DNA from: Streptomyces halstedii
GTDB taxonomy: Bacteria > Actinomycetota > Actinomycetes > Streptomycetales > Streptomycetaceae
NCBI GenBank assembly: GCA_000720535.1
Contig: JOAZ01000014.1
Location: 124,001 to 188,000, forward strand
Direction: 5' to 3'
Length of the DNA: 64,000 bases
Shown: positions 1 to 64,000 of the stretch, piece by piece
Position numbering within the stretch: position 1 is the stretch's first letter
Layout: the number at the start of each line of letters is the position of its first letter
Notes under the pieces: generated by a model
Seen by the model: the letters and a program-made list of their open reading frames with translations, nothing else
The model's database searches: none
What the model was told of the DNA's origin: nothing
Made by a program: the position numbers and the translations under genes

Positions 1-1
1 G

Positions 2-1543
2 GTCGCCGCGGTCGTGGGCGGGATCGGCGCGCTGCCGCTGGGTCTGCTGATGCGCTCGCTGCTGGAGACCGAGGCGCTGGTGCTGCCCGTGCCGCCGTGG
101 CTGCCGTTCGCCGCCGGGGCGGCGGGGGCGCTGCTGGTCGCCCTGGCCGCGCGGCCGGTGGCGATGCTCGCCGCCCGGCGCGTCACCCGGATGCGGCCGT
201 CCGCCGCGCTGGGGGCGGCCGGGGCCCCGGAGCCGGGCGATCCGGGGCGGGTCCGCACGGTCGCGGGGCTGCTCCTGGCGCTGGCCGGGGTCGGTTCGGC
301 GGGTGTGGCGACGGCGCAGGGCGGCCAGGCGGCCGCGCTCGCCGCGTCGAGTTCCGCGATGTCCCTGGTGATCGCGGTGGCGCTGCTGGGCCCGCGGATC
401 GCCGGGGTGGCGGTGCGGGTGCTGGGGGCGCCGATGCGCCGGGCCGGCGGGGTCTCCGGGTTCCTGGCGGCCCGGTCCACCGCCGCGCACACCCGCCGGC
501 TGGGCGTGGCGCTCACACCGGTGGTGCTGGTGGCCGCGTTCGTCTGCGTGCAGTTGGCGGCGACGTCCACGCTGGAGCGGGCCGCCGACCGGCAGGCCGC
601 GGCCGCGCTCCGTGCCGACCTGATGGTGACCGCCCCGGGCGGCCTGCCGTCGGAGGTGGCCGGAACCGTACGCGGGGTCCCCGGGGTGACCGCGGCGACG
701 GGCGTCCTGCGCTCCGCGGTGGTGCTGGCCCACCGCGAGGCGGGCGAGCCCGCGCTGGACCGGCTGCCGGTCCTGGGGGTGACGGCCGGACAGCTGGAGG
801 GCACCCTCGACGCCGGGGTCACCGCGGGCGACCTCGGGGACCTGAGGGGCACCGACACGGTGGCGGTCGGCGCCGACCGGGCCGGCAGCCTGGACGCGGG
901 CGTCGGCGACCGGGTGAAGCTGCGCCTGGGGGACGGTACGGAGGTGGCGCCCCGGGTCGTCGCCGTGTACGAACGCGCCCTGGGCGTGGGCGACTTCCTC
1001 TTCCCCCGGGAGGCGCTCGCCGCCCATGTGTCCGCCGCCCGCGACCACGCGGTGCTGATCCGCACGGACGGCACCGACCGGGACGCGACCGCCGCGGCCG
1101 TCCATGACGCGCTGGCCCCGTACGGCGGGGCGCGGACCGGCCCGGCGACGGACGACGCCGTACGGACCGCCCCGGCCACCTCCGGCGAGGACGACGCGCT
1201 GATGGTGATCGGCGTCGGGGTGATCGGCGGCTTCGCGCTCCTGGCGGTGGTCTCCACGCTCACCCTCATCTCGGTGGGCCGCCGCCGTGAGCTGCGGCTG
1301 CTGCGGCTGGTCGGCGCCGGACGCGGACAGCTGACACGGATGCTGGTGCTGGAGACGGCGCTGGTGGCGGTCGCCGGGCTGGCGCTCGGCACCCTGGTCG
1401 CCGCGATCCCGCTCACCGCGTTCTCGGTGGCGCTGGCCGGCTCGGCGCCGTACATGGAGCCCGCCCGGTACGGGGCGCTGGTGCTCGCCGTGGTGGTGGC
1501 CGCGGTGGCGGGGACGCTCCTGCCGGCCCGGTCGGGCCGCTGA
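2..1543 (+). CDS. FtsX-type ABC transporter permease, 3' part (gene enters from left edge)
   Basis: The frame is already open at base 2, so this is the C-terminal 513 residues or so of a larger protein; the first internal start codon, GTG at 14, is not taken as the true start. The visible part has membrane segments near the start, a large extracytoplasmic domain (about residues 190-390 from base 14) and a C-terminal FtsX block of several helices (about 395-500) with the conserved cytoplasmic RRREL/LRLVGAGRGQ coupling region. This is the architecture of MacB/LolC-like permeases that work with a separate ATPase for lipoprotein, peptide or drug export. The ATPase is not in the window, so the substrate cannot be inferred. 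Confidence 0.85.
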   Translation, partial: VAAVVGGIGALPLGLLMRSLLETEALVLPVPPWLPFAAGAAGALLVALAARPVAMLAARRVTRMRPSAALGAAGAPEPGDPGRVRTVAGLLLALAGVGSAGVATAQGGQAAALAASSSAMSLVIAVALLGPRIAGVAVRVLGAPMRRAGGVSGFLAARSTAAHTRRLGVALTPVVLVAAFVCVQLAATSTLERAADRQAAAALRADLMVTAPGGLPSEVAGTVRGVPGVTAATGVLRSAVVLAHREAGEPALDRLPVLGVTAGQLEGTLDAGVTAGDLGDLRGTDTVAVGADRAGSLDAGVGDRVKLRLGDGTEVAPRVVAVYERALGVGDFLFPREALAAHVSAARDHAVLIRTDGTDRDATAAAVHDALAPYGGARTGPATDDAVRTAPATSGEDDALMVIGVGVIGGFALLAVVSTLTLISVGRRRELRLLRLVGAGRGQLTRMLVLETALVAVAGLALGTLVAAIPLTAFSVALAGSAPYMEPARYGALVLAVVVAAVAGTLLPARSGR

Positions 1544-1626
1544 GGCGGCCGGCCGGGGGCACGGCGGCAGAAGGCCCGGGGGCGCGGTTGGCGGCCGGCC
1601 CCGGGGACGCGGTTGGCGGGCCGGTG

Positions 1627-2532
1627 CTACGCCGGTCCCGCCGCCGCGCCCAGCGCGTCCAGGACCGGCTTGATCAGCGGGTGCCCCTCGGCGCCCCGTC
1701 GCACCGCGGCGAAGACCCGCCGGGTCGGCGCGACGCCCTCCACCGGACGGACGACCACACCGCCCCGCTCCGTGTCCCGCAGCGCCGACCGGGGCACCAG
1801 GGCCACCCCGGCGCCCGCGCCGGCCAGGGCGAGCACCGCGTGGAAGTCGTCCGAGGAGTGTTCGAGCCTCGGTGCGAACCCGGCGTACTCGCAGGCCAGG
1901 ACCACCACGTCATGGCAGGGGTTGCCCGGGTACGGGCCGATCCAGGGGTCGTCGGCGAGGTCGGCGACGGCGATGTGCGCGCGCCCGGCGAGGCGGTGGC
2001 CGACCGGCAGCACGGCGTCGAACGGCTCGGAGTACAGCGGGACCCGGGTGAGGCGCCGGTCGTCGTCACCGGGCGCGCCCCGGTACTCGACGGCGACCGC
2101 CACATCGACCTGCCGGTCCAGCACCATCGGTACGCTCGCGTCGCCCTCGGCGTCCTGCACCCGGACCCGGATACCGGGCGCGGTGCGGGTCAGCTCCGCG
2201 ATGGCCGGGGCCAGCACCAGGCCGATGCCGGTGGCGAACGCGGCGACGGTGACCGTACCGGCGACCCCCGCCCCGTAGTCGGCCAGCTCCGCCTCGGCCC
2301 GCTCCAACTGGGCCAGCACCTCGTTGGCGTGGGTCAGCAGGATGTCCCCGGCCGCCGTCAGCCGGGCCCCGCGCGCCCCGCGCTCGACCAGCCGGTGGCC
2401 GGTCTCCTGCTCCAGGGCGGCGAGCTGCTGGGAGACGGCGGACGGGGTGAGGTAGAGGGCGGCGGCGGCGGCGGTCACCGTGCGGTGATCCGCCACCGCA
2501 CGCAGGACGCGCAGCCGCCGGGCATCGATCAT
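1627..2532 (-). CDS. LysR-family transcriptional regulator
   Basis: 301 residues, the normal LysR length. The N-terminal winged helix-turn-helix (about residues 3-62, with SAVSQQLAALEQ as recognition helix) is followed by an LTTR effector-binding domain (about 90-295). It lies 48 bp downstream of kbl on the same strand and may be read through from tdh-kbl. LysR regulators usually control a neighbouring gene, so a role in threonine/glycine use is possible. This is inference only: no divergent target is present, and the opposite neighbour, the FtsX gene, converges on it. Confidence 0.88.
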   Translation of the reverse strand: MIDARRLRVLRAVADHRTVTAAAAALYLTPSAVSQQLAALEQETGHRLVERGARGARLTAAGDILLTHANEVLAQLERAEAELADYGAGVAGTVTVAAFATGIGLVLAPAIAELTRTAPGIRVRVQDAEGDASVPMVLDRQVDVAVAVEYRGAPGDDDRRLTRVPLYSEPFDAVLPVGHRLAGRAHIAVADLADDPWIGPYPGNPCHDVVVLACEYAGFAPRLEHSSDDFHAVLALAGAGAGVALVPRSALRDTERGGVVVRPVEGVAPTRRVFAAVRRGAEGHPLIKPVLDALGAAAGPA

Positions 2533-2580
2533 GTCCTCATTGTCCCAGGTCGCGGCGACTGCCCCGACCCGCCGGACGGG

Positions 2581-3774
<1,194 letters not shown>

Positions 3775-3814
3775 GGGGGCTGTCTCCCGGTGAGGTGTGG
3801 GTCGGGCGAGGGGC

Positions 3815-4843
3815 TCAGGCGGTCCAGTCCAGCAGGACCTTGCCGCCCAGGCCGCTCGCGGCGTCGTCGAAGGCCGCCTCGAAATCGCGGTAGCCGTAGC
3901 GTCCGGTGACGACCGGGGAGAGGTCGAGTCCGCCCTCCAGCAGGACGGACATGGCGTACCAGGTCTCGTACATCTCGCGGCCGTAGATGCCCTTGACGGT
4001 GAGCATCGAGGTGACGACGCGGGACCAGTCGACGGCGAACTCCTCGGAGGGCAGGCCGAGCATCGCGATCCGCCCGCCGTGCGTCATGTTCGCGATCATG
4101 TCCCGCATGGCCTCGGGGCGGCCGGACATCTCCAGGCCGATGTCGAAGCCCTCGCGCAGGCCGAGGCGGCGCTGCCCGTCGCCGATGGTCTCCTCGCGGA
4201 CGTTCAGGGCGAGGTCCACGCCGACCTTTCCGGCCAGTTCGAGCCGGGCCTCGCTGACGTCGGTGATGACGACGTTGCGGGCACCCGCGTGGCGGGCGAC
4301 GGCGGCGGCCATGATGCCGATCGGACCGGCGCCGGTGATCAGGACGTCCTCACCGACCAGCGGGAACGACAGCGCGGTGTGCACGGCGTTGCCGAACGGG
4401 TCGAAGATCGCGGCGATGTCGAGGTCGACCGGGTCCCGGTGCACCCAGACGTTGGACGCGGGCAGCGAGAGGTACTCGGCGAACGCCCCGTCCCGGCCGA
4501 CGCCGAGCCCGAGGGTGGAGCGGCACAGGTGGCGGCGGCCGGCCAGGCAGTTGCGGCACTTCCCGCAGACGAGGTGGCCCTCGCCGCTGACCAGGTCGCC
4601 GACCTTGATGTCCACGACGTCGGCGCCCAGTTCCGCGACCTCACCGACGAACTCGTGGCCCAGCACGAGCGGGGTGCGCACGGCCTGCCGGGCCCAGCCG
4701 TCGTAGGCGCGGATGTGCAGGTCGGTGCCGCAGATCCCGGTGCGCAGGACCTTGATCAGGACGTCCCCGGGGCCGATCTCCGGCTCCGGCACATCCATCA
4801 GCCAGAGTCCGGGCTCGGCCTTCTGCTTCACGAGTGCCTTCAC
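3815..4843 (-). CDS. tdh: L-threonine 3-dehydrogenase
   Basis: Zinc-dependent medium-chain dehydrogenase oxidising L-threonine to 2-amino-3-oxobutyrate with NAD+. I take GTG at 4843 as start: it follows an AGGGAG ribosome site and gives 342 residues, the family length; the longer open frame to 4987 adds unrelated sequence. With this start the key residues fall on Escherichia coli numbering: Cys38 and His63-Glu64 (catalytic zinc) and Cys93, Cys96, Cys99 and Cys107 (structural zinc). A glycine-rich NAD site follows (GAGPIG). It is the first gene of the tdh-kbl pair, and its promoter must lie in 4844-5064. Confidence 0.96.
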
Positions 4844-5064
4844 GGCTGCGGCTCCCTGTGCGGGGTGAGAGCCCCGGGCCTCGGGCATGCCGAGGGCAGC
4901 CCGGGGCCCGGGGTGGTCGGGGGTCGACGGACAGGCCCGGCCGGCGCCGGGGGCGGCCTCGCGGGCGCCGACTGCCGTCAGGAGCACTCTTCCGTAGGCG
5001 GGCCGCCGGGTCCATCGAGGATTTCTTAAGCTCCGCCGCAGTTGTGCTTCACACCGCCGGGGTG

Positions 5065-7176
5065 TCAGACGTCGGCGTACGGCCCCAGCCAGCGCGCCCG
5101 ACCGCCCTCGGCGCGGTACAGGAACATCCCGGTCTCGCTGCGGACCCGCCGTGTGGTGCGGAAGGCGATGGGGCGGCTGATGCCGTCGTAGCTCAGCAGG
5201 AACAGCCGCCGGGCGATTCCGCCGCGCTCGGCGTCGGCGGCGCTGGTGCTCTCGGCGGCCCGTGCGATCAGCCCGGCGGCGTCGTACGCCTCGGCGGTCC
5301 AGCGGTCGGGCGGTGCGCCGAACCGGGCGCGGTGGGCGGCGGTGAACGCCTTCGCGGCCGGGGCGGCGGCGGGGTCGGTGTACGCCTCGGCGAAGACCCA
5401 GCCGTCACCGGCGGCCCCGGCGCCGGTGAGGAAGTCCGGGCCGAGCGCGGGCCCGCTGGACACCCGGGTCCCGGTGTACCCCGCCTCGGCCAGTGCCACG
5501 GCGCACCGGGCGGCCCGTGCGGGCGAGCCGCCCGCGTGGACGACGGCGTCCACCCGGTCGGCCCTCGCGGCGCGGGCGGCGGGGCCGAAGTCCTCGCCGT
5601 CCCGGACGGTGTGCACGGTGACCGAGGGCCGGCGCAGGTCCTGGAACTCCTGGGTGACGCCCCGGCTGCCCGTGCCGCCGGTCCGGTCGTCGATGACGCG
5701 GACCGTCCTGGCGGGGTGCGTCCGGGCCAGGTAGTGGATGAGGGCGGTGGCCAGGTCCGGGTCGTACGGCCGGATCACGCACAGGGTTTCGTCGAATCCC
5801 GGCGTCTGCGCACCGGCCGCGACCACGACCGCGGCCAGCCGGGCCGCCTCGTACCGGGCGGCGACGGCCTTCGGTACGGCGTCGGTGGTGGGGCCGACGA
5901 CGGCCAGCACCGTGTCGTCGTCGGCCAGCCGTCCGGCGGCGCGGGCGGCCCCGGCCGCGGTGCCGCCGTCGTCCTCGGCGCGCAGGGCGAGCCGGAAGGC
6001 CGCGCCGGTACGGGCGTTGTGGTCGGCGACCGCCAGCAGGACACCCCGCCGGTGCGCCAGCCCGACGGCCGCGCCGGGGCCGGTCAGGTCGGCGTGCAGC
6101 CCGAGGGTGTACGTGGGGCGGCTGCCGGAGCCCGGGGGCGTACCGCCCGAGCGGTCGCGGCGGCCGGCGATCCAGGCGGTGCCGCCTGTGGCCAGCAGGA
6201 CCGCCCCGGTGGCGCCCGCCGTCAGGATGCGGCGCCGGGAGGGCCGCGGCGCGGGCTCGGGGGCGGCGGATTCCGGTCCGCGCGGGAGGGGTTCGGGGTC
6301 GGGCAGGGCGAGCGCGGCGGTGGAGCGCTCCGCGATCACGGCGTTCAGCCCGGGTACGTCCCAGGTGTCGGCGGGCCCGGTCGCGGACAGCAGCGCCTCC
6401 GCCTCGCGGGCGGTGGGCCGCTCCCCCGGGTCCTTGGCCAGGCACGCGGTGACCGGGGCGCGCAGTCCGGCCGGCAGTCCGCGCAGGTCCGGGTCCTCGT
6501 GGACGGTGCGGAACAGCACCCCCGGGGCGGAGCCCTCGCCGAAGGGGCGGTGCCCGGTAGCGGCGAACACCAGCACCCCGCCGAGCGCGAAGAGGTCGCA
6601 GGGCGGCCCGGTCTCCCCGGCGGTCGCCTGTTCCGGGGCGAGGTAGCCGGGGGTGCCCAGCAGCGCCCCGGTGGCGGTGAGCGCGGTGGCGCCCGTGTGC
6701 CGGGCGATGCCGAAGTCGATGAGCCGCGGCCCGTCGGCGGCGAGCAGGACGTTGCCGGGTTTCACGTCCCGGTGGACGAGGCCCGCCGCGTGCGCCGCGC
6801 CCAGCGCGCGGGCCAGCCGGACACCCAGTGCCCGGACGGTGGCCGCGGGCAGCGCACCGCGCTCCGCGACCGCCTCGGCGAGCGTGGGGCCCGGCACGAA
6901 CGCGGTGGCCAGCCAGGGGGCTTCGGCCTCCGTGTCGGCCCCGGTCACCGGGACCGTCCAGGGGCCGCCGACGCGCCGGGCCGCCGCCGCCTCCCGCCGG
7001 AACCGGGCCCGGAACGCGGGGTCGGCGGCGTGCTCGGCGTGGATCACCTTCACGGCGGCCAGCGCCCCGCCGGACGCCCGCGCCAGATAGACGACGCCCA
7101 TACCGCCCGCCCCGAGCCGGGCCAGCGGCCGGTAGGTCCCGATCGCCCGGGGGTCCTCGGGGGTGAGCGGCCGCAC
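5065..7176 (-). CDS. Receptor-like Ser/Thr protein kinase with extracellular ABC-type ligand-binding domain
   Basis: 703 residues. The N-terminal cytoplasmic PknB-type kinase domain (about 10-270) is intact: glycine loop GAGGMGVVY, catalytic Lys43, HRDVKPGN with Asp137, DFG at about 155, and APEQ. A proline/arginine-rich linker leads to one membrane helix (about 314-336), then a type 1 periplasmic-binding fold (about 350-690) like branched-chain amino acid or Leu/Ile/Val binding proteins. This suggests direct sensing of a small molecule outside the cell. It starts at GTG 7176, one base after the stop of the paralogous kinase gene, so the two are co-translated. The ligand is unknown. Confidence 0.93.
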
Positions 7177-7177
7177 C

Positions 7178-9316
7178 TCAGAACCCCAGTTCGGGCGCGG
7201 GCCCCAGATAGCGGTAGCGGCCCTGCTCGGCCCGGTAGAGATGGGCGTCGTCGCCGTCGAGCGTCCCGTCCTTGTCGAAGGCGTACGTCCGTGAGATCCC
7301 CCGGTACGTGGACGCGGCGATCCGGGCCACGAGGGCGGCCCGGGTGGGCCGCTTCCCGCCCGGTCCGGCGGCGGTGGTGAGCGCGGCGGCGACCAGGGCG
7401 GCCGCGTCGTGGGCCTCGGCGGCCCAGGGCGCGGGCGCGGAGCCGTACCGCTCGCGGTGCGCGGCGGTGAACGCCTTCGCGGCCGGGGCGGTGGCGTCGG
7501 TGTACGGGGCGACGAACTCCCAGCCGGTCGCGGCGGCGCCCGCCCGGGTCAGGAAGCGCGCGCCCATGGCGGTGTACATGGCCATGCGCGGTCCGGCGAA
7601 GGAGGTCGCGGCGAGCGCCTGGGCGGTGCGGGCGGCTCCGGCCTCGTCCCCGGCGTAGAAGAAGGCGTCGCTGCCGTGGGCCAGCATGTCCGCGACGACC
7701 GGTCCGAGGTCCTCCGTGCCGCCGGGCACCACCCGCGGATAGGTGGTGCCGGTGGTGAAGGCCGGGATGAGGTAGTTGGTCGTGTAGGCGCCCGAGTAGG
7801 CGGTCTGGCCGCCGGCCCGGTCCAGGAGCACCCCCAGCCGCTCCACGTCGGGCCGGATCACCAGCCTGCTGACGACGGGTTTGGTCAGGACGGCGTAGGA
7901 CGGCGCGGCCTGGAAGAAGGACGCGTGGGGCCGGGTCGCGTAGGCCATGGCCAGCGAGGACACGGTGATCAGCGGGAGCATCGCCTCGTCGTACAGGCCC
8001 AGTACGGCGTCGGCCTCCGCGTCGCCGGTCGGGCCGACCACGGCGAGGACGTCGCGGTCCCGGGCGAACTCCTCGGCCACCCCGGCCGCCCGCGCCACCT
8101 CGCCCCGGTCGTCCAGGACCTTGACCCGCAGGGTGAACGCCTTGTCCGCACGGGAGTTGAACTCCGCGACCGCGAGCCGCACGCCACGCTCCTGGGCCCG
8201 TCCCCACGCGCCGCGCGCCCCGGAGAGGTCGGCCTGCACCCCGAGCGTCCAGACGGGCTCACCCGGCTTCGAGGCACCGCCGGAGGCGTCGTCGCGCAGC
8301 ACCTCCCAGGCCGCGTACGCGCCGCCGCCGACGGCCAGGACGGCACTCCCGGCGGCCAGGGCGAGGACCCGCCGCCGGGTCGCCGGGGGCGCGGCGGGCG
8401 GCTCGGCGGCGGTGGGTTCGATGTCGGGCAGGGCGAGCGGGGCGGCGGACCGCTCGGCGACCAGGCGTACGACGTCCTCGGGCAGCCAGTCGATGGACCC
8501 GCCCGGCACGTCCTCGGCGATACGGGTGTCCAGCGCACGGGCGGTGGGCCGGTCGGCCGGGTCCTTGGCGAGGCAGTCGGTGACCAGGACGCGCAGTGCG
8601 GGGTCGTCGATCCCGGTGAGGTCGGGGGCGTCGTGCACGGTGCGGTAGAGCAGCGCGTCCACGGCTCCGCTGCCGAAGGGGGGCCGCCCGGTCGCCGCGT
8701 ACGCCAGGACGCAGCCCAGCGAGAAGACGTCGCTCGCGGGCCCGAGCGCCGTGTCGTCGGCGGTGGCCTGCTCCGGGGAGAGGAAGCCGGGGGTGCCGAC
8801 GACGAGACCGGTGGCGGTGAGCGCGGTGGCCTCGCCGGTCCGGGCGATCCCGAAGTCGATCAGCCGGGGCCCGTCGGCGGCGAGCAGGACGTTGCCGGGT
8901 TTGACGTCGCGGTGGACGAGACCGGCCTCGTGCACGGCGGCCAGCGCGCGGGCCAGCAGCCTGCCCAGCACCCGTACGGCGCGTGCGGGCAGCGGGCCGC
9001 AGCGGGCGACCGCCTCGGAGAGCGGCGGGCCCGGCACGAACGCGGTGGCGATCCAGGGCCGTCCGGCCTCGGTGTCGGCGTCGACCACCTCGACGGCCCA
9101 CGGGCTGCGCACGCTCCGGGCGGCCTCGGCCTCCCGACGGAAGCGGGTTCGGAAGTCCTCGTCCCCGGCGTACTCCGGGAGGATCACCTTGATCGCCAGG
9201 GGCGCCCCGGCCTCCGTACGCCCGAGGTAGACCACGCCCATGCCGCCCGCGCCGAGGCGTCCGAGCAGCCGGTGGCCGCCGATGCGGGAGGGGTCGGTGG
9301 GCCGTAACGCGTCCAT
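7178..9316 (-). CDS. Receptor-like Ser/Thr protein kinase with extracellular ABC-type ligand-binding domain (tandem paralogue)
   Basis: 712 residues with the same order of parts as the next gene: kinase domain (about 10-275; GAGGMGVVY, Lys43, [15 protein letters not shown]), linker, one membrane helix (about 316-340), then a type 1 periplasmic-binding fold (about 355-705). The kinase halves are very similar while the sensor halves differ more, consistent with tandem duplication followed by ligand divergence. It starts only 7 bp after the stop of the lipoprotein gene, so lipoprotein and both kinases look like one operon. Targets are unknown. Confidence 0.93.
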   Translation of the reverse strand: MDALRPTDPSRIGGHRLLGRLGAGGMGVVYLGRTEAGAPLAIKVILPEYAGDEDFRTRFRREAEAARSVRSPWAVEVVDADTEAGRPWIATAFVPGPPLSEAVARCGPLPARAVRVLGRLLARALAAVHEAGLVHRDVKPGNVLLAADGPRLIDFGIARTGEATALTATGLVVGTPGFLSPEQATADDTALGPASDVFSLGCVLAYAATGRPPFGSGAVDALLYRTVHDAPDLTGIDDPALRVLVTDCLAKDPADRPTARALDTRIAEDVPGGSIDWLPEDVVRLVAERSAAPLALPDIEPTAAEPPAAPPATRRRVLALAAGSAVLAVGGGAYAAWEVLRDDASGGASKPGEPVWTLGVQADLSGARGAWGRAQERGVRLAVAEFNSRADKAFTLRVKVLDDRGEVARAAGVAEEFARDRDVLAVVGPTGDAEADAVLGLYDEAMLPLITVSSLAMAYATRPHASFFQAAPSYAVLTKPVVSRLVIRPDVERLGVLLDRAGGQTAYSGAYTTNYLIPAFTTGTTYPRVVPGGTEDLGPVVADMLAHGSDAFFYAGDEAGAARTAQALAATSFAGPRMAMYTAMGARFLTRAGAAATGWEFVAPYTDATAPAAKAFTAAHRERYGSAPAPWAAEAHDAAALVAAALTTAAGPGGKRPTRAALVARIAASTYRGISRTYAFDKDGTLDGDDAHLYRAEQGRYRYLGPAPELGF

Positions 9317-9323
9317 CGGGGCC

Positions 9324-10121
9324 TCAGCTCCGCTTCTCGACGGCGGATTCCAGCCGCGTCAGCATGGTGGCCACGGCCTGGGCGGACAGTCCGGAGAGCT
9401 CGTCCGCTGTCCGGCCCTTCGCTCCCTTGCCGGTCACCGCCACGGTGAACTGGAGGGTCTGCGCCTGGTGCCATTCGTAGGGGTGGGGGCCGCCCAACTC
9501 GGTGCTGTGGAACTCGCCGGACTCGGTGAGCGCGTCCTCCGAGGTGTGCTGCGCGCCCTCGCCGGACAGCAGTACGCCGGCCAGCATCGAGCTGATCCGC
9601 TCGTCGCGCCGCAACTGCTGGGCGGGGCAGCGCATGGTCTCCTCCAGCGATTCGGCCATCTCCCAGCGGGCGTCGTCGCGGGTGCGGTGGACGGTGACGA
9701 CGGCGGAGAGCCGCAGCGGCCCCTTGCCGCCCGCGGCGGGCAGTTCGAAGGAGCGGGTGAGGGTGGCGAGCACGCTGTCCGGGGGCTTCGCCTGCCGCCA
9801 GACGCAGTCGGCGCCGAGCACCGGCCAGGTGGCCGGGTCGCTCTCGTAAGGGGTGCGCTTCACCGCGTCCGGCCCGAAGCTGTCGGGGCTCGCGATGACC
9901 TGCCGGACGAGGGCGAGCGCGGACTCCCGGTCGGCGGGGAGCCGGGCCGGGTCGGCGTCCAGCACGGAGGGGGTGGGCGCGGGACCGCTCGCGGCCGGGG
10001 AGGAGGCACCGGGTCTGCCGTCGGCCGGGGTGCCGCCGCCCGGGGAGCAGGCGGCCAGCAGGAGCAGGGGCACCAGGACGGGGAGCCCGAGTCTGCGTCG
10101 TAAGTCCCCTGCGCGGCCCAT
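9324..10121 (-). CDS. Predicted lipoprotein of the receptor-kinase operon
   Basis: 265 residues. The N-terminus is a lipoprotein signal with lipobox LLAAC (Cys about residue 25), then a Ser/Pro/Ala-rich linker and a globular domain (about 60-265). After the lipid cysteine, two further cysteines (in ADCVWRQ and MRCPAQQ) could form a disulfide. That layout is reminiscent of the extracellular PknH-like sensor domain of mycobacterial kinases, but I cannot confirm homology from sequence alone. It is the first gene of the operon with the two receptor kinases, so it may be a co-receptor or ligand scavenger at the outer face of the membrane. Confidence 0.75.
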   Translation of the reverse strand: MGRAGDLRRRLGLPVLVPLLLLAACSPGGGTPADGRPGASSPAASGPAPTPSVLDADPARLPADRESALALVRQVIASPDSFGPDAVKRTPYESDPATWPVLGADCVWRQAKPPDSVLATLTRSFELPAAGGKGPLRLSAVVTVHRTRDDARWEMAESLEETMRCPAQQLRRDERISSMLAGVLLSGEGAQHTSEDALTESGEFHSTELGGPHPYEWHQAQTLQFTVAVTGKGAKGRTADELSGLSAQAVATMLTRLESAVEKRS

Positions 10122-10275
10122 GCGTTCGCTCCCCCCGTTGCCCGCGGCCGGCTCCGCTCGGGCCGGTCGCTCCGATCATAGGGGCGCCCCTACGCCCCGG
10201 CCGGGGAGCGGGCGAACTGTTGCGCCGGTGCGACAAGCGGCACACGGACGTGACGAACGGGACCGTGACGGGCCG

Positions 10276-10719
10276 TCAGGGCCGGGGCCAGGGCCGCCCG
10301 TCGAGCTTCTCGATGTCGGTGTTGAAGCGCTTGAGGTACGCGGCGAAGGCGGCGACCTCCTCCGGGCCCCAGTCGGCCATGACCCGCTCCAGGCCGCTGA
10401 TGTTCCCGGAGCGCTCGGCGTCCAGGCTGCGCTCCCCCGCGCCGGTGATCCGGAACTTGCGGGCGATACCGCCCTCGGGGTCGGGGATGCGCTCCACGAG
10501 GCCCGCGCGGAGCATGGCGGCGGTCTGCCGGTTGAGGGTGGAGGCGTCCAGGCCGAAGGCGTCGCTGAGCTGCCCGATGGACATCGGGCCGTCCATCCGG
10601 ATGCGGCTGAGCAGGGTGTACGCGCTGCGGTCCAGGTGGGAGCCGTTGCGGCTGCTCAGCTGGACGTACCGCCCGAGCAGCATCGTCTCGAACTCGATCA
10701 GGTGCGTGGGCTTCTCCAT
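10276..10719 (-). CDS. MarR-family transcriptional regulator
   Basis: 147 residues from ATG 10719, close behind GAGAAGG; an in-frame GTG at 10743 behind GGAG would add eight residues and cannot be excluded. It has the winged-helix core of MarR proteins (about 35-110 with DASTLNRQTAAMLRAGLVERIPDPEGG as recognition helix and wing). It is divergent from a second marR gene with about 120 bp between the starts, a usual arrangement for a MarR repressor controlling its neighbour. The neighbour here leads into an EmrB-type pump, so efflux control is a reasonable guess. Confidence 0.88.
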   Translation of the reverse strand: MEKPTHLIEFETMLLGRYVQLSSRNGSHLDRSAYTLLSRIRMDGPMSIGQLSDAFGLDASTLNRQTAAMLRAGLVERIPDPEGGIARKFRITGAGERSLDAERSGNISGLERVMADWGPEEVAAFAAYLKRFNTDIEKLDGRPWPRP

Positions 10720-10800
10720 GGTCCTTCTCTCGACCGTCTTCACCGTGCTCCGGGGCTCTCACGTGCAGATATACCACTCACTCCGGACTCACGGGATTTT

Positions 10801-10832
10801 AGGTATGTTGACATAGCTATATTGTCGTACCT
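10801..10832. promoter_or_regulatory. Candidate MarR operator overlapping the promoter of the second marR gene
   Basis: Imperfect 32-bp dyad centred on TAGCTA, with matching ends AGGTA (10801-10805) and TACCT (10828-10832) and inner GACA/TGTC arms. It lies in an AT-rich island between two divergent marR genes and covers the -35 hexamer of the rightward promoter. MarR proteins bind such dyads; which of the two regulators uses it is not known. Confidence 0.5.
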
Positions 10833-10837
10833 ACACT
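10808..10837 (+). promoter_or_regulatory. Sigma-70-type promoter for marR2, giving a leaderless mRNA
   Basis: TTGACA at 10808-10813, an 18-bp spacer and TACACT at 10832-10837. The expected start of transcription, about 7 bp further, coincides with the A of the ATG at 10844. There is no ribosome site before that ATG, which agrees with leaderless translation, a common mode in Streptomyces. Confidence 0.55.
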
Positions 10838-10843
10838 CCCGGC

Positions 10844-11332
10844 ATGACCGGCTCCCGTGCGCCTTCCCAGGACGCGCCCTCCCAGGACATCGACCATGTG
10901 GCCTCCGTGCTCGTGGCGTGCCTGCCCGCGCTGCACCGGGGTCTGGAACGGCGGGTCGCGCGGGAGTTCCCGCACCCCCGGCTCCCCGACGGCCAGCTCG
11001 CCCTGCTGTTCCTCGTGGAGGAGCACGAGGGCATCACCGTCCGGGAGACGGCCGAGGCCCTGCTGATGAAGCCGAACAACGTCAGCGCCCTGGTCTCCCA
11101 GCTCACCGATCTCGGGCTGCTGGAGCGCAGGCAGGACACGGCGGACAAGCGGGTCGCCCATCTGCACCCGACGCCCCTGGCCCGGGAGCGCCTCGCGGAG
11201 GCACGGCTCCTCAAGCAGGCGTACATGGCCCGCGCCCTGCGCACCCTCACCGACGGCGATCTCGACGCCCTCGGTGCGGCTCTGGGGGCGCTGGTGTCCC
11301 TGCCGCCGCGTCTGCACTCCCCCGCCGGCTGA
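10844..11332 (+). CDS. MarR-family transcriptional regulator (second), upstream of MFS pump
   Basis: 162 residues. MarR winged-helix domain about 25-135: an N-terminal dimer helix, TVRETAEALLMKPNNVSALVSQL as helix-turn-helix, then the wing RRQDTADKRVAHL. The start is chosen at ATG 10844 because a good promoter ends 7 bp upstream (leaderless) and no later start has a ribosome site. It precedes the EmrB-type exporter on the same strand by 407 bp. The hairpin after its stop and the repeats in between suggest separate or attenuated transcription. Confidence 0.9.
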   Translation: MTGSRAPSQDAPSQDIDHVASVLVACLPALHRGLERRVAREFPHPRLPDGQLALLFLVEEHEGITVRETAEALLMKPNNVSALVSQLTDLGLLERRQDTADKRVAHLHPTPLARERLAEARLLKQAYMARALRTLTDGDLDALGAALGALVSLPPRLHSPAG

Positions 11333-11334
11333 CA

Positions 11335-11354
11335 CCCCCGGCTCCGGCCGGGGG
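11335..11354 (+). terminator. GC-rich hairpin after marR2
   Basis: CCCCCGG (11335-11341) pairs with CCGGGGG (11348-11354) across a 6-base loop, starting 2 bp after the stop codon. There is no T-tract, as is usual in this organism, so the strength is uncertain. Confidence 0.5.
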
Positions 11355-11520
11355 CCCCGGGACCGGTGACGTTCCGGGGCCCCGGCGGGTTCCCGGCGCC
11401 CCGGGGGACGGATGCCGCCGACCCGGTCCGCCCGGTCCCGGTACCGCTCACCCGGACCCAGGTGTCCCGGTACCGCCCGCTCGAACCCACGCGTCCCGCC
11501 GCCCCGGGGTACGACGGCGC

Positions 11521-11710
11521 GTCCGCGTACGGCGGGCGCCCTGGCGTACAGGCGCGTGCCCCCGGCGTACGGGCGCGTCCCGGCACAGGGCGCCGCTCCG
11601 GAGCACGCCCGCGTTCCCAAGCACGGACGCCGCCCCGGAGCACGCCCGCATTCCCAAGCCCGCACGCCGTTCCCGAGCACGCACGCCCTTCCCCATCACG
11701 TACACCCTTC
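11521..11710. repeat. Degenerate tandem repeats between marR2 and the MFS gene
   Basis: The 407-bp gap 11333-11739 has no convincing gene. It contains about three copies of a 21-bp unit around GGCGTACRGGCGCGT (11525-11580), then two near-identical 37-38 bp units beginning CGGAGCACGCCCGC (11599-11635 and 11636-11673) and a decayed third copy. The end of the gap is unusually C-rich and G-poor. The function is unknown; a long leader for the MFS gene or simple slippage expansion are both possible. Confidence 0.6.
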
Positions 11711-11739
11711 CCAACCCCATACACAGACAAGGCACTTCG

Positions 11740-13335
11740 ATGTCCTCCACCACCGTGGACACCTCCTCCACGCCCGCCGGCTCGCCACCGGACGGTCCGA
11801 AGACGGACCGGCGCGGCAATCCGTGGCTGACGCTGATCGCCGTCGCCATCGGCCTGTTCATGGTCAACCTCGACGCCTCCGTCGTCGCGATCGCCAACCC
11901 GGAGATCGGCCGCGACCTCGACGCGTCCACCGCGGACCTCCAGTGGGTCACCAACGCCTACCTGATCGCCATGGCCGCCCTGCTGATCCTGGGCGGAAAG
12001 CTCGGCGACCGCTTCGGGCGGCACACGGTCTACCTGGTGGGCGTCGTCGGCTTCACCCTGGCCTCGGTGGCGATCGCCCTCTCCGGGTCCATCGAGGGTG
12101 TCATCGCCTTCCGCGCGGCCCAGGGCCTCTTCGCCGCCCTGCTGATCCCCAACACCCTCGGCCTGCTGCGGGCGGTCTTCCCGCCCCGGCGGTTCGGCAC
12201 GGCCGTGGGCCTGTGGGCCATGGTGGCGTCCTGCTCCACCGCGCTCGGCCCGATCGTCGGCGGCCTGCTCGTCGAGCACGTCAACTGGGAGTCGGTCTTC
12301 TACATCAACGCGCCCATCGGCGTCGTCGCCCTGGTCTTCAGCCTGTTCGTCCTCCCGAAGAGCAAGGACTCCACGGGTCACCACCGCTTCGACGTACCGG
12401 GCGTGATCCTGCTCGCCGCCGGACTGGTCTCCCTGGTCTTCGGCGTGGTCAAGGGCGAGACCTGGGGCTGGACCTCCGGCGGCACGCTGGGTTCGCTCGC
12501 CGCGGGCCTCATCCTGCTCGCCGTCTTCTGCTGGTACGAGACCCGTCAGGAGCACCCGCTGCTCCCGATGCGCCTCTTCCGCGACCGGTCGCTGTCCATC
12601 GGCGCGCTCGTCACCGCGATCAACTTCTTCGTCCTGCTCGGCGTCATCTTCTTCCTGATGCTGTACCTCCAGAACGTGCGGGGCTTCACCCCCGTCGAGT
12701 CCGGGGTCCGCACCCTGCCGCTGAGCCTGGCCTCCGTGGTCGCCGCCCCGCTCGGCGCCGCCCTGACCCAGCGCTTCGGCCCCCGCCTGACCATGCCGGC
12801 CGGCATGCTGCTCCAGGCGGCGGCCTCGCTGTGGATGCTGACCTGGGACGCCGAGTCCTCCTACGCCGCGCTGTGGCCGCCGCTCCTGGCCATCGGCCTG
12901 GGTGTCGGCATGGTGATGTCCGCCTCCTCCGACGCCATCGTCGGCAACGCGCCGAAGAGGGACGGCGGCGTGGCGGGCGGCCTCCAGGCCACCGCGCTCC
13001 AGGTCGGCGGCGCCCTGGGCACCTCCGTCCTGATCTCCCTGATCAGCGGCAAGGTGGGCTCCACCCTCACCGGTGAACTCACCACGGCCGGTGTACCGGC
13101 CGGGGCGGCGGCCGGCTTCGAGGAGGCCAGGGACGCCGTGTCCATGGGGGTCTCCCCGGTCTCCGACGCCATGCCGGCCCAACTGAGGGCCGCCGTCGTC
13201 GAGGGCAGCGGCAACGCGTTCATGAACGGGGTCCACGCCGCGGTGCTCGTCACCGCCCTCCTGTGCGTGGCCGGTGCGCTGCTGGCCGGACTCGGCATGC
13301 GGCGCGGCACGCGGGAGGAGGCCGCCGGGGCCTGA
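11740..13335 (+). CDS. MFS exporter, EmrB/QacA (DHA2) type, 14 helices
   Basis: 531 residues. The start is ATG 11740 with AAGG seven bases upstream; the frame stays open far upstream but that part is not protein-like. The protein shows the typical DHA2 features: first helix with LFMVNLDASVVAIANPEIGRDL, motif A GGKLGDRFGR, a central linker and about 14 hydrophobic segments. Such pumps expel drugs or secreted metabolites by proton antiport. Two MarR genes immediately upstream make it a likely regulated efflux pump. The substrate cannot be read from sequence. Confidence 0.93.
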   Translation: MSSTTVDTSSTPAGSPPDGPKTDRRGNPWLTLIAVAIGLFMVNLDASVVAIANPEIGRDLDASTADLQWVTNAYLIAMAALLILGGKLGDRFGRHTVYLVGVVGFTLASVAIALSGSIEGVIAFRAAQGLFAALLIPNTLGLLRAVFPPRRFGTAVGLWAMVASCSTALGPIVGGLLVEHVNWESVFYINAPIGVVALVFSLFVLPKSKDSTGHHRFDVPGVILLAAGLVSLVFGVVKGETWGWTSGGTLGSLAAGLILLAVFCWYETRQEHPLLPMRLFRDRSLSIGALVTAINFFVLLGVIFFLMLYLQNVRGFTPVESGVRTLPLSLASVVAAPLGAALTQRFGPRLTMPAGMLLQAAASLWMLTWDAESSYAALWPPLLAIGLGVGMVMSASSDAIVGNAPKRDGGVAGGLQATALQVGGALGTSVLISLISGKVGSTLTGELTTAGVPAGAAAGFEEARDAVSMGVSPVSDAMPAQLRAAVVEGSGNAFMNGVHAAVLVTALLCVAGALLAGLGMRRGTREEAAGA

Positions 13336-13346
13336 GCGCGCGTCAC

Positions 13347-13368
13347 GGGGCCCGGCCGGCCGGGGCCC
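13347..13368. terminator. Imperfect GC-rich hairpin between convergent MFS genes
   Basis: GGGGCCCGGCC pairs with GGCCGGGGCCC with one mismatch, 11 bp after the stop of the EmrB-type gene. The following 90 bp are a run of similar GGCCGGGCC and CCGTACSRGGC words, so several alternative stems can form between the two convergent genes. Confidence 0.4.
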
Positions 13369-13462
13369 GAGCGGGGCGGGCGGCCCGGTCCGGACCGGGC
13401 GGGCCCCGTACGAGGCGGGCCGTTCGGGCCCGGCCGGGCCCCGTACCGGCCGGGCCGGCCCG

Positions 13463-14725
13463 TCAGGCCTGCTGCCGCGCGGGCGCGGGACCCACGCCGG
13501 GCGCCTCGGCCGGCTGTCCGGTCCGCAGGATCGGCGCGGTGAAGCAGGCGACGGCACAGAAGGCGACCGGCAGGAAGAACGCCAGGTTGAGCGGCATCAG
13601 ATGGGTCATCGGGCCGATGACCGCGGGCCCGGCGAGCATGCCGAGGTACCCGAGACCCGCCACCCGGGACACATTGGCTCCCGCCGCGCCCGGGTCGGCG
13701 TGCCCCGCCGCGCTGAAGAGCTGCGGGACACAGCCGGAGAGGCCGATTCCGAAGATGGTCCAGCCGACCAGGGCGAGCGGCACGGCGGGCGCCAGCGTCG
13801 CCACCGTCAGACCGGCCGCGGCCACCCCCGAGCCGTACCGCACCACCGCGACGGTGCCGATCCGCGCGGCCACCCGGTCGGTGAGCAGACGGCCGACGGT
13901 CATGGCCGTGGCGAAGGCACCGTAGGCGAAGGCCGCGGTCGCCTCGGGGGCGTCCAGCACGTCCTTCAGGTGGAGCACGCTCCAGTCGTTGGCCACGCCC
14001 TCGCTGAGCATGAGCATGAACGCCAGGGCCGCCAGGATCCAGATCCGCGACGGCGCCCGGCGCCCGGCGGCGGCCCCCGCGGTGCCGTTCTCGGTGACGG
14101 CCTCCGTGACGGCCTCGGTGGCGCCGTTCTCCGCGGCGGCCGCGGTCGCGTCCTTCGACGGGGCGCTCTCCGGCGGCAGCAGGGCGCGCGACGCCAGGGC
14201 CGCGGCGACGAGACCGAGCGCGGCCATGGCGCCCAGGGTGGTGGCCGCGCTCCAGCCGAGGCTGAGCGTCAGGGCGCCCACCAGCGCGGCGATCACCCCG
14301 CCGATCGAGAACAGCGCGTGGAAGGCGGACATGATGGGCCGTCCGTAGCCGCGCTCGACCTGGACGGCGTGGGTGTTCATGCTGACGTCCAGGCAGCCGT
14401 TGCCGAAGCCGAAGACGAACAGGGCCGGGCCGAGCGTCCAGGCGTCGGCGGCCAGCCCCGGCAGCAGGAGGGCCGCGCTGCACAGCGCCGCGCTCAGCGG
14501 GACGACCTTGCGGGACCCGAAACGGTCGGCGAGCGGCCCGACCAGCTGCATCCCCGCGAACGCGCCACCGCCCAGGAGCAGCAGGAGCCACCCCAGGACC
14601 GCGTGACTGATGCCCGTGTGCTCCTCCACGGTGGGGATGTGGACGATCCACATCCCCAGCAGGAAGCCGTTGAGTACGAAGTACGCGAAGGTGGCCAGCC
14701 GGGCGGCGCGCAGGGACTTTTCCAT
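13463..14725 (-). CDS. MFS transporter, YbjJ/FucP-like
   Basis: 420 residues from ATG 14725; an upstream in-frame ATG at 14746 lies inside the operator and is unlikely. Twelve predicted helices, with motif A-like GPLADRFGSRK after helix 2 and FGFGNGCLDVSMNTHAVQVE and FHALFSIGGV in helices 4-5, features of the YbjJ/FucP branch of MFS. The cytoplasmic loop (about 200-235) is Ala/Glu/Thr-rich. It is divergent from a DeoR regulator with shared operators, so it probably moves a sugar or sugar-derived compound under DeoR control. There is no ribosome site, and a TATAGG box ends 9 bp before the ATG, so the mRNA is probably leaderless. Confidence 0.87.
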   Translation of the reverse strand: MEKSLRAARLATFAYFVLNGFLLGMWIVHIPTVEEHTGISHAVLGWLLLLLGGGAFAGMQLVGPLADRFGSRKVVPLSAALCSAALLLPGLAADAWTLGPALFVFGFGNGCLDVSMNTHAVQVERGYGRPIMSAFHALFSIGGVIAALVGALTLSLGWSAATTLGAMAALGLVAAALASRALLPPESAPSKDATAAAAENGATEAVTEAVTENGTAGAAAGRRAPSRIWILAALAFMLMLSEGVANDWSVLHLKDVLDAPEATAAFAYGAFATAMTVGRLLTDRVAARIGTVAVVRYGSGVAAAGLTVATLAPAVPLALVGWTIFGIGLSGCVPQLFSAAGHADPGAAGANVSRVAGLGYLGMLAGPAVIGPMTHLMPLNLAFFLPVAFCAVACFTAPILRTGQPAEAPGVGPAPARQQA

Positions 14726-14734
14726 GACCGAGAA

Positions 14735-14740
14735 CCTATA
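14735..14740 (-). promoter_or_regulatory. -10 box of the leftward MFS promoter
   Basis: Read on the minus strand: TATAGG, 9 bp before the ATG at 14725. A TTTACG-like -35 lies about 16 bp upstream, and the first GAACAT operator fills the spacer. The short distance implies a leaderless message. Confidence 0.45.
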
Positions 14741-14757
14741 GAACATCGTTCATGTTC
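14741..14757. promoter_or_regulatory. Operator 1 of the divergent MFS/DeoR pair
   Basis: Perfect inverted repeat GAACAT-5-ATGTTC. It lies exactly between the -35 and -10 of the leftward promoter. It is the same 6-5-6 geometry as operator 2, whose centre is 32 bp away (about three helical turns), which suggests two DeoR dimers, or one tetramer, on the same DNA face. Confidence 0.65.
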
Positions 14758-14772
14758 GTAAAGTTGCGTTTC

Positions 14773-14789
14773 GAACATGCCCTGTGTTC
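14773..14789. promoter_or_regulatory. Operator 2 of the divergent MFS/DeoR pair
   Basis: Inverted repeat GAACAT-5-GTGTTC with one mismatch to operator 1. It overlaps the spacer and -10 region (TTCAAT, 14787-14792) of the rightward DeoR promoter, as operator 1 does for the leftward one. This fits autorepression by the DeoR protein. Confidence 0.6.
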
Positions 14790-14799
14790 AATTCGCCGC

Positions 14800-15558
14800 A
14801 TGGCGAGCATGGACCGGCTGAGGCAGATCACCGACGCGGTACGGGAGAGCGGCCGGGTGGGGGTGGCGGAGCTGGCCGGGCTCACCGGCGCCTCGGAGAT
14901 GACGATCCGGCGTGATCTGGAGACGCTGGCGGGCCAGGGCGTGCTGGAGCGGTTCCGGGGCGGGGCCAGGAGCCTGGTGCTGCGCGGTGAGGAGCCGCCG
15001 TTCGCGCTGCGCGCCGGGGAGGGCGTGGAGACCAAGCGGCGCATCGCGGCCGAGGTGGCCTCGCTGCTCGCGGACGGCGAATCGGTCGTCCTGGACAGCG
15101 GGACCACCTGTCTGGAGGTGGCCCACGCGATCGCCGGGCGCCGGCTGACCGTGATGCCGCTGTCGCTGCACGCCGCCAACGCCCTGACCGGGACGACCGG
15201 GACGACCCTGCTGCTGCCCGGCGGCAGGCCCCGCCCCGGTGAGCTGGCGCTGACCGGCCCGCTCGCCGAGGCGTCCCTGGCCTCCCTGCGCTTCGACACG
15301 GCGGTCATCGGCTGCTGCGGTCTGACCACGGCGGACGGCCTGACCGCGTACGACCTGGAGGACGCCGCCGTCAAGCGCGCCGCGATCGCGTCGGCCCGCC
15401 GGGTCGTCGCCGTGGCCGACGGGGCGAAGTTCTCCCGCACGGCTCTGGCCCTGGTGGCACCGGTGAGCGCCCTGCACACGGTCGTGACCGACACCCGGGC
15501 CCCGGACGAGGAGACCGAGGCGCTGCGCGCCGCCGGGGTGGACGTGCGGAAGGTCTGA
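14800..15558 (+). CDS. DeoR/GlpR-family transcriptional regulator
   Basis: 252 residues, the normal size for DeoR-type sugar regulators. The N-terminal helix-turn-helix (about 5-57, with SEMTIRRDLETLAGQGVLERFRGG) is the diagnostic DeoR signature; the C-terminal DeoRC sugar-phosphate sensor (about 75-235) includes DSGTTCLEVA and the typical IGCCGLTTADGLTAYDLEDAAVKRA block. I prefer ATG 14800 over the upstream ATG 14752, which falls inside an operator; the -10-like TTCAAT ends 7 bp before 14800, so the message may be leaderless. It probably represses itself and the divergent MFS transporter until a sugar phosphate binds. Confidence 0.92.
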   Translation: MASMDRLRQITDAVRESGRVGVAELAGLTGASEMTIRRDLETLAGQGVLERFRGGARSLVLRGEEPPFALRAGEGVETKRRIAAEVASLLADGESVVLDSGTTCLEVAHAIAGRRLTVMPLSLHAANALTGTTGTTLLLPGGRPRPGELALTGPLAEASLASLRFDTAVIGCCGLTTADGLTAYDLEDAAVKRAAIASARRVVAVADGAKFSRTALALVAPVSALHTVVTDTRAPDEETEALRAAGVDVRKV

Positions 15559-15785
15559 CCCACCGCCCCGAGCCCCGGGAGCCCCGGCGCGTCCCCGCCT
15601 CCCGGTCCGTCACCGCCCGAGCGGGACGAACCCCCGGACGCCCGTCGCGCACCCGCTCCGGCCGACAACTCGGGCCGACCGCCCGAGCCTTGATAGCGTC
15701 GCCCACGCGACTACGGACCGCTCCCCTCGCGGAGTTGTGACCGCGGTGGGCCCGGACGGACGTGGCACGGAAAAGGACCGACACA

Positions 15786-18197
15786 ATGAGCCTCGCGCAG
15801 TTGCACTACACCGCCCCCACGGCAGGTGACGGGGGATCAGCCGGCCGGTTCACCGCCGCCGACACCGCGATAGCCGGGCCGGTGCGCGCGGAGGCCGGGC
15901 CGCTGCTCGCGTACGAGGCGCCGGCGGGCACTCCCGGACGCCTCAGCGACGGCGAACTCCGGGCTCTGCCCGTCGCGTTCGGCTTCAGCGCGTTGTCCGA
16001 CGGCAGCCATCTGCTCAGCCGTACGGTGGCCCTGGGCGCGGCCGGATTCCACGCGCACGCCGTGCACATACCGGCGGAGGCGGCCCTGCCGGGCCGGTTG
16101 CTCCCGGTCGCCGCCTGGGGCGCGGCGGGGTGGCTCTCCGCACCCCCCGGCCGCGCACTGCCCGATCCGCTGACCGCGCTGGCCCTGTCCGGCGCCCCGG
16201 GCGGATTCTCCCGCGAGTGGCTGGGGGACTTCGCGGTGTCCCGCGGCCCGTGGCTCGCCGCCGTCCTCGGTGACATACGCCGGACGAGCGAGGACCCGTC
16301 CGCGCCGCAGGTCGTGCTCGTGGAGCGGCACAGCGCGGACGTCGCCCGGTGGATCGCGCTCGCCGTGGCCGTGCTGCCGCGCGAGTACGCCGAACGGCTG
16401 ACCTTCACCACGTACACCCGGCGGCCCGGGTCCGCCGCGCACCGGGTCGTCGGTGTGCTGCCGCAGGACGCCCCCGATGTGCGGGACCCGCGCTTCCGCG
16501 TGCACGTCGGCGGGGGGCCGCGCCCCGCCGGGCAGACGGGCGACCCCTGGGCGGCGACCGCCGCCCGGGTCTGGCGCCACCGGGCCCCGGAGCTGTTCCG
16601 GGAGGCGGCGGAGCTGCCGGGCGAGCCGTTCGCCGCCGGGCCGCTCGCCGTGACCGCGCTGGGCGCGGGGATCGCGCTCGGTTCGGAGGAACGCGCGGCG
16701 GCGGCGGACTGGGCGGCCGTCCGCCCGTACGCGCTGGACGAGAAGCGCACCCAGCAGTTGACCGACGCGCTCACGGTGCCCGGCGAGGACCGTACGTCGG
16801 CCGAGTGCGCCGCCGCGCTCCGGCTGCTCACGGCGCTCGACGGCCGTGCCCCCGCCTCGGTGACCGCCCCGCTCGCGGCGCTGCTGGTGACGGAGGCGGT
16901 ACGCGGCGGCGACGTCACCCTGGAGCCTCCGGCGCGTTCGGCGTTCGCCGGGGCCGCCGGGGAGCACGCGGTCGGCACGCTGGTCGCGGAGCTGGGCGAG
17001 GACCTGCTGGCCGAACTCACCGCGGGCGCCACCGGGGGCGTCGCCCGGACCGTGCAACTGCTGCGGATCGCCCGGCTGCTCGGCCTGGACCGCACGGACG
17101 TGCTCCCCGGGGTCGTACGCCGTCTGGCGGGCGCGCTCCTGGCCGACCCGGAGGCCGGGGCGTGCCCCGCGCTGCCGGACCTGCTGGACGAGCAGTTCGA
17201 CGTGCGTACGGCGCTGCTGGGCGAGCTGGACCGGCTCACCCCCGACGACCCGGCCGGCGCGGAACGGCTGCTGTCCCGGGTCACCCTGCCGTTCACGGGT
17301 ACGCAGGCGCTTCCGCACCTGAGGATGTGCGCGGCGGCGCCCGGGGCGAGGGCGCGGGGCGCGAACCGGGTGGCGGTCCTGCACACGGTGCTGCGGGCCG
17401 CCGGGATGTCCCCGTTCACCGAGCCGCTGGTGCTGCGCACGGCCGTGGGCCTGGTGTGGGGCGAGGACACGCCGACGGCCGCCGAGGGGCTCGCGCTGCT
17501 CGCCGAGACCACGTCGGACGCCCATCGCACGGCCGGGACCTGGCGGCGGCTGGTGGACGCCGCGCTGGCCGCCCCGGCGGACGACGAGGACGGGCCCGCG
17601 CTCGCCCACGACGTGCTGCGGGGCTTCCCGCAGGAGATCGGCGCCCGGGTGCGCGCCTGTCTGCTGCTGCTGGACTTCGCCCGCGAGGTGCGCTCCGGCA
17701 CGGCGGAGCCCGGCTGGGCCGAGCGGGTCCGTGCGCTGCGCGAGCGGGCGGAACCGGTGGAGCCCTCGGTGCGGGACCACGCCTACGACGCCGTGGCGCG
17801 CCGGCTGCTCGCCCCGGACCGGCCGGAGGCGGAGCTGTTCGCCTGTGCGCACAGCGGCGACGAGGAACTGTTCGCCGCCTACGGCCGGGCCGCCCGTCGC
17901 GAGGAGGTGTCGGCCCTGCTGCGCACCGACCCCGGGTACACGGCGGACTGCTTCGCCGTCTGGACGTCCCACCCGCACGCGGGCGCCGACTGGACACGGA
18001 CCCGCACGGCGCTGCTGGACGAGGTCCTGCGGCCCGTGGTGCGGGCGCTGTCGCCCCAGGAGGTCGCGGCGGTCGAGGCGTGCGTGGAGAGCGGGGGCAC
18101 CAGCCGTACCCTCGACGCCTTCCGGGCCTGGAACCGCCCCGCCCGCTCGCTGGGCGGTCTCGGCAGACGCATCGCGGGGCGGGTGCGCCGGGGGTGA
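15786..18197 (+). CDS. GTPase-associated protein 1 (GAP1) family protein
   Basis: 803 residues; start ATG 15786 behind AAGGA. The N-terminal region (about 1-150, LAQLHYTAPTAG then a beta-rich domain), a middle segment, and a long alpha-helical C-terminal part (about 320-780) match the actinomycete GTPase-associated protein 1 family as I know it. No enzymatic motif is visible. Family members are usually encoded beside TRAFAC-class GTPases in predicted ter-like stress or conflict clusters. No GTPase gene is next to this one, so it appears to be an orphan. The stop codon lies inside a GGGGTGAGCGG repeat that continues downstream. Confidence 0.75.
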   Translation: MSLAQLHYTAPTAGDGGSAGRFTAADTAIAGPVRAEAGPLLAYEAPAGTPGRLSDGELRALPVAFGFSALSDGSHLLSRTVALGAAGFHAHAVHIPAEAALPGRLLPVAAWGAAGWLSAPPGRALPDPLTALALSGAPGGFSREWLGDFAVSRGPWLAAVLGDIRRTSEDPSAPQVVLVERHSADVARWIALAVAVLPREYAERLTFTTYTRRPGSAAHRVVGVLPQDAPDVRDPRFRVHVGGGPRPAGQTGDPWAATAARVWRHRAPELFREAAELPGEPFAAGPLAVTALGAGIALGSEERAAAADWAAVRPYALDEKRTQQLTDALTVPGEDRTSAECAAALRLLTALDGRAPASVTAPLAALLVTEAVRGGDVTLEPPARSAFAGAAGEHAVGTLVAELGEDLLAELTAGATGGVARTVQLLRIARLLGLDRTDVLPGVVRRLAGALLADPEAGACPALPDLLDEQFDVRTALLGELDRLTPDDPAGAERLLSRVTLPFTGTQALPHLRMCAAAPGARARGANRVAVLHTVLRAAGMSPFTEPLVLRTAVGLVWGEDTPTAAEGLALLAETTSDAHRTAGTWRRLVDAALAAPADDEDGPALAHDVLRGFPQEIGARVRACLLLLDFAREVRSGTAEPGWAERVRALRERAEPVEPSVRDHAYDAVARRLLAPDRPEAELFACAHSGDEELFAAYGRAARREEVSALLRTDPGYTADCFAVWTSHPHAGADWTRTRTALLDEVLRPVVRALSPQEVAAVEACVESGGTSRTLDAFRAWNRPARSLGGLGRRIAGRVRRG

Positions 18198-18288
18198 GCG
18201 GGCGCGCGGCATGCGGGCCGGGGTGAGCGGGAGCGGGGCGGGTGCGCCGGGAGCGCAACCGTACGCGGCCGGGGGTGAGCGGGAGCGG
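18191..18288. repeat. Degenerate direct repeats overlapping the GAP1 stop codon
   Basis: The word GGGGTGAGCGG occurs at 18191, 18220 and 18272; the last two extend to GGGGTGAGCGGGAGCGG and are followed by GTGCGC words. The first copy supplies the GAP1 stop codon. The spacing (29 and 52 bp) fits a roughly 26-29 bp unit with one decayed copy. No function is apparent. Confidence 0.5.
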
Positions 18289-18379
18289 AGTGTGCGCGGC
18301 CCGGGGCACGGCGGGTACCGTGGAGTGTTCCGATCTCGTGTGCCTCCGGTGGGCTGCGTGACACCCCAGGAGGAGAGCG

Positions 18380-18850
18380 ATGACGACGAACCGCGGACGC
18401 AAGGACGTGATCCGGGACCGGATGGCGGCGACCGGGGAGTCGTACAACGTCGCCGCGAGCCATCTGAAGGCGATGAAGGACACGGCCGCGACGCGCGCCG
18501 CCGTCCTCACCCAGCGCTGGACTCCCGCCGGGTCGGCGGACGTCCCCTGCCCGTGCGGGAGCACCTGCGAGCCCGGTGAGACCTGCGGCCGCTGCCACGC
18601 GCGGCACCTGCACGTGAAGCGGTATCCGGGCAGCGTCACGGACGTGGAGGTCTGGGCGGACCGTTACGCGTGCGCGGGCTGCTCGTCCTCGTACACGCTG
18701 ACGGTCCGGCTGGCCGGGCGCCCCTGGGGTGTCGCCGGGACCGTGATCCGGGGCGGGTCGGCCGAGGAGGTCGTGCGGGCGACGGTGTTCCCCGGGGTCG
18801 CGCACCCGCTGCTGCGGGCCGCGGCGGCCACGGAGTCCGAGGACGCCTGA
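18380..18850 (+). CDS. Small Cys-rich protein of unknown function
   Basis: 156 residues. The start is ATG 18380 behind GGAGGAG. Residues 8-30 hold the RDRMAATGESYNVAASHL motif, a short helical motif I have seen at the ends of diverse actinomycete proteins. Residues about 55-100 carry a cluster CPCG-x2-C-x5-C-x2-C, then H-x-RH and CAGC, likely a zinc ribbon or two zinc knuckles. The C-terminal part is a small beta-rich domain. I do not recognise a function. It is transcribed convergently with msrB, from which a 17-bp terminator stem separates it. Confidence 0.7.
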   Translation: MTTNRGRKDVIRDRMAATGESYNVAASHLKAMKDTAATRAAVLTQRWTPAGSADVPCPCGSTCEPGETCGRCHARHLHVKRYPGSVTDVEVWADRYACAGCSSSYTLTVRLAGRPWGVAGTVIRGGSAEEVVRATVFPGVAHPLLRAAAATESEDA

Positions 18851-18854
18851 ACCG

Positions 18855-18893
18855 GCGCGGCCCCGGACGCCGGAGAGGCGTCCGGGGCCGCGC
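18855..18893. terminator. Strong bidirectional hairpin between convergent genes
   Basis: Perfect 17-bp stem (18855-18871 with 18877-18893) and a GGAGA loop, placed between the stops of the Cys-rich gene (18850) and msrB (18912). It has no T-tract but is very stable and symmetric, so it can serve both strands. Confidence 0.8.
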
Positions 18894-18911
18894 GGCCCGT
18901 GAGCGAGGCGG

Positions 18912-19319
18912 TCAGGCCTCCTCGGGCTCCAGCCGGAGCGAGATCGAGTTGATGCAGTACCGCTGGTCGGTCGGGGTCGGATACCCCTCCCCCTCGAACA
19001 CATGGCCGAGGTGGGAACCGCACCGGGCGCAGCGCACCTCGGTGCGGACCATGCCGTGGCTGGTGTCCGCGATCAGCTCGACGGCGTCACTGTCCTTCGG
19101 GTCGTAGAAGGACGGCCAGCCGCAGTGCGACTCGAACTTGGTGCCGGAGCGGAAGAGTTCCGCCCCGCAGGCGCGGCAGGAGTAGACACCCGCCGTCTTG
19201 GTGTCGGTGTACTCACCCACGAACGCCGGCTCGGTGCCGGCCTTGCGCAGCACCGCGTACTCGGCGGGGGTGAGCTCGGCCCGCCATTGCTCGTCCGGCT
19301 TCTCGACGTCGTACGCCAC
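18912..19319 (-). CDS. msrB: Peptide-methionine (R)-S-oxide reductase
   Basis: 135 residues from GTG 19319, which has a GAGGGAG ribosome site. All MsrB hallmarks are present: zinc-binding CRACG and CARCG pairs, CGWPSFYD, the HLGHVF substrate pocket and the catalytic cysteine in RYCINSISL near the C-terminus. It reduces methionine-R-sulfoxide in proteins. It starts 10 bp after murC ends on the same strand, so the two are probably co-transcribed, linking oxidative repair and cell wall synthesis only by position. Confidence 0.96.
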   Translation of the reverse strand: MAYDVEKPDEQWRAELTPAEYAVLRKAGTEPAFVGEYTDTKTAGVYSCRACGAELFRSGTKFESHCGWPSFYDPKDSDAVELIADTSHGMVRTEVRCARCGSHLGHVFEGEGYPTPTDQRYCINSISLRLEPEEA

Positions 19320-19329
19320 GGTGGCTCCC

Positions 19330-20724
19330 TCAGTTCGACAGGTGGTCCAGGATCCGCGGGCCGAGGTCGGTGACATCGCCCGCTCCCATGGTGAGAACGA
19401 GATCGCCGGGCCTCGCCATTCCCGCGACGGCGGCGGGCACCGCGGCCTTGTCGTGGACGGCGGTGACGTCGGCGCCGGCGGCCTGCGCGGCCTCGATGAT
19501 CAGCGCGCTGGTGACGCCCGGGACCGGGTCCTCGCGGGCCGGGTAGATGTCCAGCACCACGGAGGCGTCGGCGAGCGCGAGGGCCTGGCCCATCTCGGTG
19601 CCGAGCTCCTGGGTGCGGGAGAACAGGTGCGGCTGGAAGACCACCAGCAGCCGGGACCCGGTGGCCGCGCCCCGCATGGCCTCCAGGTCGGCGGCCATCT
19701 CCGTGGGGTGGTGCGCGTAGGAGTCGATGACCTGCACCCCGCCCGCCTCGCCCTTGAGCTGGAGGCGGCGCTTGACCCCGGTGTACGTACCGAGCGCGGA
19801 GGCCAGGTTGTGCGCGGGGACGCCGAGCGCGACCCCGGCGGCGAGCGCGGCGACGGCGTTGAGGGCGTAGTGCCGGCCGGGCACGGAGACGGTGAAGGTG
19901 AGGTACCTGCCGTCCAGGACGACCGTGACCTCGCTGGTCAGACCCCTCGGGGTGATCTTGTGCACCCGTACGTCGGCGCCCTCGGCCTCGCCGTAGGTGA
20001 CGACCTGGAGGCCGTCCCGCCCGCGGACCCGGCGGGTCAGCTCGACGGCGCCGCCCTGGTCGGCGGAGACGACGAGCGTGCCGCCGGGCACGATCCTGCC
20101 GGTGAACGTCTCGAAGGACTCGTAGATCTCGTCCATCGACGCGTAGTTCGCGTGGTGGTCCAGCTCGACGTTGAGGACGATCGCGACCCGCGGGGCGTAC
20201 TTCTGGAAGCTCCGGTCGCTCTCGTCGGCCTCCGCGACGAAGAGGTCGCCCTCGCCGTGCGCGGCGTTGGTGCCGGGGCCCTCCAGGTCGCCGCCGATCG
20301 CGTACGACGGGTCGAGGCCCAGGCCGGACAGGGCGACCGCGAGCATCGAGGTGGTGGTGGTCTTGCCGTGCGTGCCGGCGACGGCGATCGCGCGCAGGCC
20401 GTCCATCAGGGAGGCCAGCGCGTCGGCGCGGTGCACCACCGGCACGGACAGCTCGGCCGCGCGGACCAGCTCGGGGTTGTCCGGGCGGATGGCGCTGGAG
20501 ACGACCACGCAGGACGCGTCGTCCGCCAGGTGACCGGCGGCGTGCCCGATGTGGACGGTCGCCCCCAGCGCGCGCAGCGCCTCGGCGGTGGCGGACTCCT
20601 TGGCGTCGCTGCCCGCCACCTTCGCCCCCCGCTGGGCGAGGATCTTCGCGATGCCCGACATCCCGGCGCCGCCGATGCCGATGAAGTGCGGCCGTTCCAG
20701 GGCGGCGGGAATACCGGGTGCCAT
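19330..20724 (-). CDS. murC: UDP-N-acetylmuramate-L-alanine ligase
   Basis: 464 residues, the usual MurC length. It ligates L-alanine to UDP-MurNAc with ATP in cytoplasmic peptidoglycan synthesis. The domains run in order: N-terminal UDP-binding Rossmann domain (HFIGIGGAGMSGIA at about 13-26), central ATPase domain with the P-loop GTHGKTTTTSML and the EADESDRSF carboxylate/Mg block, and the C-terminal ligase domain (about 325-464). It is separate from the dcw cluster, as in other streptomycetes, and is followed by msrB. Confidence 0.96.
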   Translation of the reverse strand: MAPGIPAALERPHFIGIGGAGMSGIAKILAQRGAKVAGSDAKESATAEALRALGATVHIGHAAGHLADDASCVVVSSAIRPDNPELVRAAELSVPVVHRADALASLMDGLRAIAVAGTHGKTTTTSMLAVALSGLGLDPSYAIGGDLEGPGTNAAHGEGDLFVAEADESDRSFQKYAPRVAIVLNVELDHHANYASMDEIYESFETFTGRIVPGGTLVVSADQGGAVELTRRVRGRDGLQVVTYGEAEGADVRVHKITPRGLTSEVTVVLDGRYLTFTVSVPGRHYALNAVAALAAGVALGVPAHNLASALGTYTGVKRRLQLKGEAGGVQVIDSYAHHPTEMAADLEAMRGAATGSRLLVVFQPHLFSRTQELGTEMGQALALADASVVLDIYPAREDPVPGVTSALIIEAAQAAGADVTAVHDKAAVPAAVAGMARPGDLVLTMGAGDVTDLGPRILDHLSN

Positions 20725-20792
20725 CTGTGGATCCTCCGAGGGTGTGCGGTGCGGAACGCGGACCGGGCCGGCCCGGACCGCGAGGTCCCAGC

Positions 20793-21263
20793 CTATTCGT
20801 TGTGCGCGAAGAGCTTGAGCACCGGTACACCGACCTTGTGACGCGCCCGCGAGGCCCAGTCGCGGTGGAAGAACTCCTCGACGTAGTGCGGTGCGGTCAG
20901 CACGATGACCTCGTCGGCCCGGGAGTCCTCGACCACGGTCTTCAGCGCGTCCAGGGGGTGGTCCTCGACCACCTGTCCGACGGCCTCGGCCCCCGCCTCG
21001 CGCAGTTCCTGGAGCGAGTACTCCAGGGCCACCACGGCGGGCTCCAGGGCGGCCCGGCCCTCGGGCTCCTCGTTCTCCCGGGCGGCTTCCCTCAGCTCGC
21101 CGAGCGCCACGTCGTCGATCGCGCGCAGCAGGACGTCGGCCTGGTCGCCGCGGGGCTGCATCAGTACGACGAACGAGATCCGCTCCTCACCGTGGAGCGT
21201 GGTCACGAACTCCACGTCCTCGGGGGTGAGGGGCTTCTCGATCATCAAAACGCTTGTGAACAC
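20793..21263 (-). CDS. UspA-like small cytoplasmic protein
   Basis: 156 residues from GTG 21263, preceded by GGAAGG at an 8-base spacing; upstream in-frame ATG codons (21284, 21359) lack a ribosome site. The order beta strand (VFTSVLMIEK), acidic helices, then DEVIVLTAPHYVEEFFHRDWASRARHKVG and a final VPVLKLF strand resembles one universal-stress-protein-like alpha/beta unit. Homologues are often labelled indole-3-glycerol phosphate synthase, but no catalytic TIM-barrel motif is present and the protein is far too short. Function unknown. Confidence 0.75.
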   Translation of the reverse strand: MFTSVLMIEKPLTPEDVEFVTTLHGEERISFVVLMQPRGDQADVLLRAIDDVALGELREAARENEEPEGRAALEPAVVALEYSLQELREAGAEAVGQVVEDHPLDALKTVVEDSRADEVIVLTAPHYVEEFFHRDWASRARHKVGVPVLKLFAHNE

Positions 21264-21404
21264 GACAGGCGCCTTCCGCTTCATCTCTTCGGCCGTGAAT
21301 GACCGGCCGCTGCTGCTGAAACCATCCTTCCCCGCAATTGCACGGGGTTGCAGAGTCAAGTCTGCCCATCCGGAGCTAACCGGAACGGGAAATTCCGTTA
21401 CGTG

Positions 21405-22196
21405 TCAGTTCTTTCCGTTCTTTCCGTACCGACTGAAGAGGAATCCTGCCTCCTCCAGCAGGGATGTGAGGGAGAAACGTTCCGGCACCTTCACCCCGGG
21501 TCCGCTCGCGATACGCTGCGCGCTGCCCGCGGTGAGCACCGGGGAGACGGTCAGGCAGAGCTCGTCCAGCACCCCCGCCGCCACGAACTGCCCGAGCAGC
21601 CTCGGACCGCCCTCGGTGAGCATCCGGGTGTGCCCCCGCGCCACCAGCTCCGCCACCGCGCGGGCCGGCTCGATCCCCGCCCCGTCCCCGGCGACCACCA
21701 CCTCGACGCCGGCCTCCCGGGCGGCCCGGACGCGGTCCGCCGGGGCTCCGGCCCCGGTGAGCACCAGGGTCGGGACCAGCGGCGAGACGAACAGCGGCAG
21801 CGAGAAGTCCAGGTCCAGGCCCGCGCTGACGACGGCGATCACGGGGGCGGGCCCCTGCCCGGCGGCCGCCCGCCGCGCCGCGAACGCCTCACGGGCGCGG
21901 GCCGGCCGGTAACCCTCCCGCCGGGCGGTCTCCGCGCCGACGAGCACCACGTCGGCCAGACCGCGCAGGGTGCCGAAGATCCGCATGTCCGCGGCGCAGG
22001 AGATGCCCTGGGAGCGCCCGTCGTGCTGGGCGGCACCGTCCAGCGTGGTCACCATGTTGGCGCGGAGCCAGGGGCGCCCGTCCCCGGGGTACGCGTAGGC
22101 CTCGGCCAGTTCGTCGAGCGTCCATTCACGGTCGGCCGAGGCCTCCGGGCCGGGCGTGGAGGTTGTCAGGTCCGTCACAGGGAGCAGGCGTCGCAT
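21405..22196 (-). CDS. RibD C-terminal-like pyrimidine reductase family protein
   Basis: 263 residues from ATG 22196. It is a RibD_C/dihydrofolate-reductase-like fold: RANMVTTLDGAAQHDGRSQGISCAADMRIFGTLRGLADVVLVGAETARREGY in the N-terminal half (substrate and NADPH site) and MLTEGGPRLLGQFVAAGVLDELCLTVSP in the C-terminal half. The family performs 5-amino-6-uracil reduction or related NADPH-dependent reductions, but this copy lacks the deaminase domain and is not in a riboflavin operon. The exact substrate is therefore open. It is divergent from zapE with a 37-bp gap. Confidence 0.85.
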   Translation of the reverse strand: MRRLLPVTDLTTSTPGPEASADREWTLDELAEAYAYPGDGRPWLRANMVTTLDGAAQHDGRSQGISCAADMRIFGTLRGLADVVLVGAETARREGYRPARAREAFAARRAAAGQGPAPVIAVVSAGLDLDFSLPLFVSPLVPTLVLTGAGAPADRVRAAREAGVEVVVAGDGAGIEPARAVAELVARGHTRMLTEGGPRLLGQFVAAGVLDELCLTVSPVLTAGSAQRIASGPGVKVPERFSLTSLLEEAGFLFSRYGKNGKN

Positions 22197-22233
22197 GTGA
22201 GGCAGTCTGGCACGGGCCTTAAGGTGGAGAGTT

Positions 22234-23328
22234 GTGTCGTCCTCCACCGCCGTGCCGGGGCAGAGCCCCATAGCAGAAACGGCCCCGAAGTCCCTGTGCG
22301 CCCTCGAACCGCACGTCCCCGCCGACCGCCTGGTCGCGGAGATGGTGCCGCCGCCGCGCTTCGACTCGGTGCGCTTCGAGACGTACGAGCCGGACCCCGG
22401 CCAGCCGAGTCAGCGCGAGGCCGTCGAGGTGCTCAGCTCGTTCGCCGCCGGGCTCGGGGGCGCGCACGCCACGGGCACGGGCAAGCGCAGGTGGTTCGGG
22501 AAGAAGACGGCCGCGGCGCCCGCCGGACCGCGCGGGGTCTATCTCGACGGCGGGTACGGCGTCGGCAAGACGCACCTGCTGGCCTCCCTCTGGCACGCCA
22601 CCCCGGCGGCACCCTCGCTCAAGGCGTTCGGCACGTTCGTCGAGCTGACGAACCTGGTGGGGGCGCTCGGCTTCCAGCAGACCGTGCGGACCCTCGGCGG
22701 ACACCGGCTGCTGTGCATCGACGAGTTCGAACTCGACGACCCGGGCGACACCGTCCTGGTGTCCTCGCTGCTCAGCCGGCTGGTCGAGGCGGGTGTGGCG
22801 CTGGCCGCCACCTCGAACACACTTCCCGGCAAGCTCGGCGAGGGCCGGTTCGCCGCCGCCGACTTCCTCCGGGAGATCCAGGGCCTGTCCGCACACTTCC
22901 GGCCGCTGCGGATCGACGGTGAGGACTACCGCCACCGGGGGCTGCCCGAGGCCCCGCCGCCGTACTCCCCGGACCAGGTGACGCAGGCCGCGTACGCCAC
23001 CCCGGGGGCGTCCCTGGACGACTTCCCGGCGCTGCTCGGCCACCTCGCCCGGGTCCACCCGAGCCGGTACGGCGCGCTGACCGAGGGAGTCACGGCGGTC
23101 TGCCTCACGGACGTGGAGCCGGTGCCCGACCAGTCGACGGCGCTGCGGCTCGTGGTCCTCGCGGACCGGCTGTACGACCGTGAGGTGCCGGTGCTCGCCT
23201 CCGGCATCCCGTTCGACCGGCTGTTCAGCGACGAGATGCTGAACGGCGGGTACCGGAAGAAGTATTTCCGGGCGATCTCCCGGCTGACGGCACTGGCACG
23301 TGACGCGAAGGGCTTGGTGGCGCAGTAG
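22234..23328 (+). CDS. zapE: ZapE-type AFG1/LACE1-like ATPase
   Basis: 364 residues. The start is GTG 22234 behind GGTGGAGAG. AFG1-type AAA+ ATPase: Walker A GGYGVGKTHLL (about 105-115), Walker B LLCIDEFELDDPGD, sensor NTLPGKLGEGRF and the C-terminal FDRLFSDEMLNGGYRKKYFRAISRL. An insertion before Walker A holds a basic KRRWFGKK loop. In Escherichia coli ZapE acts on the FtsZ ring under low oxygen. The role in Streptomyces, where division differs, is not established. Confidence 0.9.
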   Translation: MSSSTAVPGQSPIAETAPKSLCALEPHVPADRLVAEMVPPPRFDSVRFETYEPDPGQPSQREAVEVLSSFAAGLGGAHATGTGKRRWFGKKTAAAPAGPRGVYLDGGYGVGKTHLLASLWHATPAAPSLKAFGTFVELTNLVGALGFQQTVRTLGGHRLLCIDEFELDDPGDTVLVSSLLSRLVEAGVALAATSNTLPGKLGEGRFAAADFLREIQGLSAHFRPLRIDGEDYRHRGLPEAPPPYSPDQVTQAAYATPGASLDDFPALLGHLARVHPSRYGALTEGVTAVCLTDVEPVPDQSTALRLVVLADRLYDREVPVLASGIPFDRLFSDEMLNGGYRKKYFRAISRLTALARDAKGLVAQ

Positions 23329-23414
23329 GTTCGGGGGTGCGTACCGCGTCCGTGGTGCCCTCGGCGCCGCGGACGGCGGCCGCACAACCGCGTACATCGT
23401 TCGAAGGGACCCAT

Positions 23415-23840
23415 ATGGCTACCACGCGTCAGGCGCACACGGTCTGGGAGGGCAACCTGCTGGAGGGCAAGGGTGTCGTGACCCTCGACTCCTCGGGGGT
23501 CGGGGAGTACCCGGTCTCCTGGCCGTCCCGCGCGGAGCAGGCGAATGGCAAGACCAGTCCGGAGGAGCTCATCGCGGCGGCGCACTCCAGCTGCTTCTCG
23601 ATGGCGCTCTCCAACGGCCTGGCCTCTGCGGGCAATCCGCCGGCCCGGCTGAACACCAAGGCCGAGGTCACCTTCCAGCCCGGTACCGGCATCACCGGCA
23701 TCCACCTGACGGTGGAGGGCGAGGTCCCGGGTCTGGACGAGGCGGGCTTCGTGAAGGCCGCCGAGGACGCCAAGGCGAACTGCCCGGTCAGCCAGGCGCT
23801 GACGGGCACGACGATCACGCTCAGCGCGTCGCTGGCCTGA
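23415..23840 (+). CDS. OsmC-family peroxiredoxin
   Basis: 141 residues from ATG 23415, preceded by GAAGGGA. OsmC/Ohr fold with the two conserved redox cysteines, in AAHSSCFSMALSN and ANCPVSQAL, and the usual N-terminal ATWEG-like segment (HTVWEGNL). These proteins reduce organic hydroperoxides with dithiol donors in the cytoplasm. It follows zapE by 86 bp on the same strand but has its own ribosome site. Confidence 0.92.
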   Translation: MATTRQAHTVWEGNLLEGKGVVTLDSSGVGEYPVSWPSRAEQANGKTSPEELIAAAHSSCFSMALSNGLASAGNPPARLNTKAEVTFQPGTGITGIHLTVEGEVPGLDEAGFVKAAEDAKANCPVSQALTGTTITLSASLA

Positions 23841-23927
23841 TCCTGCCGTTCCGTGTCCCCGGGGTGGCGGTCGCCGCCCCGGGGACACGTGCGTCCGGTC
23901 CCGCCGTCTCCGGGGCGACGCGGCCTG

Positions 23928-25505
23928 TCACGGGGTGGCGGGCGTACGGGAGACGGCCGGCAGCTCACCGGAGGGGGCCGGGGCGGGCGGGCGCAGCCGG
24001 CAGGCCGCCAGCACGGCGGCGACGGCGGTGGCCGCCCCCGCCGTGAGCGCGGTCACCGTCATGGCGTCGGCGAACGCCTCCCGCACAGCCGCGGCCACCG
24101 GGGAGCGCAGGGGTTCCGGCAGGCGCGCCAGGTCGAGGCCCAGGCCGTCGGCCGGCCGCGCGGGCAGGCGCCCCCGGTCGAGCACGGCGGTGAGGCGGTC
24201 GGTGAAGACGGTCGTCAACAGGGAGCCCTGGACGGCGATCCCGAGCGCGGAGCCGAGCTGGCGGGTGGAGTCGTTGACGGCGGAGCCGAGCGCCGCCGCG
24301 CCGGACGGTACGGCCCCCATGACGGACTCGGTGGCCGCGGCGGCGACGAGCCCGGCGCCGAAACCGGCGACGAGCTGGAAGACCAGGCAGCGGGGATAGC
24401 CGGAGCTGGCGCCGGTGGTCGCCAGCACCGCGAATCCGAGGGTGACGACGAGCAGGCCCGCGACGACGGGCAGCCGGACGGCACTGACCCCGGCGGCGCC
24501 CCGAGCGGCCCCACGGCGCGAGGACAGCAGCGGCAGGGCGCACGCGGCACCGGCGGCGAGCGCGGCGGGCAGCGGCATGGTGCGCAGCCCGGCCTCCAAC
24601 GGCCCGTATCCCAGGACGCCTTGGAGATAGAGGGTCAGGACGAAGAGGGCGCCGAACAGGGCGAAGGACATCAGGGTGAGGGCCACGGCGGCCACGTGGA
24701 CCTGAGGGGCACGCAGTACCGCGAGCGGAAGCATGGGCGTCGCGGTACGGGCCTGCCACCAGGTGAACGCGGCCAGCAGGACGGCGGCCGCGGCGAACCC
24801 GGTGAGGGTGGCGGGACCGGTCCAGCCGCGGTGCGGCCCTTCGGTCACCGCCCACACCAGAGCCAGCAGACCGGCGGCCGACAGCACGGCTCCCAGGCCG
24901 TCGAACCCCCTCCGGCGTTCCGCGCGGGACTCGGGCACCACGAGGAGCGACCCCACGGCGATCGCGGCGGCGAGGGGGACGTTGATCCAGAACGCGGCCC
25001 GCCAGGAGAACTGTTCGACCAGCCAGCCGCCGACGACCGGCCCGCCGAGCCCCCCGAGCCCGCCGACGGCCGCCCACACCGCGATGGCCCGCGCCCGCAG
25101 CGCCGCTTCGGGGAAGATGTGGTGGATGACGGCGAGGGTGGCCGGCATCAGCAGGGCCGCGCCCGCCCCCATGCCGCAGCGGGCGGCGATCAGCTGCCAC
25201 GGCTCGCCGGCCACGGCGCCCGCCCAGGACGCGGCGCCGCACAGCACCACCCCGCTCACGAACGAGCGTCTGCGCCCCCAGGTGTCCGTGAAGGCACCCA
25301 CGGAGAGGACGGTGCCGCCGAGGACCAGGGCGTACCCGTCGACGATCCACTGCACCTGGGCGGTGGTGGCGGGCAGGTCCTGGCGGAGGCCGGGGACGGC
25401 CACGTTGAGGATGGTGACGTCCATCCCGAGCATGAACAGTCCGGCGCAGACCACGGCGGTGGCCCAGGCGCGGGGGGCCTGCCGCCGTCGCCTCGGCGGG
25501 GTCAT
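23928..25505 (-). CDS. MFS exporter, EmrB/QacA (DHA2) type
   Basis: 525 residues from ATG 25505, behind GGAAGG at a good spacing. Fourteen predicted helices with GLFMLGMDVTILNVAVPGLRQDL, WIVDGYALVLGGTVLSVGAFTDTWGRRR (motif A) and the proline/glycine-rich motif C region. It is like the pump at 11740 but clearly a different subgroup. No regulator adjoins it, and its terminal loop and tail are Pro/Ala-rich. Probably drug or metabolite efflux; substrate unknown. Confidence 0.92.
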   Translation of the reverse strand: MTPPRRRRQAPRAWATAVVCAGLFMLGMDVTILNVAVPGLRQDLPATTAQVQWIVDGYALVLGGTVLSVGAFTDTWGRRRSFVSGVVLCGAASWAGAVAGEPWQLIAARCGMGAGAALLMPATLAVIHHIFPEAALRARAIAVWAAVGGLGGLGGPVVGGWLVEQFSWRAAFWINVPLAAAIAVGSLLVVPESRAERRRGFDGLGAVLSAAGLLALVWAVTEGPHRGWTGPATLTGFAAAAVLLAAFTWWQARTATPMLPLAVLRAPQVHVAAVALTLMSFALFGALFVLTLYLQGVLGYGPLEAGLRTMPLPAALAAGAACALPLLSSRRGAARGAAGVSAVRLPVVAGLLVVTLGFAVLATTGASSGYPRCLVFQLVAGFGAGLVAAAATESVMGAVPSGAAALGSAVNDSTRQLGSALGIAVQGSLLTTVFTDRLTAVLDRGRLPARPADGLGLDLARLPEPLRSPVAAAVREAFADAMTVTALTAGAATAVAAVLAACRLRPPAPAPSGELPAVSRTPATP

Positions 25506-25818
25506 CGGGGTCCTTCCGGGCGTACGGGGACGCGGGGCGGGTCCGTTGGACGGGTGGACGGGTGACCGGCGTCTCGCACTTCGGGCTCCCTCAGGACGTC
25601 ACCAGCGTCGGCACAGGGGCAACGACCAGGCCCGGGGAAGGTGACGGTCCCGGCGCCGACGGCACGCCGGAAGCCCGGGAGCGCGCCACCCGCCGTTCAC
25701 CTTCCGGCCATTCCCGATCCTCCCGCAATACACCCGGGTTTCTCATCGCTTCCTCATGCGCCGTTGGTTGCGTGTCCCGGGCCGGCAGGTCCGGCACGGA
25801 CGACGAAGGAGGCGCGTG
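25506..25818. other. Gene-free 313-bp divergent promoter region
   Basis: This region separates the leftward MFS gene from the rightward VTC operon. I see no coding pattern. The centre is GC-rich with no repeat; the part from about 25695 to 25770 is less GC-rich and contains the TTCTCAT-type direct repeat annotated separately. Confidence 0.5.
25740..25759 (+). promoter_or_regulatory. Direct repeat resembling an OmpR-type response regulator site
   Basis: TTCTCATCGC at 25740-25749 is followed at once by TTCCTCATGC at 25750-25759, two 10-bp direct repeats sharing TTC/CTCAT. OmpR/PhoB regulators bind head-to-tail repeats spaced 10-11 bp. The site is about 60 bp upstream of the VTC-DUF4956-CotH operon, and the downstream gene pair at 29277 encodes an OmpR-type regulator, so autoregulation of the locus is plausible. 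Confidence 0.4.
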
Positions 25819-26721
25819 GTGTCGCGACCCGACATGGCTCCGTCCCGGGGACCCGCCCCGGGCTCCCCCGAGGACGCCGAACCGCCGCATGTGGCCAGCA
25901 GGCTGCACGCGTTCAACAGGTTCGAGCTCAAGTACCTGGTGCCGGCCGAGCAGGCCGCCGAGATCCGTGACGAGCTCTCGGAGCGGATGGACCGCGACCT
26001 GAACAGCCCGGCCGGCGGTTACGGCGTGTGGAGCCTGTACTACGACTCGCCGCAGCTGCGGTTCTACTGGGAGAAGATCGAGGGCCTGAAGTTCCGGCGC
26101 AAGCTGCGCATCCGGCACTACGGAGACCTGGACGGCGTCTCCGACGAGTCGCCGGTCTGCGTCGAGATCAAGCAGCGCGTCAACCGGGTCACCCAGAAGC
26201 GCCGCATCACCCTCCCCTACGGAACCGCCCGTCAGCTCTGCGACGCGCGGGAGATGGTGGAGCACTCCCCGAAGGAACGCGGCTTCGTCCACGAGGTGCT
26301 CGACCTCGTCGTACGGCTGAATCTGCGTCCGACCGCCATCACCGGCTACCAGCGTGAGGCGCTGGTCGGCCGTGGCTCCGACACCGGGCTCCGGGTGACC
26401 TTCGACCGGCGGATCCGGGGCCGTGACCGCGACTTCGACTTCTCCGTGGCCACCCCCCAGAACCGGTTCACCCTCCCGCCCCACATGGCGGTGATGGAGA
26501 TCAAGGTCAACGAGCGCACGCCGTACTGGATCACGGACCTGGCCGCACGCCGGAATCTCAACCTCGTCCGCGTCTCCAAGTACGTGCAGTCCATCGAGGC
26601 GTTCGGGCTGGCACCCCGGTCCGTCTTCCACGTCCACGAGGCGGACTGCCCGCCTCCCCCCACCCCCCTCGGCACTCGGCCGCCGGCGCACCAGGCGCCG
26701 GTGAAGGCAGGAGCACAGTGA
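25819..26721 (+). CDS. VTC domain (polyphosphate polymerase-like) protein
   Basis: 300 residues from GTG 25819, six bases after GGAGG (the adjacent GTG at 25816 is too close). VTC domain: FNRFELKYLVP at the N-terminus, FRRKLRIRHYGD, CVEIKQRVNRVTQKRR and MEIKVNERTPYW, the basic and acidic residues that line the phosphate tunnel of yeast Vtc4. No SPX domain or membrane helix is present; the C-terminus is Pro-rich. It overlaps the DUF4956 gene by 4 bp. In bacteria this VTC/DUF4956/CotH trio is recurrent, but its product is not established. Confidence 0.88.
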   Translation: MSRPDMAPSRGPAPGSPEDAEPPHVASRLHAFNRFELKYLVPAEQAAEIRDELSERMDRDLNSPAGGYGVWSLYYDSPQLRFYWEKIEGLKFRRKLRIRHYGDLDGVSDESPVCVEIKQRVNRVTQKRRITLPYGTARQLCDAREMVEHSPKERGFVHEVLDLVVRLNLRPTAITGYQREALVGRGSDTGLRVTFDRRIRGRDRDFDFSVATPQNRFTLPPHMAVMEIKVNERTPYWITDLAARRNLNLVRVSKYVQSIEAFGLAPRSVFHVHEADCPPPPTPLGTRPPAHQAPVKAGAQ

Positions 26722-27395
26722 ACTTCGATCTGCAGGAACTCAGCGGGACGTTCAGCGTCACCGACGTCGTCGCGGCCATGGTGCTGTCGTTCGTCCTGAG
26801 CACGGTGATCGGTTACGTGTACCGGTACACGCACCGAAACGTGTCCTACAGCCAGTCCTACGTCCAGACTCTGGTCATCGTGGGCATGATCGTCGCCCTG
26901 ATCATGCTGGTGGTCGGGTCCAACCTCGCTCGGGCGTTCTCCCTGGTGGGCGCGTTGTCGGTGGTCCGGTTCCGTAACGCGGTCAAGGAGACCCGGGACG
27001 TCGGCTTCATCTTCCTGGCCATGGCGATCGGTATGGCCTGCGGTGCCCGCTTCTACACGCTGGCGGCGGTCGGCGCCGTCGTCATCTGTGTCGTGATCGT
27101 CGTCATGCACAAGTTCGACTGGTTCGCCCTGAACGTCCAGCGCCAGGTGGTCAAGGTCCAGGTCCCGGCGGGCGAGGACTACACCCCGGCGATCCGGGAC
27201 GTCCTGATCGCGTACACCACCGAGTTCGAGCTGGTGAGTACGGAGACGATCCGGGGCGGGGCGCTGAACGAGGTGTTCTACACGGTCCGGATGAAGAAGG
27301 GCACCGAGCCGGGCGAGCTCGTCACCGCCCTCCAGGAACGTACCTCCGGTCAGCGGGTGACGGTGCTCACCGGTTACGACACGACCGACCTGTGA
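26718..27395 (+). CDS. DUF4956 integral membrane protein
   Basis: 225 residues, translationally coupled to the VTC gene by a GTGA overlap. Four membrane helices occupy about 15-135, with the conserved cytoplasmic loop FSLVGALSVVRFRNAVKETRDVGF between them; residues 140-225 form a soluble alpha/beta domain. The pattern matches DUF4956 (MgtC-like appearance in the loop). By position it may anchor the VTC-like enzyme at the membrane or carry its product across. Confidence 0.87.
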   Translation: MNFDLQELSGTFSVTDVVAAMVLSFVLSTVIGYVYRYTHRNVSYSQSYVQTLVIVGMIVALIMLVVGSNLARAFSLVGALSVVRFRNAVKETRDVGFIFLAMAIGMACGARFYTLAAVGAVVICVVIVVMHKFDWFALNVQRQVVKVQVPAGEDYTPAIRDVLIAYTTEFELVSTETIRGGALNEVFYTVRMKKGTEPGELVTALQERTSGQRVTVLTGYDTTDL

Positions 27396-29092
27396 TGCCC
27401 GGCGACAGCACGGCCCGCGGGCGCCGGTTGCGCGACCGGGTGCCCGTACGGCTGCGGCACCACTGGAAGCCGGCCGGCGCGCTGTGCGCGGGGCTCGCGG
27501 TGATGGTGTACGCGTTCGGCGACGCCCGTGTCTCCCCGTACGTCACCTCGGCCTCCCGGGTGGAGGCCGACACCGTCACGGAGGATGTCGCGGGCACGGT
27601 CGGCCTGTACGACACGTCGGTACGGCACTCGATCCAACTGGAGTACGACCAGACGGACTTCGACAAGATGATGAAGGAGTTCAAGGACGACGGGACCAAG
27701 GAGTCGATCCAGGCCGACCTCACCGTCGACGGTGTCTTCCTCCAGGACGTCGGCATCCGGCTGAAGGGCAACTCCACCCTGATGTCCCTGCGGGGCACGG
27801 GCGGGATGCCGGGGGGCGGAGGCCGCGGCCCCGGAGAGGCCGGGGAAACCGGGCAGGGCGGCCCGCGGATGCCCCAGGGCGCGGGCGGCCCTCCGGACGG
27901 CGGCCAGGGTGCGGACGCGGGCGGCACGGGCGGTACAGCGGGCACGGGCGGTGCGGGCGCCGGTCAGGGCCCCGGCGGGGCGGCGGGCGGCGGCCGGGGC
28001 GGCGGCATGACCCAGTACGACCTGTCCGCCGACAAGCCCGAGGAGCTGCCCTGGCTCATCAAGATCGACGAGTACGTCGAGGGCCGGGCCTACCAGGGCG
28101 AGCGGGAGATCTCGCTCCGTCCGGGCAGCAACGCCGAGGTGCCGTTCAACGAGGCGCTGGCGCTGTCGCTGATGAAGGAGAGCGGCGAGCCCGCCGAGCG
28201 GTACGGCTTCTCGACCCTGAAGGTCAACGACCGGCCGGCCGCCGCCCGGCTGATGGTCGAGAACCCCGACACCGAGTACGCCGAGGCCGTCGAGGGCGAG
28301 TCGGTGGTGTACAAGGCGAGGGCCGGCGGCAGCTTCGCCTACCAGGGGGACGACCCCTCCGACTACGAGGCCTCCTTCCGCCAGTTGAACAAGGTCGGCA
28401 GCCAGGACCTCGAACCGGTGATGAAGCTGATCAAGTGGGTGAAGGAGGCGTCGGACGAGGAGTTCGCCGAAGACCTCGGCAAGCACCTCGACGTGGAGTC
28501 GTTCGCCACCTACGTCGCCGCCCAGAACCTGCTGATGAACTTCGACGACATGGCGGGGCCGGGCAAGAACTACCTGCTCGGGTACGACCTGGACACGAAG
28601 AAGTTCTCGGTTCTGGGGTGGGACTACAACCTCACCTTCAGCGGGGACGCGACCGCCGGTCCCGACGACGAGATGAGCATGGGCGGCGGCCCGGGTGGCG
28701 GCCGGCCCGGAGAGATGCCCGAGGGCATACCGGAAGGCGTCCCCGAGGGCGTGCCGGAGGGCATGCCGGAAGGCTTCCCGGAGGGCATGCCCGGCGGGGC
28801 GGACGGCGGCGAAGGCCGGGGCGGTGGTCCCGGCGGGATGTCGGGGCACGCGCTCAAGGACCGGTTCCTGGAGCTCGACGCCTTCGACGAGGTGTACAAG
28901 ACGGCCTACCGGGACCTGTACGAGGCGTTCTACGCCTCCGGCAAGGCGACCGAGGCCCTGAAGGACATCTCGGAGCAGGCCGTCCGCACCGGAATCCCGT
29001 CCCAGGACGTCTCCACGGCGGTGGACGCCCTGCGCACCACGGTGACCGAGCGCACCACGGCGCTCGCGAAGGACGAGGAGGTCACCGGCTGA
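27392..29092 (+). CDS. CotH-kinase family protein, membrane-anchored
   Basis: 566 residues; GTG 27392 overlaps the previous stop by 4 bp (ATG 27395 is the alternative). One N-terminal membrane helix (about 25-45) puts the rest outside. CotH motifs: GIRLKGNS (about 125-132), AAQNLLMNFDDMAGPGKNYLL and LGWDYNLTF. CotH proteins are atypical kinases that phosphorylate proteins on the cell or spore surface. Two low-complexity inserts interrupt the domain: a Gly-rich stretch (27796-28012) and a run of six PEG tetrapeptide repeats (28714-28797). With VTC and DUF4956 this suggests phosphate transfer outside the membrane. Confidence 0.88.
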   Translation: MMPGDSTARGRRLRDRVPVRLRHHWKPAGALCAGLAVMVYAFGDARVSPYVTSASRVEADTVTEDVAGTVGLYDTSVRHSIQLEYDQTDFDKMMKEFKDDGTKESIQADLTVDGVFLQDVGIRLKGNSTLMSLRGTGGMPGGGGRGPGEAGETGQGGPRMPQGAGGPPDGGQGADAGGTGGTAGTGGAGAGQGPGGAAGGGRGGGMTQYDLSADKPEELPWLIKIDEYVEGRAYQGEREISLRPGSNAEVPFNEALALSLMKESGEPAERYGFSTLKVNDRPAAARLMVENPDTEYAEAVEGESVVYKARAGGSFAYQGDDPSDYEASFRQLNKVGSQDLEPVMKLIKWVKEASDEEFAEDLGKHLDVESFATYVAAQNLLMNFDDMAGPGKNYLLGYDLDTKKFSVLGWDYNLTFSGDATAGPDDEMSMGGGPGGGRPGEMPEGIPEGVPEGVPEGMPEGFPEGMPGGADGGEGRGGGPGGMSGHALKDRFLELDAFDEVYKTAYRDLYEAFYASGKATEALKDISEQAVRTGIPSQDVSTAVDALRTTVTERTTALAKDEEVTG

Positions 29093-29100
29093 CCGGCGGT

Positions 29101-29135
29101 GTCCCGGGACGGGTGCCCCCCGCCCGTCCCGGGAC
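29101..29135 (+). terminator. Perfect hairpin after the CotH gene
   Basis: GTCCCGGGACGGG (29101-29113) pairs perfectly with 29123-29135 across a 9-base loop, 8 bp after the CotH stop. It separates the VTC operon from the two-component genes. Confidence 0.75.
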
Positions 29136-29276
29136 GCCGTCACCCACCGGGCGCCCGCCCCGGCACCGTCCGCCGCCCGTTCCTGTGCGTCCGCACATGT
29201 TCGGTCGCTAGCATCGCCGCGCGCCGCCTGACCCGGCGGCGCGTTCCCCGCGTAGCCCCCGAGGTGACCCCGTCCG

Positions 29277-29996
29277 ATGGCCGCCCAGTCCGCCCGGCAC
29301 ACCGTCCTGGTCGTCGAGGACGACCCGAGCATCCGCACCCTGCTCACCTCGGCGCTGCACGCGGCCGGATACCGCGTCGCGTCGGCGGCGAACGGCCAAG
29401 AGGCCATGTTCGAGACGGGCCGCTGCCGACCGGCCCTGATCGTGCTGGACGTGATGCTCCCGGACACCGACGGCTTCGCCGTGACACGCGAGCTGCGGGC
29501 CCAGGGCGACTACACCCCGGTGCTGTTCCTGACCGCCCGCACGGAGGTCGAGGACCGCGTCATCGGGCTCAGTTCCGGGGGCGACGACTACGTCACCAAG
29601 CCGTTCCACATCCAGGAGATCCTGCTCCGTGTCCGCGCCATCCTGCGGCGCACCGGGGGTTCGCCCTCCGTACCGGCCGAGCGGCCCCCGCTGCGGTACG
29701 CGGACCTCGCCGTCGACCGGGACCGGCACACCGTGCGCCGTGCCGGGGACCTGGTACAGCTGTCCCCCACCGAATTCCGGCTGCTGGTGTGCCTGGTGTG
29801 CCACCCGGAGAAGGTGCTGGAGAAGCGGGAGATCCTCCAGGAGGTGTGGCAGTACGGCTTCGCCGGGGACACCCGCATCGTCGACACGTACATCAAGAAC
29901 CTGCGCCGCAAGATCGACCACGCCGGTCCGCAGCTGATCCACACCGTGCGCGGTGTCGGCTACTGCCTGCGGCTGCCGCGCGAGGGCCCGGCGTGA
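29277..29996 (+). CDS. OmpR-family response regulator
   Basis: 239 residues from ATG 29277, behind GAGGTGA. The receiver domain (about 8-125) has the acidic pair EDD, phospho-acceptor Asp58 in VLDVMLPDTDG, the conserved Thr in FLTA and Lys in VTKPF. The winged-helix DNA-binding domain (about 140-235) has VDTYIKNLRRKID and RGVGYCLR. It overlaps the histidine kinase start by 4 bp, so they form one two-component system. Its proximity to the VTC-CotH operon and PhoX makes phosphate or envelope stress a plausible signal. Confidence 0.95.
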   Translation: MAAQSARHTVLVVEDDPSIRTLLTSALHAAGYRVASAANGQEAMFETGRCRPALIVLDVMLPDTDGFAVTRELRAQGDYTPVLFLTARTEVEDRVIGLSSGGDDYVTKPFHIQEILLRVRAILRRTGGSPSVPAERPPLRYADLAVDRDRHTVRRAGDLVQLSPTEFRLLVCLVCHPEKVLEKREILQEVWQYGFAGDTRIVDTYIKNLRRKIDHAGPQLIHTVRGVGYCLRLPREGPA

Positions 29997-31552
29997 GACT
30001 CCGGCGCCCGCCGTGGCTGCGCTGTCCGCGCCCGCCGTCGCTCCGCACCCGGCTGGTGCTGATCTCCACCGTGCTGGCCACGGTCGCCGTGCTGGCCTCC
30101 CAGGCGGCCGGTCTGACGGTCATGCGCGCCTGGCTCACCGGTCAGGTCGACGACCGTCTGACCCACTTCCGGCCGCCTCCCCCGGCCTACGGCGAGCTGG
30201 GCCGGGACGCGGCGGGCGGGGCGGGTCCGCCTCCTCGTGACGACGTCCTGCCGTCCGACTACCGGGTCTTCTTCTACGACCGGGACGGATCGCTCCTGCC
30301 CCACTCGCTGGGCAGCGGTGACAGCACCCCACGGCTTCCCACGGCCGAGCTGCGCCTGGAGGACGGACGGCCCGCCACCGTGCCCGCCGAGCACGGTGGG
30401 ACGAGCTGGCGGGTGGTCGCCGAGTCCGCCCCCTCGGGAGAGCGCCTGGTCGTGGCGCTGCCCCTGGACACCGTCGAGGGGGCCACGTCCAAGCTGCTGT
30501 GGTTCAGCCTCGCCATCGGGGCCGTCACGGCCGCCGGTGTGATGCTGCTCGGAGGCGTGGCGGTACGCCTGGGGCTGCGCCCCCTGGACCGGATGGAACG
30601 CACCGCCCGGCGTATCACCGGCGGGGAACTGGCCCTGAGCGTCACCGACACCGATCCCGGGACGGAGGTCGGGCGCCTCGGTATCGCCTTCAACACGATG
30701 CTCGACCAGGTACGGGCCGCCCTGCGCCGCAAGGACGCCTCGGAGCGACGGCTGCGCCGCTTCATGGCGGACGCCGGTCACGAACTGCGTACCCCCCTCA
30801 CCTCCATCCAGGGGTTCGCCGAACTGCTCCTCCAGCAGCCCCGTACCCCGGCGGCGGACCGGCGTGAGGCCCATGAGCTGATCGCCCGGAACGCCGACCG
30901 GATGAGCCGGCTCGTCGACGACCTCTTCCTGCTGGCCAAGCTCGGGTACGCGCCCGTCGCCCACCGGGACACCGTCGATCTGCTCTCGCTGGCCGCGGAC
31001 GGCGTCAGCGCGGCCGTCGTCGCGCACCCCTGGCGGGACGTACGGCTGGCCCCCCTGCCGGGCGGCGGCCGGGACCGCTCCCGCGACGAGCTGGACGTGA
31101 TCGAGACGCTCGGTGACCCCCATCAGCTGTCCCAGGTGATCGCCAACCTGCTGTCCAACGCCTGTGTCCACACGCCTCCCGGGACACGCGTCGAGGTCCG
31201 GGTCGGCACCGTGCGTACGGGTCCGCGCACCGGCGGCACCGACCGTCCGGGCCGCAGCGGCCCGACCCCGCCGCTGCCCGAGGGCGTCCAGGCGTGCGTC
31301 GTGGAGATCGCCGACGACGGCCCCGGGCTGGCGGAGGAGGCCGCCCGGCAGGTCTTCGATCGCTTCTACCGCGCTCCCGCCGGGGGCGCGGACGGCCAGG
31401 ACCCCGGTTCCGGGCTCGGCCTGTCCATCGCCGCCACCATCGCCGAGGCGCACCACGGGCGGCTGGAGCTGGACACCCGGCCCGGTGCCGGGTGCGTCTT
31501 CCGTCTGCTGCTCCCCCGCAACGCCGGTCCGGAACCGGGCGCCCAGGGATGA
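29993..31552 (+). CDS. Membrane sensor histidine kinase
   Basis: 519 residues from GTG 29993 (GTGA overlap). Two membrane helices (about 18-40 and 166-190) flank an extracytoplasmic sensor of about 125 residues rich in Pro and charged residues. HAMP follows, then the H box AGHELRTPLTSIQGF with His263, the N box VIANLLSNACVHTPPGT, and G boxes ADDGPGL and GSGLGLSI. An insertion of about 25 Gly/Thr/Pro residues lies between the N and G1 boxes. The last codons fall within a 33-bp tandem repeat that continues past the stop. Confidence 0.95.
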   Translation: MRLRRPPWLRCPRPPSLRTRLVLISTVLATVAVLASQAAGLTVMRAWLTGQVDDRLTHFRPPPPAYGELGRDAAGGAGPPPRDDVLPSDYRVFFYDRDGSLLPHSLGSGDSTPRLPTAELRLEDGRPATVPAEHGGTSWRVVAESAPSGERLVVALPLDTVEGATSKLLWFSLAIGAVTAAGVMLLGGVAVRLGLRPLDRMERTARRITGGELALSVTDTDPGTEVGRLGIAFNTMLDQVRAALRRKDASERRLRRFMADAGHELRTPLTSIQGFAELLLQQPRTPAADRREAHELIARNADRMSRLVDDLFLLAKLGYAPVAHRDTVDLLSLAADGVSAAVVAHPWRDVRLAPLPGGGRDRSRDELDVIETLGDPHQLSQVIANLLSNACVHTPPGTRVEVRVGTVRTGPRTGGTDRPGRSGPTPPLPEGVQACVVEIADDGPGLAEEAARQVFDRFYRAPAGGADGQDPGSGLGLSIAATIAEAHHGRLELDTRPGAGCVFRLLLPRNAGPEPGAQG

Positions 31553-31638
31553 CGACGTTCGCCGGGACGGTGCGCCCAGGGGTGACCACGTTCGCCGGGA
31601 CCGTGCGCCCAAGGAGTGACCACGTTCGCCGGGACGGC
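31539..31638. repeat. Three tandem 33-34 bp repeats across the kinase stop codon
   Basis: Units at 31539-31571, 31572-31604 and 31605-31638 share GCGCCCA, TGAC and the core ACGTTCGCCGGGAC with only a few changes; the third unit has one extra base. Unit 1 contains the kinase stop codon. The core is repeated without spacers of a different sequence, so this is not a CRISPR array. It may be a slippage product or a protein/RNA-binding element before phoX. Confidence 0.75.
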
Positions 31639-31709
31639 CGACCGGGCAGGCCTGTTCCCCACGACGTCATGTCACCGTCCCACCCCCACAGGCACCAGGA
31701 GCCGCCCTC

Positions 31710-33098
31710 ATGTCATCCGCACCCCTCAGGCCGTCCGCGCCCCGACGGCTCGCGACCCGCCGCCAGGTCCTCGCCGGGAGCGCCGCCGCCTCGATCGCCT
31801 TCACCGGGGCCTTCACCGAACTCTTCGCGGGGACCTCGGCCGCCCGGGGGCACAGCGGCTACGGTCCGCTGGTGCCCGACCCGGACGGCCTGCTCGATCT
31901 GCCGAAGGGCTTCCGCTACCGGGTCCTCTCCCGGGAGGGCGACCCGTTGCGCTCCGGCGAGGGCCTGGTGCCCGGCAACCACGACGGCATGGCCGCCTTC
32001 GCCGGGCCTCGTGGCCGTGTCCGTCTGGTGCGCAACCACGAGAACCGGGACTACGCCGCGATCGGGGTGCCCACGGTCGAGGGCCTGACCTACGACCCGG
32101 CGGGCAAGGGCGGTTGTACGGTCCTGGAGCTCGACGGCCGCGGCGAAATCCTGGGTGAGCGCGTCGCGATCGCGGGTACGGCGGTCAACTGCGCGGGCGG
32201 CCGCACCCCGTGGAACACCTGGCTGACCTGCGAGGAGACCGAGGACCGGGCCGGGACCAACGGATACACCAAGGACCACGGCTTCGTCTTCGAGGTGGAC
32301 GGCGCCGACCCGCGTCGCACCGGTGCCGTCCCGCTGACCGCGATGGGCCGCTTCCAGCACGAGGCGATCGCGGTCGACCCCGGCAACGGCGTCGTCTACG
32401 AGACCGAGGACGCGTTCGAGCGGCCGTTCGGCCTCTTCTACCGCTTCCTCCCGGAGAGGCCCCTCGGCGGGACGGGCTCGCTGCGGGCGGGCGGCGCGCT
32501 GGAGGCCATGCGGGTGCCCGGGGTGCCGGACCTCTCCGTGGTCCAGGAGACCGGCGCGCGCTTCGACCGGGTCGAGTGGGTGCCCGTACCCGATCCGCGG
32601 GCCACCGGCACCCCGATCCGGTTCCAGGACTTCGGCCCGAAGGGGATCACGCACGCCCAGAAGCTGGAGGGATGCTACTGGGGCGGCTCGTCGGTCTACT
32701 TCGTCTCCAGCTTCGCGCACAGCGCCGAGGGGTCGGCGGCGGACCACTTCGGTCAGGTGTGGCGGTACGAGCCCGCCCGGCGGCGGCTGACCCTGGTCGT
32801 CGTCTTCGGGCCGGACACGGACGTCGAGCTGCCGGGCGAGTCCCCGGACAACATCTGCCTGGCCGCGGACGGCGGGCTGATGGTCTGCGAGGACGGCGGC
32901 GGCGCGCAGCACGTGTTCGGGGTGACACGGCGGGGCGAGGTCTATCCGATGGCCCGGGGGCGGCAGAACATCGGGACGGCCGAGGAGCCCGAGTGGGGTG
33001 AGTTCGCCGGGGTCACCTTCTCGCCGGACGGCGGGACGATGTTCGTGAACTGCTACACCCCGGGGACGACGTTCGCGGTGACGGGCCCCTGGCGCTGA
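31710..33098 (+). CDS. PhoX-family (DUF839) phosphatase, Tat-exported
   Basis: 462 residues from ATG 31710, behind GGAG. The N-terminal Tat signal has the twin arginine in ATRRQVLAGSAAASIAF and an Ala-rich cleavage region near 45. The rest is a six-bladed propeller of the PhoX/DUF839 type with NHEN near residue 110, TCEET, GRFQHEAIAVDP, FSPDGGTMFVN and many acidic residues that bind Ca and Fe in characterised PhoX enzymes. It probably hydrolyses phosphate esters outside the cell. It follows the two-component system on the same strand after the tandem repeats. Confidence 0.92.
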   Translation: MSSAPLRPSAPRRLATRRQVLAGSAAASIAFTGAFTELFAGTSAARGHSGYGPLVPDPDGLLDLPKGFRYRVLSREGDPLRSGEGLVPGNHDGMAAFAGPRGRVRLVRNHENRDYAAIGVPTVEGLTYDPAGKGGCTVLELDGRGEILGERVAIAGTAVNCAGGRTPWNTWLTCEETEDRAGTNGYTKDHGFVFEVDGADPRRTGAVPLTAMGRFQHEAIAVDPGNGVVYETEDAFERPFGLFYRFLPERPLGGTGSLRAGGALEAMRVPGVPDLSVVQETGARFDRVEWVPVPDPRATGTPIRFQDFGPKGITHAQKLEGCYWGGSSVYFVSSFAHSAEGSAADHFGQVWRYEPARRRLTLVVVFGPDTDVELPGESPDNICLAADGGLMVCEDGGGAQHVFGVTRRGEVYPMARGRQNIGTAEEPEWGEFAGVTFSPDGGTMFVNCYTPGTTFAVTGPWR

Positions 33099-33184
33099 GC
33101 CGCCCGGGCGATCCGTCCGGGGCCCGGCCGCCGCCTCCGGAGCGCCGCGTACTCCACCGACGGGCCGTCAGCTAACGTCCCCCA

Positions 33185-34117
33185 GTGATCAAATCGGTTC
33201 GTACGATGACAGCACTGGCAATCCTGGGCGGGGTGGCGCTCACGGGCTGCGGCGGCCCGGAGACCCCCCGCGCCGAGACCCTCGCACCCCCGGGAAGCCC
33301 GAGCCCCGCCGGCCCGTCCCCGGGGAGAGCGAGCCCCGCGAGTCCGTCCGCGGGGAGCCCCAGCCCGGCGGCGTCCGCCCCGGACCGGGCGGAGAAGCCG
33401 CCCACCCTGGCCCCCGGACCCGCCGGCCTGACCCCGGTGTTCGAACGCCGGGCACCGGCCCCGTCCCCGTCCCCGGGACGGAACGACAAGGTCGTGGCGC
33501 TCACCTTCGACGCCGACATGACGGCGGACCAGGGGCCGCGCGCCGAGGCCGGAGAACACTTCGACAACCCCGGACTGATCTCCCTGCTCCGCCGGTCGAA
33601 GGTCCCCGCGACCGTCTTCATGACCGGCCGGTGGGCCGAGGAATACCCGTCCCAGGCCCGCTCGATCGGCACCGACCCCCTCTTCGAGATCGCCAACCAC
33701 TCGTACAGCCACTACGCCTTCTCCACCCCCTGCTACGGGCTGCCGACCGTCGAGGAGGGCGAGATGCGCGGCGAGGTGGAGCGGGCGTTCGACGCGATCC
33801 GTGCGACGGGGGCGCGCCAGGTGGTGCCGTACTTCCGCTTTCCCGGCGGCTGCTACGACGACGCGTCACGCAAGGCGCTGGCCCCGACGGGGGTGACGGC
33901 GGTGCAGTGGGACGTCGTCAGCGGCGACGCCTTCGCCACCGACGCGGACGCGGTGGCCCAACAGGTGCTGGACGGCGTGGAGCCCGGCTCGCTGGTGGTC
34001 ATGCACTGCACCCGCAGCGCGGCTCCGGTCACCGAGGAGGCGGTACGCCAGGTGGTCCCGGCGCTGCGCGAGCGCGGGTACCGCTTCGTGAAGGTCTCCG
34101 AGCTGATGCGGGGCTGA
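33185..34117 (+). CDS. Lipoprotein polysaccharide deacetylase (NodB domain)
   Basis: 310 residues from GTG 33185. The lipobox LTGC (Cys about 22) is followed by a Pro/Ser/Ala-rich linker with PSPAGP-like repeats (25-90) and a NodB domain (about 95-300). The metal and catalytic motifs are TFDAD, the H-x3-H pair in NHSYSH, RFPGGCYD and VMHCT. Such carbohydrate esterase 4 enzymes remove acetyl groups from peptidoglycan or other surface glycans. No ribosome site is visible; TAACGT ends 6 bp before the start, so a leaderless message is possible. Confidence 0.9.
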   Translation: MIKSVRTMTALAILGGVALTGCGGPETPRAETLAPPGSPSPAGPSPGRASPASPSAGSPSPAASAPDRAEKPPTLAPGPAGLTPVFERRAPAPSPSPGRNDKVVALTFDADMTADQGPRAEAGEHFDNPGLISLLRRSKVPATVFMTGRWAEEYPSQARSIGTDPLFEIANHSYSHYAFSTPCYGLPTVEEGEMRGEVERAFDAIRATGARQVVPYFRFPGGCYDDASRKALAPTGVTAVQWDVVSGDAFATDADAVAQQVLDGVEPGSLVVMHCTRSAAPVTEEAVRQVVPALRERGYRFVKVSELMRG

Positions 34118-34157
34118 TCCGCCGGCCGCGCCGCACGAGGGCGTCTCGCTCTCTCCC

Positions 34158-34337
34158 TCAGCCGGAGCAGGCCGTGCGGGCCGCCTCCTGCCAGGCGCAG
34201 ACCGGGCAGAGGGTGGCACCCTTCACCGACTCCGGGTACTCGGTCGGCTTCCCGCACAGCACGCACGCGGCGTACGGCCCGCCGGTGTCCTCGGGCACGG
34301 GCGCCGGGGCGAGCGTCCCGGGGCAGGCGTCGTCCAT
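34158..34337 (-). CDS. Very small zinc-ribbon-like protein
   Basis: 59 residues from ATG 34337; the frame is open further but the conserved part begins at MDDACPGT. Two CxxC pairs (CVLC and CPVC) 19 residues apart make a compact four-cysteine zinc site, with further cysteines near each end. TACGCT ends 7 bp before the ATG, suggesting a leaderless message, since no ribosome site is present. Function unknown; size and layout fit a small regulatory or RNA-associated zinc protein. Confidence 0.65.
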   Translation of the reverse strand: MDDACPGTLAPAPVPEDTGGPYAACVLCGKPTEYPESVKGATLCPVCAWQEAARTACSG

Positions 34338-34419
34338 GGGCACGAGCGTACTCACTCCCGCGACGAGGCGAGCCGGGCGGTCAGGGAGGTAAGAGCCGTC
34401 AGGGGCGGTCACCGCGGGA

Positions 34420-35097
34420 TCAATTCGCCGAAGCCTTCTCCTGCTTGAGCTCGCTGGGCCGTACGATCACGAAGCCCTCGCCCTGGAGCATGAGCTGGAC
34501 GGCCTCGCCGGAGCCGCCACGCACCATCGAACCGAAACTCTGGGAGCGGTGCAGCGAGGTGGAGAGCTGGGCGCTCCAGCCGACGACCGCGTCCGTGTCG
34601 ACGTACACCGGCTGCTGCGGGGTGACGGGGATGACGATGGGGTGGCCGTCGCATATCAGGCCGAGCTTGCCGGCGCCGGTGAAGACGCTGTTGAAGAGGC
34701 CGCCGCCGGCCATCCCGGCGCCCTTGACCGTCTTGATCTCGTAGGCGAGGCCGGGGTCGAAGCACAGCACGTTGCGGCCGTTGATCGTCAGGACGTCACC
34801 CTGCTCCATCTCCACGATGAAGCAGTTCGCCGCCTCGTGGGCGAACCAGGCCTCGCCCTGGCCGCGTACGGCCATGAGCGGCAGCCCCTCGCCGGTGAAG
34901 GCGCGCTTGAGCATGCCGCCGACGCCCTGGCCCTTGCGTTCGAACTGGAGGTTGCCCCGGAAGGCGATCATCGCTCCCTGGCGGGCGTGCATCTCACCGT
35001 TGACGGCGTACTTGATGGATTTGGCGTTCTGCAACGTCATACCCGGGGCGGTGGCCTGCTGGGCCATGTGCTCGCTGGAAAAGAGGTCGCTCTTCAT
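34420..35097 (-). CDS. AIM24 family protein
   Basis: 225 residues from ATG 35097, with GAGG nine bases upstream. The sequence shows the beta-rich AIM24 repeat pattern: GEMHARQGAMIAFRGNLQFE, a KRAFTGEG loop, GDVLTINGRNVLCFDPGLAYEIK, GLFNSVFTGAGKLGL and VYVDTDAVVGWSA. Bacterial members are cytoplasmic or membrane-associated proteins of unknown biochemical role; the yeast relative acts in mitochondrial inner-membrane organisation. It is 82 bp from the small zinc-ribbon gene on the same strand and divergent from the PTH2 gene. Confidence 0.9.
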   Translation of the reverse strand: MKSDLFSSEHMAQQATAPGMTLQNAKSIKYAVNGEMHARQGAMIAFRGNLQFERKGQGVGGMLKRAFTGEGLPLMAVRGQGEAWFAHEAANCFIVEMEQGDVLTINGRNVLCFDPGLAYEIKTVKGAGMAGGGLFNSVFTGAGKLGLICDGHPIVIPVTPQQPVYVDTDAVVGWSAQLSTSLHRSQSFGSMVRGGSGEAVQLMLQGEGFVIVRPSELKQEKASAN

Positions 35098-35169
35098 GGC
35101 GTGCATCCTCACCCGGAGCACCGGGTTCCGCCAACAGGCGCCGTCCGGGGGCCTGGCAGACTGGAATCC

Positions 35170-35913
35170 GTGAGCAGCGACGACACCCCCGAGACCCTTC
35201 CCGCGACGGCCGCGGCCGACCCGTTCCGTCCGGAGCCGGCCACCCGCGACGAGGCGCCCCAGTACGTGCTACCGCTGGTGGTGCGTCTGGAGAAGACCGA
35301 TCCGCCCGCGCGCACCGACGCGCTGCGGACCGCCGCGCGCGCGGTGCTCACGATGCTGTCGGACGAACGTTCGCTGGGCGACGGGGAGTGGGCGCGGGCG
35401 ATGCGGGACTGGGAGGACGCCCGCATCCGCAAGGTGGTGCGCCGGGCGCGTGGCGCGGAGTGGCGCAAGGCGTGCGCGCTGCCGGGGATCACGGTCACGG
35501 GCGAGCGGGCCGAGGTCCGGGTGTTCCCGCCGGTCCCGCTGGACGGCTGGCCCAAGGAGCTGGCCAAGCTCCAGGTGTCCGGCACGGAGCTGGACGACCC
35601 CGAGCCCCCGCCGGTCCCCGACGGGACGGGGCCGGTGCTGTGGCTCAACCCCGAGCTGGACATGTCGGCGGGCAAGACGATGGCGCAGGCCGGGCACGGC
35701 GCCCAGCTCGCGTGGTGGGAGCTGTCCGGCGCCGAACGCGCGGCGTGGCGCGAGGCCGGGTTCCCGCTCTCCGTCGCCGCCCCGGAGGCCGAGCGCTGGC
35801 GCGAGCTGACCGTGAGCGGACTGCCGGTGGTCCGGGACGCGGGGTTCACCGAGATCGCGCCCGGCTCGTGCACGGTCGTCGCGGACCACCCGGCCCTGCG
35901 CCGCCGCCGCTGA
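35170..35913 (+). CDS. PTH2-type peptidyl-tRNA hydrolase with N-terminal extension
   Basis: 247 residues from GTG 35170. The C-terminal half (about 150-247) has the Pth2 core: LNPELDMSAGKTMAQAGHGAQLAWWEL and SGLPVVRDAGFTEIAPGSCTVVA. Pth2 enzymes release peptides from peptidyl-tRNA. They are usually about 120 residues, so the first 150 residues here (YVLPLVVRLEKTDPPARTDALR, then a basic helical region) are an extension that may bind tRNA. CAGACT ends 7 bp before the GTG and no ribosome site is seen, so leaderless expression is likely. Confidence 0.85.
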   Translation: MSSDDTPETLPATAAADPFRPEPATRDEAPQYVLPLVVRLEKTDPPARTDALRTAARAVLTMLSDERSLGDGEWARAMRDWEDARIRKVVRRARGAEWRKACALPGITVTGERAEVRVFPPVPLDGWPKELAKLQVSGTELDDPEPPPVPDGTGPVLWLNPELDMSAGKTMAQAGHGAQLAWWELSGAERAAWREAGFPLSVAAPEAERWRELTVSGLPVVRDAGFTEIAPGSCTVVADHPALRRRR

Positions 35914-35938
35914 CACCACGGGGGCGGGGGCGTCTGTG

Positions 35939-35962
35939 GGGCGGTCAGGAGAGCGACCGCCC
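35939..35962 (+). terminator. Small hairpin after the PTH2 gene
   Basis: GGGCGGTC (35939-35946) pairs perfectly with GACCGCCC (35955-35962) across an 8-base loop, 25 bp after the stop. Confidence 0.5.
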
Positions 35963-35998
35963 GGAATCCCGGCCTGCGCACCCCGGCCACCCTGCCCG

Positions 35999-36025
35999 GG
36001 AACCTCAAATCGAGCTCTGAACGTC
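35999..36025 (+). promoter_or_regulatory. Candidate ECF-sigma promoter of the DUF692 operon
   Basis: GGAACC at 35999-36004 and CGTC at 36022-36025 are separated by 17 bp, close to the AAC/CGTC pattern of envelope-stress ECF sigma factors such as Streptomyces sigma-E. The implied leader is about 75 bases, ending in the GGAGGGGA ribosome site before ATG 36109. The match is short, so it could be chance in this GC-rich DNA. Confidence 0.35.
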
Positions 36026-36108
36026 CCTCTTCCCGGATTCGACGGCGCCCGGCGGGGCCATCACCCTCCCACGGGACGGGGACCCGTACGGGACGGGGAG
36101 GGGACATC

Positions 36109-37491
36109 ATGAAGCTGGGAATCGGCATCGGCTGGCGGCCCGAGATCGCGGACGCCGTCGAGGCACTGCCGGGTGTCGACTGGGTCGAGGCCGTGGCCGA
36201 GAACATCTGCGCCGACCATCTCCCCGAACCGCTCGCACGGCTCCGGGAGCGTGGGGTCACCGTCGTCCCGCACGGAGTCTCGCTGGGCCTGGGCGGGGCC
36301 GGCCGGCCCGGAGCGGACCGCCTCGCGGACCTGGCGGCACGGGCCGCCCTGCTGGACGCGCCGCTGGTGACGGAGCACATCGCGTTCGTACGGGCCGGGG
36401 GGCCGCTCACCGCGTCACCCGGGCTGGAGGCGGGCCATCTGCTGCCCGTGCCGCGCACCTGGGACGCGCTGGACGTGCTGTGCGAGAACGTACGCGTCGC
36501 CCAGGACTCGCTGCCCGTGCCGCTCGCCCTGGAGAACATCGCCGCGCTGATCGCCTGGCCGGACGAGGAGCTGACCGAGGGCCAGTTCCTCGCGGAACTG
36601 GTCGAACGCACCGGCGTACGCCTGCTGATCGACGTGGCCAACCTGCACACCAACCACGTCAACCGGGGCGAGGACCCCGCGACCGCGCTCGACGAACTGC
36701 CGGTGGAGGCCATCGCGTACGTCCATGTGGCGGGCGGGGTCGAGAAGGACGGCGTGTGGCACGACACACACGCCCACCCGGTGACGCGGCCCGTCCTGGA
36801 CGTGCTGACCGAGCTCCGGGCGCGGGTGGATCCCCCGGGTGTGCTGCTGGAACGCGACGACGCCTTCCCGCCCGCCGAGGAGCTGGCGGGCGAACTGACC
36901 GCGATCCGCGAGACCCTGGCGGCCGCCGCCCCGCCCGCCGCGTCGCGCTCCGCGCGGCCCGGCACGCGGCCCGGCACGCGGTCCGGGGAGCAGACCCCCG
37001 GGACGCGACCCGCTCCCGCGCCCGGGGCCCGGGAGCGGGTCGCGGTGGCGCAGACCGCGGTGCTCTCCTCGCTGGTGGCGGGCACCCCCGTGCCCGAGGG
37101 CTTCGACCACCGGCGGATGGCGGTGCAGAGCCGCGCCCTGGCCGCCAAACGGGCCGACGTCGTCGCCAAGGTCGCCCCGGAACTGCCGCTGATCCTCGGC
37201 GACGGCTACCGGCTGGCGTACCTCGGGTACGCCAGGACCCGCCCGCTGTCCGGCGGTTACCGCCGCGACGCGCTGGACTTCGCGGAGCACCTCCTCATCG
37301 CGGGGCTCCCGGCCGACGACGACGCCCGCCGTGGGCTGACCCGGTGGTGGCAGGACCGGGCGGCCCCCGGACCACCGCGCCGCGGGGCCCGTCTGGTCCG
37401 GGCGGCGCGTGACATGCGGGTCGTCCGGGCGGCGCGTACCGCCCTGTCGCGAACTCTGCCGGGAACCCGGTCGGGACGGGGGACCCGGTGA
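36109..37491 (+). CDS. DUF692 (MNIO) enzyme fused to a DUF2063-like partner domain
   Basis: 460 residues. Residues 1-272 are a DUF692 TIM barrel, the family now called multinuclear non-heme iron-dependent oxidative enzymes, which modify cysteines in peptides. Expected metal or active-site positions are present: His55, Glu89-His90, Glu142-Asn143, Asp175, Asn178, His180, His206, Asp219, His221, Glu248. A PGTR-rich linker (283-305) leads to a helical domain (308-378) whose [13 protein letters not shown] and [18 protein letters not shown] resemble the DUF2063 partner proteins of MNIO operons, followed by a basic tail. It overlaps the TIGR04222 gene by 4 bp, so that protein is the obvious partner or substrate. 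Function inferred, not known. Confidence 0.85.
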
Positions 37492-38507
37492 ACGCCCTCG
37501 CGCTCGTGTGCACCCTCGCCGTGGTGGTCTCCTGCGTCCTGCTGCTCGTCCTGCCCCCGGCATCGGGCCGCAGCAGGGGCGGCGGGGCAGGCGAACGGGT
37601 GCACGACCTCTCGGAGGCGGCCTTCCTGGGCGGTGGTCCGGCCAGGACGGTCGACACCGCGCTCACCGCCCTCTACGCGGACGGCCGCCTGGTGGTCGGC
37701 GGCCCCGGCATCGTCGCCGTACGCCGGGCGGCGGCCCGTGACGTGGTGGAGCGTGCCGTGCTCCAGGAGGCGGCCGCCGCGCCGAGCGGCGCCCTGCGCC
37801 CCCTGCGGGAGGCCGCGATGCGGCACCCGGCGGTGCAGGAGATCGGGGACGGACTGGCCGCCCGAGGGCTGCTGGCCCCACCGGGCGGCAACCGCGCGCG
37901 CCGCCGGTGGGCGCTCACCCAGGGCGTCGGGTGTGTCGTGGGCTTCCCCGTGAGCATCGGCCTGACCGTGGCTCAGTACGCCCTGCACGAGGGGTACGAC
38001 GACGTGCCGTTCCCGTTCGTGGTCAAGGTGCTGCCCGCGCTCGTCCTGGGCGCCGTCGTCGGTCTGGTCGTCGCGGCGTCCGCCAGGGCACGGCTCACCC
38101 GGGCGGGACGCCGGGCCGCCGACGCCTACCGGGCCGCCCACGCCCAGGTCGCCCACCCGGCCCACCTCGTGGCCACCCGGGGACTCGCCGCACTGCCCTA
38201 CCCCGAACTCCGGGAGCAGTTGCTGACCGCCGCCCGGCACAACTCCCCCGGCCGCACCGGCGGGATGGTCACGTCGGCGGGCGTGGGGGCGGGGGCGTAC
38301 GCCGGTCACAGCGGGCCGCAGCCGGTGTGGTGCGCGGGGGCCGCTCCCGGCGGCGGGAGCTGCGGCGGCAGCGGTGACGCGGGATCCGGGTCCTCGTGCG
38401 GTTCGGGCGGCGGGGACGGCGGAGGGCCGAGCTGCGGCGGGGGCTCAAGCTGCGGGGGCGGATCGAGCTGCGGCGGTGGGGGCGGGGGCTGCGGCAGCAG
38501 CTCGTGA
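37488..38507 (+). CDS. TIGR04222 membrane protein with seven-cysteine Gly/Ser tail
   Basis: 339 residues, started by a GTGA overlap with the DUF692 gene. Helix 1 (3-22) is followed by the soluble TIGR04222 domain (about 38-140, with [19 protein letters not shown]), helices 2 and 3 (about 142-163 and 176-197), a helical segment and a low-complexity tail (282-339). The tail holds Cys282, 292, 304, 316, 322, 328 and 335, each followed by Gly or Ala, in an otherwise Gly/Ser background. Positive residues follow helix 1 and helix 3, so domain and tail should face the cytoplasm, where the MNIO enzyme is. I infer that the tail is its substrate or a metal-binding element. Confidence 0.82.
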
Positions 38508-38607
38508 CGGCGGGATTTCAGCCATCCACGACCACGTGTGACCCTTTTCTGTCCGGATCGTGAACAGACCATGGCGCACGCGTGCCCCTCTCGCATAGAA
38601 ATCCGCC

Positions 38608-39429
38608 ATGCTCTGGGTCTTGTTCCTCCTGGTCGCATGGGGCGCGGCGGCCGTCTCCTGCGTTCGGCTCTGCCTCGTCACCGCGGGCGCCGCGCTGCGA
38701 TCGTCCGACGCCCCGGGTGCCCCCGGTGCTCCCGGCACCCCGCTGCCCCGCGATCTCAGCCTGTACGAGACGGCGTTCCTGGCCGGCGGACCGCACCGGG
38801 TGGCGGATCTGGCGCTGGTCTCGATGCATCTGCGGCGCCGGCTGCTGCTCGCCCACACGGGCTGGGCGACGGTCGTCGATCCGGTGGGCCGCGACGAGGT
38901 GGAGCGCACCGTGATCCGGGCGATCGGCCCGGAGGGGCAGTCCCGGATAGCGCCGATACGGGCGGCCGCTGCCGCCGCAGACACCGTGCGCGGGCTCGCG
39001 GACCGTCTGGTGGCCGCCGGACTGGCCGTACCGCACGGCACGCGGACCACCCTGGAGTCGGCCACCCGGGGAGTACGGGGCGCCGCGGTGCTGGTGGTGG
39101 TGCTGGCCGCGGTGACCGCGCTGATGCCCGGTCAGGACACGGGCGACGCGGGCCCGGTTGCCGCGTGGTTCGGGCTGCCGCTGGTACTGACCCTGGGGTG
39201 CCTGGCCATCGCCCACGCGGAGAGCAGGCCGTACAGCCCGTGGGCCTCGCCGCCCGGCCAGCGGTGGCTGGACTCGCTGCCCGCCCCGGCGCACGGCGCG
39301 GACCGCGAGATGCTGGCGGCGGTGGCCGTACGGGGGGTGGCGGCGGTGCGGGACCCGCGGCTCCGGGCGGCGCTGCTCGGCGGCCGTCCCGCGCGTCTGC
39401 CCGGCCGGTCACCGGGCGTGGAGAGCTGA
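38608..39429 (+). CDS. TIGR04222 paralogue without the cysteine tail
   Basis: 273 residues from ATG 38608; the box TAGAAA ends 6 bp upstream and there is no ribosome site. Same plan as the preceding protein: helix 1 (1-20), soluble domain with SLYETAFLAGGPHRVADLALVSM (about 50-150), two more helices (about 152-170 and 180-200), then a short C-terminal helical region ending in basic residues. It lacks the Gly/Cys tail. It lies 100 bp downstream on the same strand and probably belongs to the same functional unit, possibly as a partner of the tailed protein. Confidence 0.78.
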   Translation: MLWVLFLLVAWGAAAVSCVRLCLVTAGAALRSSDAPGAPGAPGTPLPRDLSLYETAFLAGGPHRVADLALVSMHLRRRLLLAHTGWATVVDPVGRDEVERTVIRAIGPEGQSRIAPIRAAAAAADTVRGLADRLVAAGLAVPHGTRTTLESATRGVRGAAVLVVVLAAVTALMPGQDTGDAGPVAAWFGLPLVLTLGCLAIAHAESRPYSPWASPPGQRWLDSLPAPAHGADREMLAAVAVRGVAAVRDPRLRAALLGGRPARLPGRSPGVES

Positions 39430-39742
39430 GACCCGCGACGCGCACCGGAGACGACGTGCGCTCCGGGCGGGTGCCGGAGAAAAAAGGGTGCCCCGAAAGA
39501 CACCCGGAAGGCACCGGGAGGCACCCAGGACGTATGCGTCCCGGGACACATCGGCCCCGCCCGGCACGAGGCGGCGACCCGCGGGGAGGAATGGCTGACT
39601 CCCCCACGGGCCACCGCACTACGCCGGTCAGGGCCGATGTGCTCCCGGAACCGGACCCGGTGTCGCTGGAACGACGGGCGGCGTCACACGCGCCGTTGCC
39701 CGCCAACTGATCTTCCGGGTCGGGGTGGCCGGGAAACGCTGG
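39430..39742. other. Gene-free 313-bp gap between convergent genes
   Basis: No convincing gene. A 39-codon frame (39591-39710) lacks a well-spaced ribosome site. The gap holds a rare T-tract terminator for the opposite strand and several GGTGCC/GGCACC words (39471-39525) that can pair in alternative hairpins. Confidence 0.5.
39480..39505 (-). terminator. Intrinsic terminator with T-tract, downstream of hemQ
   Basis: On the minus strand a GGGTG...CACCC hairpin (39505 to 39486) is followed by six T (39485-39480). It is about 240 bp past the hemQ stop. A T-tract is unusual among the terminators of this window, which are otherwise plain GC stems. Confidence 0.6.
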
Positions 39743-40456
39743 CTATGCGAGCCCCGCCACCAGGTCTGCGATCGCCTTCCGGCGGCCGGTGTAGAACGGG
39801 ACCTCCTCGCGGACGTGCATCCGCGCCTCGGAGCCCCGCAGGTGACGCATCAGGTCGACGATGCGGTACAGCTCGTCCGCCTCGAAGGCCAGGACCCACT
39901 CGTAGTCGCCGAGCGAGAAGGAGGGGACGGTGTTGGCGCGCACGTCCGGGAAGCCGCGGGCCATCTTGCCGTGGTCCGCGAGCATACGGCGGCGGTCCTC
40001 GTCCGGCAGCAGGTACCAGTCGTAGCTGCGCACGAAGGGGTACACGCTGACGTAGGCGCGCGGCTCCTCGTCGGCGAGGAAGGCCGGCACGTGCGACTTG
40101 TTGAACTCGGCCGGGCGGTGCAGGGCCATGTTCGACCAGACCGGCTCCAGCGCGCGGCCGAGCGAGGTGCGCCGGAAGAGGTTGTAGGCCTCCTGGAGCG
40201 CGTCGGAGGTCTCGGCGTGCCACCAGATCATCAGATCGGCGTCGGCCCGCAGACCGGAGACGTCGTAGGTGCCGCGGACGGTGACGTCCTTGGAGGCGAG
40301 CTGGTCGAACAGCTCCTGGACCTCGTCGGCGTAACCGGCGCGGTCGGCGGGAAGCACATCTCGCAGCTTGAAGACGGACCACAGCGTGTAGCGGATGACC
40401 TCGTTGAGGTCCTTGGCCTTCTTGCCTGCGTTCGGAAGCTTTTCTGGCGCACTCAT
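39743..40456 (-). CDS. hemQ: Coproheme decarboxylase (HemQ/ChdC)
   Basis: 237 residues, the chlorite-dismutase-like size and fold. It converts coproheme to heme b with hydrogen peroxide, the last step of the coproporphyrin-dependent pathway of Gram-positives. Conserved features are [38 protein letters not shown] with the reactive tyrosine ([10 protein letters not shown]), the proximal heme ligand His162 in [14 protein letters not shown], and [16 protein letters not shown]. It starts 4 bp after the cgoX stop, so the two form an operon. Confidence 0.96.
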
Positions 40457-40460
40457 ACGG

Positions 40461-41924
40461 CTATTGTCCCGCCTCGCTCCCGGCGCCCTGAACCCGGGTC
40501 GGCGTGGCGGTGATCTCCTCCGCGATCTCGTCCGCCGCCCGCCGGGCGCTCGCCACGCAGGCGGGGATGCCCACCCCGTCGTAGACCGCCCCGCACACCC
40601 GCAGCGCGGGGAGCTTCGCCACCTCCTCGCGGATCCGGGCGACCCGGCCCAGGTGGCCGACGGGGTACTGGGGCAGGCCGCCGATCCACCGGGTGACCAC
40701 GGTGTCCACGGGCCGGGCCGTCAGCCCCGTCGCCTCGGCGAGGTCCCTCAGCGACACCGCGACGAGCTCGGAGTCCTCGCGGTGCAGGTGGTCCTCCTCG
40801 CCGTAGCGGCCGACCGAGGTACGCATCACGAAGAGGTCGGGGGCCGCGTCCGCGACCCACCGCCACTTGTGGCTGGAGAAGGTGGCGGCCTTGATGGCGC
40901 GTCCGTCGACGGGCGGTACGAGGAAGCCGGAGCGGCCCCGCAGCGCCTCGGTCCCCTCGACGTCGGAGCGCCGGAAGGCCAGGGTGACCAAGGCCATCGA
41001 GGCGTACTCCACGGCGGCCAGCTCGACGGAGGCCGCCGGGCACTCGGCGGCGAGCAGCGTGGACGCGGACCAGGCCGGCGCGGCCATCACCACACCGTCG
41101 GCGGCGATCACCCCGGTCTCGGTGCGCACGTCCCAGCCCTGGCCGGTCCGGGTCAGACCGAGGACGGGGGTGGCGGTACGGATCCGCGCCCCGCCCGCCC
41201 GCACGGTGTCGGCCACGGCGTCCGGCAGGGTGCCGACGCCGCCGGCGATGCCCTGGAACACCGGGCCGGTCAGCTGCCGGGCGGCGGCCCTCTCCTGGAC
41301 GCGGAGGACGCCGTCGAGCAGCGAGCCGCCCTCCTTCACCACCTCGAAGAGCTGCGGCACGGCGGCCCGCATCGAGATCCGGTAGGCGTCGCCCGCGTAC
41401 ACCCCGCCGAGCAGCGGCTCCACGAGCCGGTCGACGACCTCGCGGCCGAGCCGGTCCGCGACGTAGGCGCCGACCGCGACGTCGTCGCCGACGGCGGTCG
41501 GGGTGAGGTCGCGCTCCTCGGCGATCCGGGCCAGCCCCTCGGCGGAGAGGAGCTCGCCGAGTGCCGCCGGATCGCCGGGGACGCCCATGACGTGGCCCTT
41601 GGGCATGGGGCGCAGGGCGTCCCGGGTCCAGACCGAGGCGGTGGCGGTGGCGGGCGGCTGGAGCCGGTCGCCGAGACCGGCGGCGGTGGCCAGCTCCACC
41701 GCCTCGGGCCGGCGGGCGAGCATCGACTCGGCCCCGAGGTCCACCCGCGCCCCGGCGACCTCACCGGTCATCAGCTTGCCGCCGAGCCGCTCGGTCGCCT
41801 CCAGGACGGTGACCCGCAGCCCGGTGGCGAGCAGCCGGTGGGCGGCGGCGAGTCCGGCGATGCCGCCGCCGATGACGACGACATGACCCAGGGGCGAGGT
41901 GTCGTGCTGAAGAGAACGCTGCAT
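40461..41924 (-). CDS. cgoX: Coproporphyrinogen III / protoporphyrinogen oxidase (HemY-type)
   Basis: 487 residues. FAD-dependent oxidase of the HemY class: N-terminal dinucleotide-binding [19 protein letters not shown] and [11 protein letters not shown] (about 12-50), substrate domain in the middle, and a C-terminal FAD segment with [25 protein letters not shown]. In actinobacteria this enzyme oxidises coproporphyrinogen III to coproporphyrin III, then ferrochelatase and HemQ act. Co-transcribed with hemQ; hemE lies 2.7 kb away on the same strand, with two rightward genes between. Confidence 0.95.
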
Positions 41925-42052
41925 GGGTCCACTCTCTCAAACCCGGAACGAGTCCCGAACGTGACCGCTTCGACACCGCGTTCCGGCAACCCGCGCACGG
42001 GCCCCGTACGTCGAACGGGCAGCATCGGCAAACGGCCCTGGGGGGACACGAC

Positions 42053-43024
42053 ATGACCGTCGGACACCACACGCGCGGCAGACCACCCGCCCGCTCCGCG
42101 GGACGCCTTCCGCGCGCCGTCCTGGCCGCGGGACTGCTGGCCGTCCTGCTCGGTACCGGAGCCTGCGGGGCCGGGGACTCCGCCGTCGACCGGGGGACGG
42201 CGGCCTCGGACGACAAGGCGGTGGCGTCCGGCGCCGAGAGGGACGGCCCGGCCGCCGCCCGGCCCGCCGCCGGGGCCACCTCCGAGGCGGCGCCGGACAC
42301 CGCGGCCGCCGTCCACGTCATCCGTACGGCCACGCTCGACGTCGAGGTCACGAGCGTGCCCAAGGCGGTCGCGGCGGCACGGGCGACGGCGGAGGGCGCC
42401 GGCGGGCTGGTCTCGGAGGAGACCACGGAGCGCCTGGACGGCACCCACGAGACGTCGCACCTGGTGCTGCGCGTGCCCCAGGAGCGGTACGAGGGCGTGC
42501 TGGACGAGCTGGCGGGGTCGGGCAAGCTCCTGACGCGCACGTCGGCCGCCAAGGACGTCACGGGGCAGGTCGTCGACGTCGAGAGCCGGATCGCCACCCA
42601 GCGTGCGAGCGTGGCCCGGGTCCGCGAGCTGATGGACAAGGCCGGGAGGCTGTCCGACGTGGTGGCCCTCGAAGGCGAGTTGAGCAGCCGTCAGGCCGAC
42701 CTGGAGTCGCTGCTGGCCCAGCAGGCCTCCCTGAAGGACCGCACCTCGCTGGCGACGATCACCCTGGAGCTCAGCGAGCCGTACGCGGACGGCGCGGACC
42801 CCGGCGACGAGGACACCGGGTTCCTGGACGCGCTGGGCGGCGGCTGGGACGCCTTCGTGACGACGCTGCGGTGGATCACGGTGGCGATCGGGGCGACGGC
42901 GCCGTTCCTGGCCGCCGTGGCCGTCCTGCTCGTGCTGGGCCGGCTGCTGCGCCGCCGGCCGCCGCGCCGCCGTACGCAGGACCGGCCTCCGGCACCCGGG
43001 GCACAGGCGCCGCCCGCGCCGTGA
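42053..43024 (+). CDS. DUF4349 lipoprotein
   Basis: 323 residues. The lipoprotein signal has lipobox GTGAC (Cys about 38), then an Ala/Ser-rich linker, a DUF4349 domain (about 80-240) that begins IRTATLDVEV and includes a coiled-coil hairpin (VESRIATQRASVARVRELMDKAG...ALEGELSSRQADLESLLAQQASLKDRT), one C-terminal membrane helix (about 280-303) and a basic tail. It would thus be attached to the outer face by lipid and span the membrane once. Function unknown. It is divergent from cgoX and 45 bp upstream of the flavoprotein gene. Confidence 0.87.
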   Translation: MTVGHHTRGRPPARSAGRLPRAVLAAGLLAVLLGTGACGAGDSAVDRGTAASDDKAVASGAERDGPAAARPAAGATSEAAPDTAAAVHVIRTATLDVEVTSVPKAVAAARATAEGAGGLVSEETTERLDGTHETSHLVLRVPQERYEGVLDELAGSGKLLTRTSAAKDVTGQVVDVESRIATQRASVARVRELMDKAGRLSDVVALEGELSSRQADLESLLAQQASLKDRTSLATITLELSEPYADGADPGDEDTGFLDALGGGWDAFVTTLRWITVAIGATAPFLAAVAVLLVLGRLLRRRPPRRRTQDRPPAPGAQAPPAP

Positions 43025-43069
43025 GCGCCGTAGCGTGGGCTCCCTGGTCCATCGACGAAGGGAGCCGGC

Positions 43070-44452
43070 ATGGCGGCGGAGCGACTGGTGGTCATCGGGG
43101 GCGACGCGGCGGGGATGTCCGCCGCGTCGCAGGCCCGCAGGCTCAAGGGGCCCGGCGAGCTGGACATCGTCGCCTTCGAGCGCGGCCGCTTCACCTCGTA
43201 CTCGGCCTGCGGTGTCCCCTACTGGGTCGGCGGGGACGTCGAGGGTCCGGACGCCCTGATCGCCCGTACCCCCGAGGAGCACCGGGAGCGGTCCATCGAT
43301 CTGCGCATGCGCACCGAGGTGACCGGGATCGACGTCGCCGGGCAGCGGGTGCGGGCCCTGGACCGCGACAGCGGTGAGGCGTACTGGACGGACTTCGACA
43401 AGCTGGTGATCGCGACGGGGGCCCGCCCCGTCCGCCCGGAGCTGCCGGGGATCGACGCCGCAGGGGTGCACGGGGTGCAGACCCTGGACGACGGTCAGGC
43501 GCTCCTGGAGACGCTGGAGCGCACCACGGGGCGGCGCGCGGTCGTGGTCGGCGCGGGCTACATCGGCGTCGAGATGGCCGAGGCGATGCTCAGGCGCGGG
43601 TACGAGGTGACGGTGGTCAACCGAGGCGCGCAGCCCATGGCCACCCTCGACCCCGACATGGGGCGTCTGGTCCACGAGGCGATGGACGGTATGGGCATCA
43701 CCACGGTGAACGGGGCCTCGGTCACACGGATCCTCACCGGCCCGGACGGCCGGGTGTCGGCGGTCGCCACCGCCGACGCGACCTATCCGGCGGACGTCGT
43801 GGTGCTGGGCATCGGGGTCGAGCCGGAGACCGGCCTGGCCCGCGCGGCCGGTCTGCCGACCGGTCCGTCCGGCGGGCTGCTGACCGATCTGTCGATGCGG
43901 GTGCGCGGCCACCACAACATCTGGGCGGGCGGCGACTGCGTGGAGGTCCTGGACCTGGTGGCGGGCCGCACCCGGCACATCGCCCTGGGCACCCACGCCA
44001 ACAAGCACGGCCAGGTCATCGGCGCGAACGCCGGCGGCGGCTACGGGACGTTCCCGGGGGTCGTGGGGACGGCGGTGAGCAAGGTCTGCGACCTGGAGAT
44101 CGGCCGCACCGGGCTGCGCGAGAAGGACGCGGCGGCGGTGGGCCTGCGGTACGTCACGGCGACGATCGAGTCGACCGGGCGGGCCGGCTACTACCCGGGG
44201 GCCCGGCCCATGACCGTGAAGATGATCGCCGAGTACCGCACGGGGCGGCTGCTCGGCGTGCAGATCGTGGGCCGTGAGGGCGCGGCCAAGCGTGTGGACG
44301 TGGCGGCCGTGGCGCTGACCGCCGGGATGACGGTGGAGGCGATGACGGCGCTGGACCTCGGGTACGCCCCGCCGTTCTCCCCGGTCTGGGATCCGGTGCT
44401 GGTGGCGGCGCGCAAGGCCGTCACGGAGGTACGGAAGGCCGGAAGCGCCTGA
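43070..44452 (+). CDS. CoA-disulfide reductase-like FAD-dependent oxidoreductase
   Basis: 460 residues from ATG 43070, behind GAAGGGAG. Two dinucleotide-binding motifs: VVIGGDAAGMSAASQ for FAD and VVVGAGYIGVEMAEA for NAD(P)H, plus IWAGGDC. Cys47 in FTSYSACGVPYWVGG is the single redox cysteine typical of NADH peroxidase/NADH oxidase/CoA-disulfide reductase enzymes, and YAPPFSPVWDPV near the C-terminus is the dimer tail of this group. Its electron acceptor cannot be decided from sequence. The next gene, hemE, is convergent. Confidence 0.9.
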   Translation: MAAERLVVIGGDAAGMSAASQARRLKGPGELDIVAFERGRFTSYSACGVPYWVGGDVEGPDALIARTPEEHRERSIDLRMRTEVTGIDVAGQRVRALDRDSGEAYWTDFDKLVIATGARPVRPELPGIDAAGVHGVQTLDDGQALLETLERTTGRRAVVVGAGYIGVEMAEAMLRRGYEVTVVNRGAQPMATLDPDMGRLVHEAMDGMGITTVNGASVTRILTGPDGRVSAVATADATYPADVVVLGIGVEPETGLARAAGLPTGPSGGLLTDLSMRVRGHHNIWAGGDCVEVLDLVAGRTRHIALGTHANKHGQVIGANAGGGYGTFPGVVGTAVSKVCDLEIGRTGLREKDAAAVGLRYVTATIESTGRAGYYPGARPMTVKMIAEYRTGRLLGVQIVGREGAAKRVDVAAVALTAGMTVEAMTALDLGYAPPFSPVWDPVLVAARKAVTEVRKAGSA

Positions 44453-44531
44453 TCGGACGGCGATTTCCGGCCGAATTCCGGAGCCGCCTGGCCGCCCGGC
44501 ACGGAAGGCCAGGAGGCCCCGGGGCGCCGGG

Positions 44532-44579
44532 CGCCGGTGGCACCGCGTCCCGTGGCCCCGGGACGCGGTGTCACCGGCG
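44532..44579. terminator. Bidirectional 21-bp hairpin between flavoprotein gene and hemE
   Basis: Arms 44532-44552 and 44559-44579 pair with one mismatch across a 6-base loop. The stem sits just before the hemE stop (44585) and 80 bp after the flavoprotein stop, serving both convergent genes. Confidence 0.8.
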
Positions 44580-44584
44580 TGCGC

Positions 44585-45655
44585 TCAGCGCGCCGTCCGC
44601 TCGTGGACGTACTCCACCAGGCGCGTCAGGGCGTCGGCGTCGGTCGTCGGCATGACGCCGTGCCCGAGGTTGAAGATGTGCCCCTCCAGACCGGCGGCGG
44701 CGTCGAGCACCTCCCGGGTCTTCGCCTCCACCGTCGCGGTCGGCGCGAAGAGCACCGCCGGGTCGAGGTTGCCCTGGAGCGCCTTGCCGGGGCCGACCCG
44801 GCGCGCGCCCTCGTCCATGGGGACGCGCCAGTCCACCCCGACGACGTCCGCTCCGGCCTCGCCCATGAGCCCCAGCAGTTCGCCGGTGCCGACGCCGAAG
44901 TGGATGCGCGGGACGCCGTACCCGGCGACCGCGTCGAACACCTTGGCGGAGGCGGGCAGGACGGAGCGCCGGTAGTCGGCGGGGGCCAGGGCGCCCACCC
45001 AGGAGTCGAAGAGCTGGACCGCCGAGGCGCCGGCCTCGATCTGGACCCTGAGGAACGCCGAGGTGATCTCCGCGAGGCGGTCGAGCAGGTCGGCCCAGAG
45101 CTCGGGGTCGCCGTACATCATGGCCTTGGTGCGCTCGTGGTTGCGGGACGGGCCGCCCTCCACGAGGTAGCTGGCCAGGGTGAACGGCGCCCCCGCGAAA
45201 CCGATGAGCGGTGTGGCGCCCAGCTCGGCGGTGAGCATGCCGATCGCCTCGGTGACGTAGGAGACGTCCTCGGGCGTGAGGTCGCGCAGCCGGGCCAGGT
45301 CGGCACGGGTGCGGACGGGCTCGGCGATCACCGGGCCGATGCCGGGCTTGATGTCCAGGTCGATGCCGATGGCCTTGAGCGGTACGACGATGTCGCTGAA
45401 GTAGATCGCGGCGTCGACCTTGTGCCGGCGCACCGGCTGGAGCGTGATCTCGGTGACCAGCTCCGGCATCATGCAGGAGTCGAGCATCGCGATGCCCTCG
45501 CGGACCTTCAGGTACTCGGGCAGCGAGCGCCCGGCCTGGCGCATGAACCACACCGGGGTGTGCGGCACGGGTTCGCGCCTGCACGCCTTGAGGAAGGCCG
45601 ACTCATGGGTGGCGGATGTCGTCTGCAGCCCCGAGGGGCCGTGGTTGGCACTCAC
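44585..45655 (-). CDS. hemE: Uroporphyrinogen decarboxylase
   Basis: 356 residues from GTG 45655; the frame stays open far upstream over the opposite DUF3000 gene, but the family length and start of homology fit 45655. Converts uroporphyrinogen III to coproporphyrinogen III. Signatures: [15 protein letters not shown] near residue 33, the catalytic aspartate in [41 protein letters not shown] and the C-terminal [11 protein letters not shown]. Together with cgoX and hemQ nearby this gives the late coproporphyrin route. It is divergent from the DUF3000 gene with a 90-bp gap. Confidence 0.96.
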
Positions 45656-45745
45656 ACCTGGAATCTTCGCATGGAGCGGCAAGGAGCCGACCCGGCCGGG
45701 TGTCCTTCCCTGCGCGAGACCCCGGTTCCGCCTACTCTTCCCCGC

Positions 45746-46405
45746 ATGGCTCCGGCTCAGGGACAATTTTCCGATCATTCCGATGGCGCCGACACCGAGG
45801 GGAGCGGGGAGGGCGAGTTGGTCCCGCCCGCGTTCCGGTCGGCGGTCGAAGGGCTGCGTTCCGCGCACCTGCGCCCCGAACTGGAGGTCGAACCGACACG
45901 GCCGCCGCAGCGGCTCGCACCGCACGCGTACGCCCTGGAGGCGGCGGTCGTGGACGGTGACGACGATCTCGCCGACGGGCGGCTGGTGCTCCTGCACGAT
46001 CCGTCCGGGCACGACGCCTGGCAGGGCACGTTCCGGTTGGTGACCCTGGTGCGGGCGGAGCTGGAGCCGGAGATGGCGGCCGACCCGCTGCTGCCCGAGG
46101 TCTGCTGGAGCTGGCTGACGGGGGCGCTGGACGCCCGGGGCCTGTCGTACGGGGAGGCCGGGGGCACCGTGACACGCGCCGGCTCGCACTACTTCGGCGC
46201 GCTGTCCGCGCGCCGTCCGGCGACCCAGATCGAGATCCGCGCCTCCTGGACTCCGCGCGAGGGGCGCGGCGGTGTCCCGGACGTGGCGGCGCACCTGGCC
46301 GCCTGGGGCGATCTGCTCTGCCAGCTGGCCGGGCTGCCGCCGTCGGACGCGACCGACGCGGCGGTGGTGACGCTGCCCCAGCGGCGGGGGCCGCAGTTTC
46401 CGTAA
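45746..46405 (+). CDS. DUF3000 domain protein
   Basis: 219 residues from ATG 45746. TACTCT ends 7 bp upstream and no ribosome site is visible, suggesting leaderless expression. The sequence matches the actinobacterial DUF3000 family: [53 protein letters not shown] and ASWTPREGR, with an acidic N-terminal tail. It is soluble, with no catalytic motif I can identify. It is conserved beside hemE in actinomycetes, but the function is unknown. Confidence 0.88.
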
Positions 46406-46517
46406 CGGTGTGTCACTTTCGGGAGAGCCGGTCGCACAGGCACCGGCTCTCTTTTCGTACAATCGATCGCCCGTCCGATTTGCCCGAATTGTTACTCACC
46501 AAATCGTGATCTTCCTC

Positions 46518-46545
46518 TAAAGGAGCACGGCTCTGCTGCCGAAGA
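46518..46545 (+). promoter_or_regulatory. Sigma-WhiG-type promoter of whiI
   Basis: TAAA at 46518-46521, a 16-bp spacer and GCCGAAGA at 46538-46545, close to the motility/WhiG sigma consensus TAAA-N15/16-GCCGATAA. whiI of Streptomyces coelicolor is known to depend on sigma-WhiG, which fits. The transcript would begin near 46555 with a leader of about 70 bases. Confidence 0.75.
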
Positions 46546-46623
46546 GGTCAATGACCCTTCAAGCACGGTTCGCCCCGGCTGCACCCCCGAGCCGGCCGTC
46601 CCGCCACTCCCCCAGGAGGCCTG

Positions 46624-47286
46624 GTGTCCGTTCTCCTTGAGCAGCCCGCAAGCCTGGTCGCCTACCGCCCGAACAAGCCGACGGCCATGGTCGTCGTGGC
46701 CGACCCGCGCGTCCGTTCCACCGTCACCCGCCATCTGTGGGCACTCGGAGTACGTGACGTCATCGAGGCGTCGTCCATCGCGGAGGCCCGTCCCCGCGTC
46801 GGCAACCCGCGCGACATCTGCGTTGCCGACGTCCACCTGCCCGACGGTTCCGGGCTGACCCTGCTGTCCGAGACCCGAGCCGCCGGCTGGCCGAACGGCC
46901 TGGCCCTGTCCGCCGCCGACGACATCGGCGCCGTGCGCAACGCCCTCGCGGGCGGCGTCAAGGGCTACGTCGTCACCGGCACCCGCACCAACATCGGCCA
47001 CCCCGGCCGGCCCGGCATGGCGCCCATCGGCGCCAACGCCGCCCGTATGCACCGCAGGCCCCCCGGTTCCCCGAGCCACCCGGGCGGCTACCGCGAACTG
47101 TCCGGCCGCGAGGTGGAGGTGCTCCGCCTGGTCGCCGAAGGCCAGTCCAACAAGGCCATCGGCGTCTCGATGGGCCTGTCCGCCCTCACGGTCAAGAGCC
47201 ACCTCGCCCGCATCGCCCGCAAGCTCGGTACCGGGGACCGCGCCGGAATGGTCGCCGTCGCCCTGCGCACCGGCATCATCCACTGA
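46624..47286 (+). CDS. whiI: Sporulation response regulator WhiI (atypical receiver, LuxR-type HTH)
   Basis: 220 residues from GTG 46624 behind AGGAGG. The N-terminal receiver-like domain (about 20-120) is atypical: only one acidic residue (Asp27) where most regulators have a pair, with Asp69 in VADVHLPDGSG. A linker rich in Pro/Gly/His precedes the LuxR-type helix-turn-helix (about 155-215, ELSGREVEVLRLVAEGQSNKAIGVSMGLSALTVKSHLARIARKLG). In known streptomycetes WhiI is needed for late sporulation and pairs with BldM as a heterodimer on late sporulation promoters. It lacks a cognate kinase gene. The WhiG-type promoter upstream supports the call. Confidence 0.93.
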   Translation: MSVLLEQPASLVAYRPNKPTAMVVVADPRVRSTVTRHLWALGVRDVIEASSIAEARPRVGNPRDICVADVHLPDGSGLTLLSETRAAGWPNGLALSAADDIGAVRNALAGGVKGYVVTGTRTNIGHPGRPGMAPIGANAARMHRRPPGSPSHPGGYRELSGREVEVLRLVAEGQSNKAIGVSMGLSALTVKSHLARIARKLGTGDRAGMVAVALRTGIIH

Positions 47287-47304
47287 CCCGCGCGATCACG
47301 CGGG
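47287..47304 (+). terminator. Small hairpin directly after whiI
   Basis: CCCGCG (47287-47292) and CGCGGG (47299-47304) pair across a 6-base loop, starting right after the stop codon. Confidence 0.45.
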
Positions 47305-47337
47305 CACCCGCGTGGACGCCCACCCGGCCGGTTCGGG

Positions 47338-47383
47338 TGCGTGGCGTACGCCGACGGAACGTTCCGTCGGCGTACGCCACGCA
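47338..47383. repeat. Perfect 46-bp palindrome between whiI and the RNase D gene
   Basis: The left arm 47338-47360 is the exact reverse complement of 47361-47383, with no spacer. Inside each arm lies the 10-bp palindrome GGCGTACGCC, and the centre is GACGGAACGTTCCGTC, also palindromic, so the site is a nest of dyads. In RNA it gives a stem of about 20 bp; it can also be a double operator with centres 26 bp apart. It ends 20 bp before the RNase D start. Confidence 0.9.
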
Positions 47384-47403
47384 TACACGGATACCCTTGG
47401 CAC

Positions 47404-48676
47404 GTGACCGACGCCCAAGAGACCGCAGCAGACACATCACTGCGAACCACCGGGGGCGCTCCCCCGGACGACGTCGCCCCGGCGCCGATCCCCTTGCTGG
47501 AACCTCGCGAGGGCATTCCCCCGGTGGTGGCGACCGACGACGCGCTGGCCGGGGTCGTCGCGGCGTTCGCCGCGGGGACCGGTCCCGTCGCCGTCGACGC
47601 CGAGCGCGCCTCCGGCTACCGCTACGGGCAGCGCGCCTACCTCGTGCAGCTGCGCCGCGAAGGCGCCGGGAGCGCGCTGATCGACCCGGTGGGCTGCCCG
47701 GACCTGTCGCCCCTGGGCGAGGCCCTGACCGGCACCGAATGGATCCTGCACGCCGCCACCCAGGACCTCCCCTGCCTGCGCGACATAGGCATGGTCCCCA
47801 CCTCGCTCTTACACGGAGCTGGCCGGACGGCTGGCCGGGTTCCCGCGCGTCGGCCTCGGCGCCATCGTGGAGAACCTCCTGGGGTACGCCCTGGAGAAGG
47901 GCCACTCCGCGGTCGACTGGTCCACCCGCCCGCTGCCCGACCCCTGGCTGCGCTACGCCGCGCTCGACGTCGAGCTGCTGGTGGACCTGCGCGACGCCCT
48001 GGAGGCCGAGCTGGAGCGGCAGGGCAAGCTGGAATGGGCCCTGGAGGAGTTCGACGCGATCGCCTCGGCGCCGCCCGCTCCCCCGCGCAAGGACCCCTGG
48101 CGCCGGACCTCCGGCATGCACAAGGTGCGCCGCCGCCGACAGATCGCCGTCGTACGGGAGTTGTGGACGGCCCGGGACCAGGTCGCGCAGCGCCGGGACA
48201 TCTCGCCCGGCAAGGTCCTCGGCGACGCCGCGATCATCGAGGCGGCGCTCGCCATGCCGGCCAACGTGCACGCCCTGACCGCGCTGCCCGGTTTCGGCCA
48301 TCGCATGGGACGCCGCCAGCTGGAACAGTGGCAGGCCGCCGTCGACCGGGCCAGGGCGCTGCCCGAGACCGAGCTCCCGCAGCCCGGCCAGCAGCCGGCC
48401 GGTCCGCCGCCGCCCCGCGCCTGGGCCGACAAGGACCCGGCCGCCGCGGCCCGTCTGTCGGCGGCCCGCACCGCGGTCTCCGGACTCGCCGAGGAACTCC
48501 ACATGCCCCAGGAGAACCTCATCACTCCGGACACCGTGCGCCGGGTCTGCTGGGAGCCGCCGAAGACCCTGACGCCGGGCGCGGTCGAGACCGCCCTGGC
48601 CGGGTACGGCGCCCGCCGCTGGCAGATCGAACAGGTCGGTCCCCTGCTGCTGCGCGCGCTGGACACCGGCGCCTGA
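47404..48676 (+). pseudogene. rnd: Ribonuclease D (DEDD exonuclease plus HRDC), frameshifted
   Basis: Start GTG 47404; TACCCT ends 6 bp upstream. The first frame gives PVAVDAERASGYRYGQ (Exo I, Asp/Glu) and ILHAATQDLPCLRDIG (Exo II) and then breaks at 47810/47811. The family sequence resumes in another frame with NLLGYALEKGHSAVDWSTRP, WLRYAALDVELL (Exo III) and the helical HRDC-type domain to 48676. The length 1273 plus 2 is a multiple of 3, and restoring two bases after CTCTT would give SLFDTELAGRLAGF, so two bases seem missing. The break separates catalytic motifs, so the gene as written is inactive unless this is a sequencing error. Confidence 0.85.
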
Positions 48677-48878
48677 GCCCCGGGGGCGGGCGGTCCGTAC
48701 TCCCGGGCCGCCGCGCGGCGCGCGGCCGGCACCTGCGGGCTTGTGGTGACATGTGACCTTCGCCGCTCCGGGCACGGGGGGTGGGCAGCTTGGTTACCCG
48801 CAAGTAGCATGAGGGTGGCGGCGCGCTCATCGGCGCGCCCCGCAGCAGTGCCATCCCGCACCCTGGAGGAGAGCCACC

Positions 48879-50105
48879 GTGCCTCGTACCATCCGGGACG
48901 TCGTCTTCGTCGACGGCGTCCGCACCCCGTTCGGCAAAGCGGGCCCGAAGGGCATCTACCACGAGACCCGCGCCGACGATCTCGTCGTGAAGGCCATCCG
49001 GGAGCTGCTGCGCCGCAACCCGGACCTGGACCCCGCGAAGATCGACGAGGTCGCCGTCGCCGCGACCACCCAGATCGGCGACCAGGGCCTCACCCTCGGC
49101 CGTACCGCCGGAATCCTGGCCGGTCTCCCGCAGTCCGTCCCGGGCTACTCCATCGACCGCATGTGCGCGGGGGCCCTGACCGCCGTCACGTCGACGGCCG
49201 GTTCCATCGCCTTCGGCGCGTACGACGTGGTCGTCGCCGGTGGTGTCGAGCACATGGGCCGCCACCCGATGGGCGAGGGCGTGGACCCGAACCCGCGTTT
49301 CGTCTCGGAGAAGCTGGTCGACGAGTCCGCCCTCTTCATGGGCATGACCGCGGAGAACCTGCACGACCGCTACCCCACGATCACCAAGGAGCGCGCCGAC
49401 GCGTACGCGGTCCGCTCGCAGGAGAAGGCCGCCAAGGCCTACGCGAACGGCACGATCCAGCAGGACCTGGTGCCGGTCGCCGTACGCCGCACCAACGAGG
49501 AGGGCGGGGAGACGGGCTGGGGCCTGGTCACCGCCGACGAGCCGATGCGGCCGGGCACCACGATGGAGTCCCTGGCGGGTCTGAAGACCCCGTTCCGCCC
49601 CCACGGTCGGGTCACGGCCGGTAACGCCGCGGGGCTCAACGACGGCGCCACCGCCTCGCTGCTCGCCGCCGAGGACGTGGCCCGCGAGCTGGGCCTGCCG
49701 GTCCGGATGCGCCTGGTCTCCTACGCCTTCGCGGGTGTCGAGCCGGAGGTCATGGGCTACGGCCCGATCCCGGCGACGGAGAAGGCCCTGGCCAAGGCGG
49801 GCCTGACCATCGAGGACATCGGTCTCTTCGAGATCAACGAGGCGTTCGCGGTCCAGGTGCTCGCCTTCCTGGAGCACTACGGCATCGCCGACGACGACGC
49901 CCGCGTCAACCAGTACGGCGGCGCCATCGCGTACGGCCACCCCCTGGCCTCCTCCGGCGTCCGGCTGATGACGCAGCTGGCCCGCCAGTTCGAGGAGCAC
50001 CCCGAGGTCCGCTACGGCCTGACGACCATGTGCGTCGGCTTCGGCATGGGTGCGACCGTCGTCTGGGAGAACCCCCACTTCGAGAACGCCGGAGGCAGCA
50101 AGTGA
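48879..50105 (+). CDS. fadA: Acetyl-CoA C-acyltransferase (thiolase), beta-oxidation
   Basis: 408 residues from GTG 48879, behind GGAGGAG. Thiolase superfamily: nucleophile Cys96 in SIDRMCAGAL, EINEAFAVQ, GGAIAYGHPLASSG with the catalytic His, and the second Cys in TTMCVGFGMGA. It performs the last, thiolytic step of fatty acid beta-oxidation. It overlaps fadB by 4 bp, forming the usual two-subunit complex operon. Confidence 0.95.
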   Translation: MPRTIRDVVFVDGVRTPFGKAGPKGIYHETRADDLVVKAIRELLRRNPDLDPAKIDEVAVAATTQIGDQGLTLGRTAGILAGLPQSVPGYSIDRMCAGALTAVTSTAGSIAFGAYDVVVAGGVEHMGRHPMGEGVDPNPRFVSEKLVDESALFMGMTAENLHDRYPTITKERADAYAVRSQEKAAKAYANGTIQQDLVPVAVRRTNEEGGETGWGLVTADEPMRPGTTMESLAGLKTPFRPHGRVTAGNAAGLNDGATASLLAAEDVARELGLPVRMRLVSYAFAGVEPEVMGYGPIPATEKALAKAGLTIEDIGLFEINEAFAVQVLAFLEHYGIADDDARVNQYGGAIAYGHPLASSGVRLMTQLARQFEEHPEVRYGLTTMCVGFGMGATVVWENPHFENAGGSK

Positions 50106-52234
50106 GCACCACCACCACCGAGCTTCTGAGGGGCGCGGCCGAGCTGTTCCCCGGCGAGGTCGTCACGCGGGCGCACGTACGCCACCTCGACCTTCCGGCC
50201 GGGGCGGGCAGGTTCGCCCTGATCACGCTGGACAACGGCCTGGACCACACCAAGCCGACCACCGTCGGCCCGCAGTCGCTGGCGAACCTGGACGCCGCCC
50301 TCGACCAGGTCGAGAAGGAGGCCGCCGACGGCTCGATCGTCGGGGTCGGTGTGACCGGCAAGCCGTTCATCTTCGCGGTCGGCGCCGACCTCAAGGGCGT
50401 CGAACTCCTGAAGAACCACTCGGACGCGCTCGCCATCGGCAAGGGCGGCCACGACGTGTTCCGCCGGCTGTCCGGCCTCGCGGTCCCGACGTTCGCGTAC
50501 TACAACGGCGCGGCCATGGGCGGCGGTGTGGAGATCGGTCTGCACTGCTCGTACCGCACGGTCTCCACCGCGATCCCCGCCTTCTCGCTGCCCGAGGTCT
50601 TCCTCGGCCTGGTCCCGGGCTGGGGCGGCTGCTCGCTGCTGCCCAACCTGATCGGCGCCGACCGCGCCGTCTCGGTGATCATCGAGAACGCGCTGAACCA
50701 GAACCGCCAGCTCAAGGGCGCGCAGGTCTTCGAGCTCGGCATCGCCGACGCCATCTTCGAGGGCGCGGACTTCCTGGAGCAGTCGCTGCTGTGGACGGCG
50801 TCCGTGCTCAACGGCTCGCTGTCGGTGGAGCGCCCGGAGGTCGACCGCGGGGAGGCCTGGGACCAGGCCGTCGCGCGCGGCCGGGCGATCGCCGACTCCA
50901 AGGTGCACGGGGCGGCCCCGGCCGCGTACCGCGCGCTGGAGATCGTCGCCGCGGCGAAGAGCGGCGACCTGGGCGCCTGCTTCGACGCCGAGGACCAGGC
51001 CCTCGCCGACCTGATCATGGGCGGCGAGCTGCGCTCGGGCATCTACTCCTTCAACCTGGTCCAGAAGCGCGCCAAGCGCCCGGCCGGGGCCCCGGACAAG
51101 TCCCTGGCCCGTCCGGTGACCAAGGTCGGCGTGGTGGGCGCGGGCCTGATGGCCAGTCAGCTCGCACTGCTCTTCCTGCGCCGCCTGGAGGTGCCGGTCG
51201 TCCTGACCGACATCGACCAGGAGCGCGTCGACAAGGGTGTGGGCTACGTCCACTCCGAGATCGACAAGCTGCTCGGCAAGGGCCGGATCAACCAGGACAA
51301 GGCCAACCGCCTCAAGGCCCTGGTGAGCGGTGTGCTGGACAAGGCGGAGGGTTTCTCCGACGCCGACTTCGTCATCGAGGCCGTCTTCGAGGAGATCGGC
51401 GTCAAGCAGCAGGTGTTCGCGGAGGTCGAGGCGGTCGCCCCGGCGCACGCGATCCTCGCCACGAACACCTCGTCCCTCTCGGTCACCGAGATGGCGTCGA
51501 AGCTGAAGCACCCGGAACGGGTCGTCGGATTCCACTTCTTCAACCCGGTCGCCGTCCTGCCGCTGCTGGAGATCGTGCGCGGCGAGCTGACCGACGACGC
51601 CTCGCTGGCCACGGCGTTCGGTGTCGCGCGCAAGCTGAAGAAGACCGCGGTCCTGGTGAAGGACGCCCCGGCGTTCGTCGTCAACCGCATCCTCACCCGC
51701 TTCATGGGTGAGATCCAGAACGTCATCGACGAGGGCACCCCGGTCGGGACGGCGGAGAAGGCCGTCGAGCCGCTCGGGCTGCCGATGTCCCCGCTGGTGC
51801 TGCTGGAGCTGGTCGGCCCGGCCATCGGCCTGCACGTCTCGGAGACCCTGAACCGCGCCTTCCCGGAGCGCTTCACCGTCTCGGAGAACCTGGCCGCGGT
51901 GGTCAAGGCCGGCAAGCGCGGCTTCTACGTCTACGACTCCGGCAAGCCGGAGCTGGACCCGGAGGTCGCCGCGCTCCTGAAGCAGGGCGACACCGTCCTG
52001 ACGGAGGAGCAGGTCCGCGACCGCGTCCTGGACGCGGTCGCCCAGGAGATCGGGCTGATGCTCGACGAGGGCGTCGTCGCCGAGGCCCAGGACATCGACC
52101 TCTGCCTGATCACCGGCGCGGGCTGGCCCTTCCACCTGGGCGGCATCACGCCGTACCTGGACCGCGAGGGCGTCTCGGAGCGCGTCAACGGGAAGAAGTT
52201 CCTGGAGCGCGGCGTGGCGAGCGTCCCGGCGTAG
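50102..52234 (+). CDS. fadB: Multifunctional enoyl-CoA hydratase / 3-hydroxyacyl-CoA dehydrogenase
   Basis: 710 residues from GTG 50102 (GTGA overlap with fadA). The N-terminal crotonase domain (about 1-300) has GADLKGVELL and AMGGGVEIGLHC with SLPEVFLGLVPGWGG carrying the catalytic glutamate; the dehydrogenase NAD domain (about 335-510) has VGVVGAGLMASQLAL, ATNTSSLSVTEMA and VGFHFFNPVAVLPLLEIV; the C-terminal dehydrogenase domains follow (515-710). It carries out the hydration and oxidation steps of beta-oxidation and channels the product to FadA. Confidence 0.95.
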   Translation: MSTTTTELLRGAAELFPGEVVTRAHVRHLDLPAGAGRFALITLDNGLDHTKPTTVGPQSLANLDAALDQVEKEAADGSIVGVGVTGKPFIFAVGADLKGVELLKNHSDALAIGKGGHDVFRRLSGLAVPTFAYYNGAAMGGGVEIGLHCSYRTVSTAIPAFSLPEVFLGLVPGWGGCSLLPNLIGADRAVSVIIENALNQNRQLKGAQVFELGIADAIFEGADFLEQSLLWTASVLNGSLSVERPEVDRGEAWDQAVARGRAIADSKVHGAAPAAYRALEIVAAAKSGDLGACFDAEDQALADLIMGGELRSGIYSFNLVQKRAKRPAGAPDKSLARPVTKVGVVGAGLMASQLALLFLRRLEVPVVLTDIDQERVDKGVGYVHSEIDKLLGKGRINQDKANRLKALVSGVLDKAEGFSDADFVIEAVFEEIGVKQQVFAEVEAVAPAHAILATNTSSLSVTEMASKLKHPERVVGFHFFNPVAVLPLLEIVRGELTDDASLATAFGVARKLKKTAVLVKDAPAFVVNRILTRFMGEIQNVIDEGTPVGTAEKAVEPLGLPMSPLVLLELVGPAIGLHVSETLNRAFPERFTVSENLAAVVKAGKRGFYVYDSGKPELDPEVAALLKQGDTVLTEEQVRDRVLDAVAQEIGLMLDEGVVAEAQDIDLCLITGAGWPFHLGGITPYLDREGVSERVNGKKFLERGVASVPA

Positions 52235-52258
52235 CCTCTCCCCTCCCCGGGTACCGCT

Positions 52259-52289
52259 CGGGCCGTACAGGGCTTGCCTGTACGGCCCG
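52259..52289. terminator. Perfect 13-bp hairpin between convergent fadB and SGNH genes
   Basis: Arms 52259-52271 and 52277-52289 (core GGGCCGTACAGG) pair perfectly around a GCTTG loop, 24 bp after the fadB stop and 22 bp before the end of the opposite gene. It is a bidirectional terminator without T-tract. Confidence 0.8.
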
Positions 52290-52311
52290 TTCGCGTGCGG
52301 GGTGCCGGCTC

Positions 52312-53706
52312 CTACCAGTTCCCGCTGAACGGGCGGTGGTTGCACACCTCTCCGCATTCCTCGCGCGCGTTGCCGGCCGAGCGGATCCCGCTGGTCTCCG
52401 GGATGCCCACCACCTTGAACCGGACCTGCGCCGGGGGCGATTCCAGCGCTCCGAAGAGCGTGACGACCTCCACCGTGTGGTGTCCTGGCTTCCAGCGGTG
52501 GGCGTGCGTGTAATGCCATTCGCCCTTCTCGTCGACGGCGGTCGCCCCGATGAGCCGCCCGTTCTCCAGCAGGACGACCTTGCTGGTGCCCGGCTGGGCC
52601 CGTCCGGCGAAACGCACCTTGGGTCCGGCGAACTTGTCCTGCTTCGGGGCCGTGACGACGGCCGGGGCGACCTCACCGATCACCGTGAAGTGCTGTTCGG
52701 CCGTGGGTGTGCAGCCTCCGGCGGCCAGTCCGACACTCTGCACGAGGTGTTCTCCGGGGGCCCACTCCACGGACCGGCGCCAGAGCCACTGGCCGCCCGC
52801 GCCCACCGCCGTGCCGCCGACGTACTGCCCGTGCTCGAAGAACAGGAGGTAGTGGGTGCCGGGCGGGGCCGTGCCCGAGAACTTCGTCATCGGGCCGACC
52901 ACCGCGCCGGGGGCGGGCCGCGCGGGGGTGGGGGCCGTACCGACCCGCTCGGTGTAGTTCAGGGCCGACTCGGGAGACTGCACGGTGAACTCCTGTGACA
53001 CCGGCGGGAGTCCCTCCGGCTCCATCAGCGCGGCGACGTCCACGTCCGCCCGGTTCAGCACGGACCGCTCGACGAGCCCGGCGACGACCAGCCTGGCCAC
53101 CTCGTAGGCTCCGGCGTGGTTGAAGTGGCTGGAGTCGATGTTCCCGTCGGGGTGCAGGGGGTGCTCTCCCGCGTCCACCCAGCAGAAGTACTGGCGCAGC
53201 CGGGTCGGACCGATCCTCGCCCACAGCGCCATGGTGATGCCCGTGAGGTCGATCAGCGGTACCCCGCGTTCCATGGCGACGTCCGCCATGGCCCTCGGGT
53301 AGTCCCCCCGTGTGTCCTTCACCTCGCCCGTCGGGGAGAACGCGTAGCGGGCGGTGGGGGTGACCAGGACGGGTATGCCCCCCTCGCTCTGGATGTAGTC
53401 CACATACAGGGCGAGCAGTTCCTTGTACTCCGGGACGGGGACGTATCTCATGCCGTTGTGGATCATGTGGTCCACGCCGCCGAAGCCGATGAGGACGACG
53501 TCTCCGGGGCTCATCCGGTTGAGCATTCCGGCGAACCGCTCGGTGTAGTACTTACGCGTCGTCATGGCGCTGCGGGCGTAGTTCGCGACCTCGATCGGGG
53601 CGACCAGGAGTTCCTGGATCTTCTGGCCCCAGCCGGCCATCGGTGCTTCCTCGTCCGTGCGCGGCGCCGGAACGGAGTCCCCGAGGACAAATATCATGCG
53701 TTTCAT
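52312..53706 (-). CDS. SGNH/GDSL hydrolase with two C-terminal Ig-like domains
   Basis: 464 residues from ATG 53706; ATG codons at 53712 and 53718 are alternatives. The N-terminal SGNH domain (about 1-230) has IFVLGDSV with nucleophile Ser11, GFGGVDHM, and the catalytic Asp191/His194 in DSSHFNHAG. Two similar beta domains follow (about 280-360 and 375-445), sharing F-x-G-x-A-x-PGT, a G-rich turn and a W-x-PG-x-H motif. No signal peptide is seen, so it acts inside the cell or is not classically secreted. As last gene of the Stealth operon it may add or remove acyl groups on the polymer. Confidence 0.85.
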   Translation of the reverse strand: MKRMIFVLGDSVPAPRTDEEAPMAGWGQKIQELLVAPIEVANYARSAMTTRKYYTERFAGMLNRMSPGDVVLIGFGGVDHMIHNGMRYVPVPEYKELLALYVDYIQSEGGIPVLVTPTARYAFSPTGEVKDTRGDYPRAMADVAMERGVPLIDLTGITMALWARIGPTRLRQYFCWVDAGEHPLHPDGNIDSSHFNHAGAYEVARLVVAGLVERSVLNRADVDVAALMEPEGLPPVSQEFTVQSPESALNYTERVGTAPTPARPAPGAVVGPMTKFSGTAPPGTHYLLFFEHGQYVGGTAVGAGGQWLWRRSVEWAPGEHLVQSVGLAAGGCTPTAEQHFTVIGEVAPAVVTAPKQDKFAGPKVRFAGRAQPGTSKVVLLENGRLIGATAVDEKGEWHYTHAHRWKPGHHTVEVVTLFGALESPPAQVRFKVVGIPETSGIRSAGNAREECGEVCNHRPFSGNW

Positions 53707-53729
53707 CGTCATCCCCATCCGGGAGTGTT

Positions 53730-55826
53730 CTAGCGGTCGACAACATTCATGGCCATGGCTCCGGACACGGAACAGTAGGGGCGCACCCGTACGGGCTTCG
53801 CCGGGTGGACGCAGGAGAACTCCGACGCCACGTCCCCGGTCATCGGGACAGCCGGGTAGACGTACGCGCCCTTGACGTCGGGGAAATCCTCCAGCAGGTG
53901 GCACACGCGCAGTTTGCGCCCGTCGTCCGGGGACGGCCGCAGCCACCAGTCCCAGTCCTCCCAGCGCTCCAGCCGCTGGTCGACCGCCTCCCGGACGGGC
54001 ACGGCGACCCTGAAGGCGTTCCCGGGAAGGACGTCGACCGGCGCCGTGACCTCGGCCCGGTGCGGCCCTCGCCTGCTGATCACGAGGAGCGCGCCCGGCT
54101 CCACACGGCTCGCGCCGCGGAGCACGCCGGTCAGGACGATCATGTCGTCGCCGACGTCGACGGAGGCCGATTCGACGTGGTCCTCGCGGAGCACGGTCCG
54201 CAGCATCAGCTTCCCGTTCGGCTGCGCGTACGGAAGGTTCCAGCCCACGGGCACTGTCGACGGCGTCGCGAGGAACGCGGCGCGCGCGTCGATGAGCTTC
54301 CGGGTGTCCCGGATGCCCGCCTTCATGTGCACGCTCCCCGACTTGGCGGCCGCCATGGTCACCCGCCATCTGCCGTCGCCGAGGTCGTCAAGAGCCGACG
54401 GAGCGAGCGCGGCGGTGTAGAGGGTGCCGCCGTTCTCCAGCGGCTTGCGGGTGGTGGGCAGGACGAGGTCCGCGAGGCGTGTGCCGCCCGACTGGTTGTG
54501 CCGGAGCACGAACTGCCAGCGGCTCCTGCCCTCCTGGGGGCCGACGACGGAGAAGCGCAGCCAGCCGGCTCCGTCCACGGCGACGTCGGCGCTCGCCGCC
54601 TTCAGGGAGACCGGTGGCACCGTCGCCGCGCTGCCGGCGGCCTTGGGGGCCGAGGACGGTCGCCGGTGGCCCCGGTCCGCGGAAGCGCGGCGCCGTGACG
54701 CGTCCTCGAACAGATCGACGTACCTCTGGGCCACGGCCTCCGGGTCGTACCGTGCCGAGTTCCTGAGAGCCGCCGCCCCCATCTCCTGGCGCAGGGCGTC
54801 GTCGGACATCAGCCGGCCGAGTCCCCGCGCGATCGCGTCGGCGTCGCCCGTCCTGACGAGCAGGCCGTCCTCGCCGTCGCGGAGGATCTCACGCGGTCCG
54901 ACGGGGCAGTCGGTCGAGACCACCGGGAGGCCGCATCTCATGGCCTCCACCAGTGTCATGCCGAACGACTCCGCGCTCGACGTCACGGCGGCCACCGAGC
55001 CCTTGGCCCATTCCGACTCGATCGGTGAGAAGCCGCCCATGAGGAGGGCGCGCCCCGACAGGCCGAGCTCGACGACCAGCGCGCGGAGCTTGGCCGCCTC
55101 GCCGCCGTCGCCGTAGATCCGCAACTGCCAGTCCGGGAAATCGTCGGCGAGCATACCGAAGGCGCGGATCAGCAGGTCGTAGCGCTTGACGTGGTGCATG
55201 CGGCCCGCGCTCACCACCACCTTGTGGCTGCCGTCGGACGGCTCGACCGCCGGGCGGGGAACACTGTTGGGGATGCCCACCACGGGGATGCCGGGGATGG
55301 GGGTGTGGTCGAGGAACGACCGGGCGTCGGCCTCCGTCACCGTGGTGACGGCGTCGAGTCGCGGATAGACCCGCGCCATCTCCGCCCGTACCGCCGGCGG
55401 GATGGCCAGGTGGGTCATGTGCTCCTGCGCCACGCGGAGTGCCGTGTCGCGGGTGTGCGCGGCGACGAAGAGATTCAGGCTGGGCCTGGTCCCCACCACG
55501 ACATCGGCGGTGGTCCGGCCGAGTTCCTGGATGATCCTCCGGTCGGTGAACCGGCTGTACTGGGAGTAGAACTCCTCCTGCCTCGGGACCACTTCGCTCG
55601 GCTCGTCGCTGCCTCGCGCGTTCCGGTCCGGTGACCCGGGACGGAGATCGACGAGCCCGCGCACGGTGATACGCGGAGAGATCTCGAACTTGGGCACGGC
55701 GGCGCGCCGGAAGACCGAGACGATCTCGATCTCGTGCCGTGCCGACAGGGCTTCGGCGAGGTTGATGACCGTACGGTTCGTGCCACCGATTCCGTAGATG
55801 TTGTTGATCAGGAACGAGATCTTCAT
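53730..55826 (-). CDS. GT4-family glycosyltransferase with C-terminal beta domain
   Basis: 698 residues. Residues 1-385 form a GT-B fold of family GT4: ISFLINNIYGIGGTNRTVINLAEAL at the acceptor side, VVSAGRMHHVKRYDLLIRAF, and the donor-site SSAESFGMTLVEAMRCGLPVVSTDCPVGPREIL. Residues about 430-698 are beta-rich with two similar modules and no known catalytic motif, as in large glycopolymer synthases. It overlaps the upstream Stealth gene by 4 bp. It likely builds or decorates a cell-wall glycopolymer made with the Stealth enzymes. Confidence 0.88.
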   Translation of the reverse strand: MKISFLINNIYGIGGTNRTVINLAEALSARHEIEIVSVFRRAAVPKFEISPRITVRGLVDLRPGSPDRNARGSDEPSEVVPRQEEFYSQYSRFTDRRIIQELGRTTADVVVGTRPSLNLFVAAHTRDTALRVAQEHMTHLAIPPAVRAEMARVYPRLDAVTTVTEADARSFLDHTPIPGIPVVGIPNSVPRPAVEPSDGSHKVVVSAGRMHHVKRYDLLIRAFGMLADDFPDWQLRIYGDGGEAAKLRALVVELGLSGRALLMGGFSPIESEWAKGSVAAVTSSAESFGMTLVEAMRCGLPVVSTDCPVGPREILRDGEDGLLVRTGDADAIARGLGRLMSDDALRQEMGAAALRNSARYDPEAVAQRYVDLFEDASRRRASADRGHRRPSSAPKAAGSAATVPPVSLKAASADVAVDGAGWLRFSVVGPQEGRSRWQFVLRHNQSGGTRLADLVLPTTRKPLENGGTLYTAALAPSALDDLGDGRWRVTMAAAKSGSVHMKAGIRDTRKLIDARAAFLATPSTVPVGWNLPYAQPNGKLMLRTVLREDHVESASVDVGDDMIVLTGVLRGASRVEPGALLVISRRGPHRAEVTAPVDVLPGNAFRVAVPVREAVDQRLERWEDWDWWLRPSPDDGRKLRVCHLLEDFPDVKGAYVYPAVPMTGDVASEFSCVHPAKPVRVRPYCSVSGAMAMNVVDR

Positions 55827-57586
55827 CCGGGCTCGCCGTCCTTCCGCTCGAAGGAGCTCGGCACCGGGAAGTAGGAATCCAGGAAGGAGTTGAGCATGAG
55901 GGTCTGCCGATTCACGTTAAACGAGTCGGAGACGGTGTCGTTGATACAGAAGGCCTGACGGTCGCGGCGCGCCAACAGGATTCCGAGCCGTCTCGCGATC
56001 TCCGGCTTCGCCAGATCGAGGTAGGCGAAACCGATGTCGGAGGGGACCGCCCTCCCGGTGAAGTAGCCGTAGTAGTGGTAGAGCGAGGAAGGGATGGAGA
56101 TGTCGGTCGCGCTGCGGAACCGGCTGTGCGACGTGCTGTGGTGCGCCTCCGCGAATTCGTTCTCCATTTCGTAGAGGACGCTGCGCCTCAGCGCGTACGG
56201 GGCGTGCCGCAACTTCTGGACGAGGGCCGAGCCGAAGCTTTCGAGGATGATCCTGCGGTTGTTCTTCCCCGCGGCGTCGACGGGGCGGTCCCCGAGGGTG
56301 AGTTCCCAGCGCGGCACCTGGGAAGGGGAGAAGAAGGTGCGGGTCATGCCGTTGGACATGAAGAAGTCCGTGGGTGTGACGGGGCAGCCGAGGAACATGT
56401 CGTCGTTGAAGTACAGGAAGTGCTCGGACAGCCCGTCGATGTGGTGCAGTTGGCTCTCGATCGCGTGCGAGTTGTACGTCGGCAGGGCCGCCGGGTCGTC
56501 GAATATCTCCGTGTGGTCGACGACGGTCAGACGGGAACCGCGCAGGCTGAGCCATTCGGGGCGCTGACGGTCCGTCACCAGGTAGACGTGGCGCACCCAA
56601 GGGGCGTTCTGCTCCAGGGCGCGCAGCGAGTAGCGCAGTTCGTCCCTGCTGATGTAGCGGGCCGCGTTGGCGGATTCGGTGTGGTAGCCGCCGTGACCGA
56701 AGTCGGCACGCCGCCGCTGCCATGCCGGATCGGAGCCGTCCACCCAGGTGTAGACGACGTCGATGGGAAAGCGCACGTCCTCGGGCAGCACGTCGGCGCA
56801 CGCCCCGATGGTCCGCACCGACCGGGTGCGCCGGGTGTGCAGGGCGGCGAACCCGGTCAGCCTGCTGACGGGTACGCTCACCCGCGGTTCGTCGAAGGCG
56901 ACGTCCTCGGTGACCCGGTTGGGCCGCGGTGCCACGAGACGCCCGCCGTCGGCCTTCCAGAACTCGATGTCGCAGCCGTACCTCAGCCCGAGAACCAGCG
57001 AGTTCCCCGGATCGCTCCAGACCATCCCGGTACGTACCACCGAGGCGGCCCGCGCGATGCGTCCGGCTCGCCGCGAGCCGCACAGCGCCGCCCGGCCGGA
57101 GAGCCTCTCGCCGTCGCACGCGGAGGCGTAGACGGGTGCGGACCGCCGGGTGGTGGCGAGCGCGGCCACGACACGCTCACGGTCCGTGTCGGCGACGGCG
57201 AGCACGGACCGGAAGTCGGAACTGCCCCGGACCGCGAAGTAGTCGATGCCCGCCTCGTCGAACAGCGAGATGATCAGCTCCAGGTTGGCCTCGCGCAGCC
57301 CGAGGGGCGACGCGGTCGACCGGACCAGCGCGATCATCCCGCCCCGCCCGGAGAGCACCGCCAGGCTCTCCGAGGCTCGGAAGAGGTGCGGCCAGCGGCG
57401 TCTGGCCAGGCGGCCGCGGACGAACCTCGCCGCCAGCGTGAGGACGTGCAGTCGGCGCAGCAGCCCCTTGAGCCCGCTGCGCAGCCGCATCGGCACCCGC
57501 CGGGCGACGCGGCGTCTGAGGTTTCTCGGGATGAAGGTGCGGTACAACCCGACGACGGCGGAGGCCTCGGGGTTTCCTGTGCTCAC
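55823..57586 (-). CDS. Stealth-family sugar-phosphate transferase
   Basis: 587 residues. A basic N-terminal segment and an N-terminal module (about 70-265) precede the conserved Stealth regions: CR1 IDVVYTWVDGSDPAW (about 274), CR2 SRDELRYSLRALEQNAPW (about 310), CR3 ESQLHHIDGLSEHFLYFNDDMFLG (about 376-399) and CR4 near the C-terminus. Stealth proteins transfer hexose-1-phosphate units to make phosphate-linked surface polysaccharides. It is coupled by 4-bp overlaps to genes on both sides, so expression of the operon is tightly linked. Confidence 0.92.
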   Translation of the reverse strand: MSTGNPEASAVVGLYRTFIPRNLRRRVARRVPMRLRSGLKGLLRRLHVLTLAARFVRGRLARRRWPHLFRASESLAVLSGRGGMIALVRSTASPLGLREANLELIISLFDEAGIDYFAVRGSSDFRSVLAVADTDRERVVAALATTRRSAPVYASACDGERLSGRAALCGSRRAGRIARAASVVRTGMVWSDPGNSLVLGLRYGCDIEFWKADGGRLVAPRPNRVTEDVAFDEPRVSVPVSRLTGFAALHTRRTRSVRTIGACADVLPEDVRFPIDVVYTWVDGSDPAWQRRRADFGHGGYHTESANAARYISRDELRYSLRALEQNAPWVRHVYLVTDRQRPEWLSLRGSRLTVVDHTEIFDDPAALPTYNSHAIESQLHHIDGLSEHFLYFNDDMFLGCPVTPTDFFMSNGMTRTFFSPSQVPRWELTLGDRPVDAAGKNNRRIILESFGSALVQKLRHAPYALRRSVLYEMENEFAEAHHSTSHSRFRSATDISIPSSLYHYYGYFTGRAVPSDIGFAYLDLAKPEIARRLGILLARRDRQAFCINDTVSDSFNVNRQTLMLNSFLDSYFPVPSSFERKDGEPG

Positions 57587-59199
57587 GTGTGGTTGTCCGG
57601 GTCCTCTGAGTTCCCGTGCTCGAACGGACTGGCCACGGGGAAGTAACGGTGCAGGAACGAGATGACGGCCTCGCTGCCGCCGGTGCCGAGAGCCTCGTCG
57701 CTCCCGAGCCCGAAGAACTGGAGCTGCTGCGTGTCCCGGCGCACCAGGAGACGTCTGAGCGGCTGTCCGATACCGGGCAGCGCCGCGTGCAGCACGACGG
57801 TCGTCTCCCCGGAGGGATCGGCCAGCCCGGAGGCGTACGCGACGTGGTGCACCAGTCCGTCACCGGGGTGCGCCCCGGGCAGGGTGGGCGCGGTCTGCCC
57901 GTCGACCGCCGGCCCGGCAGCCGCCTCCGTGGACGCCAGCCGGTTCAGCACCCGGCAGGTGTAGGGCTGCGGACCGGGAGCGAAGACCTGGGTGACCGCG
58001 CAGCCGGTGGCCGAGTACGCGGACGCGGTCCAGGGGGCGAACGACTCCTCGGCGGTCCACCGGCCCCGTCGCGGACGGGTGACCCCGTTCGGCGTGAAGT
58101 AGTCGAAGGGCCGCACGGGGCGGCCCAGGAGCGCGCCCGGCCGCATCAGGATGAAGTGTTCGGCGATCTCGGGCACATGCTGGAGGTGCGCGTCGGCCCC
58201 CGCACCGGCCGAGACGACGCTGAGCCTGCCCTCGTCCCCGCCGAGCCAGTCCGGCACCGGAGCCGTGGCCACGACGTGCACCACGTCGGTCCACGGCGCG
58301 TACTGGTGGATGGAGCGCAGCGAGGCCCGCAGCAGTTCCTCGCCCCAGGCGCCGGGGTGCTCCCAGAGCAGGACCGCGTCGACGGGGAAGGTGATCTCTT
58401 CGAGCCGGGGGATGTCGAACTGCTCCAGGGTGACCGTCGGCTCCCTGTCGCCGTCGATGTCGCAGTATCCGGAGAGCCGGTCGAACCCGATCTCGGTGCC
58501 CACGGCGTCACGGGACACGACCCGCTGGACGCGGTTGGGCCGCGGGCCCACCAGGCGTTCGTACGACAGGGTGTTGTTGACCGTCCAGAACTCGATCTCG
58601 ATGCCCTGTTCCTCGCCGACCCAGAGGTTCTCGGTCGGTTCGGTGCGCAGCCAGGTGAGCCGCACGACCTTGGCCTTGCCGTAGTTCTTCCAGGCCCGGA
58701 GGTGGCTGCCGGGGATCATCCGGGTGTCGTCGCCGCTCGGGGACACCGAGACCACGTAGCCCGTGTGCTCCTCCAGCAACGCGCGCAGGACCCGGCGGAC
58801 CTGGCCCTTGTCCTGCTGCTCCACGGCCAGGCAGATCCGCCTGTCGTCCAGTGCGGGCACCGCGAACCACGCGATGCCCGCCGCGTCCAGTGCCGCGGTG
58901 ACCAGGTCGTGGTCCAGGCGGCGGGCGAGATCGGCGGTCAGGCCGGAGTGCACATGGCCGACCCTGCCGTCGGGGGTACGCGTCCTGCGTTCGGAGGCGA
59001 CGAGGTCCGACTTCCTGACCAGGCGCAGTGCCCGGCCGTGCAGGCGCGCCTCCCTGCGGTTCAGGGTCTTCACCAGACCGCGCTTGACCTTCCGCCGTAC
59101 CCGGGGAGGAACCCTGCTGCTGGCGACGGCCCGTACGGGCTGCGGGACGATCCGACGGTACACCCGCCCCGCGGAACCGATCGACGGTGAACCGGCCAT
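57583..59199 (-). CDS. Degenerate Stealth-like protein, probable pseudoenzyme
   Basis: 538 residues. Aligns by eye with its neighbours: the same N-terminal module (LDHDLVTAALDAAGIAWFAV), FPVDAVLLWE at the CR1 position (about 270), SLRSIHQYAPWTDVVHVVATAPVPDWL at CR2, HFILMRPGALLGRPV and FDYFTPNGVTR at CR3, and a final FLHRYFPVASPFE. But the CR1 TWVDGSD core and the CR3 NDD motif, both conserved in active Stealth proteins and expected to bind metal and donor, are gone. I infer a regulatory, scaffold or acceptor-binding role. It overlaps the next gene by 4 bp. Confidence 0.8.
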   Translation of the reverse strand: MAGSPSIGSAGRVYRRIVPQPVRAVASSRVPPRVRRKVKRGLVKTLNRREARLHGRALRLVRKSDLVASERRTRTPDGRVGHVHSGLTADLARRLDHDLVTAALDAAGIAWFAVPALDDRRICLAVEQQDKGQVRRVLRALLEEHTGYVVSVSPSGDDTRMIPGSHLRAWKNYGKAKVVRLTWLRTEPTENLWVGEEQGIEIEFWTVNNTLSYERLVGPRPNRVQRVVSRDAVGTEIGFDRLSGYCDIDGDREPTVTLEQFDIPRLEEITFPVDAVLLWEHPGAWGEELLRASLRSIHQYAPWTDVVHVVATAPVPDWLGGDEGRLSVVSAGAGADAHLQHVPEIAEHFILMRPGALLGRPVRPFDYFTPNGVTRPRRGRWTAEESFAPWTASAYSATGCAVTQVFAPGPQPYTCRVLNRLASTEAAAGPAVDGQTAPTLPGAHPGDGLVHHVAYASGLADPSGETTVVLHAALPGIGQPLRRLLVRRDTQQLQFFGLGSDEALGTGGSEAVISFLHRYFPVASPFEHGNSEDPDNHT

Positions 59200-59214
59200 G
59201 TCATGAACTCCGAT

Positions 59215-60846
59215 TCATCGCTCGTAGGGGCTGGGGACGGGGAAGTACGCGTCGAGGAATCCGTCCAGCAGCTCCTGCTGGGCTTCGATGTCCTCGGGGG
59301 TGGAGAAGGCGTCGTTGAGGCAGAACGAGTCCTGGTCCCTTCCGTCCAGCAGCCGTTGCAGGCGGTCGGCGAGGTCGGGGACGGCCAGTTGGAGGTAGGT
59401 GAACGGCATCGAGCCCGGCTGGGCACGCCCGGTGAGGGCCGCGTAGTACAGCCCGAACGACGAGGTCGTGGACAGGTCGGTCATGGCGCGGAAGCGGCTG
59501 GCCGCGGTGCGGGCCCAGGCCTGGGGGAAGTCGCGCTCCGCCTCCTCCATGGCGCTCCGCCGCAGGGCGTACGGAATGTGCTCCATGGGTTGCGTGATCA
59601 CCCGGCCGAAACGCTCGTGGAGGAGCGCCCGGTTGTTCTTGCACGCGGCGTCGACCGGGGTGTCGGTCTCGACCACGGGCCCCTGCGGAATGCGGTTGCG
59701 GGACGGGAAATAGCGCGCCGTCCCGTTCGGTGTGAAGAAGGCGTGCGGGGTCACGAGGCGACCGATGAACATGTCGTCGTTGAAGTACAGGAAGTGCTCG
59801 GAAAGGCCCTTGATGTGATGCAGTTGGCTTTCGATCGAGTGCGAGTTGAACGTCGGCAGGTCGGCGCCGTTCCGGAAGATCTCCCGATGGCTGACCACCC
59901 GGACGCCGGGCACGTCCTCACGCAGCCAGGCGGGCACCTGGTCGTCGGTGACGATGTAGACGTTGGCGATCCAGGGGGCGAACATGTGCAGGGACCGGAC
60001 CGAGTAGCGCAGCTCGTCGCGGCTGATGAAGCGGGCGTCGCTGGCGGACTCGGCGTGGTAGACCTCGCCCTTCGCCGACGCCTTCCGCTGCTTCCAGGCG
60101 GGGTCGTCGCCGTCGACCCAGGTGTAGACGGCGTCGACGGGGAAGGCGATGTCCTCGACGCACTTCACGAGGAACTCGGGGCGCGTGGCGAGCGGCGGGG
60201 CGTCGGACCGCGGTGTGTAGTCCGAGACGAAGCGGCTGAACAGGCGTGCCGCCCCGAGTACGTTCCCGCCCTCGCCCGAGACCGCCCAGGTGACCCTGTT
60301 GGCGCGGGGCGCCACGAGACGGGTGCCGTGCCGGCGCCAGAACTCGATGGCGCAGCCGTACTCGTGACCGAGCGTCAGGTGGCGGCCGACGTCGGCCCGG
60401 TGCCAGGAGACCTGGACGGCGGCGGCGGTACGGACCTGGCGCCACGCCTTGGGATCGCGTGACGAACGGGGGGTCGTCGAGAAGCCCGTCTCCGGGGCGA
60501 CGACGCTCAGATGGCCCGCGTACTGCCCGAGGCCGCGGAAGAGGGCGCCCAGGACGGTTTCCCGGTCGTCCTCGGACACCGCCAGCACCGTGCCGTGGTC
60601 CGAGGTGCCCCGGACGGCGAAATGCGCCACACCCACGGAGGTGAGCAGGTCCACGACGGCGGAACGATTCGCCTCGCGCGCTCCGAGCGGAGTCAGCCCG
60701 GGCTCCACGTACACGTCGTCCAGAACTCCGGCCGGCGCCGCCCGCTCCCGCGTACGCCTCTGTTCGGGTGCCGGCGCGGAAGTCGGCGTGTGCGGACCGG
60801 CGAACTCCGACACGTCCCCCACGGCGGGCCCAGGGATGGTCGTCAC
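59215..60846 (-). CDS. Stealth-family sugar-phosphate transferase, first gene of operon
   Basis: 543 residues from GTG 60846, nine bases after GGAGG; GTG 60855 is an alternative but abuts the ribosome site. The disordered N-terminus (about 1-50) is followed by the shared module with LGAREANRSAVVDLL and FAVRGTSDHG, then CR1 VDAVYTWVDGDDPAW (about 235), CR2 ISRDELRYSVRSLHMFAPW (about 272), CR3 with FLYFNDDMFIG (about 352) and a CR4 ending FLDAYFPVPSPYE. All catalytic signatures are intact. Transcription probably starts near 61029, from an AT-rich promoter with an inverted repeat on its -10. Confidence 0.9.
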   Translation of the reverse strand: MTTIPGPAVGDVSEFAGPHTPTSAPAPEQRRTRERAAPAGVLDDVYVEPGLTPLGAREANRSAVVDLLTSVGVAHFAVRGTSDHGTVLAVSEDDRETVLGALFRGLGQYAGHLSVVAPETGFSTTPRSSRDPKAWRQVRTAAAVQVSWHRADVGRHLTLGHEYGCAIEFWRRHGTRLVAPRANRVTWAVSGEGGNVLGAARLFSRFVSDYTPRSDAPPLATRPEFLVKCVEDIAFPVDAVYTWVDGDDPAWKQRKASAKGEVYHAESASDARFISRDELRYSVRSLHMFAPWIANVYIVTDDQVPAWLREDVPGVRVVSHREIFRNGADLPTFNSHSIESQLHHIKGLSEHFLYFNDDMFIGRLVTPHAFFTPNGTARYFPSRNRIPQGPVVETDTPVDAACKNNRALLHERFGRVITQPMEHIPYALRRSAMEEAERDFPQAWARTAASRFRAMTDLSTTSSFGLYYAALTGRAQPGSMPFTYLQLAVPDLADRLQRLLDGRDQDSFCLNDAFSTPEDIEAQQELLDGFLDAYFPVPSPYER

Positions 60847-61033
60847 ACTCTCCACCCTCCGCCCGAGCCCGGCCTGCGCAGCCGCACGCGGTCATCTCCC
60901 TCTGCCTCGCCTGCGGTCGGCGACCAGCAGAACCCCCGGACACACCTGTCGGTGCGCTCACCCCTCGCGTGTCCGTCGTCACGAGCAGCCGCACGGAGGC
61001 GATTGGAAGGCATTCAACCTTCACAGGGCAACC

Positions 61034-61050
61034 ACATCTTCATCAGATGT
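61034..61050. promoter_or_regulatory. Inverted repeat operator over the -10 of the Stealth operon promoter
   Basis: Perfect dyad ACATCT-5-AGATGT at 61034-61050. It overlaps the -10 hexamer at 61036-61041, a position where a bound protein would block transcription. Confidence 0.5.
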
Positions 61051-61064
61051 AAGCCCTCTGTCAA
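61036..61064 (-). promoter_or_regulatory. Sigma-70-type promoter of the Stealth operon
   Basis: On the minus strand TTGACA (61064-61059), a 17-bp spacer and GAAGAT (61041-61036). The implied leader is about 180 bases before the start at 60846. Confidence 0.5.
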
Positions 61065-61241
61065 TGTCGGACTCAGAAGCGACAAATCATAAAATGGATT
61101 GACATAAAATAATCACCGCCCGGCACGATTCACCCATCGGCACCCAGGCGGCGGCCACACACCGACACCCTCGCCAGAGCCGTCGCGACCACCGGCGGTG
61201 GGACCACCCCCAGGCGGCACGGGCAGCGGCGAACCGGCCGG

Positions 61242-62366
61242 TCAGAAGCGTTCGGCGGGCGCCATGGCCAGGCCCGGCTCGTCGTTCTGCCGGGCGACGC
61301 GGAGGGCGCCGTCCTCGTCGATCACGCCGAGCACGACCCGTCCTCGGCCGTCGAGCGCCAAGGCGGGGGCGCTTGCGGCCCGTTCACCCGTCGGCGACCA
61401 CCACACACCGCCGCTCTCGTTCTCGGTGCCGCACGCCGCGATCATGATCTGGCCGTCGAGATCACGATGGGCGAGGACGGTGCAGTCGTAGCCGTCGATC
61501 ATGGCCCGGACCGCCGCGACCGGTCCTTCGGCGGGGGTGCCTCCCAGGGGGACCACCCAGTCCCCGGGGCGGTGGGCCATCACACCCCCGGTGGCGGGGT
61601 CGGTCCAGTAGTAGGTGTGCCGGTCCGCGCCGGTCTCCAGTGCGACGACGCTGGAGGGGTTCATCGCGACGGGGATGTCCTCGGCCCGCTCGAAGGCACG
61701 GTCGGCGCCGGTCTGGCACCAGCGCATCGCCCTGTCCTCACCCTGCGCGACCAGCTCGATCCGCCCGGACGCACCCGTGGACACCGCCATTCCCGGCTGG
61801 GTGTCCCGGACATTCATGTTGTGCCACGACTCCCATTTCCCCTCCTTACCGTCGCGCCGCAGCATGACGCCGCCCGCGGCGGTCCGCACGAAGAGATGGG
61901 TCGATCCGGACGGACTCACGGCGCCCACCGGAGCGCCGATACCCGCGGCCTGGTCGGAGTTCTTGCGCGGATTGCCGAGGGAACGCCATTCACCGACGGC
62001 CATACCGGTCTGGTACTGCGTGGCGTGCACGATGTCGACGGTCGGCGGACCGTCGCCCTTTCGCACGGACCGGCGGCCCAGCAGGTGCGCGTAACCGTCG
62101 GCGCCCAGCGCCACCGAAAGGTCGGTCACATGGGGAACCGCGAAGCGGACCGGACCCGACCACTCAGGCCCGCCGGGCCGCCTCTCGGTCCACCGCACGA
62201 CACCGTCGCGATCGCGGGCGTAGGCGGTGAGCCGTCCGTCCTTCCCCCGCACCAGCCACCTGCCGGAGAACGGCGTCACGGTCTTGCGCGGTCCGGTGTT
62301 CCGGTGCCCCTGCGCCTCTGCCGCCGGAGCTCTCCCCCGGGCACCACGCCCCGCCCTGACCCGCAT
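61242..62366 (-). CDS. PLL-like beta-propeller protein of the Stealth region
   Basis: 374 residues from ATG 62366, with GGAGGG ten bases upstream. After a basic N-terminus (1-30) the chain consists of about seven repeated blades, each with a GxWxxxG or L-x-V/A-x-D/G-x-G-x-L pattern (WLVRGKDGRLTAYARD, ALGADGYAHLLG, AVSPSGSTHLFVRT, VSTGASGRIELVAQ, LALDGRGRVVLGVID). This is the look of PLL-like sugar-binding propellers. No clear signal peptide is present. Its position before the Stealth operon suggests that it binds the polymer or its precursor. Function inferred. Confidence 0.72.
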   Translation of the reverse strand: MRVRAGRGARGRAPAAEAQGHRNTGPRKTVTPFSGRWLVRGKDGRLTAYARDRDGVVRWTERRPGGPEWSGPVRFAVPHVTDLSVALGADGYAHLLGRRSVRKGDGPPTVDIVHATQYQTGMAVGEWRSLGNPRKNSDQAAGIGAPVGAVSPSGSTHLFVRTAAGGVMLRRDGKEGKWESWHNMNVRDTQPGMAVSTGASGRIELVAQGEDRAMRWCQTGADRAFERAEDIPVAMNPSSVVALETGADRHTYYWTDPATGGVMAHRPGDWVVPLGGTPAEGPVAAVRAMIDGYDCTVLAHRDLDGQIMIAACGTENESGGVWWSPTGERAASAPALALDGRGRVVLGVIDEDGALRVARQNDEPGLAMAPAERF

Positions 62367-62774
62367 GATCTGAGGTCCCTCCGATCGTTCCCCGACCCCG
62401 GCTCCACAGCCGCCCGCTCCGCCGACTCACGACGGGTCAGCGCCGTCCATCATAGAATCCTCGTACAATCTTCACCGACCGCGTGGGGGGATGTCGGCCT
62501 CCCGTTCTCCGGCGCGGGCTCAGGAACGGTTCCCGAGAAGCGCGCACACGGCCCTGCCGGACGTACCGGACGCGGGCCGCGCGTGGAGGGGCGGACCACG
62601 GGTGAGCGAGAACCGCGCGTGCGCGGGATTCGAGATCCTGCACACACGTGCCGACGAATCTCTGTTCTATAGTGCTCGGTCAGTCAGACATTCACGGACC
62701 GGTCACACCCCCCACCCGAGTCCCACGCACTCCACCGCCCGCGCCGGGCCATGAGATTTGAGGACTCGAGCAGG
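62367..62774. other. 408-bp divergent promoter region, no gene
   Basis: No coding pattern. Two less GC-rich spots are promoter candidates: a minus-strand TATGAT near 62449-62454 for the propeller gene, and a plus-strand TATAGT at 62668-62673 for the LCP gene. Neither has a clear -35. The middle part is GC-rich without repeats. Confidence 0.5.
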
Positions 62775-63884
62775 ATGAGCCACGACGCCATGACACCTGG
62801 TCCCTACGACGATCCGGGCTCCTCGTCCGAGGGCACGCGGTCCAGGCGGGCGCCCAAGCCCCGCAAGCGCCGCCGCGGTCTGAAGATCACGCTCGGGGTG
62901 CTGCTCGTCCTCCTGCTCGCCGGGGGCGGCACCGTCTACTGGCTGTACAGCCGGCTCGACGGCAACATCAAGGGCGTGGACATCAACAAGGCGCTCGGTG
63001 AGGACCGTCCCGAGAAGCTGCCCACCGCCGGCCAGAACCTGCTCGTCCTCGGCTCCGACTCCCGTGCCGGGGCGGAGAACAAGGAACTGGGCGGTGGCGG
63101 TGACGTCAGCGGGGCCCGGTCGGACACCGCGCTGGTGGTGCACATCCCCGAAGGACGGCAGAAGGCGGTCGCCGTCTCCATCCCGCGCGACACGCTGGTG
63201 ACCCGGCCGGAGTGCGCGAAGACCGACGGCTCGACGGCGCCCTCCGCCGAGCGCGTCATGTTCAACTCCGTGTACGCGCAGGTCGGTCCGGCCTGTGTGG
63301 TCAAGACCGTGGAGAAGATGTCCGGGGTCCGCATCGACCACTACATGGAGATCAACTTCGCCGGGTTCAAGGACCTGGTCGACGCGATAGGCGGAGTCAC
63401 GGTCGACGTCGAGGAGGCCATCCACGACAAGTCCTCCGGGCTCGACCTGACCGCCGGTACGCACAAGCTGAACGGCACCGAGTCGCTCTCGTACGTCCGT
63501 ACCCGGCACGGTATCGGTGACGGCAGCGACCTCGGCCGGATCGGGTTGCAGCAGCAGTTCCTCCTGGCCCTGCTGACGGAGATCAAGTCGCAGGACCTGT
63601 TGGGCAGTCCGACGAAGACGTACAAGATCGCCAACTCCGCCACCAAGTCGCTTACGACGGACGAGGAACTGGCGTCCCTCACCTCGCTCAGCGAGTTCGC
63701 CCGGTCGATGAACGGGGTGGACCCGGCGAGCATGGAGACGATCATGCTGCCGGTGGCGTACGACAAGAAGGACCCGAACCGCGTGGTGGCCGCCCAGCCG
63801 CAGGCCGACGACCTCTGGAAGGCGATCCGCGAGGACGCCACGATTCCGGAGTCCGCGAAGAAGTCCCCGGCCACCGGGGGCTGA
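62775..63884 (+). CDS. LytR-CpsA-Psr (LCP) family glycopolymer ligase
   Basis: 369 residues from ATG 62775, with GAGG eleven bases upstream; ATG 62751 is the alternative. A basic cytoplasmic tail, one membrane helix (about 43-65) and an extracellular LCP domain with LLVLGSDSRAG, ARSDTALVVHIPEGRQKAVAVSIPRDTLV, INFAGFKDLVDAIGGVTVDV and SYVRTRHGIGDGSDLGRIGLQQQFL. The conserved Arg and Asp residues bind the pyrophosphate of lipid-linked polymer. LCP enzymes attach teichoic-type polymers to peptidoglycan, so this one may finish the work of the Stealth/GT4 operon. Confidence 0.93.
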   Translation: MSHDAMTPGPYDDPGSSSEGTRSRRAPKPRKRRRGLKITLGVLLVLLLAGGGTVYWLYSRLDGNIKGVDINKALGEDRPEKLPTAGQNLLVLGSDSRAGAENKELGGGGDVSGARSDTALVVHIPEGRQKAVAVSIPRDTLVTRPECAKTDGSTAPSAERVMFNSVYAQVGPACVVKTVEKMSGVRIDHYMEINFAGFKDLVDAIGGVTVDVEEAIHDKSSGLDLTAGTHKLNGTESLSYVRTRHGIGDGSDLGRIGLQQQFLLALLTEIKSQDLLGSPTKTYKIANSATKSLTTDEELASLTSLSEFARSMNGVDPASMETIMLPVAYDKKDPNRVVAAQPQADDLWKAIREDATIPESAKKSPATGG

Positions 63885-63890
63885 GCCTGT

Positions 63891-63909
63891 GTCACCCTTC
63901 GGGGGTGAC
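63891..63909 (+). terminator. Hairpin spanning the LCP end and the next start codon
   Basis: GTCACCC (63891-63897) pairs perfectly with GGGTGAC (63903-63909) around a TTCGG loop. The second arm contains the GTG start at 63905 of the next gene, so the stem could end LCP transcripts or hide that start codon. Confidence 0.45.
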
Positions 63910-64000
63910 GAACGAACGGGCCCTGGTCGTGGTGGACGCGGCGAACGTGGTCGGATCCGTCCCGGACGGCTGGTGGCACGACCGGCGCGGTGCGGCCGAG
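63905..64000 (+). CDS. NYN/PIN-like protein, 5' part (gene leaves at right edge)
   Basis: Only the first 32 residues are visible, from GTG 63905. RALVVVDAANVVGSVPDGWW is the first strand and loop of a NYN/PIN-like nuclease fold, in which the aspartate and asparagine help to bind metal. Homologues are sometimes labelled NTP pyrophosphohydrolase. The fragment is too short to decide. Confidence 0.6.
   Translation, partial: MTNERALVVVDAANVVGSVPDGWWHDRRGAAE

What the first reader, a model, noticed from the sequence alone, without database searches (positions are those of the whole stretch)
36109..39429. DUF692 (MNIO) enzyme operon with a membrane-tethered cysteine tail as candidate substrate
The DUF692 gene overlaps by 4 bp a TIGR04222 membrane protein whose last 58 residues hold seven cysteines in Gly/Ser; a tail-less TIGR04222 gene follows. 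Characterised MNIO enzymes modify cysteines in ribosomal peptides, with a small secreted precursor and no membrane anchor. Here the presumed substrate is fixed in the membrane, and by the positive-inside rule the tail faces the cytosol with the enzyme. There is no exporter, protease or leader peptide, so this looks like a different use of MNIO chemistry: perhaps a modified metal-binding or redox surface at the inner face of the membrane.
Basis: partly seen in the sequence, partly recalled or inferred. Interest (0 to 1): 0.9.

Follow-up and report, generated by a model that had tools for sequence, protein, structure and literature searches.

The report
Membrane-anchored cysteine tails beside MNIO enzyme
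A Streptomyces iron enzyme of a kind known to rebuild cysteines in small copper-binding peptides appears to serve Gly/Ser/Cys tails fixed to the inner face of the cell membrane, one tail encoded next to it and a second, on a small protein, encoded elsewhere in the genome.

Summary
In detail: a DUF692 (MNIO) gene overlaps by 4 bp a TIGR04222 membrane protein whose last 58 residues hold seven Cys; a tail-less TIGR04222 gene follows. That TIGR04222 tails are putative MNIO substrates, with this gene order, is already in print (Antoine 2025, PMC12452194).

Four results go further. (1) The MNIO carries a C-terminal DUF2063-like partner domain, separate in relatives. (3) The neighbouring tail is dispensable: 30 of 58 fused Streptomyces loci lack it, yet the enzyme stays conserved. 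(4) 74 of 80 assessable MNIO-bearing Streptomyces encode an unlinked 70-120-residue protein: one helix, Arg-rich patch, usually WW, Gly/Ser/Cys tail. It has at least 3 Cys in 72 of those 74, and in 3 of 12 MNIO-less genomes; phylogenetic independence is not shown.

Best reading: MNIO plus fused partner modifies Cys in membrane-tethered tails at the cytosolic face, in cis and in trans, perhaps to 5-thiooxazoles. No modification has been measured.

The parts
36109..37491 (+). MNIO::partner fusion gene (460 aa): DUF692/MNIO domain (residues 4-270, nt 36118-36918), low-confidence linker, helical partner domain (about residues 306-460, nt 37024-37488)
   Evidence: Pfam; AlphaFold model mean pLDDT 92.3, linker blocks 52-79; Foldseek best hits TglH, 3bww, MbnB; conserved active-site residues; partner domain
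37488..38507 (+). TIGR04222 protein A with Cys tail; three hydrophobic segments at about residues 2-21, 143-165 and 177-199
   Evidence: NCBIfam 153 bits against cut-off 43; hydropathy and charge; model mean pLDDT 81.5
38325..38504 (+). Cys tail of A: VWCAG at residue 280, 7 Cys at residues 282, 292, 304, 316, 322, 328, 335; predicted disordered
38608..39429 (+). TIGR04222 protein B, tail-less; CxxLC (Cys 18 and 22) at the end of the first hydrophobic segment
   Evidence: NCBIfam 144.6 bits; CxxLC in 35 of 42 B-type and CxxxC in 0 of 48 A-type proteins
35170..35913 (+). PTH2-like gene upstream (start uncertain), matching the 'adjamnio-II' of Antoine 2025 by domain and gene order
   Evidence: Pfam PTH2 E 4.9e-9; gene order in PMC12452194 Table 2

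Best explanation
The MNIO with its fused DUF2063-like partner domain is a cytosolic modification enzyme for low-complexity Gly/Ser/Cys tails held at the inner face of the membrane. In this window the tail sits on TIGR04222 protein A, encoded in the same operon. In 74 of 80 assessable MNIO-bearing Streptomyces genomes, this one included (G000 contig C12, 189496-189783, outside the window), a second tail sits on a small single-helix protein (here called mini-tail) encoded at an unlinked locus, as a rule upstream of a DUF2617 gene. The likely chemistry is oxidation of Cys followed by Gly, Ser or Ala, most plausibly to 5-thiooxazole as in bufferins and captophorins. The likely use is a membrane-surface copper or thiophilic-metal trap. 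Shown here by computation: domain architecture, partner homology, charge topology, co-occurrence, persistence of the enzyme without A. Inferred: that tails are modified, the product, and the function.
For: Partner: the C-terminal domain is a separate ORF by the MNIO in 19 loci; 5 of 31 members hit Pfam DUF2063 at E up to 0.1, best 3e-4; hhalign against six annotated bufferin-operon partners scores 27.6, against at most 18.6 in 60 column shuffles and 12.0 reversed. Co-occurrence: non-Streptomyces Cys tails 13 of 14 genomes with MNIO, 1 of 13 without. Mini-tail: at least 3 Cys in 72 of 74 MNIO genomes and 3 of 12 MNIO-less ones; 26 of 27 assessable Streptomyces lacking A have it. Mini-tails lie beside the MNIO or partner gene in L205, L240, L242, L244. 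Motif: W precedes the first Cys of the last 85 residues in 28 of 56 TIGR04222 tails; WW in 47 of 50 MNIO+ mini-tails and 0 of 7 MNIO-less ones in that set. Residue after Cys is Gly, Ser or Ala in 355 of 358 in those 56 tails, close to the small-residue preference of FonBC (Gly or Ala; PMC13097082 passages). Topology by K+R 106 of 106 and 57 of 57. Without A the enzyme keeps nine listed residues in 31 of 31 fused loci and median dN/dS 0.10 (A+ 0.12; 15 sequences each).
Against: No mass-spectrometric or metal data. Published topology says periplasm (PMC12452194). Phylogenetic independence of the mini-tail Cys/MNIO link is not established: one contrast on well-supported branches, three on all. 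Three MNIO-less genomes (G155, G241, G303) have Cys-rich mini-tails with WW; they are fragmented assemblies (740, 1420, 120 contigs; G303 has 6% contamination), but a true lack is possible. Six MNIO genomes have no mini-tail found at the locus or by profile (G157 also lacks A; G164, G197, G205, G181, G183 have A). The partner domain lacks the RRE half of BufC, so how substrates are recognised is open; hhalign's own probability for the DUF2063 link is only 12.8%. Mini-tails of G199 (2 Cys) and G235 (1 Cys) are poor in Cys despite an MNIO, and the operon-linked mini-tail of G055 has one Cys.
Confidence: 0.55

Rival explanations
1. The tails face outside the cell (as Antoine 2025 states): TIGR04222 proteins are inserted the other way round and the tail is modified before or during insertion, then works outside like a bufferin.
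For: Published statement based on predicted topology; bufferins carry Sec signal peptides; export of some modified tails is not excluded.
Against: K+R on the flanks after helix 1, before helix 2 and after helix 3 exceed those on the other side in 106 of 106 TIGR04222 sequences and 47 of 47 Cys-tailed ones; by net charge 88 of 106 and 47 of 47. Mini-tails have no K/R before and a mean of 6.0 in the 30 residues after their single helix in 57 of 57, with start codons chosen by me.
Confidence: 0.15
2. The tails are plain, unmodified metal- or thiol-reactive tails; the MNIO acts on something else and the two merely share a stress function.
For: No modification was measured; the MNIO persists in 30 of 58 fused loci without tail A; G157 has an MNIO and neither A nor a detected mini-tail.
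Against: Cys tails on unrelated anchors (three-helix TIGR04222, one-helix mini-tail) lie in MNIO loci; 26 of 27 assessable A-less genomes have a mini-tail; tail Cys are few in 9 of 12 MNIO-less genomes.
Confidence: 0.2
3. The true common substrate is the tail-less protein B or another conserved neighbour; CxxLC of B is the target.
For: B is kept in 25 of 30 A-less fused loci and CxxLC occurs in 35 of 42 B-type proteins.
Against: B is missing from 12 of 28 A-bearing fused loci and CxxLC lies at the end of a hydrophobic helix, an awkward substrate.
Confidence: 0.07
4. The tails are low-complexity products of repeat slippage in GC-rich DNA without function.
For: Tail length and Cys number vary widely.
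Against: Cys count tracks MNIO presence in the genomes read; WW and WC motifs recur; the residue after Cys is Gly, Ser or Ala in 355 of 358, though Gly/Ser-rich sequence alone would favour this.
Confidence: 0.03

Closest known systems
TIGR04222 proteins associated with MNIO (Antoine et al. 2025, PMC12452194; abstract, sections 17 and 18, and passages seen)
   Same: Same families, same C-terminal Ser/Gly/Cys tails, same proposal that subsets are MNIO substrates, and the same PTH2-MNIO-TIGR04222 order.
   Different: They place the tail in the periplasm and note that many such clusters appear to have no partner gene; here the tail is predicted cytosolic and a DUF2063-like partner is fused to the MNIO. 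An unlinked mini-tail protein is not described in the parts I saw; their MNIO-following 'adjamnio-V' very small proteins might include the operon-linked mini-tails (supplementary figure not available).
Bufferins / captophorins (BufABC, FonABC; passages of PMC12452194 and PMC13097082 seen)
   Same: MNIO plus DUF2063-type partner acting on repeated Cys, for FonBC mostly with a small residue after Cys; copper handling there.
   Different: Those precursors carry Sec signal peptides and a partner with an RRE; here candidate substrates are membrane-anchored with no basic stretch before the first helix, the partner is fused and lacks the RRE half, and one candidate substrate is unlinked.
Pearlin TglHI and methanobactin MbnBC (solved structures)
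   Same: Enzyme fold: Foldseek best hits include 8hci, 8hi7, 7dz9, 7tcr.
   Different: Small precursors and separate partners (from recalled literature and the entry titles).

Membership tests
MNIO (PF05114) | Domain profile over cut-off | tested here: met
   256 bits against 25
MNIO (PF05114) | Conserved H/E/D/N active-site residues | tested here: met
   H55, H90, E142, D175, H206, D219, H221, E248 in 87 of 87 aligned, N178 in 86 of 87; their role as metal ligands is recalled
Bufferin maturase BufB / HvfB equivalogs | NCBIfam equivalog cut-off | tested here: not met
   172.4 bits against 310 and 138 against 360
TIGR04222 | NCBIfam cut-off 43 bits | tested here: met
   A 153.0, B 144.6
DUF2063-type MNIO partner (PME-type 1/2 of Antoine 2025) | Homology to DUF2063 | tested here: met
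   hhalign pair E 0.0022 (tool probability 12.8%), score above 60 of 60 shuffles; 5 of 31 members hit PF09836 at E up to 0.1, best 3e-4; the window's own domain does not. Remote homology, fold not compared
DUF2063-type MNIO partner (PME-type 1) | RRE domain after the DUF2063 domain | tested here: not met
   About 155 residues, all helical; only the first ~100 residues of the 251-274-residue partners align
Bufferin / captophorin RiPP | Precursor with Sec signal peptide | tested here: not met
   No basic stretch before the first helix: 1.1 K+R per 100 residues in TIGR04222, mean 0.0 in 57 mini-tails; no signal-peptide program was available
Bufferin / captophorin RiPP | Cys converted to 5-thiooxazole, copper binding | not testable with these tools
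   needs mass spectrometry

The most novel reading that the evidence does not exclude
A chromosomal MNIO::partner enzyme (an MNIO gene is present in 284 of 296 Streptomyces genomes searched; 58 of 66 Streptomyces MNIO loci read are fused) modifies in trans a family of unlinked membrane-anchored mini-tail proteins as well as TIGR04222 tails, building a layer of oxidised-cysteine ligands on the cytosolic face of the membrane: protein modification by an MNIO as a cell-wide function rather than peptide natural-product synthesis.
Probability: 0.42. Interest if true: 0.82.

Novelty: new variant of a known kind. Interest (0 to 1): 0.7.

Why it matters
MNIO enzymes are known as makers of small metal-binding peptides. 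If the fused enzyme of Streptomyces works instead on membrane proteins from inside the cell, it is a protein-modifying enzyme with targets that gene-neighbourhood mining misses. It also offers an answer to a point left open in the 2025 survey, why many TIGR04222-MNIO clusters seem to lack a partner gene: here the partner is fused. And it gives concrete candidate substrates (protein A and the mini-tail), a testable motif (WW/WC plus Cys-Gly/Ser repeats), and natural controls (MNIO-less species with Cys-poor tails).

Tried and rejected
Dedicated enzyme-tail pair: rejected after A proved absent from 30 of 58 fused Streptomyces loci with the enzyme intact. DUF4142 product as replacement substrate: it lies between MNIO and B in L156 and is a DUF4142 there, but its L156 protein has no Cys and the family occurs in A-bearing loci too; not pursued. 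Fold of the TIGR04222 body: model mean pLDDT 81.5, best Foldseek match to a solved structure E 0.89; weak sequence-profile hits to Crp/Fnr regulators at E 0.04 or worse are only a lead. Profile search of PDB sequences with the partner alignment: 0 hits. The pattern search for Cys-Gly tails was no more frequent than its backwards control in many genomes and its list was cut off; only reading three of its places gave the mini-tail (two were mini-tails, the third, in G101, was no tail). Phylogenetic test on the DUF2617 tree is underpowered.

Rows dropped before counts: non-Streptomyces tail counts use only regions that I fetched (27 genomes with a closed TIGR04222 ORF; weak TIGR04222 hits of 12 MNIO-less genomes and of G020 were not fetched; L213, L215 and L231 gave no hit with my profile and L217 is open-ended). 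Mini-tail: 85 MNIO-bearing Streptomyces genomes were looked at; 74 have one, 6 have none found (G157, G164, G197, G205, G181, G183), 5 are not assessable (contig edges G163, G160, G174, G220; no DUF2617 hit G148). The 74 are 71 (69 with at least 3 Cys) plus G150, G326 and G339 read, where the gene lay farther from DUF2617. Of 13 MNIO-less genomes 12 have one, G402 none found; the 12 include G196 (82% complete). Second DUF2617 copies were read but not counted. Profile matches in G017, G069, G072, G095, G100 and G142 are weak (E 2e-4 to 9e-3), most with stops inside; those printed gave no mini-tail.
Full report
WHAT IS THERE. The window lies in genome G000 (7.74 Mb, 105 contigs), taken to be a Streptomyces because its closest named relatives are; 'Streptomyces' below means genomes marked 'same genus'. 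At 36109-37491 is a DUF692/MNIO gene, overlapping by 4 bp a TIGR04222 gene with a Cys tail (A, 37488-38507), followed by a tail-less TIGR04222 gene (B, 38608-39429). A PTH2-like gene lies upstream; HemQ and protoporphyrinogen oxidase genes follow on the other strand. The genome has one PF05114 match and two TIGR04222 matches, all here. The tail is not chance: it is the only one of 511 closed stop-to-stop ORFs in the window with such a Cys/Gly/Ser end.

ALREADY IN PRINT. Antoine et al. 2025 (PMC12452194; abstract, sections 17 and 18, and passages seen) describe TIGR04222 proteins as putative MNIO substrates with C-terminal Ser/Gly/Cys tails, list the order PTH2-MNIO-TIGR04222, put the tails in the periplasm, count 490 of 1372 TIGR04222 genomes without MNIO, and note that many such clusters appear to lack partner genes. 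A full-text search for TIGR04222 with DUF692 found only this paper.

FUSED PARTNER. The MNIO model is confident (mean pLDDT 92.3) and shows a second, all-helical domain after a low-confidence linker. In 19 loci this domain is a separate ORF by the MNIO: 6 Streptomyces loci and 13 loci of other members of the class. It is related to DUF2063, the partner of bufferin enzymes: 5 of 31 members hit PF09836 at E up to 0.1 (best 3e-4; the window's own domain does not), and the profile-profile score against six annotated bufferin-operon partners is 27.6, above 60 of 60 column shuffles (highest 18.6) and the reversed profile (12.0) (the tool's own probability is only 12.8%). It lacks the RRE half. This offers an answer to why partners look absent from such clusters.

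TOPOLOGY. Family-wide hydropathy gives three segments. The flanks after segment 1, before segment 2 and after segment 3 hold 17.2, 16.5 and 14.9 K+R per 100 residues, against 1.1 before segment 1 and 3.3 in the loop between segments 2 and 3. By K+R the direction is the same in 106 of 106 sequences, 47 of 47 Cys-tailed; by net charge in 88 of 106, 47 of 47 Cys-tailed. By the positive-inside rule the N-terminus is out and the tail in.

DOES THE TAIL GO WITH THE ENZYME? Outside Streptomyces, among 27 genomes with a readable TIGR04222 protein, Cys tails (at least 3 Cys in the last 60 residues) occur in 13 of 14 with an MNIO and 1 of 13 without, the one having an MNIO fragment at its contig edge. 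By gene position, 3 of 15 tails there and 5 of 41 in Streptomyces are not near an MNIO although the genome has one. The reverse fails: of 66 Streptomyces MNIO loci read, 58 are fused, 6 have a separate partner and 2 none; of the 58 fused, 28 have a Cys-tailed neighbour and 30 do not. On a quick MNIO tree those 30 are one group of 29 (support 93, not starred) plus one other. In the 31 fused A-less loci (these 30 and L243) H55, H90, E142, D175, N178, H206, D219, H221 and E248 are kept in 31 of 31; median pairwise dN/dS is 0.10 without A and 0.12 with A (105 and 42 pairs from 15 chosen sequences each). Five genomes with a full MNIO have no TIGR04222 hit (sensitivity limited by partial scoring). 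A second, named sample of close relatives has A in 68 of 81 loci, biased towards the window's own branch.

A SECOND TAIL ELSEWHERE. A pattern search in 30 A-less genomes led to an unlinked small gene: one N-terminal helix, an Arg-rich stretch, WW, and a Gly/Ser/Cys (often His) tail, lying upstream of a DUF2617 gene (Pfam). I read the DUF2617 locus across the genus and profiled exceptions. Of 85 MNIO-bearing genomes looked at, 74 have one, 6 have none found, 5 are not assessable; the window's own genome has one. With at least 3 Cys: 72 of the 74, and 3 of 12 MNIO-less (Fisher p 2e-8, no correction for kinship). Nine MNIO-less genomes keep a homologue with 0-2 Cys; WW is in 0 of the 7 of these tested and in 47 of 50 MNIO+ ones. 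The three exceptions (G155, G241, G303) have WW and Cys-rich tails and are fragmented assemblies. Of 27 assessable A-less MNIO genomes, 26 have a mini-tail; G157 has neither. Five genomes with a separate partner gene (G164, G197, G205, G181, G183) have A but no mini-tail detected; the sixth, G189, has both. On the weak DUF2617 tree MNIO changes six times at best but only one contrast rests on well-supported branches, so independence is not shown.

GENETIC LINK. In other members of the class mini-tails sit in the MNIO locus itself: between TIGR04222 and MNIO in L205 (one Cys), between MNIO and partner in L240 and L242, after the partner in L244. Two neighbouring mini-tails occur in G107 (L503) and mini-tail-like genes in G031, both MNIO-bearing. 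The five MNIO-less non-Streptomyces genomes scanned had none (G019, G041, G059, G113, G134), but neither had several MNIO-bearing ones (G056, G093, G122, G078, G128, G131, G038), two of which (G122, G078) do carry an MNIO-locus mini-tail (L242, L244), so this profile misses divergent copies.

MECHANISM PROPOSED. The enzyme and its fused partner meet flexible tails at the cytosolic face. The shared WW/WC motif may be a recognition point; the partner has no RRE. The product is guessed to be 5-thiooxazole; function, a membrane-bound trap for copper or similar metals. These steps are inference.

NOVELTY. The TIGR04222-MNIO link is known. The fused partner, the reversed topology, the loss of A with retention of the enzyme, and the unlinked mini-tail were not in the parts of PMC12452194 I saw nor in the listings of my searches (open-licence papers only, listings capped). 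I therefore rate it a new variant of a known kind.

Noticed in passing
38608-39429 (protein B): B-type TIGR04222 proteins keep CxxLC at the end of their first hydrophobic segment in 35 of 42; A-type have CxxxC there in 0 of 48.
   Followed up: partly
G000:C12:189496-189783 (L379:781-1068), outside the window: The window's own genome encodes a mini-tail (96 aa, three tail Cys, several His) upstream of its DUF2617 gene.
   Followed up: yes
L432 (G167), L436 (G149), L410 (G151), L381 (G153): Two or three mini-tail-like ORFs stand close together at the DUF2617 locus.
   Followed up: no
L156:2981-3772: A DUF4142 gene without Cys lies between the MNIO and B in L156; similar genes occur in many other A-less and some A-bearing loci.
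   Followed up: partly
L218:3776-4792: A TIGR04222 Cys tail runs straight into sequence resembling the partner domain, perhaps a relic of a deletion that removed the MNIO.
   Followed up: no
L209:5804-6163: An 8-Cys Gly/Ser tail lies in another frame just after a tail-less TIGR04222 body and before the MNIO: frameshift or separate gene.
   Followed up: no
37488-38507 (body of A): Weak profile hits to Crp/Fnr and other regulators (E 0.04 or worse) and a helix-strand-strand pattern in the model hint at winged-helix-like cytosolic domains.
   Followed up: partly
PMC4991794 table (one passage): SCO6045 is listed at 3.01-fold in an HbpS-SenS-SenR RNA-seq table; that SCO6045 is the S. coelicolor orthologue of this MNIO is my recollection, not checked.
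   Followed up: no
G177, G230, G238, G289, G325, G351, G372: Some Streptomyces carry an MNIO scoring far higher on PF05114 (E about 1e-106 or below), apparently another subfamily.
   Followed up: no
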